A program made the position numbers and the translations under genes. The notes below the pieces were generated by a model that made no database searches, was not told where the DNA came from, and worked only from the letters and a program-made list of their open reading frames with translations. A stretch of 36,023 bases of DNA from Desulfobulbaceae bacterium (GTDB lineage Bacteria; Desulfobacterota; Desulfobulbia; Desulfobulbales; Desulfobulbaceae). The DNA lies in assembly GCA_013201405.1 (NCBI GenBank), contig JABMJC010000007.1:1-36023 (forward strand), read 5' to 3'. Positions 1-36,023 of the stretch are shown here, one piece after another (position 1 is the stretch's first letter; the number at the start of each line of letters is the position of its first letter).

Positions 1-105
1 AGCGGTCCGGAGCATATCCTGCAGTTCCGGACCGCTCAAGTCCTCCCGCTCACCCCGCGCCCCCTTGTCGCTCAAGGTAAGTACCCCACAACGAAAACGC
101 GTCAA
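1..105 (-). CDS. mog: Molybdopterin adenylyltransferase / MoaB-Mog family protein, N-terminal part (cut by window edge)
   Basis: Only the first 35 codons are present; the gene runs off the left edge. The translation starts MTRFRCGVLTLSDKGARGER and continues EDLSGPELQDML, which matches the start of MoaB/Mog proteins, where GVLTLSDKG leads into the first Rossmann-like strand and the adenylation pocket. These enzymes activate molybdopterin by adenylation before molybdenum insertion. The start is a TTG at 105-103. A GAGGA ribosome site lies 8 nt upstream, inside the last codons of the EF-G-like gene; the two genes are separated by only 5 nt, so they are probably cotranscribed. Family assignment is from motif recognition. 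Whether it is Mog or MoaB cannot be decided from this fragment. Confidence 0.8.
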   Translation of the reverse strand, partial: MTRFRCGVLTLSDKGARGEREDLSGPELQDMLRTA

Positions 106-110
106 AGGTA

Positions 111-2171
111 TTATTCCTCTGCCTGATAGTCAGCGATAATCTTGTCAGCAATGTGGGTGGGCACTTCCTCGTAGTGGGAAAACTGCACAATAAAGGTACC
201 CAACCCACCGGTCATGGAGGTAAGATCCAAGGCGTACAACAATATTTCCGCCTGCGGCACATGGGCGCTAACCACCTCGTACTTGGCGGTGGAATCCATG
301 CCCAGCACCCGACCACGGCGGCTGTTCAAATCGCCCATGACATCGCCGACAAAATCCTTGGGCACCCGCACCTCCATTTCCACAATCGGCTCCAGAAGAA
401 CCGGCTGGGCTTCCATGACGCCCTTCTTGAAGGCCAGTGAACCGGCTATTTTAAAGGCCATTTCCGAGGAATCCACATTGTGATAGGACCCGTCAATCAG
501 GCTGACCTTCAAGTCCACAAAGGGATAACCAGCGATCACCCCTTTTTCCATGGCCTCGAGAATGCCCTTTTCCACTGCCGGCCGGTACTGCTGCGGAATA
601 ACACCGCCCACGATTTTGTCTACAAATTCAAAAAACTCACCACGGGCCAATGGTTCCATTTCAATGGTACAGTCGCCAAACTGACCCCGACCACCGGATT
701 GCTTCTTATGTTTGCCCTGCACAGTGGTGCGGCCCTTCAAGGTCTCCCGGTAGGGAACCTTGGGAGGATGCAGTTCCAACTCCACCCCGAATTTACGTTT
801 GATTTTCTCGCTGGTCACCTCGAGGTGCACCTGACCAACTCCGGAGAGCAGGGTTTCGTGGGTTTGCTGTTCCCGGTTGAGCTTCAAGGTCAGATCTTCA
901 TCGAGCAGACGACTGATGGAGGAGAACAGTTTTTCCTCATCACCCTTTTTCGCGCTGACCGCATAGGCGATCACCGGTGGCAATGGCTCCAGCATAGGAT
1001 AGACAACGGGGTTGGCTCCCTCGCACAGGGTGTCACCAGTGGTGGTTTCCTTCAGCTTGGCCACGGCTACTACCATGCCCGGGATGGCCGCTTCAACCGG
1101 CTTCTGTTCCTTCCCAGACATGACAAACAACTGGCCAAAGCGCTCGGTGGTATCCTTCGAGGCATTGTAAAAACTGTCACCCTTGAGGATGCCTGAAAAA
1201 ACACGGAAAATAGTCAAGCGGCCGGCAAAGGGATCGGCCATGGTCTTAAATACCTGGGCTGAGAAGGGCGCATCAACCGTGCCTGGACGCTCGATATCTT
1301 CCTGGTTTTTTGGATTCACACCCTGATGGGCCGGACGCTCAGCAGGTGAGGGAAAATACCGGACCAGGGTATCAAGCACTGCTGCCGAACCTTTATTCAC
1401 CAGGGAAGCGGCAGCGCACACCGGCGCGATGCTGGCCTCTTTGATCGCGACCTTGAGACCACCCAGCAGTTCTTCGTCTGTCAGTTCGCCCTCTTCCAGA
1501 AACTTCTCAATGAGCGCATCATCTGTTTCAGCCACATACTCCATCAGGCTCTCGCGCAGTGCCCTGGCTTCATCGGCAATATCTGCAGGAATTTCAGCCT
1601 CTTCAACGCTGCCGTCGTCCTTGAACAACAAGGCCTTGTTCGCAGCGATATCCACCAGCCCTCTGAATGCCTCCTCCGCACCAATGGGCAGGTACAGCAC
1701 CACCGGGTTCAACTTGGTGCGTTCGCGAATACCGGCAACTACCTTGCTGAAATCGGCCCGCTCCTTGTCCATCTTAGTGATACAGATCAGGCAGGGCAGA
1801 GAATTATCTTGAATTAGATCGACAAACTTTTCCGTTTGCCCACGCATACCCGACACCGCACCCACAGTAAAGATGGCTGTATCTGCCACCTGGGCAGCAA
1901 AACGACTCTCATTGACAAAGTTGTCGTCACCTGGAGTATCGGCAAGAAAAACTTCATGCTTCTTCCAGTTCAGATGACTAAATGATGTGCTGATGGTGAT
2001 ATGACGCTTGGTTTCTTCAGGTTCAAAGTCCATGGAGGAGTTGCCGTCATCCACCTTCCCCTGGCGTTTGATGACACCGGCCGTGAACAGCAGGGCTTCG
2101 GCAAGGGTTGTTTTGCCGCTGTTACCGTGTCCGAGAATGACCGTGTTCCTGATCTGTTGCACGTCCTGCAT
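111..2171 (-). CDS. Elongation factor G-like GTPase (EF-G2 type)
   Basis: 686 residues with the whole EF-G layout: GTP-binding domain, EF-Tu-like domain II, then domains III, IV and V. The G1 loop is GHGNSGKT (residues 14-21), G3 is DTPGDDNF (78-85) and G4 is TKMD (132-135). Canonical EF-G has AHIDAGKT, DTPGHVDF and NKMD. The substitution at the catalytic histidine position (D82) and the GHxxSGKT P-loop place it with the EF-G-2 / FusA2 paralogues, as in the Thermus EF-G-2 group, rather than the main translocase. Such paralogues bind ribosomes but their role is not settled, so a function in translocation should not be assumed. The start ATG is at 2171, with AGGCTTTC just upstream. A Mog/MoaB gene follows 5 nt downstream, so the pair is likely one transcript. 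No other translation gene is adjacent. Confidence 0.9.
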   Translation of the reverse strand: MQDVQQIRNTVILGHGNSGKTTLAEALLFTAGVIKRQGKVDDGNSSMDFEPEETKRHITISTSFSHLNWKKHEVFLADTPGDDNFVNESRFAAQVADTAIFTVGAVSGMRGQTEKFVDLIQDNSLPCLICITKMDKERADFSKVVAGIRERTKLNPVVLYLPIGAEEAFRGLVDIAANKALLFKDDGSVEEAEIPADIADEARALRESLMEYVAETDDALIEKFLEEGELTDEELLGGLKVAIKEASIAPVCAAASLVNKGSAAVLDTLVRYFPSPAERPAHQGVNPKNQEDIERPGTVDAPFSAQVFKTMADPFAGRLTIFRVFSGILKGDSFYNASKDTTERFGQLFVMSGKEQKPVEAAIPGMVVAVAKLKETTTGDTLCEGANPVVYPMLEPLPPVIAYAVSAKKGDEEKLFSSISRLLDEDLTLKLNREQQTHETLLSGVGQVHLEVTSEKIKRKFGVELELHPPKVPYRETLKGRTTVQGKHKKQSGGRGQFGDCTIEMEPLARGEFFEFVDKIVGGVIPQQYRPAVEKGILEAMEKGVIAGYPFVDLKVSLIDGSYHNVDSSEMAFKIAGSLAFKKGVMEAQPVLLEPIVEMEVRVPKDFVGDVMGDLNSRRGRVLGMDSTAKYEVVSAHVPQAEILLYALDLTSMTGGLGTFIVQFSHYEEVPTHIADKIIADYQAEE

Positions 2172-2386
2172 GAAAGCCTCCGTTAATGATGTGCCTAATG
2201 TACCGGGTTGTTGAATTTTGGGGGATGGTCTGCCTAGGGTATGGAAAAAACACGCTTAAAATGCGCGGCTTTTGTCTAAAGCCCTTCCCCTTTTGTCGTG
2301 GGAGTGGTAACCATCCGTGGGTCTGGAAATTTTTGTATATATTCTCTAAATCCTCGCAAAGTCAAGAGAGAACAGCCGCTAGCACC
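2172..2386. other. Divergent intergenic region between the EF-G-like gene and murJ
   Basis: 215 nt separate two diverging genes and must hold both promoters. An AT-rich stretch near 2330-2350 could contain a -10 element for murJ, but I find no well-spaced -35 partner. A short inverted repeat, GGCTTT / AAAGCC, lies at 2267-2283. The reading frame of murJ is open through this region, but the peptide there has no resemblance to MurJ N-termini. Confidence 0.5.
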
Positions 2387-3994
2387 ATGGCAGCCCCTCA
2401 ATCCACCCAAGCAGCCGGCACAACCGCCAGTATCGCCCGCTCCGCCGGAGCCGTAAGTATAGCCGTCATGTGCAGCCGAGTACTCGGCCTGGTGCGAGAG
2501 CAGGTTTTTGCCGGCATGTTCGGCGCAGGCTATGCCTACGACGCCTTTGTGGTCGCCTTCCGTATTCCCAACCTGCTCCGTGATCTCTTTGGAGAAGGCG
2601 CGCTTTCCGCTGCCTTTGTCACCGTTTTTTCCGACTACAGCACCAACCGGGGAGAACAGGAGACCTGGCGCCTGGCCAGCAACGTACTCGTCTTCTTTGC
2701 CATGTTAATCAGCGCCCTAATCCTGCTGGCGCTGGTGTTTACCGAACCGATCGTCAACCTGCTTGCCCCGGATTTCCGCCTTGTTACCGGAAAAACCGAG
2801 TTGACCGTCCAGTTGACTCGCATCATGCTGCCTTTTCTGCTCTTTGTTTCGCTCTCTGCCGTGGTGATGGGCATGCTCAACACCAAGGGAAAATTCTTTG
2901 TACCAGCGCTCTCCTCCAGCTTTTTCAACCTGGGCTCTATTGTTGGCGGTCTGTCCCTTGCCCTGCTCTTCCCGCGCATCGGCCAGCCAGCCATTGCCGG
3001 CATGGCCTGGGGCACCTTGTTGGGCGGTGCACTGCAACTGTTGATGCAACTGCCAACATTGCGCAACACAGGCTTCCGCTTCCGCTTTACCTTTGCCCCC
3101 AAAGACAGCGGCCTGCGCCGTATCCTGCTCTTGATGCTGCCTGCCACCATCGGACTTTCCGCCACTCAGATCAATATCTTCATCAACACCAACTTTGCTG
3201 CGGCCTGCGCAGAAGGTTCGGTTTCCTGGTTGAACTATGCCTTTCGCCTGGTGCAACTACCCATTGGTGTCTTTGGTGTGGCCCTGTCCATCGCGGTCAT
3301 GCCGGTTTTGGCCAAGCAGGCGGCCAAGCAAGACATGCTGGCCCTCAAGCACACCTTCACCTCGTCCCTGGTGCTGGTTTTCAGCCTGGCCTTGCCAGCC
3401 ACGGCCGGCCTGATACTGCTTTCTGAATCCATTATCCGGCTCATTTTCGAGCACGGCGCGTTCACTGCCGCCGACACCATGGCCACGGCCCAGGCCTTGT
3501 CCTGGTATGCCATTGGCCTCTTCGCCTATGCAGCCATCAAGGTAATGGTGCCGGTCTTCTATGCTATTGGCGATACCCGCTATCCGGTAATCGGCAGTTT
3601 TTTGGGGGTTGCCGCCAACCTGTTCATCATCAACCTGGTGATTGCCAGTCTGCAACACAAGGGTATTGCCTTTTCCACCTCCTGCGCCATGATCCTCAAT
3701 TTTCTCTTTCTAGGGCTGGTGCTATATCGCAAGTTGAATGGTTATCCCCTTGTCTACCTGGGCCAGGGGCTAGCCAAAATTGTTCTCGCCACCCTGATTA
3801 TGGCCAGTGCGGTGTGGGGTTTGCAGTGGCTTCTTGCGCCCTGGTTAACAGGCATGGTCATCCAGCAGCTCGTTGCAGTGCTCGGTATTGTTGCCGTGGC
3901 TATCCTGGTGTACGGCGCATTGCTTCAGCTGCTGGGCTTGCCGGAATACACTCTACTTTACGCCAAGTTACGTCAGCGTTTTACTCGCAACTGA
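2387..3994 (+). CDS. murJ: Lipid II flippase MurJ (MviN)
   Basis: 535 residues, the usual MurJ size, with about 14 hydrophobic membrane segments. The N-terminal region contains SRVLGLVREQVFAGMFGAG, then AYDAFVVAFRIPNLLRDLFGEGALSAAFVTVF, the hallmark conserved block of MurJ with the charged residues of the central cavity. MurJ moves undecaprenyl-linked lipid II across the inner membrane for peptidoglycan synthesis. The ATG at 2387 is chosen because the open frame upstream gives a non-homologous extension and the family starts shortly before the first helix; the ribosome site there is weak (GAGAG about 16 nt upstream). The gene converges on rsmE, and the two coding regions overlap by 22 nt at their 3' ends. 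A second transporter of the same superfamily (MATE) is present at 20.7-22.1 kb. Confidence 0.95.
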   Translation: MAAPQSTQAAGTTASIARSAGAVSIAVMCSRVLGLVREQVFAGMFGAGYAYDAFVVAFRIPNLLRDLFGEGALSAAFVTVFSDYSTNRGEQETWRLASNVLVFFAMLISALILLALVFTEPIVNLLAPDFRLVTGKTELTVQLTRIMLPFLLFVSLSAVVMGMLNTKGKFFVPALSSSFFNLGSIVGGLSLALLFPRIGQPAIAGMAWGTLLGGALQLLMQLPTLRNTGFRFRFTFAPKDSGLRRILLLMLPATIGLSATQINIFINTNFAAACAEGSVSWLNYAFRLVQLPIGVFGVALSIAVMPVLAKQAAKQDMLALKHTFTSSLVLVFSLALPATAGLILLSESIIRLIFEHGAFTAADTMATAQALSWYAIGLFAYAAIKVMVPVFYAIGDTRYPVIGSFLGVAANLFIINLVIASLQHKGIAFSTSCAMILNFLFLGLVLYRKLNGYPLVYLGQGLAKIVLATLIMASAVWGLQWLLAPWLTGMVIQQLVAVLGIVAVAILVYGALLQLLGLPEYTLLYAKLRQRFTRN

Positions 3995-4728
3995 TTTGCC
4001 TGCAAAGAACAGAGCAAATCAATCTGCGCCATAAGGGCTACCACAGCCGTATCCACGTGGAGGATGCGACTTCCCATGGAAAAGCTGGCAAAGCCACAAT
4101 CAAGAAAGGATCTGACCTCAAACTCGTTCCAGCCACCTTCCGGCCCGATGGCCAGAAGAAGCGGTGCATCCGGGGTAGGCAGAGTAAAAACATCGGCCAG
4201 GCTTGAGCTGGCTAGCGGGTGGGCAATAAGCCCACTCCCTGGCAGCCCAGGGAGAACGTCTTCCACAAAGGGCCTAAAGCGCGGATGAATATGCACGATA
4301 GGCATCCAGGTATCCATGGCCTGCTCCATCCCCTCCAGCAGCAGGCTGCGCATTTTTTCTGCGCCAAGCACCGGGCTTGAAAAATAGGACTTTTCCACCC
4401 GCTGGCTGCGGATAAGGTGCAGACGGTACACACCCAATACCGTGGCCTGTTTTAAAATGCGCTGCAACATGATGGGCCTGGGCAAAGCCAGGATAAGCTC
4501 GACGAGCGGCGGGCTTGGCATCTGGCCACCGAGTTCCACCCGCAGCTTAACTGCCGTCGTATCGAGCCGCAACACTTCCCCCCTGCCCTGTCTGCCGCCA
4601 ATCACTCCCAGCCTGACCATGCTGCCAGGTTGCACCCGCAGAATATCCAATAGATGCCTGGCCCTGCGGCCACTGAGCACAACCATGCCCTCCCGGATCT
4701 CTTCGGCTTCCAGTAAAACAAGATTCAC
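3973..4728 (-). CDS. rsmE: 16S rRNA (uracil-1498-N3)-methyltransferase RsmE
   Basis: 251 residues. An N-terminal PUA-like domain (about 1-70) with RRARHLLDILRV is followed by a SPOUT methyltransferase domain. The knot region carries IGPEGGWNEFE (194-204) and the C-terminal GSRILHVDTAVV loop, both typical of RsmE, which methylates U1498 in the decoding centre of 16S rRNA with S-adenosylmethionine. EQAM at 135-138 corresponds to the conserved EQ pair. The start is a GTG at 4728 with GGGG 5-8 nt upstream and an in-frame stop just before it. The 3' end overlaps the convergent murJ gene by 22 nt. The small zinc-binding gene and cutA lie upstream on the same strand and are probably cotranscribed. 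Confidence 0.93.
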   Translation of the reverse strand: MNLVLLEAEEIREGMVVLSGRRARHLLDILRVQPGSMVRLGVIGGRQGRGEVLRLDTTAVKLRVELGGQMPSPPLVELILALPRPIMLQRILKQATVLGVYRLHLIRSQRVEKSYFSSPVLGAEKMRSLLLEGMEQAMDTWMPIVHIHPRFRPFVEDVLPGLPGSGLIAHPLASSSLADVFTLPTPDAPLLLAIGPEGGWNEFEVRSFLDCGFASFSMGSRILHVDTAVVALMAQIDLLCSLQANQLRVKR

Positions 4729-4814
4729 AAAAGCCCCTTACAGCTGACCGCCACCAGCCATTGTCCTTGAATAAAACCCTTCTCCACCAGCAAAGCAGAG
4801 GAGATGGTGTCTCG

Positions 4815-5012
4815 TTATTCCATCATATGTACCCGCTCGCAGTCCGGGCAAATCCAGGTGGGACCGTTACTCATGCCCCACTTGTTCTCCTCAAAACATT
4901 CTGGGCAGATCTCAAAGCCGCAAACACAGCTCCAGCAGAAAGGCTTTTCTGCAGCACAGCAGTGGCAGCGGTATGTTCTGTTCCGGCGTCGTCGTCTTCT
5001 CTCTGTACTCAT
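4815..5012 (-). CDS. Small cysteine-rich (zinc-ribbon-like) protein
   Basis: 65 residues. A basic N-terminus (MSTERRRRRRNRTYR) is followed by ten cysteines, including CHCC, CWSCVC, CPEC and CPDC. This pattern suggests one or two structural zinc sites. There are no membrane segments or signal peptide. The start ATG overlaps the cutA stop codon as ATGA (5012-5009), which implies translational coupling, and AAGGAA lies just upstream. I do not recognise a named family, and a function in nucleic acid or rRNA binding would only be inferred from the arginine run and the neighbouring rsmE. After its TAA stop the same frame stays open for 28 more sense codons up to the rsmE start. Confidence 0.75.
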   Translation of the reverse strand: MSTERRRRRRNRTYRCHCCAAEKPFCWSCVCGFEICPECFEENKWGMSNGPTWICPDCERVHMME

Positions 5013-5356
5013 GGTGATGTTTCCTTTTCTTTTAACTCCTGCTCCAGCCAGCCCATGTAAGCAGGAGCGCCATCCACGATGGGGGTAGCGACAACTTCCG
5101 GGGTGTCGTAGGGATGGAGTTCGCTGATAAGACGAGAAAGTTCAGGAAATAAATCCAGCCTGCTTTTGATGGTGCAGCGCAACTCGTTGCTCTGTTCAAC
5201 CTTCCCCTGCCAGCGATACAGGGAGTGGCAAGGAAAAATCTGCACACAGGCGGCCAATTTTGCCTCCACAAGCGCCTTGGCAATCGATTCTGCCTGTGCC
5301 TGCGTGGCTGTGGTGGTTTCCACCTGGATATAGGTCGTAGAAGTCGGGTTTGGCAT
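5009..5356 (-). CDS. cutA: Divalent-cation tolerance protein CutA
   Basis: 115 residues, the normal CutA1 length. The order of motifs fits: an early beta-strand (TTYIQVETTTATQAQAESIA), KALVEAKLAACVQIFP, then the SLYRWQGKVEQSNE loop, IKSRLDLFPEL, and HPYDTPEVVATPI near the end. CutA1 proteins are trimeric cytoplasmic proteins linked to copper and divalent metal tolerance, although their direct function is poorly defined. The ATG at 5356 is chosen over upstream in-frame codons because GGAGA lies 6-10 nt before it and the family starts a few residues before the first strand. Its TGA overlaps the start of the downstream cysteine-rich gene. Confidence 0.93.
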   Translation of the reverse strand: MPNPTSTTYIQVETTTATQAQAESIAKALVEAKLAACVQIFPCHSLYRWQGKVEQSNELRCTIKSRLDLFPELSRLISELHPYDTPEVVATPIVDGAPAYMGWLEQELKEKETSP

Positions 5357-5496
5357 ATTGTCTCCAGTATAAAGTACAAGATGGCAATGAAAATTCAAAT
5401 TCGACAGATAAAGAGATTCTGGCAAGTTATTTTAAAATAGACTACCTTGGCCCCCGCTTCAAGGGAGCGCTTGATGAAAAACCAAACGAGGTCTTT

Positions 5497-6291
5497 ATGC
5501 TCTTTGTCGTGGATGTGGGCAACTCCCACACGGTGAGCGGCATGTACAAGAATGGCCAGCTGCTGGGCAGTTGGCGTTTACAATCGCACCAGGATAAAAC
5601 CGCTGATGAATTGGCCATCCGCTATCATGGCCTGTTTCAGACACACAAGTTGGATCCCATGGCCATCAAGGGTTTCATTGTCGCCTCGGTGGTGCCCACC
5701 CTGGAAACGAGCTGGCTCCATTTTGCCCGCTCTTTTCTAACCAATCTCAAGCACCCTCCTGTACATGTCCATGCAGACATGCGTCTGGACATGGGCGTCA
5801 AGGTCGACCATCCCGAAGAGGTGGGGGCAGATCGTCTGGTCAACGCGGTGGCGGCCTGGGAGCAGTTGCATACCCCACTGATTGTCATTGATTTTGGCAC
5901 AGCCATCACCTTTGACTGTGTTAATGCGCAGCCCGCCTATGTGGGCGGCACCATCCATCCAGGCATTGGCATTTCCCTGGATGCCCTGGCCAGCCGCACC
6001 GCCAAACTCCCCCGGCTTGACATCAACACCACACCGGAGCAGCCCATCGGCACCAGTACGGTCAAGGCTATCCACTCCGGCATGCTCTACGGTTTCGGCG
6101 GCCTTATCGATCGCATGGTGGAGGTATTGGGCAGGGAACTCGTTCCCAACGGCGGGCCAGTGCCTACCATTGCCACCGGCGGCATGGCCACCCTCATCAA
6201 GCCCTATGCCCGCCATATCAATTGCATCGACGAAGAACTTACCCTCAAAGGCCTGGCTCTACTTTTTGCGCGCAACAAAGACCATGTTTGA
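5497..6291 (+). CDS. coaX: Type III pantothenate kinase CoaX
   Basis: 264 residues, the usual size for the type III (CoaX) class. The N-terminal phosphate-binding motif DVGNSHT (6-12), HPEEVGADRLVNA (catalytic Asp in GADR, residue 112), DFGTAITFDCV and YVGGTIHPGIGIS mark the ASKHA fold. It phosphorylates pantothenate with ATP as the first step to coenzyme A. This class is feedback-insensitive and needs a monovalent cation. The ATG at 5497 has GAGG 5-8 nt upstream and precedes the first strand directly; the upstream open frame is not homologous. The last 8 nt overlap the start of ldcA. panC, which makes the pantothenate substrate, lies elsewhere in this window (23.4-24.3 kb), so the pathway genes are not clustered. 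Confidence 0.95.
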   Translation: MLFVVDVGNSHTVSGMYKNGQLLGSWRLQSHQDKTADELAIRYHGLFQTHKLDPMAIKGFIVASVVPTLETSWLHFARSFLTNLKHPPVHVHADMRLDMGVKVDHPEEVGADRLVNAVAAWEQLHTPLIVIDFGTAITFDCVNAQPAYVGGTIHPGIGISLDALASRTAKLPRLDINTTPEQPIGTSTVKAIHSGMLYGFGGLIDRMVEVLGRELVPNGGPVPTIATGGMATLIKPYARHINCIDEELTLKGLALLFARNKDHV

Positions 6292-7225
6292 ACCGCTCCG
6301 CCTACCCCCACCACTGCAGCGCGGCGATACGATTGGCATCTTTTGCCCAGCAGGCCCACCTAAAAATATCACGCTGTTGCATAGGGGCATCAGTATCTTG
6401 ACAGATGCGGGATTTCAGGTGCTGTGCGAAGGGGCCATGCAAGTCAGGGATGAGGCCTACCTGGCAGATACCGATGCAGCTCGGGCCACAGCCCTGCACC
6501 GTCTGTGGGCAAACGAACAGGTCAAGGCGGTGATGGCCGTGCGTGGTGGCTATGGCTGCCTGCGTCTTGCCCCGCAACTGGACATGACCCTTTTGCAAAG
6601 GCAGTGCAAGTGGCTCATAGGCTTCAGCGACCTCACTCTGCTGCTGAACATCCTGCACGGCCAGATTGGCCAGCTTGCCCTGCATGGCCCCATGGTAACC
6701 TCGCTTTCTCGCTGTCGCCGGGAAGATCAAGAACAACTCTTTGCCATACTGGCCGGCTCCTTTGCAGAAAACCTGCCCATTCCCGGATTGGAGATACTGC
6801 GGGGCGGTTCTGGCCAGGGGAGGCTGGTGGGCGGTAACCTCACCACCCTGGTGCACGGTACAGGCACCCCCTGGGACAGTTCCTGGGATGGATGTATCCT
6901 AGTGCTTGAGGATACCGGCGAGGTCATGTACCGCCTGGATCGTATGCTGACTCAATTGCAGCAGGCAGGACGCTTTGACCGCCTGGCTGGACTTTTGCTT
7001 GGTGATTTTGATACTGGTTCCGGCAACGGGACAGCAGATTTATGCCTGCAGGAGCAGGTCTGGCAACGGGTACTGGAGCTCATGCCTCCGGGCTTCCCCA
7101 TCTGGGCCAACCTGCCGGTTGGGCACCGGGGCAGGACTATGCCCCTGCCCCTGGGTATGCAGGTGACAATGAATTCTTCCCACGGCAGACTCGGTTTTTT
7201 GGCCAATGATTTGCGGTGCGTTTAA
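6284..7225 (+). CDS. ldcA: LD-carboxypeptidase (S66 family)
   Basis: 313 residues. The S66 serine-peptidase triad can be placed as S115 in IGFSDLT, E209 in LVLEDTGE and H281 in GHRGRTMPLPLG; MAVRGGYGCLRL (84-95) is the conserved block before the nucleophile. The family removes the terminal D-alanine from cytoplasmic murein tetrapeptides during peptidoglycan recycling. There is no signal peptide, as expected for the cytoplasmic enzyme. The ATG at 6284 lies inside the end of coaX (8-nt overlap), so translation is likely coupled. The tandem repeat and IS element begin about 20 and 70 nt after the stop, so they interrupt no coding sequence here. Confidence 0.93.
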   Translation: MFEPLRLPPPLQRGDTIGIFCPAGPPKNITLLHRGISILTDAGFQVLCEGAMQVRDEAYLADTDAARATALHRLWANEQVKAVMAVRGGYGCLRLAPQLDMTLLQRQCKWLIGFSDLTLLLNILHGQIGQLALHGPMVTSLSRCRREDQEQLFAILAGSFAENLPIPGLEILRGGSGQGRLVGGNLTTLVHGTGTPWDSSWDGCILVLEDTGEVMYRLDRMLTQLQQAGRFDRLAGLLLGDFDTGSGNGTADLCLQEQVWQRVLELMPPGFPIWANLPVGHRGRTMPLPLGMQVTMNSSHGRLGFLANDLRCV

Positions 7226-7246
7226 CCACTTTCTTGCGACTGCGTT

Positions 7247-7285
7247 CCGCCACTACCATCCGCCACCACCATCCGCCACTACCAT
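7247..7285. repeat. Three tandem 13-bp repeats next to an insertion site
   Basis: Three consecutive 13-mers with consensus CCGCCAYYACCAT: 7247-7259, 7260-7272 and 7273-7285. The first and third are identical (CCGCCACTACCAT), and the second differs at one position. They are followed by ATGCACAAGC and then the IS. A related unit (GCCACTACCCATATGCACAA, 8497-8516) lies directly beyond the IS, so the array was split by the insertion. Confidence 0.9.
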
Positions 7286-7291
7286 ATGCAC

Positions 7292-7295
7292 AAGC
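7292..7295. repeat. Target-site duplication AAGC, left copy
   Basis: The 4 bp before the left IS end are AAGC and recur directly after the right end at 8495-8498. This fits the 4-bp staggered cut of IS407-type transposases. Confidence 0.85.
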
Positions 7296-7366
7296 TGTAT
7301 CCTTCCCTTAAAATAGATCCATTGAGAAGTAGAGATTTCTGGTAAAATTGCCTTATGGAGGGCACA

Positions 7367-7633
7367 ATGAGGAAATCTCGATTCACTGAAAGCCAGATCA
7401 TTCGGATCCTGCGTGAAGCTGAAGGCGGCCGCAAAGTAGCCGATGTCTGCCGTGAGAATGGCGTAAGCCAGGCTGCGTATTACAAATGGAAGTCGAAATA
7501 CGGCGGTATGGAAGCCTCGGATATCCGCAGGCTCAAGGAGCTTGAACAAGAAAACCGCAAGCTGAAGCGGATGTTTGCCAACCTGAGCCTGGAAAACGAA
7601 GCCCTGAAGGACGTCATCGCAAAAAAGTTCTGA
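7367..7633 (+). CDS. IS3-family transposase OrfA
   Basis: 88 residues. The N-terminal helix-turn-helix (MRKSRFTESQIIRILREAE ... VCRENGVSQAAYYKWKSKYGG) recognises the IS ends. A leucine-zipper-like helix (RRLKELEQENRKLKRMFANLSLENEALKDVI) serves for oligomerisation. The ATG at 7367 is preferred over the one at 7355 because GGAGGG lies 5-10 nt before it and IS407-group OrfA proteins begin at this point. It ends IAKKF at a TGA (7631-7633), just past the slippery site. On its own OrfA usually represses; joined to OrfB it forms the active transposase. Confidence 0.93.
   Translation: MRKSRFTESQIIRILREAEGGRKVADVCRENGVSQAAYYKWKSKYGGMEASDIRRLKELEQENRKLKRMFANLSLENEALKDVIAKKF
7621..7627 (+). other. A AAA AAG slippery heptamer for -1 ribosomal frameshift
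   Basis: In the orfA frame the sequence reads GCA AAA AAG TTC TGA, so the heptamer A AAA AAG is in the correct phase for tandem slippage. After a -1 shift the ribosome reads GTT CTG AGG CCG and continues without a stop into orfB, giving an OrfAB fusion with the junction IAKK-VLRPAEKREL, as typical for this IS group. Confidence 0.9.
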
Positions 7634-7653
7634 GGCCGGCCGAGAAGCGTGAG

Positions 7654-8478
7654 TTGGTTGGCTTTATGTGTTGCGATTATGGGCTGAGCATACGGCAATC
7701 CTGTTCTGCGCTGGCGTTAAGCCGCTCGGTGTACAGTTACAAGCCCAGGCCACGCGACGACTCGCCACTCATTAAAGCGCTTCTCTCGCTGGCCGAGCGG
7801 TATCCGCGCTACGGTTTCGGGAAGCTGTTTTCGGTCCTGCGCAGGCATGGTCACCGATGGAATCGCAAACGGGTCTACCGCGTGTACTGCCTGCTGAAAA
7901 TGAACCTGCGCCGGAAAGGAAAGAAGCGGCTGCCGTCAAGAAATCCCAGGCTGTTAGCTGTTCCCTCCGCCGCGAACATATGTTGGTCCATAGATTTTAT
8001 GCATGACGCGCTGGCGAACGGCCAGCGGTTTCGCACGTTCAACGTGTTGGACGACTTCAGCCGGGAATGCCTGGCCATTGAAGTGGACACCAACCTTCCC
8101 GCGGCCAGGATTGTCCGGGTTCTGGAGCGGATCGTGGCCTGGCGCGGCCTGCCTGATAAATTGAGAATGGATAACGGACCGGAGCTTGTCTCTGTAACTC
8201 TGGCGGACTGGGCGGAAACAAACAGCGTGGAACTGGAATTTATCCAGCCTGGCAAGCCAACCCAGAATTCCTACGTAGAGCGCTTTAACAAAACGTACCG
8301 GAATGAAATTCTGGATTTTTATCTGTTCAGTACGCTGACGGAGGTGAAAGAAATCACTCGGACCTGGATCAAGGAATACAATGAGGAAAGACCTCACGAC
8401 TCACTCGGAAAAATGACCCCAGCCGAGTTTGTCGTGGCCCACTCAACTCAGAATATCTCTACTTATGGATGGTACTAA
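7654..8478 (+). CDS. IS3-family transposase OrfB (DDE integrase core)
   Basis: 274 residues if begun at the TTG at 7654; in practice it is probably made mostly as the frameshifted OrfAB fusion, whose frame is open from the slippery site at 7621-7627. An HTH_21-like region (about 35-90, RYGFGKLFSVLRRHGHRWNRKRVYRVY) is followed by the rve catalytic core. The triad is D114 (WSIDFMHD), D173 (RMDNGPE) and E209 (YVERFNKTYR), with exactly 35 residues between the second Asp and the Glu, the DD(35)E spacing of retroviral-type integrases. The C-terminus YNEERPHDSLGKMTPAEF is also diagnostic. No truncation or stop is visible. Confidence 0.95.
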   Translation: MVGFMCCDYGLSIRQSCSALALSRSVYSYKPRPRDDSPLIKALLSLAERYPRYGFGKLFSVLRRHGHRWNRKRVYRVYCLLKMNLRRKGKKRLPSRNPRLLAVPSAANICWSIDFMHDALANGQRFRTFNVLDDFSRECLAIEVDTNLPAARIVRVLERIVAWRGLPDKLRMDNGPELVSVTLADWAETNSVELEFIQPGKPTQNSYVERFNKTYRNEILDFYLFSTLTEVKEITRTWIKEYNEERPHDSLGKMTPAEFVVAHSTQNISTYGWY

Positions 8479-8494
8479 CTGGGGGAGGGCTACA

Positions 8495-8498
8495 AAGC
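8495..8498. repeat. Target-site duplication AAGC, right copy
   Basis: Matches the left copy at 7292-7295 and defines the right boundary of the IS at 8494. Confidence 0.85.
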
Positions 8499-8514
8499 CA
8501 CTACCCATATGCAC

Positions 8515-8553
8515 AACAAAACAAAAGAGCACCCCGCAGTGCGGGATGCTCTT
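8515..8553 (-). terminator. Rho-independent terminator of the outer-membrane protein gene
   Basis: Read on the minus strand, AGAGCATCCCGC and GCGGGGTGCTCT form a 12-bp stem with one G-T pair around an ACT loop, followed by TTTTGTTTTG. It lies about 25 nt after the stop of the gene at 8580-9077. Confidence 0.85.
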
Positions 8554-8579
8554 GTACCACACTATAGGTAAACCAAAAA

Positions 8580-9077
8580 CTACAAACCAAAGCGGAAAGC
8601 AGCCCCTAAGAACACGGTATCTGTGTCAATATTCTTGTCCTTGTCTTCCAAGTCTGTCTTTTCATTAAAACGGTAGTTGGCGGAAATATCCAGATAGGTA
8701 TTTGGCAGTAATTCCAAATTCACCCCTGCCTTGAGGGCAAAAAACGGCTCGTCGGCAAAATCGCCGCCACTGTGAACAATACCGATGCCAGCACCCGCAT
8801 AGATGCCTTTGCCCACCAAAAGATAGGCCTGGGGTGCAATGGCGGTCTCGTTAAAACGTTTGGGCAGAAGTTCCACATCCACTTCCACGCCAAGCAGCCC
8901 TGCCCAATACTGATAGCTGACCTGATAGGACAGGCCATTTTTATCGAATTCATCATCCAAACTATCGAGCATGACCCAATAATTCACGCCGCCACCGAGC
9001 CGGTGCTCGGCAGAGGCGCCCACCGCCGAAAAAGCCAAAACAAACAGCAACAAAACAATTGATCGTAATATCACCAT
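8580..9077 (-). CDS. Small outer-membrane beta-barrel protein
   Basis: 165 residues. An N-terminal signal peptide (MVILRSIVLLLFVLAFSAVGASA, cleavage probably after ASA) is followed by alternating amphipathic strands: EHRLGGGVNYWV, LSYQVSYQYWAGLLGVEVDVELLP, APQAYLLVGKGIYAGAGIGIVHSG, FFALKAGVNLELLPNTYLDISANYRF, TVFLGAAFRFGL. The length suggests an eight-stranded barrel of the OmpA/OmpW-like type. The function is unknown. The start at 9077 has AGGAGAG 6 nt upstream; upstream in-frame codons give a non-signal extension. The gene follows the LTA-synthase-like gene on the same strand with a 77-nt spacer and ends at a strong terminator. Confidence 0.8.
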   Translation of the reverse strand: MVILRSIVLLLFVLAFSAVGASAEHRLGGGVNYWVMLDSLDDEFDKNGLSYQVSYQYWAGLLGVEVDVELLPKRFNETAIAPQAYLLVGKGIYAGAGIGIVHSGGDFADEPFFALKAGVNLELLPNTYLDISANYRFNEKTDLEDKDKNIDTDTVFLGAAFRFGL

Positions 9078-9154
9078 CTTTTTCTCTCCTTTTAATTTTT
9101 GCATACAGAATAGATTGTACATGTGCAGACACAGCACTATACACGTACCTTCAT

Positions 9155-11293
9155 TTACCCTTTATCAGTACGGATAACAACGTCAAACTGATCGATTTGC
9201 ACTAGGGCATCCACATCATCACCAATCAGGAAAAAGGAGAAATTTTTGCGAGCTTCATTATTGTTAAAAGAAAAGGAGCGCTCCAACACATCACCACTTT
9301 GCAATACCGGCAACTCAGGGATTGTTATGTTTTTCTGATCATATTCCCATTCCTTGACCAACAGCCTGAGCTGCAACCCTTCTGTCGGCGCCTGCAGCAC
9401 CTGCAGACGCATGCGCACCTCGGTAACAGAATTGGATGGGAAATCAAGATATTGAGCGCCAACAAGATTGTTGCTCCAATCATTACCCGGACTATCGGTA
9501 AGCCGGCGCTGCTCTCCTTCGGCAAAACTAAGTACCCGCTCCTGTGCCGCAGAATGCAAGTTATCGTCCAAAATCCTGGCAATCACGGTACTTTTCGGAG
9601 TGTCCAACCCGTCTTGCTTTGGCTGCAGGGGTGCAGGAGGATCACCCAAAAGGCTGGCTGCAGGACCGACCAGGCAACGACCATCATCACTGCACTCATA
9701 GCGCATGTTCTCGCTGGTGTGGCGACGCAGGCTACCTGCAGTATAGGAGATCATCTCCCTGGGGCTGGTATAATCACGGAAAAAACTGCGGCCAATCAAG
9801 AATGCAGGTACAGGCAAATGGAAATAGTCCAACACCGAAACATTGATATCCACCAAGCCATAGCCACCCTGCTTGATACGCGGCAAACCTGCCCCATCGG
9901 GCGCCAGGATCATGGCCAGCCCCCAACTGCTTATCCAGCTGGCTTTCTCGGAGCCATGCGATTCGTCCGAGGTGATGATCACCAGCGTATCCTTGAGTAC
10001 ACCGTCCTGGTGCAAATTTTTTAAAAAAGTAGCAACCGCGTCATCCAGCAGGGCCACGGCCGCTGCCTTGCGTGAAGGATAGCGGGCAGCAATGGCATCG
10101 GTGACCCCGTAGGGCTGGTGGGTGGCCACGGTCAGCAAAGTCAGCATCCAGGGCGAATCGCGCTGTTCCAGCTTCTGGATATAGCGACGCGCGCCGCGAA
10201 AAAAAACACTGTCCACCACGCCCCATTCAAAGGGAAAGGGATTGGTCTCGGTAAACCATTCCTGCCCATGCACATGCTCAAAACCAGCCAGGGGCATAAA
10301 GCGGTCCTTCGACATGAAGCCAAGACCAGCAGCCTGCAGATAATGGGTTGACCAACCATGCTTTTTTAACTGTGCCGGTAAGCAGTCCTGGGCCCGGTCG
10401 GGAAAAGCCTGCAGTTCGAAGGCCTTGGGAGTACCCCAGGAAAGTTTACTGAAATCACCGCAGATCAAGGAATACAACCCGCGGATGGTTTGATGGCTGT
10501 GCACCACAAAATCCGGAATGAGCATGGCTTGCTGGGTGCTCGCCGCGAGTTGTGGCATGGTTTCAGCATCCCCCCTCAGCCCCATGACCTGCCGCATTTC
10601 AGGAATGTACAGGCCGGGAATTCCTTCCAAAATAATGATGAGCACATTTCTGGCCCGACCTGGCCTCTCCAGCAAGGTTGCCCCCTGCAAGTCAGCCTGT
10701 TTGAATCCTTGGGGCAGATTGGCCTTGTCGTATGTTTTTGTCGTGCTGAAAGGCCCGTCAACCATGGCATTCAGCACAAACCAGTGCAGGGGATTGTAGC
10801 GGGCCTGAAGATTTTCCCCGGCCAAGTAAAAGGGCAGACGAGAATGGCCAAAATACAGCAGAACAAGAAGACCCGCTGAACTGGCTAATACCCGCCAGGA
10901 GAGGCGAGGCAGTGGCAGCAGTGCCAGCACAGAGGCACTGCCTAAAAGCAGCACCGTATACAACGGCTCTGCCAATTTGAAACCTGCGGTGCTGTTTTTA
11001 ACAAAGTCTACATTGGTGAGGTAGTGCAGGTCCTGCCAGACGGGAAAACGCTGCAGGGCAGAAAACAGTTCTTGGGCACCGCTTTGAAAGATCGCCCACA
11101 GAAGAACCAGCAGAAAACGCAGCCAGCGGGGACTGGCCCAGGCCAGCAGAAATAGGGTCAAACCGAGCAGGTAATCCGAATACAGCCCGGCAGGTTGTAG
11201 CCCCTGATCAAGCCAACGCAAAATTGCCGGCGCAAAACTGGCAAGTGTCAAAAAAAACAGGGCCCAATAACGTTTCACAATATCCAGCCCCAT
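9155..11293 (-). CDS. LTA synthase/MdoB-like membrane sulfatase-superfamily transferase
   Basis: 712 residues. The first ~155 hold about five membrane segments (such as YWALFFLTLASFAPAIL, LLGLTLFLLAWA, WLRFLLVLLWAIF, LLLGSASVLALLPL, VLASSAGLLVLLYF). A periplasmic alkaline-phosphatase-fold domain follows. Candidate active-site positions, numbered from a TTG two codons upstream, are E225 in NVLIIILEGIPG (metal-binding loop), T271 in HSHQTIRG (nucleophile) and ITSDESHG at 442-449 (metal ligands). LTA synthases have GDH at the last site, so this copy carries a two-residue variation. In Gram-negatives, relatives transfer phosphoglycerol or phosphoethanolamine to glycans or lipid A. A C-terminal beta-rich extension of about 180 residues is unusual. 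The ATG at 11293 is preferred over the TTG at 11299 because GGGG lies 6 nt upstream. The substrate is unknown. Confidence 0.85.
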   Translation of the reverse strand: MGLDIVKRYWALFFLTLASFAPAILRWLDQGLQPAGLYSDYLLGLTLFLLAWASPRWLRFLLVLLWAIFQSGAQELFSALQRFPVWQDLHYLTNVDFVKNSTAGFKLAEPLYTVLLLGSASVLALLPLPRLSWRVLASSAGLLVLLYFGHSRLPFYLAGENLQARYNPLHWFVLNAMVDGPFSTTKTYDKANLPQGFKQADLQGATLLERPGRARNVLIIILEGIPGLYIPEMRQVMGLRGDAETMPQLAASTQQAMLIPDFVVHSHQTIRGLYSLICGDFSKLSWGTPKAFELQAFPDRAQDCLPAQLKKHGWSTHYLQAAGLGFMSKDRFMPLAGFEHVHGQEWFTETNPFPFEWGVVDSVFFRGARRYIQKLEQRDSPWMLTLLTVATHQPYGVTDAIAARYPSRKAAAVALLDDAVATFLKNLHQDGVLKDTLVIITSDESHGSEKASWISSWGLAMILAPDGAGLPRIKQGGYGLVDINVSVLDYFHLPVPAFLIGRSFFRDYTSPREMISYTAGSLRRHTSENMRYECSDDGRCLVGPAASLLGDPPAPLQPKQDGLDTPKSTVIARILDDNLHSAAQERVLSFAEGEQRRLTDSPGNDWSNNLVGAQYLDFPSNSVTEVRMRLQVLQAPTEGLQLRLLVKEWEYDQKNITIPELPVLQSGDVLERSFSFNNNEARKNFSFFLIGDDVDALVQIDQFDVVIRTDKG

Positions 11294-11368
11294 ATTCAAC
11301 CCCTACAGCTCGATGTAGACAGAAAGCCTAAATCAAAAAAAGGCACCAAAAAAAATCGAGACGTTTTG

Positions 11369-11397
11369 TACCGTACTCCCGTATTTTTTTACCGTAC
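11369..11397. repeat. Direct repeats TACCGTAC spaced 21 bp upstream of the LTA-synthase-like gene
   Basis: TACCGTAC occurs at 11369-11376 and again at 11390-11397. The start-to-start distance is 21 bp, or two helical turns, with a related CCCGTATT between them. They lie about 80-105 nt upstream of the start at 11293. A protein-binding site is a plausible reading but is not shown. Confidence 0.4.
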
Positions 11398-11447
11398 CCG
11401 GGCATCCCACATGATTATCTTCCTTAGGAAAGACAGGGGAAGCAGCC

Positions 11448-11483
11448 GCAAGCCCCTTCCCCGCGCACGGGAAAGGGGCTTGC
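11448..11483. terminator. Strong stem-loop between two minus-strand genes
   Basis: GCAAGCCCCTTCCC and GGGAAAGGGGCTTGC pair almost completely (one bulge) around CGCGCAC. It lies about 75-110 nt after the stop of the glutamate-synthase-like gene (minus strand). No clear T-run follows on either strand, so it may be a weak terminator or a transcript-stabilising hairpin. Confidence 0.55.
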
Positions 11484-11556
11484 AAAAAGGAGATATCAAG
11501 CAAGTTGGCCGCTGTCTGGTCTGTCCCCGGAGGAAACCGGAGCGGCCAAGACCTGG

Positions 11557-13194
11557 CTACGAGAGCAGGATCTTTTTTGCGGCCTCGTCATTGGCCTCGG
11601 TGATAAAAGGTATGCCTATCTCCCTGGCTGTTTCCCTGTTGCCGGCAACAAGATCGGTACGGTCAAGGCTCGGCATGGAGAACTTTCGAGACCCGGCCAT
11701 GAGTTGCTGCAGACCACAGTAGAGTTTGTCGACCATGGTATACATAGCAATGGCGCCATAGGGTATGTTTTTCATTTCTTCCTTGCCCACCTCTTTTTCC
11801 ACCTCATAGTACGAAGCGAAAATTTTATCGGCACTATCGCCAAGATTAGCCACGCTGGCCGGCAGTTTGTCCCAGTTGCCGCAAAGCGCATCCTTGCGCT
11901 CAGGATGCAGGACGCCTTCAATGTTGGCTCCCAAGAAGCCAGGAATCATCAGGGCACGCCCCATGCAAATCAGTTTGACAAAGGGAGCACCCAAGGCAAG
12001 CCCTTTAAAAATAGCGTCTTCCAGGGCAAAACCACCGGCAAAGGCAAGATCCACCACCTTATGTCCCTGCTGCGCCAGTAAATTGGCATACTCATAGGCC
12101 TTGGCATGCAGGTAGATGGAGGGAACGCCCCAACTCTGCATCATGTTCCACGGACTCATACCTGTACCACCGCCAGAACCGTCAATGGTCAGCAGATCCA
12201 GCTTGGCTTCGGTGGCGAACTTGATGGCCATGGCCAGCTCGATCATGCCGTAGGAACCTGTTTTCAAGGAAATCCGCTGAATACCTTGGCTCCGCAGATA
12301 GGCCACGGTCTCCATGAACGACTCCCGCACCTGTTCGGTCGTGGAGCATTCGGTGCCGCCCAGCCTGCTGTGGCGGGCAAAAGCGCGGATGGCCCGCCTC
12401 TCAAATGCCTCTTTCACCTCTGGTAAACTGGGATCCGGATCAACAATATATCCCCGTTCTTTGAGGAAAAGGGCGTAGTCCAGCTCCTCTACCAAAATCT
12501 CGCCGCCAATGTCCTTGGCACCTTGCCCCCATTTCAGTTCAATAATGCACTGGTCACCGTACTTGCCCGCCACATATTCAGCAACACCGTTGCGGGTGTC
12601 CTCAACATTGAGCTGAACAATTACCACACCATAGTCTTTCTTGTAGCGTAAGTATTTGTCAATACGACGGTCCAGCTCGGGAGCCTTGCTGATTTTGCCA
12701 TTGTGGATTACCGACTCCCTGTCAATACCAATAACATTTTCTCCCACAACAATAGGGATACCGATGAACGCAGCGCCAATGGCAAAAGAGTTCCAATATT
12801 TGCCTGCAATAAAGGTGGAGCCCAATGCACCGGTCATCAGTGGCATGCGACACTTGGTCTTGATGTTCTGACCAAACTCGGTGCTGAGATCCACGTTGGG
12901 AAAAATACAGTCGTCTGCATCGCGTTCCAGCCCATGGGCCAAACCCTTGGCCCCATAGGCATAGCCCTGAATACGCAGGGAGTTGTAGGAAACCCCCACA
13001 TGGGTCGTATTGTTTGCTCCAGCGGTCACTATACCAAAATCACGGGGATAGAGTGCCTTACGCCCAAGCAGGCTTGATTTCCACGTTTCGCACTGCCCCA
13101 TACAATCAGCGCGGCACAAGGTGCACAGGCCGGATTCTGCCGGGTTGCCCCGATTTGTGGTGCCTAACACATCGTTATTCTTGGCAAAACGCAT
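11557..13194 (-). CDS. FMN-binding glutamate synthase-domain protein (GltB central/FMN domain only)
   Basis: 545 residues. The N-terminus has a cysteine cluster CTLCRADCMGQC (spacing C-x2-C-x3-C-x3-C), which could ligate an iron-sulfur cluster. The rest is the glutamate synthase FMN barrel. RISLKTGSYGMIELAMAIKFATEAKLDLLTIDGSGGGTGMSP gives the flavin-phosphate signature, followed by VVDLAFAGGFALEDAIFKGLALGAPFVKLICMGRA. There is no glutamine amidotransferase domain and no GltB C-terminal helix domain, so ammonia would have to come from elsewhere if it makes glutamate; archaeal-type stand-alone proteins have this arrangement and are often of unknown substrate. The ATG at 13194 has GAGGAG 6 nt upstream. 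It lies downstream of thiC but is separated from it by a terminator, so a link to thiamine synthesis is not implied. Confidence 0.85.
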   Translation of the reverse strand: MRFAKNNDVLGTTNRGNPAESGLCTLCRADCMGQCETWKSSLLGRKALYPRDFGIVTAGANNTTHVGVSYNSLRIQGYAYGAKGLAHGLERDADDCIFPNVDLSTEFGQNIKTKCRMPLMTGALGSTFIAGKYWNSFAIGAAFIGIPIVVGENVIGIDRESVIHNGKISKAPELDRRIDKYLRYKKDYGVVIVQLNVEDTRNGVAEYVAGKYGDQCIIELKWGQGAKDIGGEILVEELDYALFLKERGYIVDPDPSLPEVKEAFERRAIRAFARHSRLGGTECSTTEQVRESFMETVAYLRSQGIQRISLKTGSYGMIELAMAIKFATEAKLDLLTIDGSGGGTGMSPWNMMQSWGVPSIYLHAKAYEYANLLAQQGHKVVDLAFAGGFALEDAIFKGLALGAPFVKLICMGRALMIPGFLGANIEGVLHPERKDALCGNWDKLPASVANLGDSADKIFASYYEVEKEVGKEEMKNIPYGAIAMYTMVDKLYCGLQQLMAGSRKFSMPSLDRTDLVAGNRETAREIGIPFITEANDEAAKKILLS

Positions 13195-13410
13195 AGATTA
13201 CTCCTCTGATGGAAATGTGGTGACACAAAGCTGATCCAAAAAAACCAGCACCTGGCAGTATGGCACAAAATCACCAAAAAATCACCTCTTGTCATACGAT
13301 GCACATAAAAAACTCGCAATAAAAAATTTTCCCTGTAAAAGCAAAGCCTTCAACTAAGCATGCTGCTCACATGTTCTTGATTTTGACCTTAAGGCCTACC
13401 CTGAACAGAA
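13195..13410. other. Intergenic region upstream of the glutamate-synthase-like gene
   Basis: No gene is seen. On the plus strand AAAATCACC occurs twice, at 13267-13275 and 13278-13286 (11 bp apart, one helical turn). This would place it in the promoter region of the minus-strand gene. Read on the minus strand, a TTGCGA and a TATGAC hexamer 17 nt apart lie upstream of these repeats and could be the promoter; this is a weak match. Confidence 0.4.
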
Positions 13411-13448
13411 TCATGAAAAATAAAAGGCGGCAGATAGCATCTGCCGCC
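13411..13448 (-). terminator. Rho-independent terminator after thiC
   Basis: On the minus strand, GGCGGCAGAT and ATCTGCCGCC form a 10-bp perfect stem around GCT, followed by TTTTATTTTTC. It lies about 70 nt beyond the thiC stop and separates the thiamine genes from the glutamate-synthase-like gene. Confidence 0.9.
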
Positions 13449-13515
13449 CTGTTCATCTTTGTAGATTATTTAAAAGCAGGCCCAAATCAATTGATCATAG
13501 CCTGTCCTCATCAAC

Positions 13516-14814
13516 TCATTGTGCAGTTCCCTGCTCTTCCAGGATGCGGCGACTGCGCTTGACCGCGCACAGATCTCCGCACATGGTGCACACCTCCTCA
13601 TCAATGGGTTGGGAGGAGGCCCGGTATTCCCGTGCCTTTTCAGGGTCGAGCGCCAAGGTAAACATCCGCTCCCAATCAAGATCCCTGCGGGCAGCACTCA
13701 TGGCATGATCCCAGTCAATGGCGCCGGGGATACCCTTGGCAATATCTGCGGCATGGGCGGCAATGCGGGCTGCAACAATACCGTCCTTCATATCCTGGGC
13801 ATCGGGCAGGCGCAGATGTTCTGCCGGGGTAACGTAGCAGAGAAAATCAGCCCCAGCTGCCCCGGCCAAGGCACCGCCTATGGCCGAGGTAATATGATCA
13901 TACCCGGGGGCCACATCGGTGACAATCGGACCCAGCACATAAAAGGGTGCACCGTGACAGAGCTTTTTCTCCAGTTGCATGTTGGCCGCCACCTCGTTGA
14001 GCGGCACATGGCCAGGGCCTTCGATCATCACCTGCACATCGGCCTGCCAGCAGCGCTTGGTCAGCTCGCCCAGGATGATCAACTCCTGAATCTGGGCCGC
14101 ATCGGTGGCGTCGTGCAGACTACCGGGTCGCAAACCATCACCCAGGCTCAGGGTAATATCGTACTCCTGGCACAGCTCCAGCAGGCGGTCAAAATGCTCA
14201 AAAAAAGGATTTTCCTGGTCGTTACTGGCCATCCAGTCGAGTAAGAGCGAACCACCGCGGCTGACCACATGGGTCAGACGCGGGTTGTTTTGCAGGCGCT
14301 GTACAGCCATCTGGGTAAGACCGGCATGGATGGTCATAAAATCCACCCCATCCTCGGCATGCATGCGCACCACGTCGAAAAAATCATCCACCGTAATCTG
14401 GCCCACGGCCTTGCCGTAGCGGGCCACCGCATCGTACACCGGCACCGTGCCAATCATCACCGGGCTCAGTTCCACGGTGCGCCGCCTGAAAGTACGGGTG
14501 TCGCCAAAGGTGCTTAAGTCCATGATGGCATCGGTCTTCCATTCAATGGCTCGCCGCACCTTGTTCAGTTCGGCCTCCACATTGCAGCAGTCTTCGGATA
14601 CGCCCAAATTCACATTGATCTTGGTGCGCAGACCCCGACCAACACCACCGCCAACCAAACTGGTGTGACGGTGATTGGCCGGAATCACGATGCTGCCGGC
14701 AGCCAGCCCGGCAAGCAGATCCTCTTCGCTGATGCTCTCAGCCGCCAGCACCGCCTGCATTGCTTTGGTCAGTTCGCCTTTTTTGGCCGCAGCCATTTGG
14801 GTGGGCATGGTCAT
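13516..14814 (-). CDS. thiC: Phosphomethylpyrimidine synthase ThiC (short type)
   Basis: 432 residues. This radical-SAM enzyme converts aminoimidazole ribotide to HMP phosphate, the pyrimidine half of thiamine. Conserved blocks include [67 protein letters not shown] and [18 protein letters not shown]. The C-terminal cluster motif is [11 protein letters not shown], that is C-x2-C-x3-C, the form seen in archaeal and anaerobe ThiC; the E. coli-type protein is about 200 residues longer and has C-x2-C-x4-C. The ATG at 14814 has GGAGA 6 nt upstream. It is 306 nt downstream of thiE in the same direction; the gap lacks a second TPP riboswitch, so thiC may be read from the thiS promoter, from its own promoter, or both. 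Confidence 0.96.
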
Positions 14815-15120
14815 AAATCTCTCCTTCCCTCACAGGGTGTACTTCCAGTTCCAGCAGACAACGCCTGGTATTGTACACTTGCTATTGGCTGCTCGCGTCC
14901 CCTTGGCATAGCCAAGATGTGTTTGCAGCAGCTTTATGCCTTTGTACACGCAGCGTCTAAGCTGAAACCAGAAGGCAAGAAACCGGCAAGCCGGATGTTT
15001 CGCCTTGGTTAGTAAAGTTTAGTAAAAATTTAGTTGAAATTTTCCAGGCCAGTAGGTGGCCAGTACATGCATCAGTATACCTGCAGTACCGCAGCTCCGG
15101 TGATACGCACAACCAGACAC
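14815..15120. other. 306-nt spacer between thiE and thiC
   Basis: No gene is seen. Read on the minus strand it contains short hairpins (CCGGC-TT-GCCGG; TTGGC-TAT-GCCAA) and a longer-range GTGTAC/GTACAC pairing shortly before the thiC ribosome site. On the plus strand TTAGT occurs three times with helical spacing (15009, 15019, 15030). There is no CTGAGA thi-box. Confidence 0.5.
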
Positions 15121-15768
15121 CTACTTCTTCTGCAAAATGTTCTGGAGCCGCTGCACCTTGGCGCAGATATCATCTGCCTCCACTATTTCGGTGACCAGGC
15201 AGGCAGATTGGGCACCACGGGCAACCACCTGCGCCAGGTTATGCTCCTTGATGCCGCCCAACACCGTAAAAGGCAGGGGGCAGTTGGCCACCACATAGTC
15301 GATATAGCCCAGCCCTACCGGATCGGTAACATCTTCCTTGGTTTGGGTGCTGAATATTGGTCCAACTCCGATGTAATCCGCACCTGCGGCAACAGCGGCC
15401 CTAGCCTGTTCCGGCGCATGGGTCGAAAGACCAATAAGCTTGTGTGGTCCAAGCAGTCGCCGCACTTCGGGCACGGGCAGATCGTCTTGCCCCACGTGCA
15501 CGCCATCGGCATCCACCAAAAGTGCAAGCGATGGGTAATCGTTGATGATCAACAACACCCCGGCCTCGCGGGTAAGGGCCCGAATAGCATAGCATTCCGC
15601 CAGCATGGCAGCAAAATCCTTGGGCGGCCGTTTTTCACGGTACTGAATGATGCGGATACCACCGGCAATCATCGCCCGTACCACCTCAATGTTGGAACGG
15701 CCCCGGGAAAATTTTTCTGCAGTAATGCCATAGATACCTTCGGGAAACTGCGGTTTAACGTGACGCAT
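15121..15768 (-). CDS. thiE: Thiamine-phosphate synthase ThiE
   Basis: 215 residues forming a TIM barrel. GIYGITAEKFSRG, GIRIIQYREKRPPKDF, LLIINDYPSLALLVDADGVHVGQDDLPV, LIGLSTHAPEQARAAVAAGADYIGVGPIFSTQTKE and FTVLGGIKEHN are the successive ThiE blocks. It condenses HMP pyrophosphate with the thiazole phosphate carboxylate to thiamine phosphate. Its start at 15768 lies inside thiF (14-nt overlap), so the two are translationally linked. No thiD (HMP phosphate kinase) is fused to it or present in the window, so that step must be encoded elsewhere. Confidence 0.95.
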   Translation of the reverse strand: MRHVKPQFPEGIYGITAEKFSRGRSNIEVVRAMIAGGIRIIQYREKRPPKDFAAMLAECYAIRALTREAGVLLIINDYPSLALLVDADGVHVGQDDLPVPEVRRLLGPHKLIGLSTHAPEQARAAVAAGADYIGVGPIFSTQTKEDVTDPVGLGYIDYVVANCPLPFTVLGGIKEHNLAQVVARGAQSACLVTEIVEADDICAKVQRLQNILQKK

Positions 15769-16315
15769 ATTTTTTTCTTACCTCCGCAATGATCAGGGCA
15801 GCCATGTGGGCAGCAACACAGGTAACCTTGTGGGCGAACAGGGGCGCATGGGCACAATCGGTGGTAAAATCACCGACCACCAGGCATTGACCAACACGGC
15901 GCGTGGTGATATTTTCCAGCGCCCCGCCGGCAATGCCGCAGGCCGAGACCACAAATTGTCTGGGAGGTAAGGATTCCAACAGCATCTTTTTATCTTCCTG
16001 CTGGTCCAGCCCCTCCACCACCACATCGCAACCTGCAAAAAGGGTGGCACAGTTGTCGGCATGCAGCCGTTCCTGCACCGTCTCAATCTCCAACTGCGGC
16101 TCGATCGCCTGCAGATTATGTGCCAAGGCCAGCACCTTGGCCTGCCCAATCTGGCTGGCAAAATAAAACTGTCGATTCAGATTATCTGCCTCGAGGTAAT
16201 CAAAATCGACCAGAACCAATCTGCCAAGGCCACTGCGCACCAGCATCCAGGCCACATTGGAGCCTATGCCCCCCACCCCTGCAAAACCCACGCGCAAAGA
16301 CGAAAGATGCTCCAT
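15755..16315 (-). CDS. thiF: Sulfur carrier protein ThiS adenylyltransferase ThiF
   Basis: 186 residues of E1-like fold. The nucleotide-binding loop GFAGVGGIGSNVAWMLVRSGLGRLVLVDFDYLEADNLNRQ is complete, including the Arg and Gln that position ATP, and VVEGLDQQEDKKMLLE follows. It adenylates the C-terminal glycine of ThiS before sulfur transfer. It is the short form without the zinc-binding CxxC pairs and C-terminal region of E. coli ThiF, the kind usual in anaerobes with ThiH. The ATG at 16315 forms TGATG with the thiH stop codon; a TTG one codon upstream is an alternative. Confidence 0.93.
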   Translation of the reverse strand: MEHLSSLRVGFAGVGGIGSNVAWMLVRSGLGRLVLVDFDYLEADNLNRQFYFASQIGQAKVLALAHNLQAIEPQLEIETVQERLHADNCATLFAGCDVVVEGLDQQEDKKMLLESLPPRQFVVSACGIAGGALENITTRRVGQCLVVGDFTTDCAHAPLFAHKVTCVAAHMAALIIAEVRKKYASR

Positions 16316-17421
16316 CAAATGGCATCCCAGTCTTTGTATACCGGCTGATAGCCATGCGCATAAATGGCTGCAGCCACCTCCTCCACTCCCCGGTTATCGG
16401 TTATCTCAAACTGCGGGGTGGATTCATCCTCGGCCTGCGCATACCCCCCCACGCCAGTATGGGAACCGGCCGAGTACCTGGTTACCCCAAGGGGAAGCAG
16501 GCGGTCGCGAAAGGCGGCATTTTCTCGGGTGGAGACCGTAATCCCCACCCTGGGCAGAAAAATTCTCAGGGCAGTCATGAACTGGACAAAGGTGGCATCA
16601 TCCACCAGATAGTCGGGTTTGAAATCGCTTTCACACTCGTTGAAACGCGGCAGGGAGACTGCCACCTCTGTATCTAAAAAAGTGTTTTCCAAGTAGCGGG
16701 CATGCAGACCAGTGAAGAAAAACTCTTTGCGCGGTTCAGCCAAGCCAAGCAGCGCCCCGATATTGACTGCGCGCAGGCCTGCTCTGGCCGCCCGTTCCGG
16801 CGCATTGAGGCGAAAATGGTAGTCCATCTTTTTCCCGGCCTGGTGGACTTTGCGGTACACCTCCTGGTCGTAGCACTCCTGAAAGATGGTCATGCTGTCT
16901 ATCCCGGCTGCGGCCAGTTCCCGGTACTCTTCCACCTCCAGCGGATAGACCTCAATGGCCACCGAGGCAAAGTAGCGCTTGAGGCAACGCGCCGCAGCCA
17001 GCATGTAGTCCATGGGGGTGAGTTGTTGCGCCTCACCGGTGAGAAAAAGAATATGCTGCATGCCGCTGCGGGCAATGGCCTGCGCCTCGCACTCGATTTC
17101 AGCCAAGCTCAATTTTCGGCGAACTATGTGATTTTTACGGTTAAAACCACAGTAAATACACTGGTTGGCGCAGAAGTTGGAAATATACAGCGGAATAAAA
17201 AGCTGGATGGTGCGGCCAAAATATTGCACGGTCAGCCGGTGCGCCTTCTGGGCCATGGCCTCCAGGTGCGTTGCCGCAGCCGGGCTCAGCAGGGTAAGAA
17301 AATCAGCCGCGCTGGGCGCATCTTTGGCAAGCGCCTGCTCTACCTGCGCATCGGTAATATTGGCAAAAAAATCAGTAAAAGAAAAATCTCTATACTGCTC
17401 TAATAAGGCAAAAACAGACAT
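16315..17421 (-). CDS. thiH: 2-iminoacetate synthase ThiH (radical SAM)
   Basis: 368 residues. The radical-SAM motif is C-x3-C-x2-C in NFCANQCIYCGF, preceded by IQLFIPLYIS, typical of ThiH. It cleaves tyrosine to dehydroglycine (2-iminoacetate) for the thiazole ring, the anaerobic alternative to ThiO. Later blocks include LFLTGEAQ, IEVYPLEVEEYRELAAAGIDSMTIFQECYD, and the C-terminal SAGSHTGVGGY. The ATG at 17421 is preferred to one at 17472 because GGAGG lies 6-10 nt upstream and the family starts here. It follows thiG after a 106-nt spacer and touches thiF by one base. Confidence 0.95.
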   Translation of the reverse strand: MSVFALLEQYRDFSFTDFFANITDAQVEQALAKDAPSAADFLTLLSPAAATHLEAMAQKAHRLTVQYFGRTIQLFIPLYISNFCANQCIYCGFNRKNHIVRRKLSLAEIECEAQAIARSGMQHILFLTGEAQQLTPMDYMLAAARCLKRYFASVAIEVYPLEVEEYRELAAAGIDSMTIFQECYDQEVYRKVHQAGKKMDYHFRLNAPERAARAGLRAVNIGALLGLAEPRKEFFFTGLHARYLENTFLDTEVAVSLPRFNECESDFKPDYLVDDATFVQFMTALRIFLPRVGITVSTRENAAFRDRLLPLGVTRYSAGSHTGVGGYAQAEDESTPQFEITDNRGVEEVAAAIYAHGYQPVYKDWDAI

Positions 17422-17527
17422 GCCATCCTCCCAAATCTCCGCATCGTCTCCAGCCTGGTTTTGTTTAGGCAACAGTTCAGGAAATACGCGCGCAGATCAA
17501 AAAAATCACACAAACAAAATATTCGTT

Positions 17528-18298
17528 TCAATGGAGAAAACCGGTTAACGGCGATGAGGCCCGGGCCACGGCCGATTCCTCCGCCATTTTGGCAAGATAG
17601 GCCATGCGGCCTGCCTGCACAGCCAGGGCAAAGGCCCTGGCCATGACCGCTGGATCCTGGGCCGTGGCAATGGCGGTATTCACCAGCACCGCATCAGCGC
17701 CCATCTCCATGGCTGCTGCCGCATGCGAAGGACGACCGATGCCCGCATCCACCACCACCGGCACTGTACAGTTTTCAATCAGCAGCGCGATCAACTCCTT
17801 TGTTTCCAGGCCCCGGTTGGTACCTATGGGTGCCCCCAGGGGCATGACCGCAGCTGCCCCAGCCGCTTCAAGCCGCTTGGCCAGGGGGAGATCCGGCAAC
17901 ACATAGGGCAAAACCACAAAACCTTCCTTGGCCAGAATTTCGGTGGCTCGCAGGGTTTCGTAGTTGTCTGGCATCAGATACTTCATGTCGGTGATCACTT
18001 CGATTTTAATGAAATCACCGCAGCCAGCCTCCCTGGCAATGCGGGCAATGCGCACGGCCTGCTCCGCATTGCGCGCGCCCGAAGTGTTGGGCAAAAGCGT
18101 TACCTCCTTGGGGATGAAGTCAAGAATATTTTCCGTCTGGCTCGCGCTGTCGATGCGCCTGAGCGCCACGGTAATCATCTGCGAGCCGCTGGCCGCCAGC
18201 ATCGGTGGTATTTGGGCATGGGCCGCAAACTTGCCGGTGCCGGTAAACAGCCGGCTGGTAAAACGCATGCTGCCCAACTGCAAAACATCCTGTGCCAT
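17528..18298 (-). CDS. thiG: Thiazole synthase ThiG
   Basis: 256 residues, the normal length. Starting [24 protein letters not shown], it contains [23 protein letters not shown] (the lysine forms the imine with deoxyxylulose phosphate), [14 protein letters not shown] and [31 protein letters not shown]. It builds the thiazole phosphate from deoxyxylulose 5-phosphate, ThiS-thiocarboxylate and iminoacetate. The ATG at 18298 is chosen because GGAGG at the end of thiS lies just upstream, and the longer open frame reads through thiS in another phase. The spacing from thiS is 4 nt. Confidence 0.96.
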
Positions 18299-18302
18299 GA
18301 TT

Positions 18303-18503
18303 TCAGCCTCCACCGACAAAGCTGAGCAGTTCCAGCTGGTCGCCATCTTTGAGCCTTGTGGTTGCCCACAGTTCCTGTTTGATAATTGCACCATTGAGTT
18401 CCACCACCAGGGAATCCTTACGCAGTTTTTTGTGCCCAATCAGTTCGGCGAGCGTGGCGTCTTTTGCGCACTGTTCCTTGGCACCATTGACAAGAAGTTG
18501 CAT
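18303..18503 (-). CDS. thiS: Sulfur carrier protein ThiS
   Basis: 66 residues of ubiquitin-like fold, beginning [11 protein letters not shown] and ending LLSFVGGG. The C-terminal glycine is adenylated by ThiF and carries sulfur as a thiocarboxylate to ThiG. The ATG at 18503 has GGGAGG 4-9 nt upstream; the open frame extends further upstream through the leader RNA but is not coding there. It is the first gene after the TPP riboswitch and its terminator. Confidence 0.93.
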
Positions 18504-18530
18504 CACGCCTCCCACATAAAAAAATAAAAA

Positions 18531-18570
18531 CAATAAAAAAAGCCGCCTGTCCTTGCGGGCAAGCGGCGGG
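18531..18570 (-). terminator. Attenuator terminator between the TPP riboswitch and thiS
   Basis: On the minus strand the sequence CCGCCGCTTGCC ... AGGACAGGCGG forms a GC-rich stem, followed by TTTTTTTATTGTTTTT. It sits between the aptamer (18611-18690) and thiS (18503), where a TPP-controlled transcription terminator is expected. Confidence 0.85.
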
Positions 18571-18610
18571 AAAATTCGAAATGCGTTTCGGGTTTTCTTT
18601 TCAGGAGCGC

Positions 18611-18690
18611 CGCTTCCCTTCGCCGGTACTAGCCGGATCAGGTTCATAGGGTTGGAGGAACTCCTCTCAGCAGAGACTGCACCCCTAGCG
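18611..18690 (-). promoter_or_regulatory. TPP riboswitch (thi-box)
   Basis: Read on the minus strand: CGCT-AGGGGTGC at the 5' side of P1, then CTGCTGAGAGGAG (the CUGAGA core), ACCCTATGAACCTGATC, CGGCTAGTACCGGCG, and GGGAAGCG closing P1 with CGCT. All conserved thi-box blocks are in order. Binding of TPP should favour the terminator at 18531-18570 and turn off thiS-thiG-thiH-thiF-thiE and perhaps thiC. Confidence 0.97.
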
Positions 18691-18698
18691 ATCACTCA

Positions 18699-18727
18699 TT
18701 TATATGCGGGCGTTGGAAATTTGTCAA
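18699..18727 (-). promoter_or_regulatory. Sigma70-type promoter of the thiamine operon
   Basis: On the minus strand, TTGACA (18727-18722) and TATAAA (18704-18699) are separated by exactly 17 nt. Transcription would begin near 18692, just before the riboswitch P1 stem. Confidence 0.85.
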
Positions 18728-18770
18728 CGCGATTATTTAAAAAAGTGGATAAGTCACCAACGAAAAACTA

Positions 18771-19175
18771 TCAGAACGGCATAGACTGGGCAGAGGAATC
18801 TGCATGCCGGTAAAATTTGTGGGAACCGTACTGGGCAGTGAAAGCCTTGTGTGAGGCCCATTTTGGATCCACATCGGTGCGATGGTAGTAGGTGGAACCA
18901 CCTGTGAAATCTTTACTGGTTAAGGCCTTGAGCGCTACCCGCATGCTGTCTTGCAACGAGTTAGGCTCGGCCGGGATAAACGAGCTTTTCTGAAAGGTCC
19001 AAGAAAACTGATAGGGTGCTGTTACAACCTCCTCAATACTTTTTTGTTCTTCAATGGCCCTGTTCAGGGTCACGTGTGCAACCGCCAGCTTACCTATCTC
19101 CGGCTCGCTGCGCGCTTCGTGGTAGATGTTCAAGGTGAGCCAAAGCAAACCTTCCACAAATCCCATTGCTTCCAT
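18771..19175 (-). CDS. SleB-like cell wall hydrolase, no signal peptide
   Basis: 134 residues that are essentially one Hydrolase_2 (SleB/CwlJ) domain: LTLNIYHEARSEPEIGKLAVAHVTLNRA with the catalytic-type glutamate in YHEAR, then PYQFSWT, ALKALTSKDFTGGSTYYHR and the terminal GSHKFYRH. Enzymes of this family cleave peptidoglycan. The protein starts at the domain itself; an in-frame stop lies two codons upstream (TGA CGT ATG), so no signal peptide can be recovered by choosing an earlier start. It may therefore act in the cytoplasm until released, as phage-derived lysins do, or be exported by another route. GAGGAGG lies about 14 nt upstream, rather far. It diverges from nothing close; the thiamine promoter lies just downstream. 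Confidence 0.82.
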   Translation of the reverse strand: MEAMGFVEGLLWLTLNIYHEARSEPEIGKLAVAHVTLNRAIEEQKSIEEVVTAPYQFSWTFQKSSFIPAEPNSLQDSMRVALKALTSKDFTGGSTYYHRTDVDPKWASHKAFTAQYGSHKFYRHADSSAQSMPF

Positions 19176-19921
19176 ACGTCACTATACCGCCTCCTCGGCT
19201 TTATATAAAAGGATTGCGGTCAACCGGGCCGTACCGAAACCCTCCTGATAGGGGCGTTGAAAAAGCAAATTTTTCCTCACGATAATAATTATTATTAAAC
19301 CCGACCACAACCGGCAGACATCGTCCGGCTGGTGGCGGGTTGCCCTTGGCGAATCGCCGTTTCAGGCAAACGCCCCCGTGCTTGCATACTGATCTATTCT
19401 GATGATCAGGCCCGGTGTCGTATTGCTTCTCCGTACTGGAGGAAGAAACATATACCACGTGTCGCTGCATCAATCAAGTGCAAGGATAAACAAGTATTGC
19501 AATACCCATGAAGCAGTGGATTATAAAGGCCAACAAAATCAGGTCTGCGCAGGAAGTTTGGTGGGGGAAAAATTTGTGGATGTTTTTTGAAGCGGCAACG
19601 GTGCAACACAGGAACAATAACGCTCACCCGCCTAAGGTTCGACCATGGAAGCCAAATGTTTCAGTCGATCGATCAGCGCCGGTTCAAGGCTCTGAGCCTG
19701 GACGCTCTAGCTGCAGGACAGCGGCTCATGCGAGAGCCCCATGTCGTGTTGTTGGCGATGGTGTCAGCCACTTGACACATGGTTGTTGGTAAAACTTGCC
19801 CAACACAGATATGAAAATTTCTGCGAACAAAGGCCAGGAGGAGACGTGCGATGGGTGAAAAGATGTCGGCCAGGGCCGATCTGCTGCACCTGCCTCTGCC
19901 CTGGCCAACTGATTGAACTTG
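19176..19921. other. 746-nt region without a convincing gene
   Basis: Several short open frames on both strands have no recognisable motif. An AT-rich palindrome (ATAATAATTATTAT) lies near 19282-19295. A plus-strand frame at 19587-19775 (62 residues) and a small one at 19851-19916 with GGAGGA upstream are the best candidates but resemble no family I know. The end nearest the SDR gene holds a terminator-like repeat (separate entry). It may be a decayed gene. Confidence 0.5.
19868..19906 (-). terminator. Inverted repeat downstream of the SDR gene
   Basis: GGCCAGGGC (19868-19876) and GCCCTGGCC (19898-19906) are perfect inverted repeats with a 21-nt loop. On the minus strand they lie just after the SDR stop (19922), and ATCTTTTC follows about 5 nt later. 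A weak rho-independent terminator is likely. Confidence 0.5.
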
Positions 19922-20650
19922 TTACCAAGGTAAAGACTTGTCCAAATGAAAACAACCGCCTGTTGGCCCGTCAGCTGGCAGCATGGCAAGACGTACCGCG
20001 GTTTTTGCTCCATCGGTTACAGTAATCTGCCCATGCTTGTTCGCATCGGTCTGCACATCGCCTGGGTGCGCGGAGTTGACCTTGACCGCCGTGTCTTGCA
20101 GTGCCTGCGCTAGGTGAATGGTGAAGGCGTTGAGCGCGGTCTTGCTGGCATTGTAGGCAAAGGCCTTCATCTGTTCCAGTCCGGCTTCCGGATTGCTGTG
20201 CAGGCTGAGGGAGCCCAGCACGCTGGAGTGGTTGACAATGCGACCGGCAGGACTGCGCAGGATAAAGGGCAAGAGCCTCTGGGTGAGATCGATCAGGCCA
20301 AAAAAATTAGTTTCAAAGGTGCGGCGCAGCATTTCCATAGGCACGGAATCAGCCTTGTATCCCCAATCAAGGGCAATGCCGGCATTGTTGACCAAGACGT
20401 CAAGCCGACCGCCAAACTCCTGTCGGATACAGGCGCAGGCCGTCTCAAAAGTTGCCGGATCTTCCATATCAATATGGAGAAAACGCACGTCCAGACCCTG
20501 CTGCACAAGCTCTGCCGCGGCTGCCTGCCCGCGTTTTGTATCACGGGCGCCAAGCAACACTGTAAAACCTTTCTGGCCAAACTGACGGCAAATTGCAAAA
20601 CCCAGTCCCTTGTTGGCCCCGGTTACCAGGGCTATTTTTTGTGTACTCAT
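19922..20650 (-). CDS. Short-chain dehydrogenase/reductase
   Basis: 242 residues. The Rossmann motif TGANKGLGFAIC (TGx3GxG) binds NAD(P), DVLVNNAGIA supports the fold, and YNASK provides the catalytic Tyr and Lys; the catalytic Ser is in VNHSSVLGS. The sequence resembles the carbonyl reductase-like SDR group (GANKGLGF...VNSAHPGDVQTDANKH). The substrate cannot be told. The ATG at 20650 has AGGAGG 8 nt upstream; the open frame runs further upstream into the MATE gene region but is not homologous. It follows the MATE transporter by 47 nt on the same strand and may be cotranscribed. Confidence 0.92.
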   Translation of the reverse strand: MSTQKIALVTGANKGLGFAICRQFGQKGFTVLLGARDTKRGQAAAAELVQQGLDVRFLHIDMEDPATFETACACIRQEFGGRLDVLVNNAGIALDWGYKADSVPMEMLRRTFETNFFGLIDLTQRLLPFILRSPAGRIVNHSSVLGSLSLHSNPEAGLEQMKAFAYNASKTALNAFTIHLAQALQDTAVKVNSAHPGDVQTDANKHGQITVTDGAKTAVRLAMLPADGPTGGCFHLDKSLPW

Positions 20651-20697
20651 CCGATATTCCTCCTCATGTACAAAAATGCTCTGAACTATCCGGAAAA

Positions 20698-22104
20698 TTA
20701 GGGCGCAGCATGGCAAACACGGCCTGTAGGTACAGATGCCTTTATTGTCATCACATGGAACACCCGTAGCAGCAACAGCACCGCAGCCAAAGTCAGACCG
20801 CAAATCAAACTGATCCAAAATCCGGCAGGACCAGGGGCCAAGCCGGCAAATTCGCGGATACCCAACAACCAACCCAAGGGTAAACTTACACCCCAGTAGG
20901 CCAGGGTGACAATGAGCATGGCTGCACGAGTATCCTTACAACCCCGAAGGATTCCGGCGCAAACGGTTTGTATGCTGTCGGGCAGCTGGTAGATGGCGGC
21001 AAACAACAAAAGTGACGCAGCCAGAGAACTTACCGCAACATCATTAGTGTAGAGAGACGCTATATCCGATGCAAAGATGAAAATAAAAACCGCAGTAAGC
21101 AAGGCGCCAAGTGTAGCTAGGATAAAACCGCTGAACACTGCGTGACGAAATGCTAGCATGCGGCGAGCGCCCAAATGAAAGCCAACGCGAATGGTTAGCG
21201 CTGCGGACAGGCTATAGGGCAACATGTAGAGATAGGAACTGATGTTGAGCGCCACCTGATGCGCGGCCACCACCTCTGCACCCATGCGGGCGATGAACAG
21301 AGCGATGAGGGAAAAAATGGAATTCTCAACAAAAAGTGCAAGGGCGATGGGCAGCCCCAAGGCAAACAACTGGAGCAACCTTACCTGCTCTCTATGCGCA
21401 CCATGCGCAAGCACCGGAGCTGTGGGGAAGCGCTGCTTCTTGTGCAGGGGAAGCGCACTACGTACCTGCAGCCTGTACAAGACGAAAACCATGATCAAAA
21501 AAGAAAGCGAGGTGGCATAACCGCAGCCTTCGCCGCCCATTTCAGGCAAGCCAAAATGGCCGTAAATGAGCACATAGTTGGCCACCACATTGCAAAGCAG
21601 GCCAAAGGCCCCGGCAATCATGCTCAGACGCGGGCGGGCCAAGCCTTCACTGCCGCCACGCAGGGCGAAGAAACAACCGGCTATGGGCATGCTCCACGAT
21701 ACGGCCTTGAGATAGGCCTCGGCAACCAAGGCAACCTCTGGGCTCACCCCCATCCAAGCCAGGATGAAGGCACATTGTCTGAGCAGGAACATGAGCACGA
21801 TGCCCACAGTCACACCTGCCAGCACGCCCCGTTGCACAATGCCGCGCACCGAGGCAAGCGCTCCAGCACCATGGGCCTGGGCAACCAGTGGGGTGATGGC
21901 TGTCAGCAGGCCCAGCAAAAAAACAAAACACGGAAAAAAGAGGCTGCTCCCCACACCCACCCCGGCCAGGGCAACGGCACTGTAGCGGCCGGCCATGATG
22001 GTATCCACCAGCCCCATGGAACTCTGCAGCAAATGGGCAAGCAAAAGCGGCAGGGCAAGATGCGTCGTAGCCCTGCCCTCTTGCAGCAAGAGAGCTGTCT
22101 TCAT
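20698..22104 (-). CDS. MATE family multidrug/cation exporter
   Basis: 468 residues with 12 predicted membrane segments. The N-terminal part THLALPLLLAHLLQSSMGLVDTIMAGRYSAVALAGVGVGSS is the MATE/NorM signature, with the second half repeated from about residue 240 (LGLPIALALFVENSIFSLIALFIARMGAEVVAAHQVALN). NorM proteins export cationic drugs or dyes using Na+ or H+. The start is uncertain: ATG 22104 (MKTALLLQEGR) fits the family, and a TTG at 22143 would add 13 residues; neither has a strong ribosome site. The neighbouring genes do not show what is exported. Confidence 0.9.
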   Translation of the reverse strand: MKTALLLQEGRATTHLALPLLLAHLLQSSMGLVDTIMAGRYSAVALAGVGVGSSLFFPCFVFLLGLLTAITPLVAQAHGAGALASVRGIVQRGVLAGVTVGIVLMFLLRQCAFILAWMGVSPEVALVAEAYLKAVSWSMPIAGCFFALRGGSEGLARPRLSMIAGAFGLLCNVVANYVLIYGHFGLPEMGGEGCGYATSLSFLIMVFVLYRLQVRSALPLHKKQRFPTAPVLAHGAHREQVRLLQLFALGLPIALALFVENSIFSLIALFIARMGAEVVAAHQVALNISSYLYMLPYSLSAALTIRVGFHLGARRMLAFRHAVFSGFILATLGALLTAVFIFIFASDIASLYTNDVAVSSLAASLLLFAAIYQLPDSIQTVCAGILRGCKDTRAAMLIVTLAYWGVSLPLGWLLGIREFAGLAPGPAGFWISLICGLTLAAVLLLLRVFHVMTIKASVPTGRVCHAAP

Positions 22105-22191
22105 CTTCGCAGCACTCTTAGGGTGCAACGGGTGCAACTCCAAGCAATGCGTTCTGCCCTATCTCAGCCATGGCAATGGCCTGTACAGCAA

Positions 22192-23394
22192 TCAGAAAAT
22201 GCGGGCAGCTGCTGCCAGGGCTGTGCAGATCGCATCTTGCTGTTCCTGCGTTAACTGCACCGGTACTTGGTAGGTCAGGGCCCGCTCCAGCAGAGCCACG
22301 GTGTTGGGCAGCGCCTTGGGATCATAGATATAGCGGCGCTTGCCGTGGGCGACAAAGGGCCAGCCATCGTCGCAGGGGGTCTTGCCGTCCAGAAGATGCT
22401 CCCAACGGGGATAATAATGCCAGGTGTTTTCGCTCCAGCGGATGGCAGGCACACCGGCATCCCGCAAAACAGCTGCAACTGCATCGGCCTTGGCCTTGTC
22501 TGGCAAAAGAAAGGTGAGGAAGGTGGCGCTGTCGCCCGCCGGATCGAACACTTCGCGGAACTCCACCCCTGGAATGGCTGCAGCCGCTTCACGCAGCACA
22601 GCCTTGTTGCGCTGTTGGGCTGCTACTATGCTATCCAGTTTGGCCAACTGTGCCAGGCCAATGGCGCCCTGTATTTCCATCATGCGGTAGTTAAAACCAA
22701 TAAAAGGCCGCCCTTCCCCGCCGCGACCGCCGGGATTGGGCAAATGGTCGTGGCCATGGTCATGGTATTGATCCATGCGTTGCCACAATGCTTTGTCGTT
22801 GGTGATGCACATGCCGCCTTCACCGGTGGTTATGGTTTTCACCGAATCAAAGCTAAAGGTGCCGATGGCGCCGAACGTACCCAAATGGCGACCGTGCAGG
22901 CGTGCGCCTGCGGCTTGGGCAGTGTCTTCCAGCACCGGGATACCGTGTCTGCCTGCAATGGCGACAATTTCCTCAATGCGGGCAGGCGCACCCATCATGT
23001 GCACCGGGATAATGGCCTTGGTTTTGGGGCCTATTTTCTTTTCCAGATCCTGTGGATCCATGTTCAGGGTGCCATCTATTTCTGTAAAAACAGGTACTGC
23101 CCCGCAATCAAGTACCGCCTCCCAGGTGGCCACAAAGGTAAAACCCTGGGTGATAACCTCATCACCTGCACCTACACCCAAAGCTATCAGGGCAACCTTG
23201 AGTGCTGCTGTGCCAGAGGTCACTGCCTGGGCGTGAGCTGCTCCGGTATAGCGGGCAAAGGCCTCTTCGAACTGGCGCACCTTCCACTGCTGCTGCCGCT
23301 GGTCTTCAAAGCCGTAGCGAAAAAGCACGCCACTTTCCAGCACCTGCATAACTTCCTGTTTTTCTTCTTCACCAAAAACTTCAAATCCTGGCAT
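22192..23394 (-). CDS. DegT/DnrJ/EryC1/StrS aminotransferase, KdnA-like
   Basis: 400 residues of a PLP-dependent fold type I enzyme. The internal aldimine lysine is K186 in FSFDSVKTITTGEGG; LLED-type Asp-x-x-Gln is EDTAQA (156-161). The N-terminus MPGFEVFGEEEKQEV and the loop YHDHGHDHLPNPG resemble 8-amino-3,8-dideoxy-manno-octulosonate (Kdo8N) transaminase KdnA, which with the oxidase KdnB changes the Kdo of lipopolysaccharide in Shewanella; the resemblance is from memory, not from an alignment. No KdnB-like alcohol dehydrogenase is adjacent; the SDR nearby is another family. It lies 31 nt downstream of panC on the same strand, with the MATE gene after it. Other sugar aminotransferases remain possible. 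Confidence 0.82.
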   Translation of the reverse strand: MPGFEVFGEEEKQEVMQVLESGVLFRYGFEDQRQQQWKVRQFEEAFARYTGAAHAQAVTSGTAALKVALIALGVGAGDEVITQGFTFVATWEAVLDCGAVPVFTEIDGTLNMDPQDLEKKIGPKTKAIIPVHMMGAPARIEEIVAIAGRHGIPVLEDTAQAAGARLHGRHLGTFGAIGTFSFDSVKTITTGEGGMCITNDKALWQRMDQYHDHGHDHLPNPGGRGGEGRPFIGFNYRMMEIQGAIGLAQLAKLDSIVAAQQRNKAVLREAAAAIPGVEFREVFDPAGDSATFLTFLLPDKAKADAVAAVLRDAGVPAIRWSENTWHYYPRWEHLLDGKTPCDDGWPFVAHGKRRYIYDPKALPNTVALLERALTYQVPVQLTQEQQDAICTALAAAARIF

Positions 23395-23425
23395 GTAACA
23401 CCTCGATTTTGCGCTTACTCTGCGC

Positions 23426-24289
23426 TTATTCTTCCTTCTTAATGGGTACTAGTAACCCATTGTCAATCAGCCGCACCTTGCCGTCAATATGCACGGCCAA
23501 GGCCAGCATGGTATGCACATCCACCTGTTCAACCGGGTCCAGATTGCGGCTGTCAATCAGACTGACATAATCAATGGACGTATGAGGAAAGGAAAGGATG
23601 TGGCGCTGCACAGCCGTGGCAATGGTCATGGCCTTACGTTCCCCCTGGCGGTACAAGTCACGCGCCAGGCCAATGCCAGTGGACAGACTCAGTGCCGAGG
23701 CACGGTGCGAACGGTCTAAATTGGCATTGCGGGAGCTCATGGCCAAGCCATCGTCTTCGCGCACAATCGGTCCGCCAATTATACGGATCGGTAAATTTAA
23801 ATCAGTCACAAAGCGGCGGATAATTGCCAATTGCTGATAATCCTTCTCGCCAAACACTGCCACATCAGGTTGTACGATGTTGAACAGCTTAGTCACCACC
23901 GTGGTCACCCCGGCAAAATGATGGGGCCGGGTGCGACCACACAGATATTTGGTGAGATGCTGCACCCGCACTTCGGTTTGAAAACCAGGCGGATACATCA
24001 ACTCCGGCGTGGGCGCGAAAACCGCTGCCACCTGCTCTCGTCGCAACATGAGCATATCACGCTCAAAATCGCGCGGATAGCGGTCGAGATCTTCGTTGGG
24101 AGCGAATTGGGTAGGATTGACAAAGAGGCTGACCACCACGGTATCGGCATGCTGGGCTGCCAAGCGCATCAGGCTGAGGTGACCGTCATGGAAAAAACCC
24201 ATGGTCGGTACCAGACCGATACACGCACCACTACGGCGCTGGCCGCGCACCCACTGCTGCATTTCATCTGGTCTTTGCAGTATTTCCAT
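23426..24289 (-). CDS. panC: Pantothenate synthetase PanC
   Basis: 287 residues. LVPTMGFFHDGHLSLMRLA contains the HxGH nucleotidyl-transferase motif (HDGH), followed by FVNPTQFAPNEDLDRYPR, FAGVTTVVTKLFNIVQPDVAVFGEKDYQQL and REDDGLAMSSRN (KMSKS-like loop). It joins pantoate and beta-alanine with ATP hydrolysis to AMP. The ATG at 24289 forms TGATG with the stop of the upstream TPR gene, so it is coupled to it; a GTG one codon earlier is the alternative. panB and panD are not in the window. Confidence 0.95.
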   Translation of the reverse strand: MEILQRPDEMQQWVRGQRRSGACIGLVPTMGFFHDGHLSLMRLAAQHADTVVVSLFVNPTQFAPNEDLDRYPRDFERDMLMLRREQVAAVFAPTPELMYPPGFQTEVRVQHLTKYLCGRTRPHHFAGVTTVVTKLFNIVQPDVAVFGEKDYQQLAIIRRFVTDLNLPIRIIGGPIVREDDGLAMSSRNANLDRSHRASALSLSTGIGLARDLYRQGERKAMTIATAVQRHILSFPHTSIDYVSLIDSRNLDPVEQVDVHTMLALAVHIDGKVRLIDNGLLVPIKKEE

Positions 24290-24987
24290 CACTTGGCCTG
24301 CAAGAGTTCAACACGGCTTAAAATCATCTGCCGTCGAGGATCCACACCGCTTTCCTCTATGGTTACGGCGGTCAGTTCCAAAAATTTCCTGTACATGGCC
24401 AGCGCTTCATCCTTGTTACCCTGGGCCTCGTAAATACTGCCCATGCTGAGATGGGCACCAGCGGCAAAACCGTCGATCTGCCCCAACTCCCTGTAATAGG
24501 CCAGGGCAGCATCCCAATTTTTTTTCTGCTCTTCCAGGCCAGCCAGTTTACCCAACACCAACGGGGTTAACTGGGACGAAGCGATAAGTTGGGCTCGCAC
24601 CCCTTGGTACTTCTGAATGGCAGCATCAAGTTTGCCTTCCTGCTCGTCCAGCCGGGCAAGGGCAATCCCGGCCCACAGGGCCGAGGGTGTTGCCGAAAAA
24701 TCGTCTTGTACCTTATGCAGCAAGTCCCGCTGCCCCTCCTGGGCTTGCATGGCTACATCCAGCGCCACCGCAGCCTTGTACACACGATGATTTTTGTAGG
24801 CATTAAATGCGGCAATTGCCAGGGCAATGACCACGGCTGCGGTAATTGTTCCCCAAATAGCGCGCTGGTTTCTACGCAGAAAGCGAATCAGTTTTGGCGG
24901 CAAATTGAACTGCTCCAGAAGGCCTGCTTCCTGAAAAAGTAGCGCCATATCCTGTTGTTTTCTCTCTGCTTCGCGCTGCTCTGCCAT
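24289..24987 (-). CDS. TPR-repeat inner-membrane protein (YfgM-like)
   Basis: 232 residues. A cytoplasmic N-terminus rich in charged residues is followed by one membrane segment (about 44-63, WGTITAAVVIALAIAAFNAY) and a periplasmic region of TPR-like helices (ALWAGIALARLDEQEGKLDAAIQKYQ; HLSMGSIYEAQGNKDEALAMYRKFLEL). This layout resembles YfgM/TPR_21 proteins, ancillary to the Sec translocon in E. coli; here the link is only structural. The ATG at 24987 has AGGAGC about 9 nt upstream. It is translationally coupled to panC, although nothing ties the two functions together. Confidence 0.72.
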   Translation of the reverse strand: MAEQREAERKQQDMALLFQEAGLLEQFNLPPKLIRFLRRNQRAIWGTITAAVVIALAIAAFNAYKNHRVYKAAVALDVAMQAQEGQRDLLHKVQDDFSATPSALWAGIALARLDEQEGKLDAAIQKYQGVRAQLIASSQLTPLVLGKLAGLEEQKKNWDAALAYYRELGQIDGFAAGAHLSMGSIYEAQGNKDEALAMYRKFLELTAVTIEESGVDPRRQMILSRVELLQAK

Positions 24988-25180
24988 CTACCCGGCTCCT
25001 TGCAAAAAGTCATACTCGTATCGATTTCATCTGCTATCTACGAAACTATTCACTTTACTTCAGCACTCAAAAAAATCAATCCCTCAATACATTGGCTTCT
25101 TCTGCACAGGCCGCTGCCATGGCATGGCATTGATAGCCTTTATACTTTATATATAGTCGGGTAGAGTTAGCTGCATGATT
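24988..25180. other. Intergenic region upstream of the TPR gene
   Basis: 193 nt with no gene. It contains the palindromic TGCCATGCCATGGCA (on the minus strand) near 25119-25134 and AT-rich stretches at 25140-25155. It must hold the promoter for the TPR-panC group; no well-spaced hexamers were found. Confidence 0.4.
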
Positions 25181-25767
25181 TTACCGCTTGATGGCAAGAT
25201 AGATGCCCAAGCCGACAATCAACACACCGGCAGCCTGATTGATTCGAGTGGCCGGGCCTGCGCCAGGAGCCAGAAAACCATGCAAGCTGCCGGCAACGGC
25301 AAAAACAGCAAGCAAGAAACACCAGAGGGTGCTGGTGGCGATGAAACACGGGCCAAACAGCAAAAAGGGCGCGCTTTTTTCCTGACTTACAGGCGAAATG
25401 AACTGCGGTAGAAAAGTGAAAAAATAGGGCGATCTTGGGATTGAACATATTAGTCATCACGCCCTGGCGGTAGACGGCCAGCATTCCAACCCTGCTGATG
25501 CGGGCAGAGCATACGCCAGCCCAAATGCACCAGGTAGGCAGCATCAGCCAGAAGGATAACCGTAGAGGTGGTGGGAGAAGTGGCCAGAAAGACGAAAACT
25601 CCCAAGGCTGCCAGAAAGGTGTGCACCACAAGGCCCGAGGCTACACCAGCCATTACCCCTTGCTCCAGACTAGCCCCAGAGGTGTAAAAGGTGTCTGGTC
25701 CGGGTGCCAGAGTCAGGCCAATGCCGGCAGCGAGAAAAACGAAAGTCACGGATACTAAACATTGCAC
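25181..25767 (-). pseudogene. LysE-family amino-acid exporter, broken by two frameshifts
   Basis: Three frames together spell a LysE/RhtB protein. The first part gives VTFVFLAAGIGLTLAPGPDTFYTSGASLEQGVMAGVASGLVVHTFLAALGVF and LADAAYLVHLGWRML. After a shift near 25480-25500 comes YRQGVMTNMFNPKIALFF. After a second shift at about 25410-25425, inside TTTTTTCACTTTTC, comes LPQFISPVSQEKSAPFLLFGPCF and TRINQAAGVLIVGLGIYLAIKR. The LAPGPD motif and NPK..LFF are family hallmarks. The second shift is next to a T-run, where sequencing error is possible; the first also seems to remove several residues of the usual loop. The start is unclear (GTG at 25767 or 25749). Confidence 0.85.
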
Positions 25768-26092
25768 TCCACAGATACAACCTGCCTCTAAATAGCCTGC
25801 AAGGCTAGTACCTGCTAGGGTGTTGACATCAAAGCTGCACACTATAGTGAAAAAAAGCTGTAGAGCACAAGCATGCACAGGTGATCCTCTGAACTTGATA
25901 TTACTTACGAGTCGATGATCGACAGTTTCTCTGCATCAGGCGGTATCATGGCAAACAACCGGGCAGGCTGGGAAAAACCTACCTGTCAACGCCATCCTTC
26001 GTGGGGATTGACATGAACTCTGAAAATATCCTTTACTCCATCGGCGCAAACGATTAGCGTAACTTTTTCATTTTTTCCTGATCTTTCCTGCC
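25768..26092. other. Intergenic region upstream of rlmKL
   Basis: 325 nt. Upstream of the broken LysE gene on one side and rlmKL on the other. A TTGACA lies at 26008-26013 without a good -10. A 14-codon frame with GGGG upstream is at 26013-26057 (separate entry). I see nothing else. Confidence 0.4.
26013..26057 (+). CDS. Possible 14-residue leader peptide before rlmKL
   Basis: ATG to TAG encoding MNSENILYSIGAND, with GGGG 7-10 nt upstream, ending 35 nt before the rlmKL start, which itself lacks a clear ribosome site. Nothing besides its position and ribosome site supports it; it could be a chance frame. Confidence 0.2.
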   Translation: MNSENILYSIGAND

Positions 26093-28396
26093 ATGTCATC
26101 ACGTAGCAACCCGTCGACCAATCCGCTGATCCGCACCCGCAAGACCAAGCCCCTGTTCTTTACCGCCACCTGCGCCACGGGCCTGGAACAGTTGGTTTAC
26201 GAAGAAATTTCAGCCTGTGGTGGGCAAAACATCGTCATCAAGCCTGGTGCAATCAGTTGGAACGGTGCACTGGAAAGCGGCTACCGTGCCTGCCTCTGGT
26301 CGCGCTTTGCCTCGCGCATCCTGCTGGAACTGGCCCGCTTTGACGCACCCGACACAGATGCCCTCTACGAGCACAGCTCTGCTGTACTCTGGGATGAACA
26401 CCTGAGTGTGAAAAAGACCTTTGCTGTACACTGCACCCTGGTGAATGCGGCCATTACCCATTCGCAGTTCGCTGCCCTGCGTGTAAAGGATGCCATTGTC
26501 GATCAGTTTCGCCGCCGTTTTGGTAAACGGCCGAATGTCAACAGCTTCAATCCGGACCTGCGCCTGAATGTACATGTGCAGGGCACCAGCGCAAGCCTGG
26601 CGCTTGATCTGGCTGGCGACAGCCTGCACCGGCGTGGCTACCGCATGGCCACTGGCGAAGCTCCGCTGAAAGAGACCCTGGCCGCAGCCATTGTCCACCT
26701 CTCGGGCTGGCTTAAGCGGGTGAAGGATGAGCCCATTCTACTGGACCCCATGTGTGGCAGCGGCACTCTGCTCATCGAGGCGGCACTGATGCTGACCGAC
26801 AGTGCCCCTGGCTTGCAGCGCAAACGTTTTGGTTTCATGGCCTGGAACAAGCACGACCACAAACTGTGGGAACGGCTGAGTGCCGAGGCCCTGGAACGCG
26901 AAGCTGTGGGCGAACCCAAGGAATGGCCGCAATTTATAGGCTACGATGCCGATCCACGCGCCGTAGCCGCGGCCCGCAAGAATGTCATTGCCGCTGGCCT
27001 GCGCAAGGTTATTGTCATCCGACACCGCCCCTTGGCCCGTCTGCGCAGCCCTGGCCCGACCGGCTGCCTGCTCACCAACCCGCCTTACGGCGAACGCCTT
27101 GCAGACAAAGAAACAGCACGCTACCTCTACCGCTGCCTGGGCCGCAGCTATCGCAATTTTTTTCCTGGCTGGCGCTTTGCTTTTTTCACGGCCAATCCAG
27201 AATTCGCCGACGTGCCCGCAGTACTTTGGCAAGACGAACACCAGCTGTACAATGGCCCGCTCAAATGCCGCCTGCTGGTGGGACATGAAAGCCGGCCGAC
27301 AGGCATGGAGCCACCCCATGCCCAGTGGCAACCGCAGACGCTGGAACCTGGCAGCGCAGGGGAAGATTTTGCCAACCGACTGGTGAAAAATTATGCTGCA
27401 CTGGCCAGTTGGATCGAGGCCGAGGGCATCCACTGTTTCCGCCTCTACGATGCGGATATACCGGAATACAACCTGGCAGTGGATTGCTACGGAGAATGGA
27501 TTCAGGTGCAGGAGTACGCTCCCCCTTCCACGGTGGATGCAACCAAGGCAGCCGAGCGGCTGCAACTGGCGCTGGCCGTGCTGCGGGAAGTATTGAGTGT
27601 GCCCCACAGTCGCATCTTCATCAAGACAAGAAAACAGCAGAAAGGACACAGCCAGTATCAGAAGAAAAAAAGCGGCCACAGCCAAGGCCAGCGACCCGCA
27701 CAGGCCCAGCGCAACCCACAACTCCACGAGGTGCGTGAGGGAGAAGGCCGCTTTCTCGTCAACTTTACCGACTATCTCGATACCGGCCTTTTCCTTGACC
27801 ACCGCCCCATCCGCCGCCGCATCCAGGAACTGTCCAGGGGGACAACCTTTCTTAATCTCTACGGCTATACCGGTTCAGCCACGGTGTTTGCCGCCCTGGG
27901 CGGGGCCAACTCCACCACCACGGTGGATGCCTCTGGTGTCTACCTGGCACGGGCCAACGCCAATTTGGCCTTGAACGGTTTTGGCGGACCACTGCACCAA
28001 CTGGTCGAGGCCGATTGCCTGCAATGGCTCAAACAGTGCCAGGAACGCTTTGGCCTGATCTTTGTCGATCCACCCACTTTCTCCAACACTAAAGATAAGC
28101 GAGCTTCCTTTGATATCCAGCGCGACCACGCTGCCCTCTTGCGGCTGGCCATGCAGCGACTCAGCCGAAGCGGACTACTCATCTTTTCGACCAACTTCCG
28201 TAAATTTTCGCTGGACAAAGAACTCGGCCAGGAATTTGCGCTAAAGGAGATCAGCGCAGCCACCATCCCGCCTGATTTCAGCCGCAACCAGCGCATTCAC
28301 CGCTGCTGGGAGCTACGCCACCTTCAGCAACCAGATGATCAAGGTAGCCAAGAAGAACAAAGTCGCCAAAAGAAGGAGGAAAACCTGCTGCGCTAA
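26093..28396 (+). CDS. rlmL: Bifunctional 23S rRNA methyltransferase RlmKL (m2G2445 / m7G2069)
   Basis: 767 residues, somewhat longer than the ~700 of E. coli, mainly because of a lysine/glutamine-rich linker (about 515-550). The N-terminal half has a THUMP domain, then LDPMCGSGTLLIEAALML (S-adenosylmethionine site) and LLTNPPYGERL (N2-guanine methylation of G2445). The C-terminal half has VNFTDYLDTGLFLDHRPIRR, FLNLYGYTGSATVFAALGGA and FVDPPTFSN (RlmK, m7G2069). Both catalytic motifs are intact. The ATG at 26093 has no clear ribosome site; there is no better upstream start in this frame. The 3' end overlaps the convergent prmA by 4 nt. Confidence 0.94.
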   Translation: MSSRSNPSTNPLIRTRKTKPLFFTATCATGLEQLVYEEISACGGQNIVIKPGAISWNGALESGYRACLWSRFASRILLELARFDAPDTDALYEHSSAVLWDEHLSVKKTFAVHCTLVNAAITHSQFAALRVKDAIVDQFRRRFGKRPNVNSFNPDLRLNVHVQGTSASLALDLAGDSLHRRGYRMATGEAPLKETLAAAIVHLSGWLKRVKDEPILLDPMCGSGTLLIEAALMLTDSAPGLQRKRFGFMAWNKHDHKLWERLSAEALEREAVGEPKEWPQFIGYDADPRAVAAARKNVIAAGLRKVIVIRHRPLARLRSPGPTGCLLTNPPYGERLADKETARYLYRCLGRSYRNFFPGWRFAFFTANPEFADVPAVLWQDEHQLYNGPLKCRLLVGHESRPTGMEPPHAQWQPQTLEPGSAGEDFANRLVKNYAALASWIEAEGIHCFRLYDADIPEYNLAVDCYGEWIQVQEYAPPSTVDATKAAERLQLALAVLREVLSVPHSRIFIKTRKQQKGHSQYQKKKSGHSQGQRPAQAQRNPQLHEVREGEGRFLVNFTDYLDTGLFLDHRPIRRRIQELSRGTTFLNLYGYTGSATVFAALGGANSTTTVDASGVYLARANANLALNGFGGPLHQLVEADCLQWLKQCQERFGLIFVDPPTFSNTKDKRASFDIQRDHAALLRLAMQRLSRSGLLIFSTNFRKFSLDKELGQEFALKEISAATIPPDFSRNQRIHRCWELRHLQQPDDQGSQEEQSRQKKEENLLR

Positions 28397-29340
28397 CGCA
28401 CAAAATAACGCGCAAAACGGAGCGCCACCCACTCCTCTTCGTACGTGCGCTCCAGCAGATGAAAACCTGCCTGACCATAGCAGCGGATTATGTTTTCTTC
28501 CTGGCTGCCCGCCAAGATCCCGGCCAGCACCAGTTGCGCAGATAGGGCAGCCAAACGACCCAATAACGGCTGCATCTCCACCAACACATCGTGGACGATG
28601 TTGGCCAAAAGAAGATCATAGTGCCCCCTGACTTCGGCCAGGGGCGTGGCTGCGACCGTGATCCGGTCGGAGAGCCGGTTGTGCGCCACATTCTCCCAGG
28701 CCACCCGCACCGCTTCGGGATCATTGTCAATGGCAAGTACCTCGCCTGCCCCCCACAGGGCCGCGCCCATGGCCAGAATACCGGTGCCTGTACCCACATC
28801 CAGCACCTGCCCAGGACGGTGTTGCCGAAAAGAGCGCTCAACCAGATACAATGCGCCACGGGTGGAGGCGTGCTGTCCCGTGCCAAAGGCCATACCAGGA
28901 TCCATCTCCAGTACCTGCTCACCAGGCAGTGGCGCATACTCTTCCCAGGATGGCTTAATCACCAGGCCCGGGGCAATGGTAAAGGTTTTGAAGTGCTGTT
29001 GCCAACTGGTGGCCCAATCTTCATCGGCCAGTAATTCCCGCCTGAACTCTGGCAGAGGCTGGTTAAAAAGAGCAAACAACTCGGCCAGGGCGGTCTGCAC
29101 TGCACCGACAAGGTGTTCCATCTGCTCCTGGCATACAGCTTCAGCCCCAGCTTCAACGTGAAAATATCCACTCAGCCAGCTGCCTGCTTCAGACTCCAGG
29201 CCCTGTTCCACCCCGCTGCCACTGTGCACTCCCAAGAGGTCGCTGGCTGCCTCAACCAGGATGGCCGGACACAAAAAACTCAGTTTCAACCATTTCCCGG
29301 CAGACCCACAGTCCTGTTCCTTCTTTTCTTTCTTGACCAT
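28393..29340 (-). CDS. prmA: Ribosomal protein L11 methyltransferase PrmA
   Basis: 315 residues. A substrate-binding N-terminal domain is followed by DWATSWQQHFKTFTIAPGLVIKPSWE, then MDPGMAFGTGQHASTRGAL and VLDVGTGTGILAMGAALWGAGEVLAIDNDP, and LLLANIVHDVLVEM, the NPPY-like motif of PrmA (here LANI). It trimethylates L11 lysines and the N-terminus. The ATG at 29340 lacks an obvious ribosome site. The N-terminal ~10 residues (MVKKEKKEQD) are lysine-rich and look dispensable. It diverges from the HsdR-N-like gene across a region containing a palindrome. Confidence 0.94.
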   Translation of the reverse strand: MVKKEKKEQDCGSAGKWLKLSFLCPAILVEAASDLLGVHSGSGVEQGLESEAGSWLSGYFHVEAGAEAVCQEQMEHLVGAVQTALAELFALFNQPLPEFRRELLADEDWATSWQQHFKTFTIAPGLVIKPSWEEYAPLPGEQVLEMDPGMAFGTGQHASTRGALYLVERSFRQHRPGQVLDVGTGTGILAMGAALWGAGEVLAIDNDPEAVRVAWENVAHNRLSDRITVAATPLAEVRGHYDLLLANIVHDVLVEMQPLLGRLAALSAQLVLAGILAGSQEENIIRCYGQAGFHLLERTYEEEWVALRFARYFVR

Positions 29341-29360
29341 GACTACAACACAACATACCT

Positions 29361-29377
29361 TTATTGATAATCAATAA
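29361..29377. promoter_or_regulatory. Perfect 17-bp palindrome, candidate operator
   Basis: TTATTGATAATCAATAA is an 8-1-8 perfect inverted repeat in the divergent region between prmA and the HsdR-N-like gene. It resembles operators of metal regulators such as Fur only in having a GATAAT core, and no binding protein can be named. A second small stem, GCTCCT/AGGAGC, follows at 29379-29396. Confidence 0.5.
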
Positions 29378-29433
29378 CGCTCCTCAACACAGGAGCAACC
29401 AAATCCCCAAGGACAAAAAACCGAATCTTTCCG

Positions 29434-30012
29434 ATGATCGACACCTCCGGACACCATCTTGTGTACGGTCGCTTACAAGATTACTTAAGCGGCAAAACCC
29501 TGCCAGACACCGATGACGAACGCATCCGCCAGGAACTGGCACGCTATCTGGTGGAGCGGCTTGGCTATGCTCCGGGCGAACTTGAACCAAGGCTCAAAAT
29601 CATCAGTGAATTTGGCGGCAACCGGGTGGAAAGCCTGATTGATCTGTGCGCACGCATAAAGGGCAAACGGCTCTTTATTCTCCGCTACGGGCCGGGTTCA
29701 CTGGTTACCCGGGAAACTGCCGCCATTGCCGCAGCCCGCATTCTGGAGCCTGCATATTGCATTCCCCTGGCCATTGTCACCAACGGCCGCGATGCGGAAC
29801 TGCTGGAAAGCGCCACAGGCAAGGTGCTGGCCACGGGTATGGACAGTATTCCCAGCCGCGAACAGGCAAAAACCCTGCTGAAGGAATTGCCTTTTGTACC
29901 CTACAGTAACCCGTTGAAACGGGAGCAGGCCCAACGCATCCTCAACGTGTTTGACCAGGAGGTCTGCTGCGCGGGCAAACAGTGTGATACAGAGGTAGCA
30001 CACGACCTTTGA
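29434..30012 (+). CDS. HsdR N-terminal-like (PD-(D/E)XK-related) domain protein, probably non-catalytic
   Basis: 192 residues. YGRLQDYLSGKTLPDTDDERIRQELARYLVERLGYAPGELEPRLKI, then SLIDLCARIKGKRLFILRYGPGSLVTRETAAIAAARIL and IPLAIVTNGRDAELLESATGKVLATGMDSIPSREQA follow the pattern of the small type I restriction HsdR-N (HSDR_N_2) proteins found in sulfate reducers. In the nuclease motif the first Asp is present (D70) but the expected (D/E)xK reads ILR (82-84), so nuclease activity is unlikely. The C-terminus has CCAGKQC, an extra cysteine cluster. There are no HsdM/HsdS genes nearby. The ATG at 29434 lacks a strong ribosome site. Function unknown; nucleic-acid binding is the most that can be proposed. 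Confidence 0.72.
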   Translation: MIDTSGHHLVYGRLQDYLSGKTLPDTDDERIRQELARYLVERLGYAPGELEPRLKIISEFGGNRVESLIDLCARIKGKRLFILRYGPGSLVTRETAAIAAARILEPAYCIPLAIVTNGRDAELLESATGKVLATGMDSIPSREQAKTLLKELPFVPYSNPLKREQAQRILNVFDQEVCCAGKQCDTEVAHDL

Positions 30013-30034
30013 CTATGTTGCCGCAGCGTTGTAC

Positions 30035-30055
30035 TCTAATATGTTCTTTATTAGA
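30035..30055. promoter_or_regulatory. Inverted repeat upstream of DAHP synthase
   Basis: TCTAATA (30035-30041) and TATTAGA (30049-30055) are perfect inverted repeats with a 7-nt spacer, 42 nt before the aroF-type gene. It could be an operator or a weak stem-loop. No regulator is suggested. Confidence 0.35.
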
Positions 30056-30096
30056 AACAAGCGAGCATCACTTTTTTGCAAACCAGGCATCCCGAC

Positions 30097-31452
30097 ATGA
30101 GCATAAACACTCCTGCATCCACTTGGACAAAGACAAGCTATCGCAACAAAATCGCCCTGCAGCAGCCCAACTGGCCTGACAAGGAGCATTATGAGCGTGT
30201 CCTGCACACCCTGGCCAACCTGCCACCCTTGGTTTTTGCCGGTGAGATCCGCGATCTCAAGGGCCTTTTGGCGCAGGCCGTGCGCGGCGAGGCCTTTTTG
30301 CTGCAAGGAGGCGACTGTTCCGAGGAGTTTGCTCGCTGCACCGCACCCAACATCCGGGAAACTCTGAAGGTGCTCCTGCAGATGGCCGTTATCCTCACCT
30401 ATGCCGGTAACAAGCCGGTGGTCAAGGTGGGCCGCATTGCCGGGCAATACGCCAAACCACGGTCCAGCGACACCGAACTGGTGAATGGCACGGAAATACC
30501 CAGCTACCGCGGCGACATGGCCAACTCGGCCGAACCGGTACTGCAGGCACGAATGCCAAATCCAGAACGTCTCCTCCAGGGCTACCACATGTCAGCAGCC
30601 ACCATGAACCTGTTGCGTGCCTTCACCCGCGGTGGTTTTGGCTCTCTGCACCGGGTACAGGCCTGGAACCAGGAGTTTGTTAAACAGTCGCCCATGGGCC
30701 GCAGTTATGAACGCATGGCCAAACAAATCAGCAACGCCCTCAAGTTCATGGACACCATTGGCATCTCCACCGACACGCCCCAACTGAAGGAGGCGCGCTT
30801 CTTCACCTCGCACGAGGCGCTGTTTTTGGGTTACGAAGAGGCAATGACCCGAGAAGATTCCGTAGATGGCGGCTGGTACGACTGTTCGGCCCACATGCTC
30901 TGGATAGGAGACCGTACCCGCCAACTCGACGGTGCACATGTCGAATTTTTAAGCGGCGTACACAATCCACTGGGCATGAAGGTGGGCCCAAACTACGATA
31001 TCGACACCATCCTCGCCATTATCGAGCGACTTAACCCGCATAACGAACCAGGCAGAATGACCCTGATTACCCGCTTTGGTGCAACTGCCATTGAAAAGCA
31101 CCTGCCGCCGCTCTTGCGGGCGGTGAACAGGGCCGGGCTCAGTGTCCTTTGGACCTGCGATCCGATGCACGCCAACACCTTCAGCTCGGCATCCGGACAT
31201 AAAACCAGGGACTTTGAAAACATTCTCTCGGAGCTGCGCTGCTTCTTTGAACTCAACTGGGCAGAGGGCACCATCCCCGGCGGGGTACACTTTGAGCTGA
31301 CCGGCGAAGATGTCACCGAATGTATTGGTGGGGCACGGCAGCTTTCACCTGAGCAACTGGGTCTGCGCTATCTCACCACCTGCGATCCCCGCCTCAATGC
31401 GGAGCAGGCCCTGGAAATGGCCTTTCAAATCGCAGAGATGATCCGTAGCTAA
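30097..31452 (+). CDS. Class II 3-deoxy-7-phosphoheptulonate synthase (DAHP synthase)
   Basis: 451 residues of the plant/Mycobacterium-like class II family, unrelated in sequence to AroF/G/H of E. coli. Motifs include FLLQGGDCSEEF, KVGRIAGQYAKPRS, PSYRGDMAN, SHEALFLGYEEAMTR, GDRTRQLDGAHVEFLSGVHNPLGMKVGP and CDPMHANT, and GGVHFELTGEDVTECIGG near the C-terminus. It condenses phosphoenolpyruvate and erythrose 4-phosphate as the first shikimate-pathway step. The ATG at 30097 is preferred over the TTG at 30076 because AGG lies nearby and the extra seven residues look non-homologous. No other shikimate gene is near, so it appears monocistronic. Confidence 0.96.
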   Translation: MSINTPASTWTKTSYRNKIALQQPNWPDKEHYERVLHTLANLPPLVFAGEIRDLKGLLAQAVRGEAFLLQGGDCSEEFARCTAPNIRETLKVLLQMAVILTYAGNKPVVKVGRIAGQYAKPRSSDTELVNGTEIPSYRGDMANSAEPVLQARMPNPERLLQGYHMSAATMNLLRAFTRGGFGSLHRVQAWNQEFVKQSPMGRSYERMAKQISNALKFMDTIGISTDTPQLKEARFFTSHEALFLGYEEAMTREDSVDGGWYDCSAHMLWIGDRTRQLDGAHVEFLSGVHNPLGMKVGPNYDIDTILAIIERLNPHNEPGRMTLITRFGATAIEKHLPPLLRAVNRAGLSVLWTCDPMHANTFSSASGHKTRDFENILSELRCFFELNWAEGTIPGGVHFELTGEDVTECIGGARQLSPEQLGLRYLTTCDPRLNAEQALEMAFQIAEMIRS

Positions 31453-31493
31453 GTACGCGGGTTGTGTTCCAACACAGGTAAGGCAGAGGGGCC

Positions 31494-32006
31494 TTATATA
31501 GGTTCAAGCATGATTTCGAGCGCTGGATCGCCACCCACATGGGGAGCCATCACAGGAACCGGGGTAGAGCGCAGCATACGGGTAAAAACCATGCCGAGCT
31601 GAGCCGGATCCCCGGTGTCCAGCAGGAGCTCCAGGTTGCTTTCGTCCCGCAGCATCCGCCCCAGCTTACCCAAGAGCAGTAAATAATCCAGATTTTCGCC
31701 AGGCTGACCCAAAAGCAGCACCAGTACCTGCACCGGCCGCTTGTCTTGGCCATCGTACTGAATGCCAGTTTCACTGTAGCCCAGAGCCAGAAGCTTGCCG
31801 CGCACGCCTTCCACCTTGCTGTGGGGAATGGCTATACCATTACCGATATAGGTTGAACCGAACTGTTCCCGGTGCAGCAGGGCGTTGAGAACATGCTCTT
31901 CATTCAATTCCGGTTCAAGTCTGGCCGCCAAGGCGCTCAACTCTTGCAGGGCCCCTTCCCTGCTGTTGGACTTCAGTTGGACAATTGATTTTTCACTTAA
32001 TTTCAC
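31494..32006 (-). CDS. ptsN: PTS IIA-like nitrogen-regulatory protein PtsN
   Basis: 170 residues. The phosphorylated histidine is H62 in GNGIAIPHSKVEG, the standard IIA-Ntr motif, followed by LVLLLGQPGENLDYLLLLGKLGRMLRD. PtsN receives phosphate from the nitrogen PTS and regulates potassium and RpoN-linked processes. The start is a GTG at 32006 that forms GTGA with the rpoN stop, so translation is coupled to rpoN. The order rpoN then ptsN lacks the ribosome hibernation factor gene (hpf) that often sits between them. PTS enzyme I-Ntr and HPr are not in the window. Confidence 0.9.
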   Translation of the reverse strand: MKLSEKSIVQLKSNSREGALQELSALAARLEPELNEEHVLNALLHREQFGSTYIGNGIAIPHSKVEGVRGKLLALGYSETGIQYDGQDKRPVQVLVLLLGQPGENLDYLLLLGKLGRMLRDESNLELLLDTGDPAQLGMVFTRMLRSTPVPVMAPHVGGDPALEIMLEPI

Positions 32007-33475
32007 GGTCTTTTCTCTCTGAGTGCCAAGGATTGCCGCCGGTGCTTGACTGGCAAAATTTTCATCTGTTCACGGTACTTGGCCACGGTGCGCCGGGCTA
32101 CCTGCACATCCTCCTTGGCCAGCAACTGCGAAATACGGTTATCGCTCAGTGGTTTGACCGGGTCTTCGCTATTCACCAGCTGGCGGATGCGGGTTTTGAT
32201 AGCCTCGGCGCCCACGGTGCCTCCGTCGACGGTGGTGATGGCAGCGTTAAAAAAGAATTTCAGCTCGTAAATACCCTGGGGGGTGTGCACATACTTGTTC
32301 GAAGTCACCCGGCTGATGGTGGACTCGTGCATGCCAATATCCTCGGCAACATCACGCAGAATCAGCGGTTTCATAGCCAAGGGCCCCTGTTCGAAAAAAT
32401 CGCGCTGGAATTTGAGCAAACTTTCCACCACCTTGTAGATGGTGCGCTGCCTCTGCTCAACGGATTTGATGATCCACTCTGCATTGCGCTTGTTTTCCAG
32501 AAGAAAGGCGCGCGATTCCGTGCTCAGGGCCTGCTTCTGCTTGAGCAGGGTCAGATAGTCCTCAGAAAGACGGAGATGGGGCAGGTCGTCGTCATTGAGT
32601 TGGATGACAAAATCATCTCCCACCTTGATGACGTATACATCCGGGCTGACATAGTGCGTCTGTTCGTTGCTGTATTCGTTGCCCGGATAAGGATTCAACT
32701 GCTGGATCTGGGCCACTGCCTCCAACACCCGCTGCTGGGTCACCCCGAGTGCGCGGGCCATCTGGGCATAGTTACGACTTTCCAGAAGATCCATATGCTC
32801 ATCAACGATACGTACAGCCACTGCGTCCTCATCGGCCATCCGGTCGAGTTGCAGCAAAAGCGATTCACGCAGATCACGCGCCGCCACTCCGGCCGGCTCC
32901 AGGCTCTGCACCAGACACAGGGCACCCTCGGCTTCCTCCATGGTGCAGCCGCAGCTGGCACACATCTCGTCTAGGCTCAATTCAAGAAAGCCGTGCCCAT
33001 CAAGATTGCCCAAGATAAAATCGGTGAGCTGCAAATCCAACTCACTGAGCTGTAGATGGGTGAGCTGCCAGTGAAGATGGGCGCCCAGGCCCGGCGTGGC
33101 CGAGATAAAATCGAACTGCGAAGGGGCATCCGCAGGCGGTGTTTCCCGGGCAAAGGAAAAGTCGGCATCAAAATTGTTGCTGTAATCATCCCAATTCACC
33201 TCAGCGATGCCAGCAGGCCCCTCTCCGCCCACCTGGGCTGTTACCGGCATTTCCGTGTCCGATTGTTCCTCGGTTGCAGACAAGGCCTCGGAATGACCAC
33301 CCTCTTCCAGCAGGGGCTGGGCTTCTTCCAGCATGGGATTTTGTTCCAGCTCGGCCCGCAGGGTGTCACTCAACTCAAGCCGACCCAGTTGCAACAGCTT
33401 GATGGCCTGCCGCAACTGCGGGGTCATTACCAGCTTCTGGGTCAGTTTCAGGTTTTGCTTGAGTTCCAGGGCCAT
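32003..33475 (-). CDS. rpoN: RNA polymerase sigma-54 factor RpoN
   Basis: 490 residues. Region I begins LKQNLKLTQKLVMTPQLRQAIKLLQL, the glutamine-rich activator-interacting domain. An acidic linker (about 60-115) is followed by the core-binding region and the DNA-binding domain with MHESTISRVTSNKYVHTPQGIYELKFFF and the RpoN box ARRTVAKYRE near the C-terminus, which contacts the -24 element. It directs RNA polymerase to -24/-12 promoters for nitrogen and other activator-dependent genes. The ATG at 33475 follows lptB by 27 nt. It overlaps ptsN by 4 nt. Confidence 0.97.
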   Translation of the reverse strand: MALELKQNLKLTQKLVMTPQLRQAIKLLQLGRLELSDTLRAELEQNPMLEEAQPLLEEGGHSEALSATEEQSDTEMPVTAQVGGEGPAGIAEVNWDDYSNNFDADFSFARETPPADAPSQFDFISATPGLGAHLHWQLTHLQLSELDLQLTDFILGNLDGHGFLELSLDEMCASCGCTMEEAEGALCLVQSLEPAGVAARDLRESLLLQLDRMADEDAVAVRIVDEHMDLLESRNYAQMARALGVTQQRVLEAVAQIQQLNPYPGNEYSNEQTHYVSPDVYVIKVGDDFVIQLNDDDLPHLRLSEDYLTLLKQKQALSTESRAFLLENKRNAEWIIKSVEQRQRTIYKVVESLLKFQRDFFEQGPLAMKPLILRDVAEDIGMHESTISRVTSNKYVHTPQGIYELKFFFNAAITTVDGGTVGAEAIKTRIRQLVNSEDPVKPLSDNRISQLLAKEDVQVARRTVAKYREQMKILPVKHRRQSLALREKRP

Positions 33476-33502
33476 GACAGGTACGTGCTTGACAGTTAAC
33501 AG

Positions 33503-34234
33503 TTACATCTGGAAGTTGTCGCCCAGATACATCTTGCGTGCCACCACGCTTTCGATGATATCCTGTGCCACCCCACTGGTAAGCACCTGGCCATCGTTCA
33601 TGATATAGGCAAAATCACAAACCTGCAGAGTTTCGCGCACGTTGTGGTCGGAGATAAGCACGCCTATGCCACGCTGTTTCAACTGGCGGATAATCTGTTG
33701 CAAATCAGCCACCGAGAGCGGATCCACCCCGGCAAAGGGCTCGTCCAGCAGGATGAACCGCGGCTGAGTGGCAAGCGCACGGATGATCTCCACCCGCCGC
33801 CGCTCGCCACCGGACAGGGTATGCCCTTTACTGGCCGAGAGGTGTTCTATTTTCAAGTCTGCCAGAAGATCCCAGATGCGGTTATTAATTTCGTTTCTGG
33901 GCAGTCCCAGCGGTTCCAGGACAATGCGGATATTTTCCTCCACGGTCAGTTTTTTGAAAACCGAGGATTCCTGGGCCAGATAGGTAATGCCCAGCAGGGC
34001 ACGTTTGTGGATGGGCAGGGAGGTGATGTCCTGATTGTCCAGGTAGATCGCTCCCTTGGTGGGACGAATGAAACCAGCAATGGAGTAGAAGGTGGTGGTC
34101 TTGCCGGCACCGTTGGGGCCAAGCAGTCCCACCACCGAAGAATTTTTCACCTGCAGGCTGACATCGTCCACCACCCGGCGTTTACGGTATTCCTTGCTGA
34201 TACCACGGGTTTCGAGCACTGAATTGTTGTGCAT
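33503..34234 (-). CDS. lptB: Lipopolysaccharide export ABC ATPase LptB
   Basis: 243 residues, the usual LptB size. Walker A is GPNGAGKTTTFY, the signature LSGGERRRVEIIRALA, Walker B FILLDEPFAGVDP with the LptB-specific FAGVDP, and the switch SDHNVRET. It powers LPS extraction from the inner membrane with LptF/LptG, which are not in the window. The ATG at 34234 (MHNNSVLETRGISKEY) is chosen because the upstream frame overlaps lptA and is non-homologous; the ribosome site is weak. It lies 17 nt downstream of the lptA stop. Confidence 0.96.
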   Translation of the reverse strand: MHNNSVLETRGISKEYRKRRVVDDVSLQVKNSSVVGLLGPNGAGKTTTFYSIAGFIRPTKGAIYLDNQDITSLPIHKRALLGITYLAQESSVFKKLTVEENIRIVLEPLGLPRNEINNRIWDLLADLKIEHLSASKGHTLSGGERRRVEIIRALATQPRFILLDEPFAGVDPLSVADLQQIIRQLKQRGIGVLISDHNVRETLQVCDFAYIMNDGQVLTSGVAQDIIESVVARKMYLGDNFQM

Positions 34235-34251
34235 AAGCTGCTGTTCGGAGG

Positions 34252-34794
34252 TTACTGGCTTGCGCCCGGACGGATAACAGCCCTGACCCGACCCTTTTGG
34301 GAAGGATCCTGCTCCACCACGGAACGTTTTTCGTCCAGATAGTAGGTAATGGTTTTGCCGGAAACCATATTGGGCCCATTCCATGCCTTGGCATTGCCGG
34401 AGAGCACGGCCTTGCGTTGCCTGGCAAAATAGTCCAGCCGATCACCGGTGCCGAGCCAGTCGTCCTGCACGATCTGCACGTTCTTGATGCACACCAGTTT
34501 TTCCAGCTGGCCAGCAGCCTTGTTGCCATCGGCGCTGTCACTGTAGTACACGGTCATCTCATCGGTGCGGATGGTCATGGCGCCCTGTTTGGCCACGACC
34601 TTGCCCATGAAGACCACGGAGTTGCTGTTTTCCTGGGAGACCATCCGGTTGGCCTCAATGTTGATCGGTGCCTGTTCCGCTGCTGGCAGAGTGGCTGGGT
34701 TGACAGCGTGCAGGGCTAAAACAGCACCCATGGCGCAGGCGGTGAGCAGGGCCCGACGCATGAATGTCAACACGGAAAGAGGAAAAAAATGCAT
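34252..34794 (-). CDS. lptA: Lipopolysaccharide transport periplasmic protein LptA
   Basis: 180 residues. A signal peptide (MHFFPLSVLTFMRRALLTACAMGAVLALHAVNPATLPAAEQ) is followed by the OstA jelly-roll: PINIEANRMVSQENSNSVVFMGKVVAKQGAMTIRTDEMTVYY, LVCIKNVQIVQDDWLGTGDRLDYFARQRKAVLSGNAKAW. LptA bridges the periplasm between inner-membrane LptC and outer-membrane LptD. The ATG at 34794 has GAGG 9-12 nt upstream; an internal ATG (MRRALL, 34761) would still give a signal peptide. It is the first gene of lptA-lptB-rpoN-ptsN and lies 65 nt downstream of a recognisable promoter. Confidence 0.9.
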   Translation of the reverse strand: MHFFPLSVLTFMRRALLTACAMGAVLALHAVNPATLPAAEQAPINIEANRMVSQENSNSVVFMGKVVAKQGAMTIRTDEMTVYYSDSADGNKAAGQLEKLVCIKNVQIVQDDWLGTGDRLDYFARQRKAVLSGNAKAWNGPNMVSGKTITYYLDEKRSVVEQDPSQKGRVRAVIRPGASQ

Positions 34795-34865
34795 ACTTTT
34801 AGCCTCACAGGTAGCAGAAGGTGTAAAATGCGTTGATTCAGGTTTGATTTTTGCATCAGGAAAGA

Positions 34866-34894
34866 ATTTTACTTTGTAGAAAAAAAAATGTAAA
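34866..34894 (-). promoter_or_regulatory. Sigma70-type promoter of the lptA-lptB-rpoN-ptsN operon
   Basis: On the minus strand TTTACA (34894-34889) and TAAAAT (34871-34866) are separated by exactly 17 nt, through a T-run. Transcription would start near 34860, giving a leader of about 65 nt before lptA. Confidence 0.7.
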
Positions 34895-34990
34895 GAGCAG
34901 AGACCAGAATCAAAAGACTTTACCTGCCGCCAGTTGTGGTGGCACACCTGCAACCATCACCCCCGGAGGGAGGGGCAGCCCGTAGCTAGC

Positions 34991-35887
34991 ATGACAAACA
35001 TGAACCACGAAGGAATAGCCAAGGCCAAGGTGTTGGTGGAATCACTCCCCTACCTGCGCGAATTCAGCGGCAAGACCCTGGTCATCAAATATGGCGGTCA
35101 CGCCATGGTGGATGAAGGACTGAAGAAGAACTTCGCCCTGGATGTGATCCTCATGCAGTATATTGGCATCAACCCGGTAATCGTGCATGGTGGTGGTCCC
35201 CAGATCAACCGTTTCCTCGACAAAATGCAGGTCAAGCCCAACTATGTGCAGGGCATGCGGGTAACCGACGGCGAAACCATGGATGTGGTCGAGATGGTGT
35301 TGGTGGGCAAGGTTAATAAGGAAATTGTTGGTCTAATCAACCACTTTGGCGGTAAGGCCGTTGGCCTTTCCGGTCGGGACGGCGACTTGGTGCAGGCAAA
35401 AAAAATGACCCTGCAGGCCAAGCCCAGCGAGGAAAATATGCCTCCCGAACTGATCGACATTGGCCGGGTGGGTGCAGTCACCCAGGTAAATGCCGAGGTT
35501 TTGCGCACCCTGCAGCAACGGGATTTCATTCCGGTCATCGCACCGGTGGGGGTAGGTGAAGATGGTCAGGCCTTCAACATCAATGCCGATCTGGTGGCAG
35601 GCGCCATTGCCGCTGAGCTGAAGGCACTCAAGCTGATTCTGCTCACCGATGTGGTCGGTGTAAAGAACAGTCTGGGCGAGTTGATCTCCACCATTTACCG
35701 CGACCAGATCGATGATCTCACTGATGCAGGGGTGATCCAGGGTGGAATGATTCCCAAGGTCAACTGCTGCAAGGCAGCACTTGATGGTGGGGTGGCCAAG
35801 GCGCATATTATTGACGGACGGCAGGAGCACGCGATCCTGCTGGAAATTTTTACCCGCAAGGGCATCGGAACGGAGCTTGTAGCATGA
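34991..35887 (+). CDS. argB: Acetylglutamate kinase ArgB
   Basis: 298 residues. VIKYGGHAM (phosphate binding), [55 protein letters not shown] and [29 protein letters not shown] are the successive amino-acid-kinase blocks. It phosphorylates N-acetylglutamate, the controlled step of arginine synthesis. The ATG at 34991 is preferred; an ATG at 35000 is also possible. The only strong purine run (GGAGGGAGGGG) lies about 18 nt before the start, rather far. Diverges from lptA. The stop codon overlaps the argD start as ATGA. Confidence 0.96.
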
Positions 35888-36023
35888 CAAACGCACAATG
35901 GACCAAACAGGGAGAAGAAGTTTTTGCCGGAACATACAGCCGCTTTCCAGTGGCCATGGTACGTGGCGAGGGCTGCCGCCTGTGGGATGCGGACGGCCAA
36001 GAATACCTGGATTTTCTGGCTGG
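35884..36023 (+). CDS. argD: Acetylornithine aminotransferase ArgD, N-terminal part (cut by window edge)
   Basis: The first 46 codons encode [20 protein letters not shown], then [27 protein letters not shown]. The block from GxGxxLWDxxGxEYLDFLAG is the standard opening of class III PLP aminotransferases such as ArgD. Context (directly after argB, ATGA overlap) supports the arginine pathway and the acetylornithine substrate. The gene continues past the right edge. Confidence 0.9.

Follow-up and report, generated by a model that had tools for sequence, protein, structure and literature searches.

Analysis of the 192-amino-acid ORF at 29434..30012 (+) of the window, the whole 36,023-nucleotide stretch of DNA analysed here, revealed a real gene under selection that encodes a stand-alone HSDR_N_2 protein, predicted to adopt the PD-(D/E)XK fold without its catalytic pair. 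We give about even weight to the reading that this protein is a pseudonuclease, that is, a free-standing HsdR-N domain that has lost the catalytic Glu and Lys and has been selected as a binding protein, against all other explanations taken together. The pseudonuclease part of this reading appears well supported by the sequence, and binding rather than cutting is what we infer for its role. The library name of the domain comes from restriction enzymes and implies a cutting role, but the sequence does not support cutting. None of the titles and portions of abstracts found in literature searches concerns this family.

Within the 192-residue protein, PF13588 (HSDR_N_2) matched residues 28-140 with an E value of 4.3e-9 and 36.9 bits against a cut-off of 25. 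This was the one Pfam family to exceed its own cut-off, and there was no helicase domain, so that the protein does not qualify as a type I HsdR subunit. The absence of an HsdM/S partner stated in the original prediction was borne out: a Pfam scan of seven proteins of the window revealed no hsdM or hsdS, and the remaining long ORFs of the window were read by eye. The genome of the window holds one copy of the gene and a single match to HSDR_N (PF04313), which lies on a different contig. Searches of PADLOC and PHROGs gave no match to the protein, and no relative of it was found among phages, plasmids and viral contigs at the sensitivity used, leading us to reject a mobile or defence origin of the gene. 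With a pI of 6.0 and a net charge of −2, the protein is mildly acidic, as is the family (median pI 5.7 over 105 rows). Charge was discarded as a sign of DNA binding, being non-diagnostic: HSDR_N_2 domains that keep E-x-K span acidic to basic.

An AF2 model built from the window protein and 20 relatives (mean pLDDT 75.1, pTM 0.74) contained an alpha-beta-beta-beta-alpha-beta core, with its elements in the order expected for PD-(D/E)XK proteins: helix 27-42, strands 50-60, 63-75 and 78-85, helix 94-104 and strand 112-116. The pLDDT fell below 50 at residues 1-7 and 180-192, leaving the C-terminal tail without reliable structure. In the VIA-align ranking, the model was closest to the 3h1t HsdR fragment (Z 8.8 over 124 residues, rmsd 4.1), a modest score given that the tool lists 7-8 as typical of models without a clear match, and to BsaXI (Z 8.6 over 132 residues, rmsd 3.3), followed by BpuSI (Z 5.7) and EcoR124I HsdR (Z 5.4), so that the top four families are restriction enzymes throughout. 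BsaXI was also the only Foldseek match at an E value of 0.001 or better (4.8e-4) and the only hit, at E 0.57, in a sequence search of solved structures. Together, the order of core elements and the structural matches predict a PD-(D/E)XK phosphodiesterase fold, in agreement with the HsdR-N assignment of the original prediction, which had called for such a comparison.

Active PD-(D/E)XK nucleases carry the catalytic set D...(D/E)xK, which is absent from the window protein. Alignment by hhalign with 11 HSDR_N_2 domains that keep E-x-K placed D70 at the first Asp (codon 29641..29643, +), R84 at the Glu, Y85 at the middle position and G86 at the Lys, so that R84-Y85-G86 (29683..29691, +) replaces the catalytic E-x-K. 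The original prediction had read ILR in place of (D/E)xK; it was right that the catalytic pair is lost, but its register was off by two, since ILR corresponds to residues 82-84. According to the family column counts and the AF2 model, G86 also begins a conserved loop, G86-P-G-S-L-V-T-R-E94 (29689..29715, +), that leads into helix 94-104.

To place these residues in the family, we used 157 distinct proteins, the window's included, derived from 228 profile hits all sampled within the window's phylum after merging identical proteins and dropping ORFs of more than 400 amino acids (except L087) and matches spanning 100 or fewer profile positions. This set includes close relatives, giving it a weighted size of about 94, and the profile behind it was made from members without E-x-K, which favours such members. 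None of the 157 proteins combined an acid at position 70, an acid at position 84 and a Lys at position 86, and position 84 was Arg or Lys in 126 of them. At the level of these alignments, loss of the catalytic pair is a family-wide trait, as the family was collected here. A deep clade of short members (f39; L228-L236) retains parts of the set: six of its nine proteins have Asp at position 84, two of these six also have Lys at 86 but Pro at 70, and L228 has acids at both 70 and 84 with Ala at 86. Such partial sets could represent stages of active-site loss.

The same columns bear on an alternative in which the protein is still a nuclease with a relocated site, where the metal is bound by E29, D70 and, from the helix, E94, with R84 in the role of the Lys. 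The original prediction had itself listed an intact active site formed by other residues as an outcome that would refute it, and the acidity of these positions is widespread, with E29 in 142, D or E at position 70 in 141 and E94 in 122 of the 157 proteins, and all three acidic in 105, which makes metal binding possible and counts against the pseudonuclease reading. Migration of the Glu also has a precedent in Cfr10I/NgoMIV-type enzymes. Set against this, the family has no conserved Lys, D and E exchange at position 70, and position 94 is His in nine and Arg in eight proteins that cluster in one subclade. These observations only partly exclude a site built from other residues, and we consider a relocated active site unlikely.

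Both the distribution of the gene and its pattern of substitution point to maintenance of the protein. Among the window's kin, 82 of 95 genomes (own genome included) carry the gene, one copy in each, and it is present in 60 of the 67 with a completeness of 90% or more and a contamination of no more than 5%. In a draw across the phylum, 118 of 394 genomes matched a profile of 31 members at E 1e-6, a count that includes at least three genomes (G346, G468 and G473) whose sole matches fall in the N-terminal part of long proteins of the MAD2 type; PF13588 matched 31 of 31 diverse family members at E 0.01 or better. Estimates of dN/dS against four relatives were about 0.10-0.18, values that are rough since dS exceeded 1 in each comparison, and the columns are strongly conserved across 21 members of the window's order. 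Decay of a former restriction or defence gene would account for the lost catalytic residues and for its absence without trace from one genome of the same genus, but this explanation is contradicted by the low dN/dS and is hard to square with single copies kept across the kin and with the column conservation, and we regard it as scarcely credible. Nuclease domains without catalytic residues in this many kin and phylum genomes point instead to an unrecognised binding function. In a family tree that was built quickly, with 44 of 102 inner branches open, many clades track genome groups, and several genomes hold two members from separate clades. One genome carries two members of different clades in tandem (L180; G477:C6:61126-61641 and 61896-62405).

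The cysteine cluster noticed earlier at the end of the protein is present as C178, C179 and C184 (29965..29985, +) and recurs in much of the family. Across the 157 proteins, Cys makes up 13.9% of residues from position 174 on (0.139 per residue) versus 1.1% (0.011) in the core. Two or more tail Cys occur in 101 of the 157 and three or more in 77, with fewer than two in 56; within the window's order, the corresponding counts are 49 of 49 for two or more and 41 of 49 for three or more. On a tree built without the tail, the trait of two or more tail Cys requires at least seven changes over 105 rows. The existence of clades without a Cys tail indicates that the family at large does not require one.

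Survey of the neighbouring genes, a check that had been proposed with the original prediction, revealed a conserved partner in the window's order. The next gene downstream, on the same strand and separated by 84 bases, encodes a class II DAHP synthase (30097..31452, +; PF01474, E 2.7e-201), and of 49 distinct order loci, 45 likewise have a class II DAHP synthase immediately downstream in the same orientation, the exceptions being L047, L158, L162 and L167. The distance between the two genes ranges from a 6-base overlap to 353 bases, approximate figures that take the beginning of the tblastn match as their end point. Upstream genes vary: prmA, the divergent upstream neighbour in the window by Pfam scan and locus comparison (28393..29340, −), is found upstream in the 19 loci of the same genus (own included) and in few others. 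The presence of class II DAHP synthase directly downstream across the window's order is new here. All 45 such loci belong to members of the order, and among the collected loci none outside it has a downstream class II DAHP synthase. Elsewhere in the window, an ORF at 7654-8478 that reads by eye like an IS3-type transposase, which we presume it to be, sits among housekeeping genes.

This arrangement could mean that the protein regulates or partners the adjacent enzyme, modulating class II DAHP synthase within this order and other enzymes in other clades, as the constancy of the downstream gene beside variable upstream genes would suggest. Several observations argue against such a partnership. 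Five of seven order genomes that lack the gene gave a class II DAHP synthase match when probed; in two of the genomes without the gene, G039 and G062, the match lies near a contig end and is less informative, but G019, a genome of the same genus that is 99% complete, keeps prmA and DAHP synthase 164 bases apart (locus L246) with no trace of the gene between them, indicating that the gene is dispensable there. Conversely, the family is present in four genomes from outside the order (G119, G126, G203 and G302) in which a search at E 1e-30 found no class II DAHP synthase. Members of other clades adjoin genes for apolipoprotein N-acyltransferase (lnt) and a peptide chain release factor, for phosphoglycerate mutase (iPGM) and RsfS, or for an HD phosphohydrolase and a deaminase; no restriction genes were among the recurring neighbours looked at. 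Within the window's order, the association with class II DAHP synthase is conserved and firm, though not obligatory, and we hold a role as partner of the adjacent enzyme to be doubtful. The variety of unrelated housekeeping neighbours in other clades also counts against the binding-protein reading. The natural absence of the gene from G019 makes the question testable within one genus.

The perfect palindrome reported in front of the gene is present exactly as described, an 8-1-8 element, TTATTGATAATCAATAA, at 29361..29377 between prmA and the HSDR_N_2 gene. Its occurrence is unusual locally, in that none of 3000 shuffles of the 93-base intergenic stretch gave such a palindrome (spacer 0-1), and not unusual for the window as a whole, which contains one perfect palindrome (arms of at least 8, spacer 0-1) against a mean of 1.27 in 30 shuffles. 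The accompanying suggestion of regulation went unsupported. Elsewhere in the genome, no copy occurs with one mismatch or fewer, and one occurs with two. For 34 other distinct homologues, the upstream 160 bases contain neither an exact copy nor a perfect palindrome of the 8-1-8 form; the closest match there is 13/17, in L002 and L022. This lack of conservation led us to reject the palindrome as a shared regulatory site. In L002, the nearest relative, the 13/17 match lies at an equal distance from the start codon, a resemblance that may reflect only close kinship. The palindrome may be a local site, but it does not belong to the biology that the family shares.

We also weighed whether a Fur-like metal regulator binds the palindrome, which would make the Cys-tailed product a metal-stress protein. 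The palindrome agrees with a Fur consensus at 14 of 19 positions, in one place, and 20 shuffled windows averaged 0.1 such sites, counted on one strand; however, an AT-rich run at 19281-19299 of the window scores higher, at 15/19, and the match is not conserved upstream of homologues nor repeated in the genome. We judge Fur-type control highly improbable. The sole hit of a promoter scan of 29200-30200, at 30124-30152, falls within the DAHP synthase gene, and none lies at the palindrome. As for an RNA element in 28300-31600, the candidate was dropped after two Rfam hits that were both far under their gathering scores. Immediately after the palindrome lies a hairpin, GCTCCT...AGGAGC (29379-29396), that is terminator-like on the minus strand, and L002 has a similar hairpin with other letters at the same place.

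Returning to the pseudonuclease reading, we propose that an HsdR-N domain of the PD-(D/E)XK fold, which has lost its Glu and Lys and has Arg or Lys at the Glu position, has been kept by selection as a binding protein. The putative ligand would be DNA or RNA, seated in the ancestral cleft and contacted there by R84, R93 and R102, and the Cys tail might bind metal or work as a thiol switch. Under this proposal, the pairing with DAHP synthase would reflect co-transcription and not mutual need. More speculatively, and with low confidence, these proteins may be vertically inherited, phylum-wide pseudonucleases that share their origin with the N-terminal domain of MAD2 methyltransferases. Their catalytic Glu would have become Arg/Lys and a Cys tail would have been gained, and they would serve in housekeeping as sensors of nucleic acid, with a switch based on metal or redox state, after recruitment from defence machinery.

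The kinship to MAD2 (NF047738, the methylation-associated defence DNA methyltransferase) is the closest that we found outside the stand-alone family, and lies with the N-terminal parts of MAD2-type methyltransferases. Residues 13-59 of the window protein match MAD2 weakly (E 0.0075), and the arm before helix 1 and the helix-1 motif are common to the MAD2 N-terminal domain and the window protein; in contrast, MAD2 itself carries a full methyltransferase, which the window protein lacks, and 14.6 bits against a cut-off of 720 for a model of 654 positions leaves the protein outside MAD2 (MADS). No MAD2 match was found in the window's genome at E 1e-20, and a MAD2 partner there was rejected; across 55 genomes, 14 had some match and none exceeded the cut-off. 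Six long MAD2-type proteins (L237-L242) have E-x-K columns that read like C-R-P or C-R-Q; two of the six were scanned, both scoring over the MAD2 cut-off, and a seventh (L243; 673 bits, under the cut-off) keeps E-x-K. MAD2's own nuclease-like domain may, from these columns, be dead in the window's phylum.

Among better known systems, the window protein resembles PF13588 HSDR_N_2 domains in its profile match, its predicted PD-(D/E)XK fold, E29, R32 and Q33 of helix 1 and the first acid D70, but differs in having no catalytic E and K, in standing alone without a helicase and in its added Cys tail. The HsdR subunits represented by 3h1t and EcoR124I and the nuclease domain of BsaXI are alike in fold by VIA-align, but are parts of large restriction enzymes, whereas the window protein is free-standing. 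An inactive PD-(D/E)XK domain is also found in RecC, where the nuclease fold, without catalysis, is kept for binding as part of a large helicase-nuclease.
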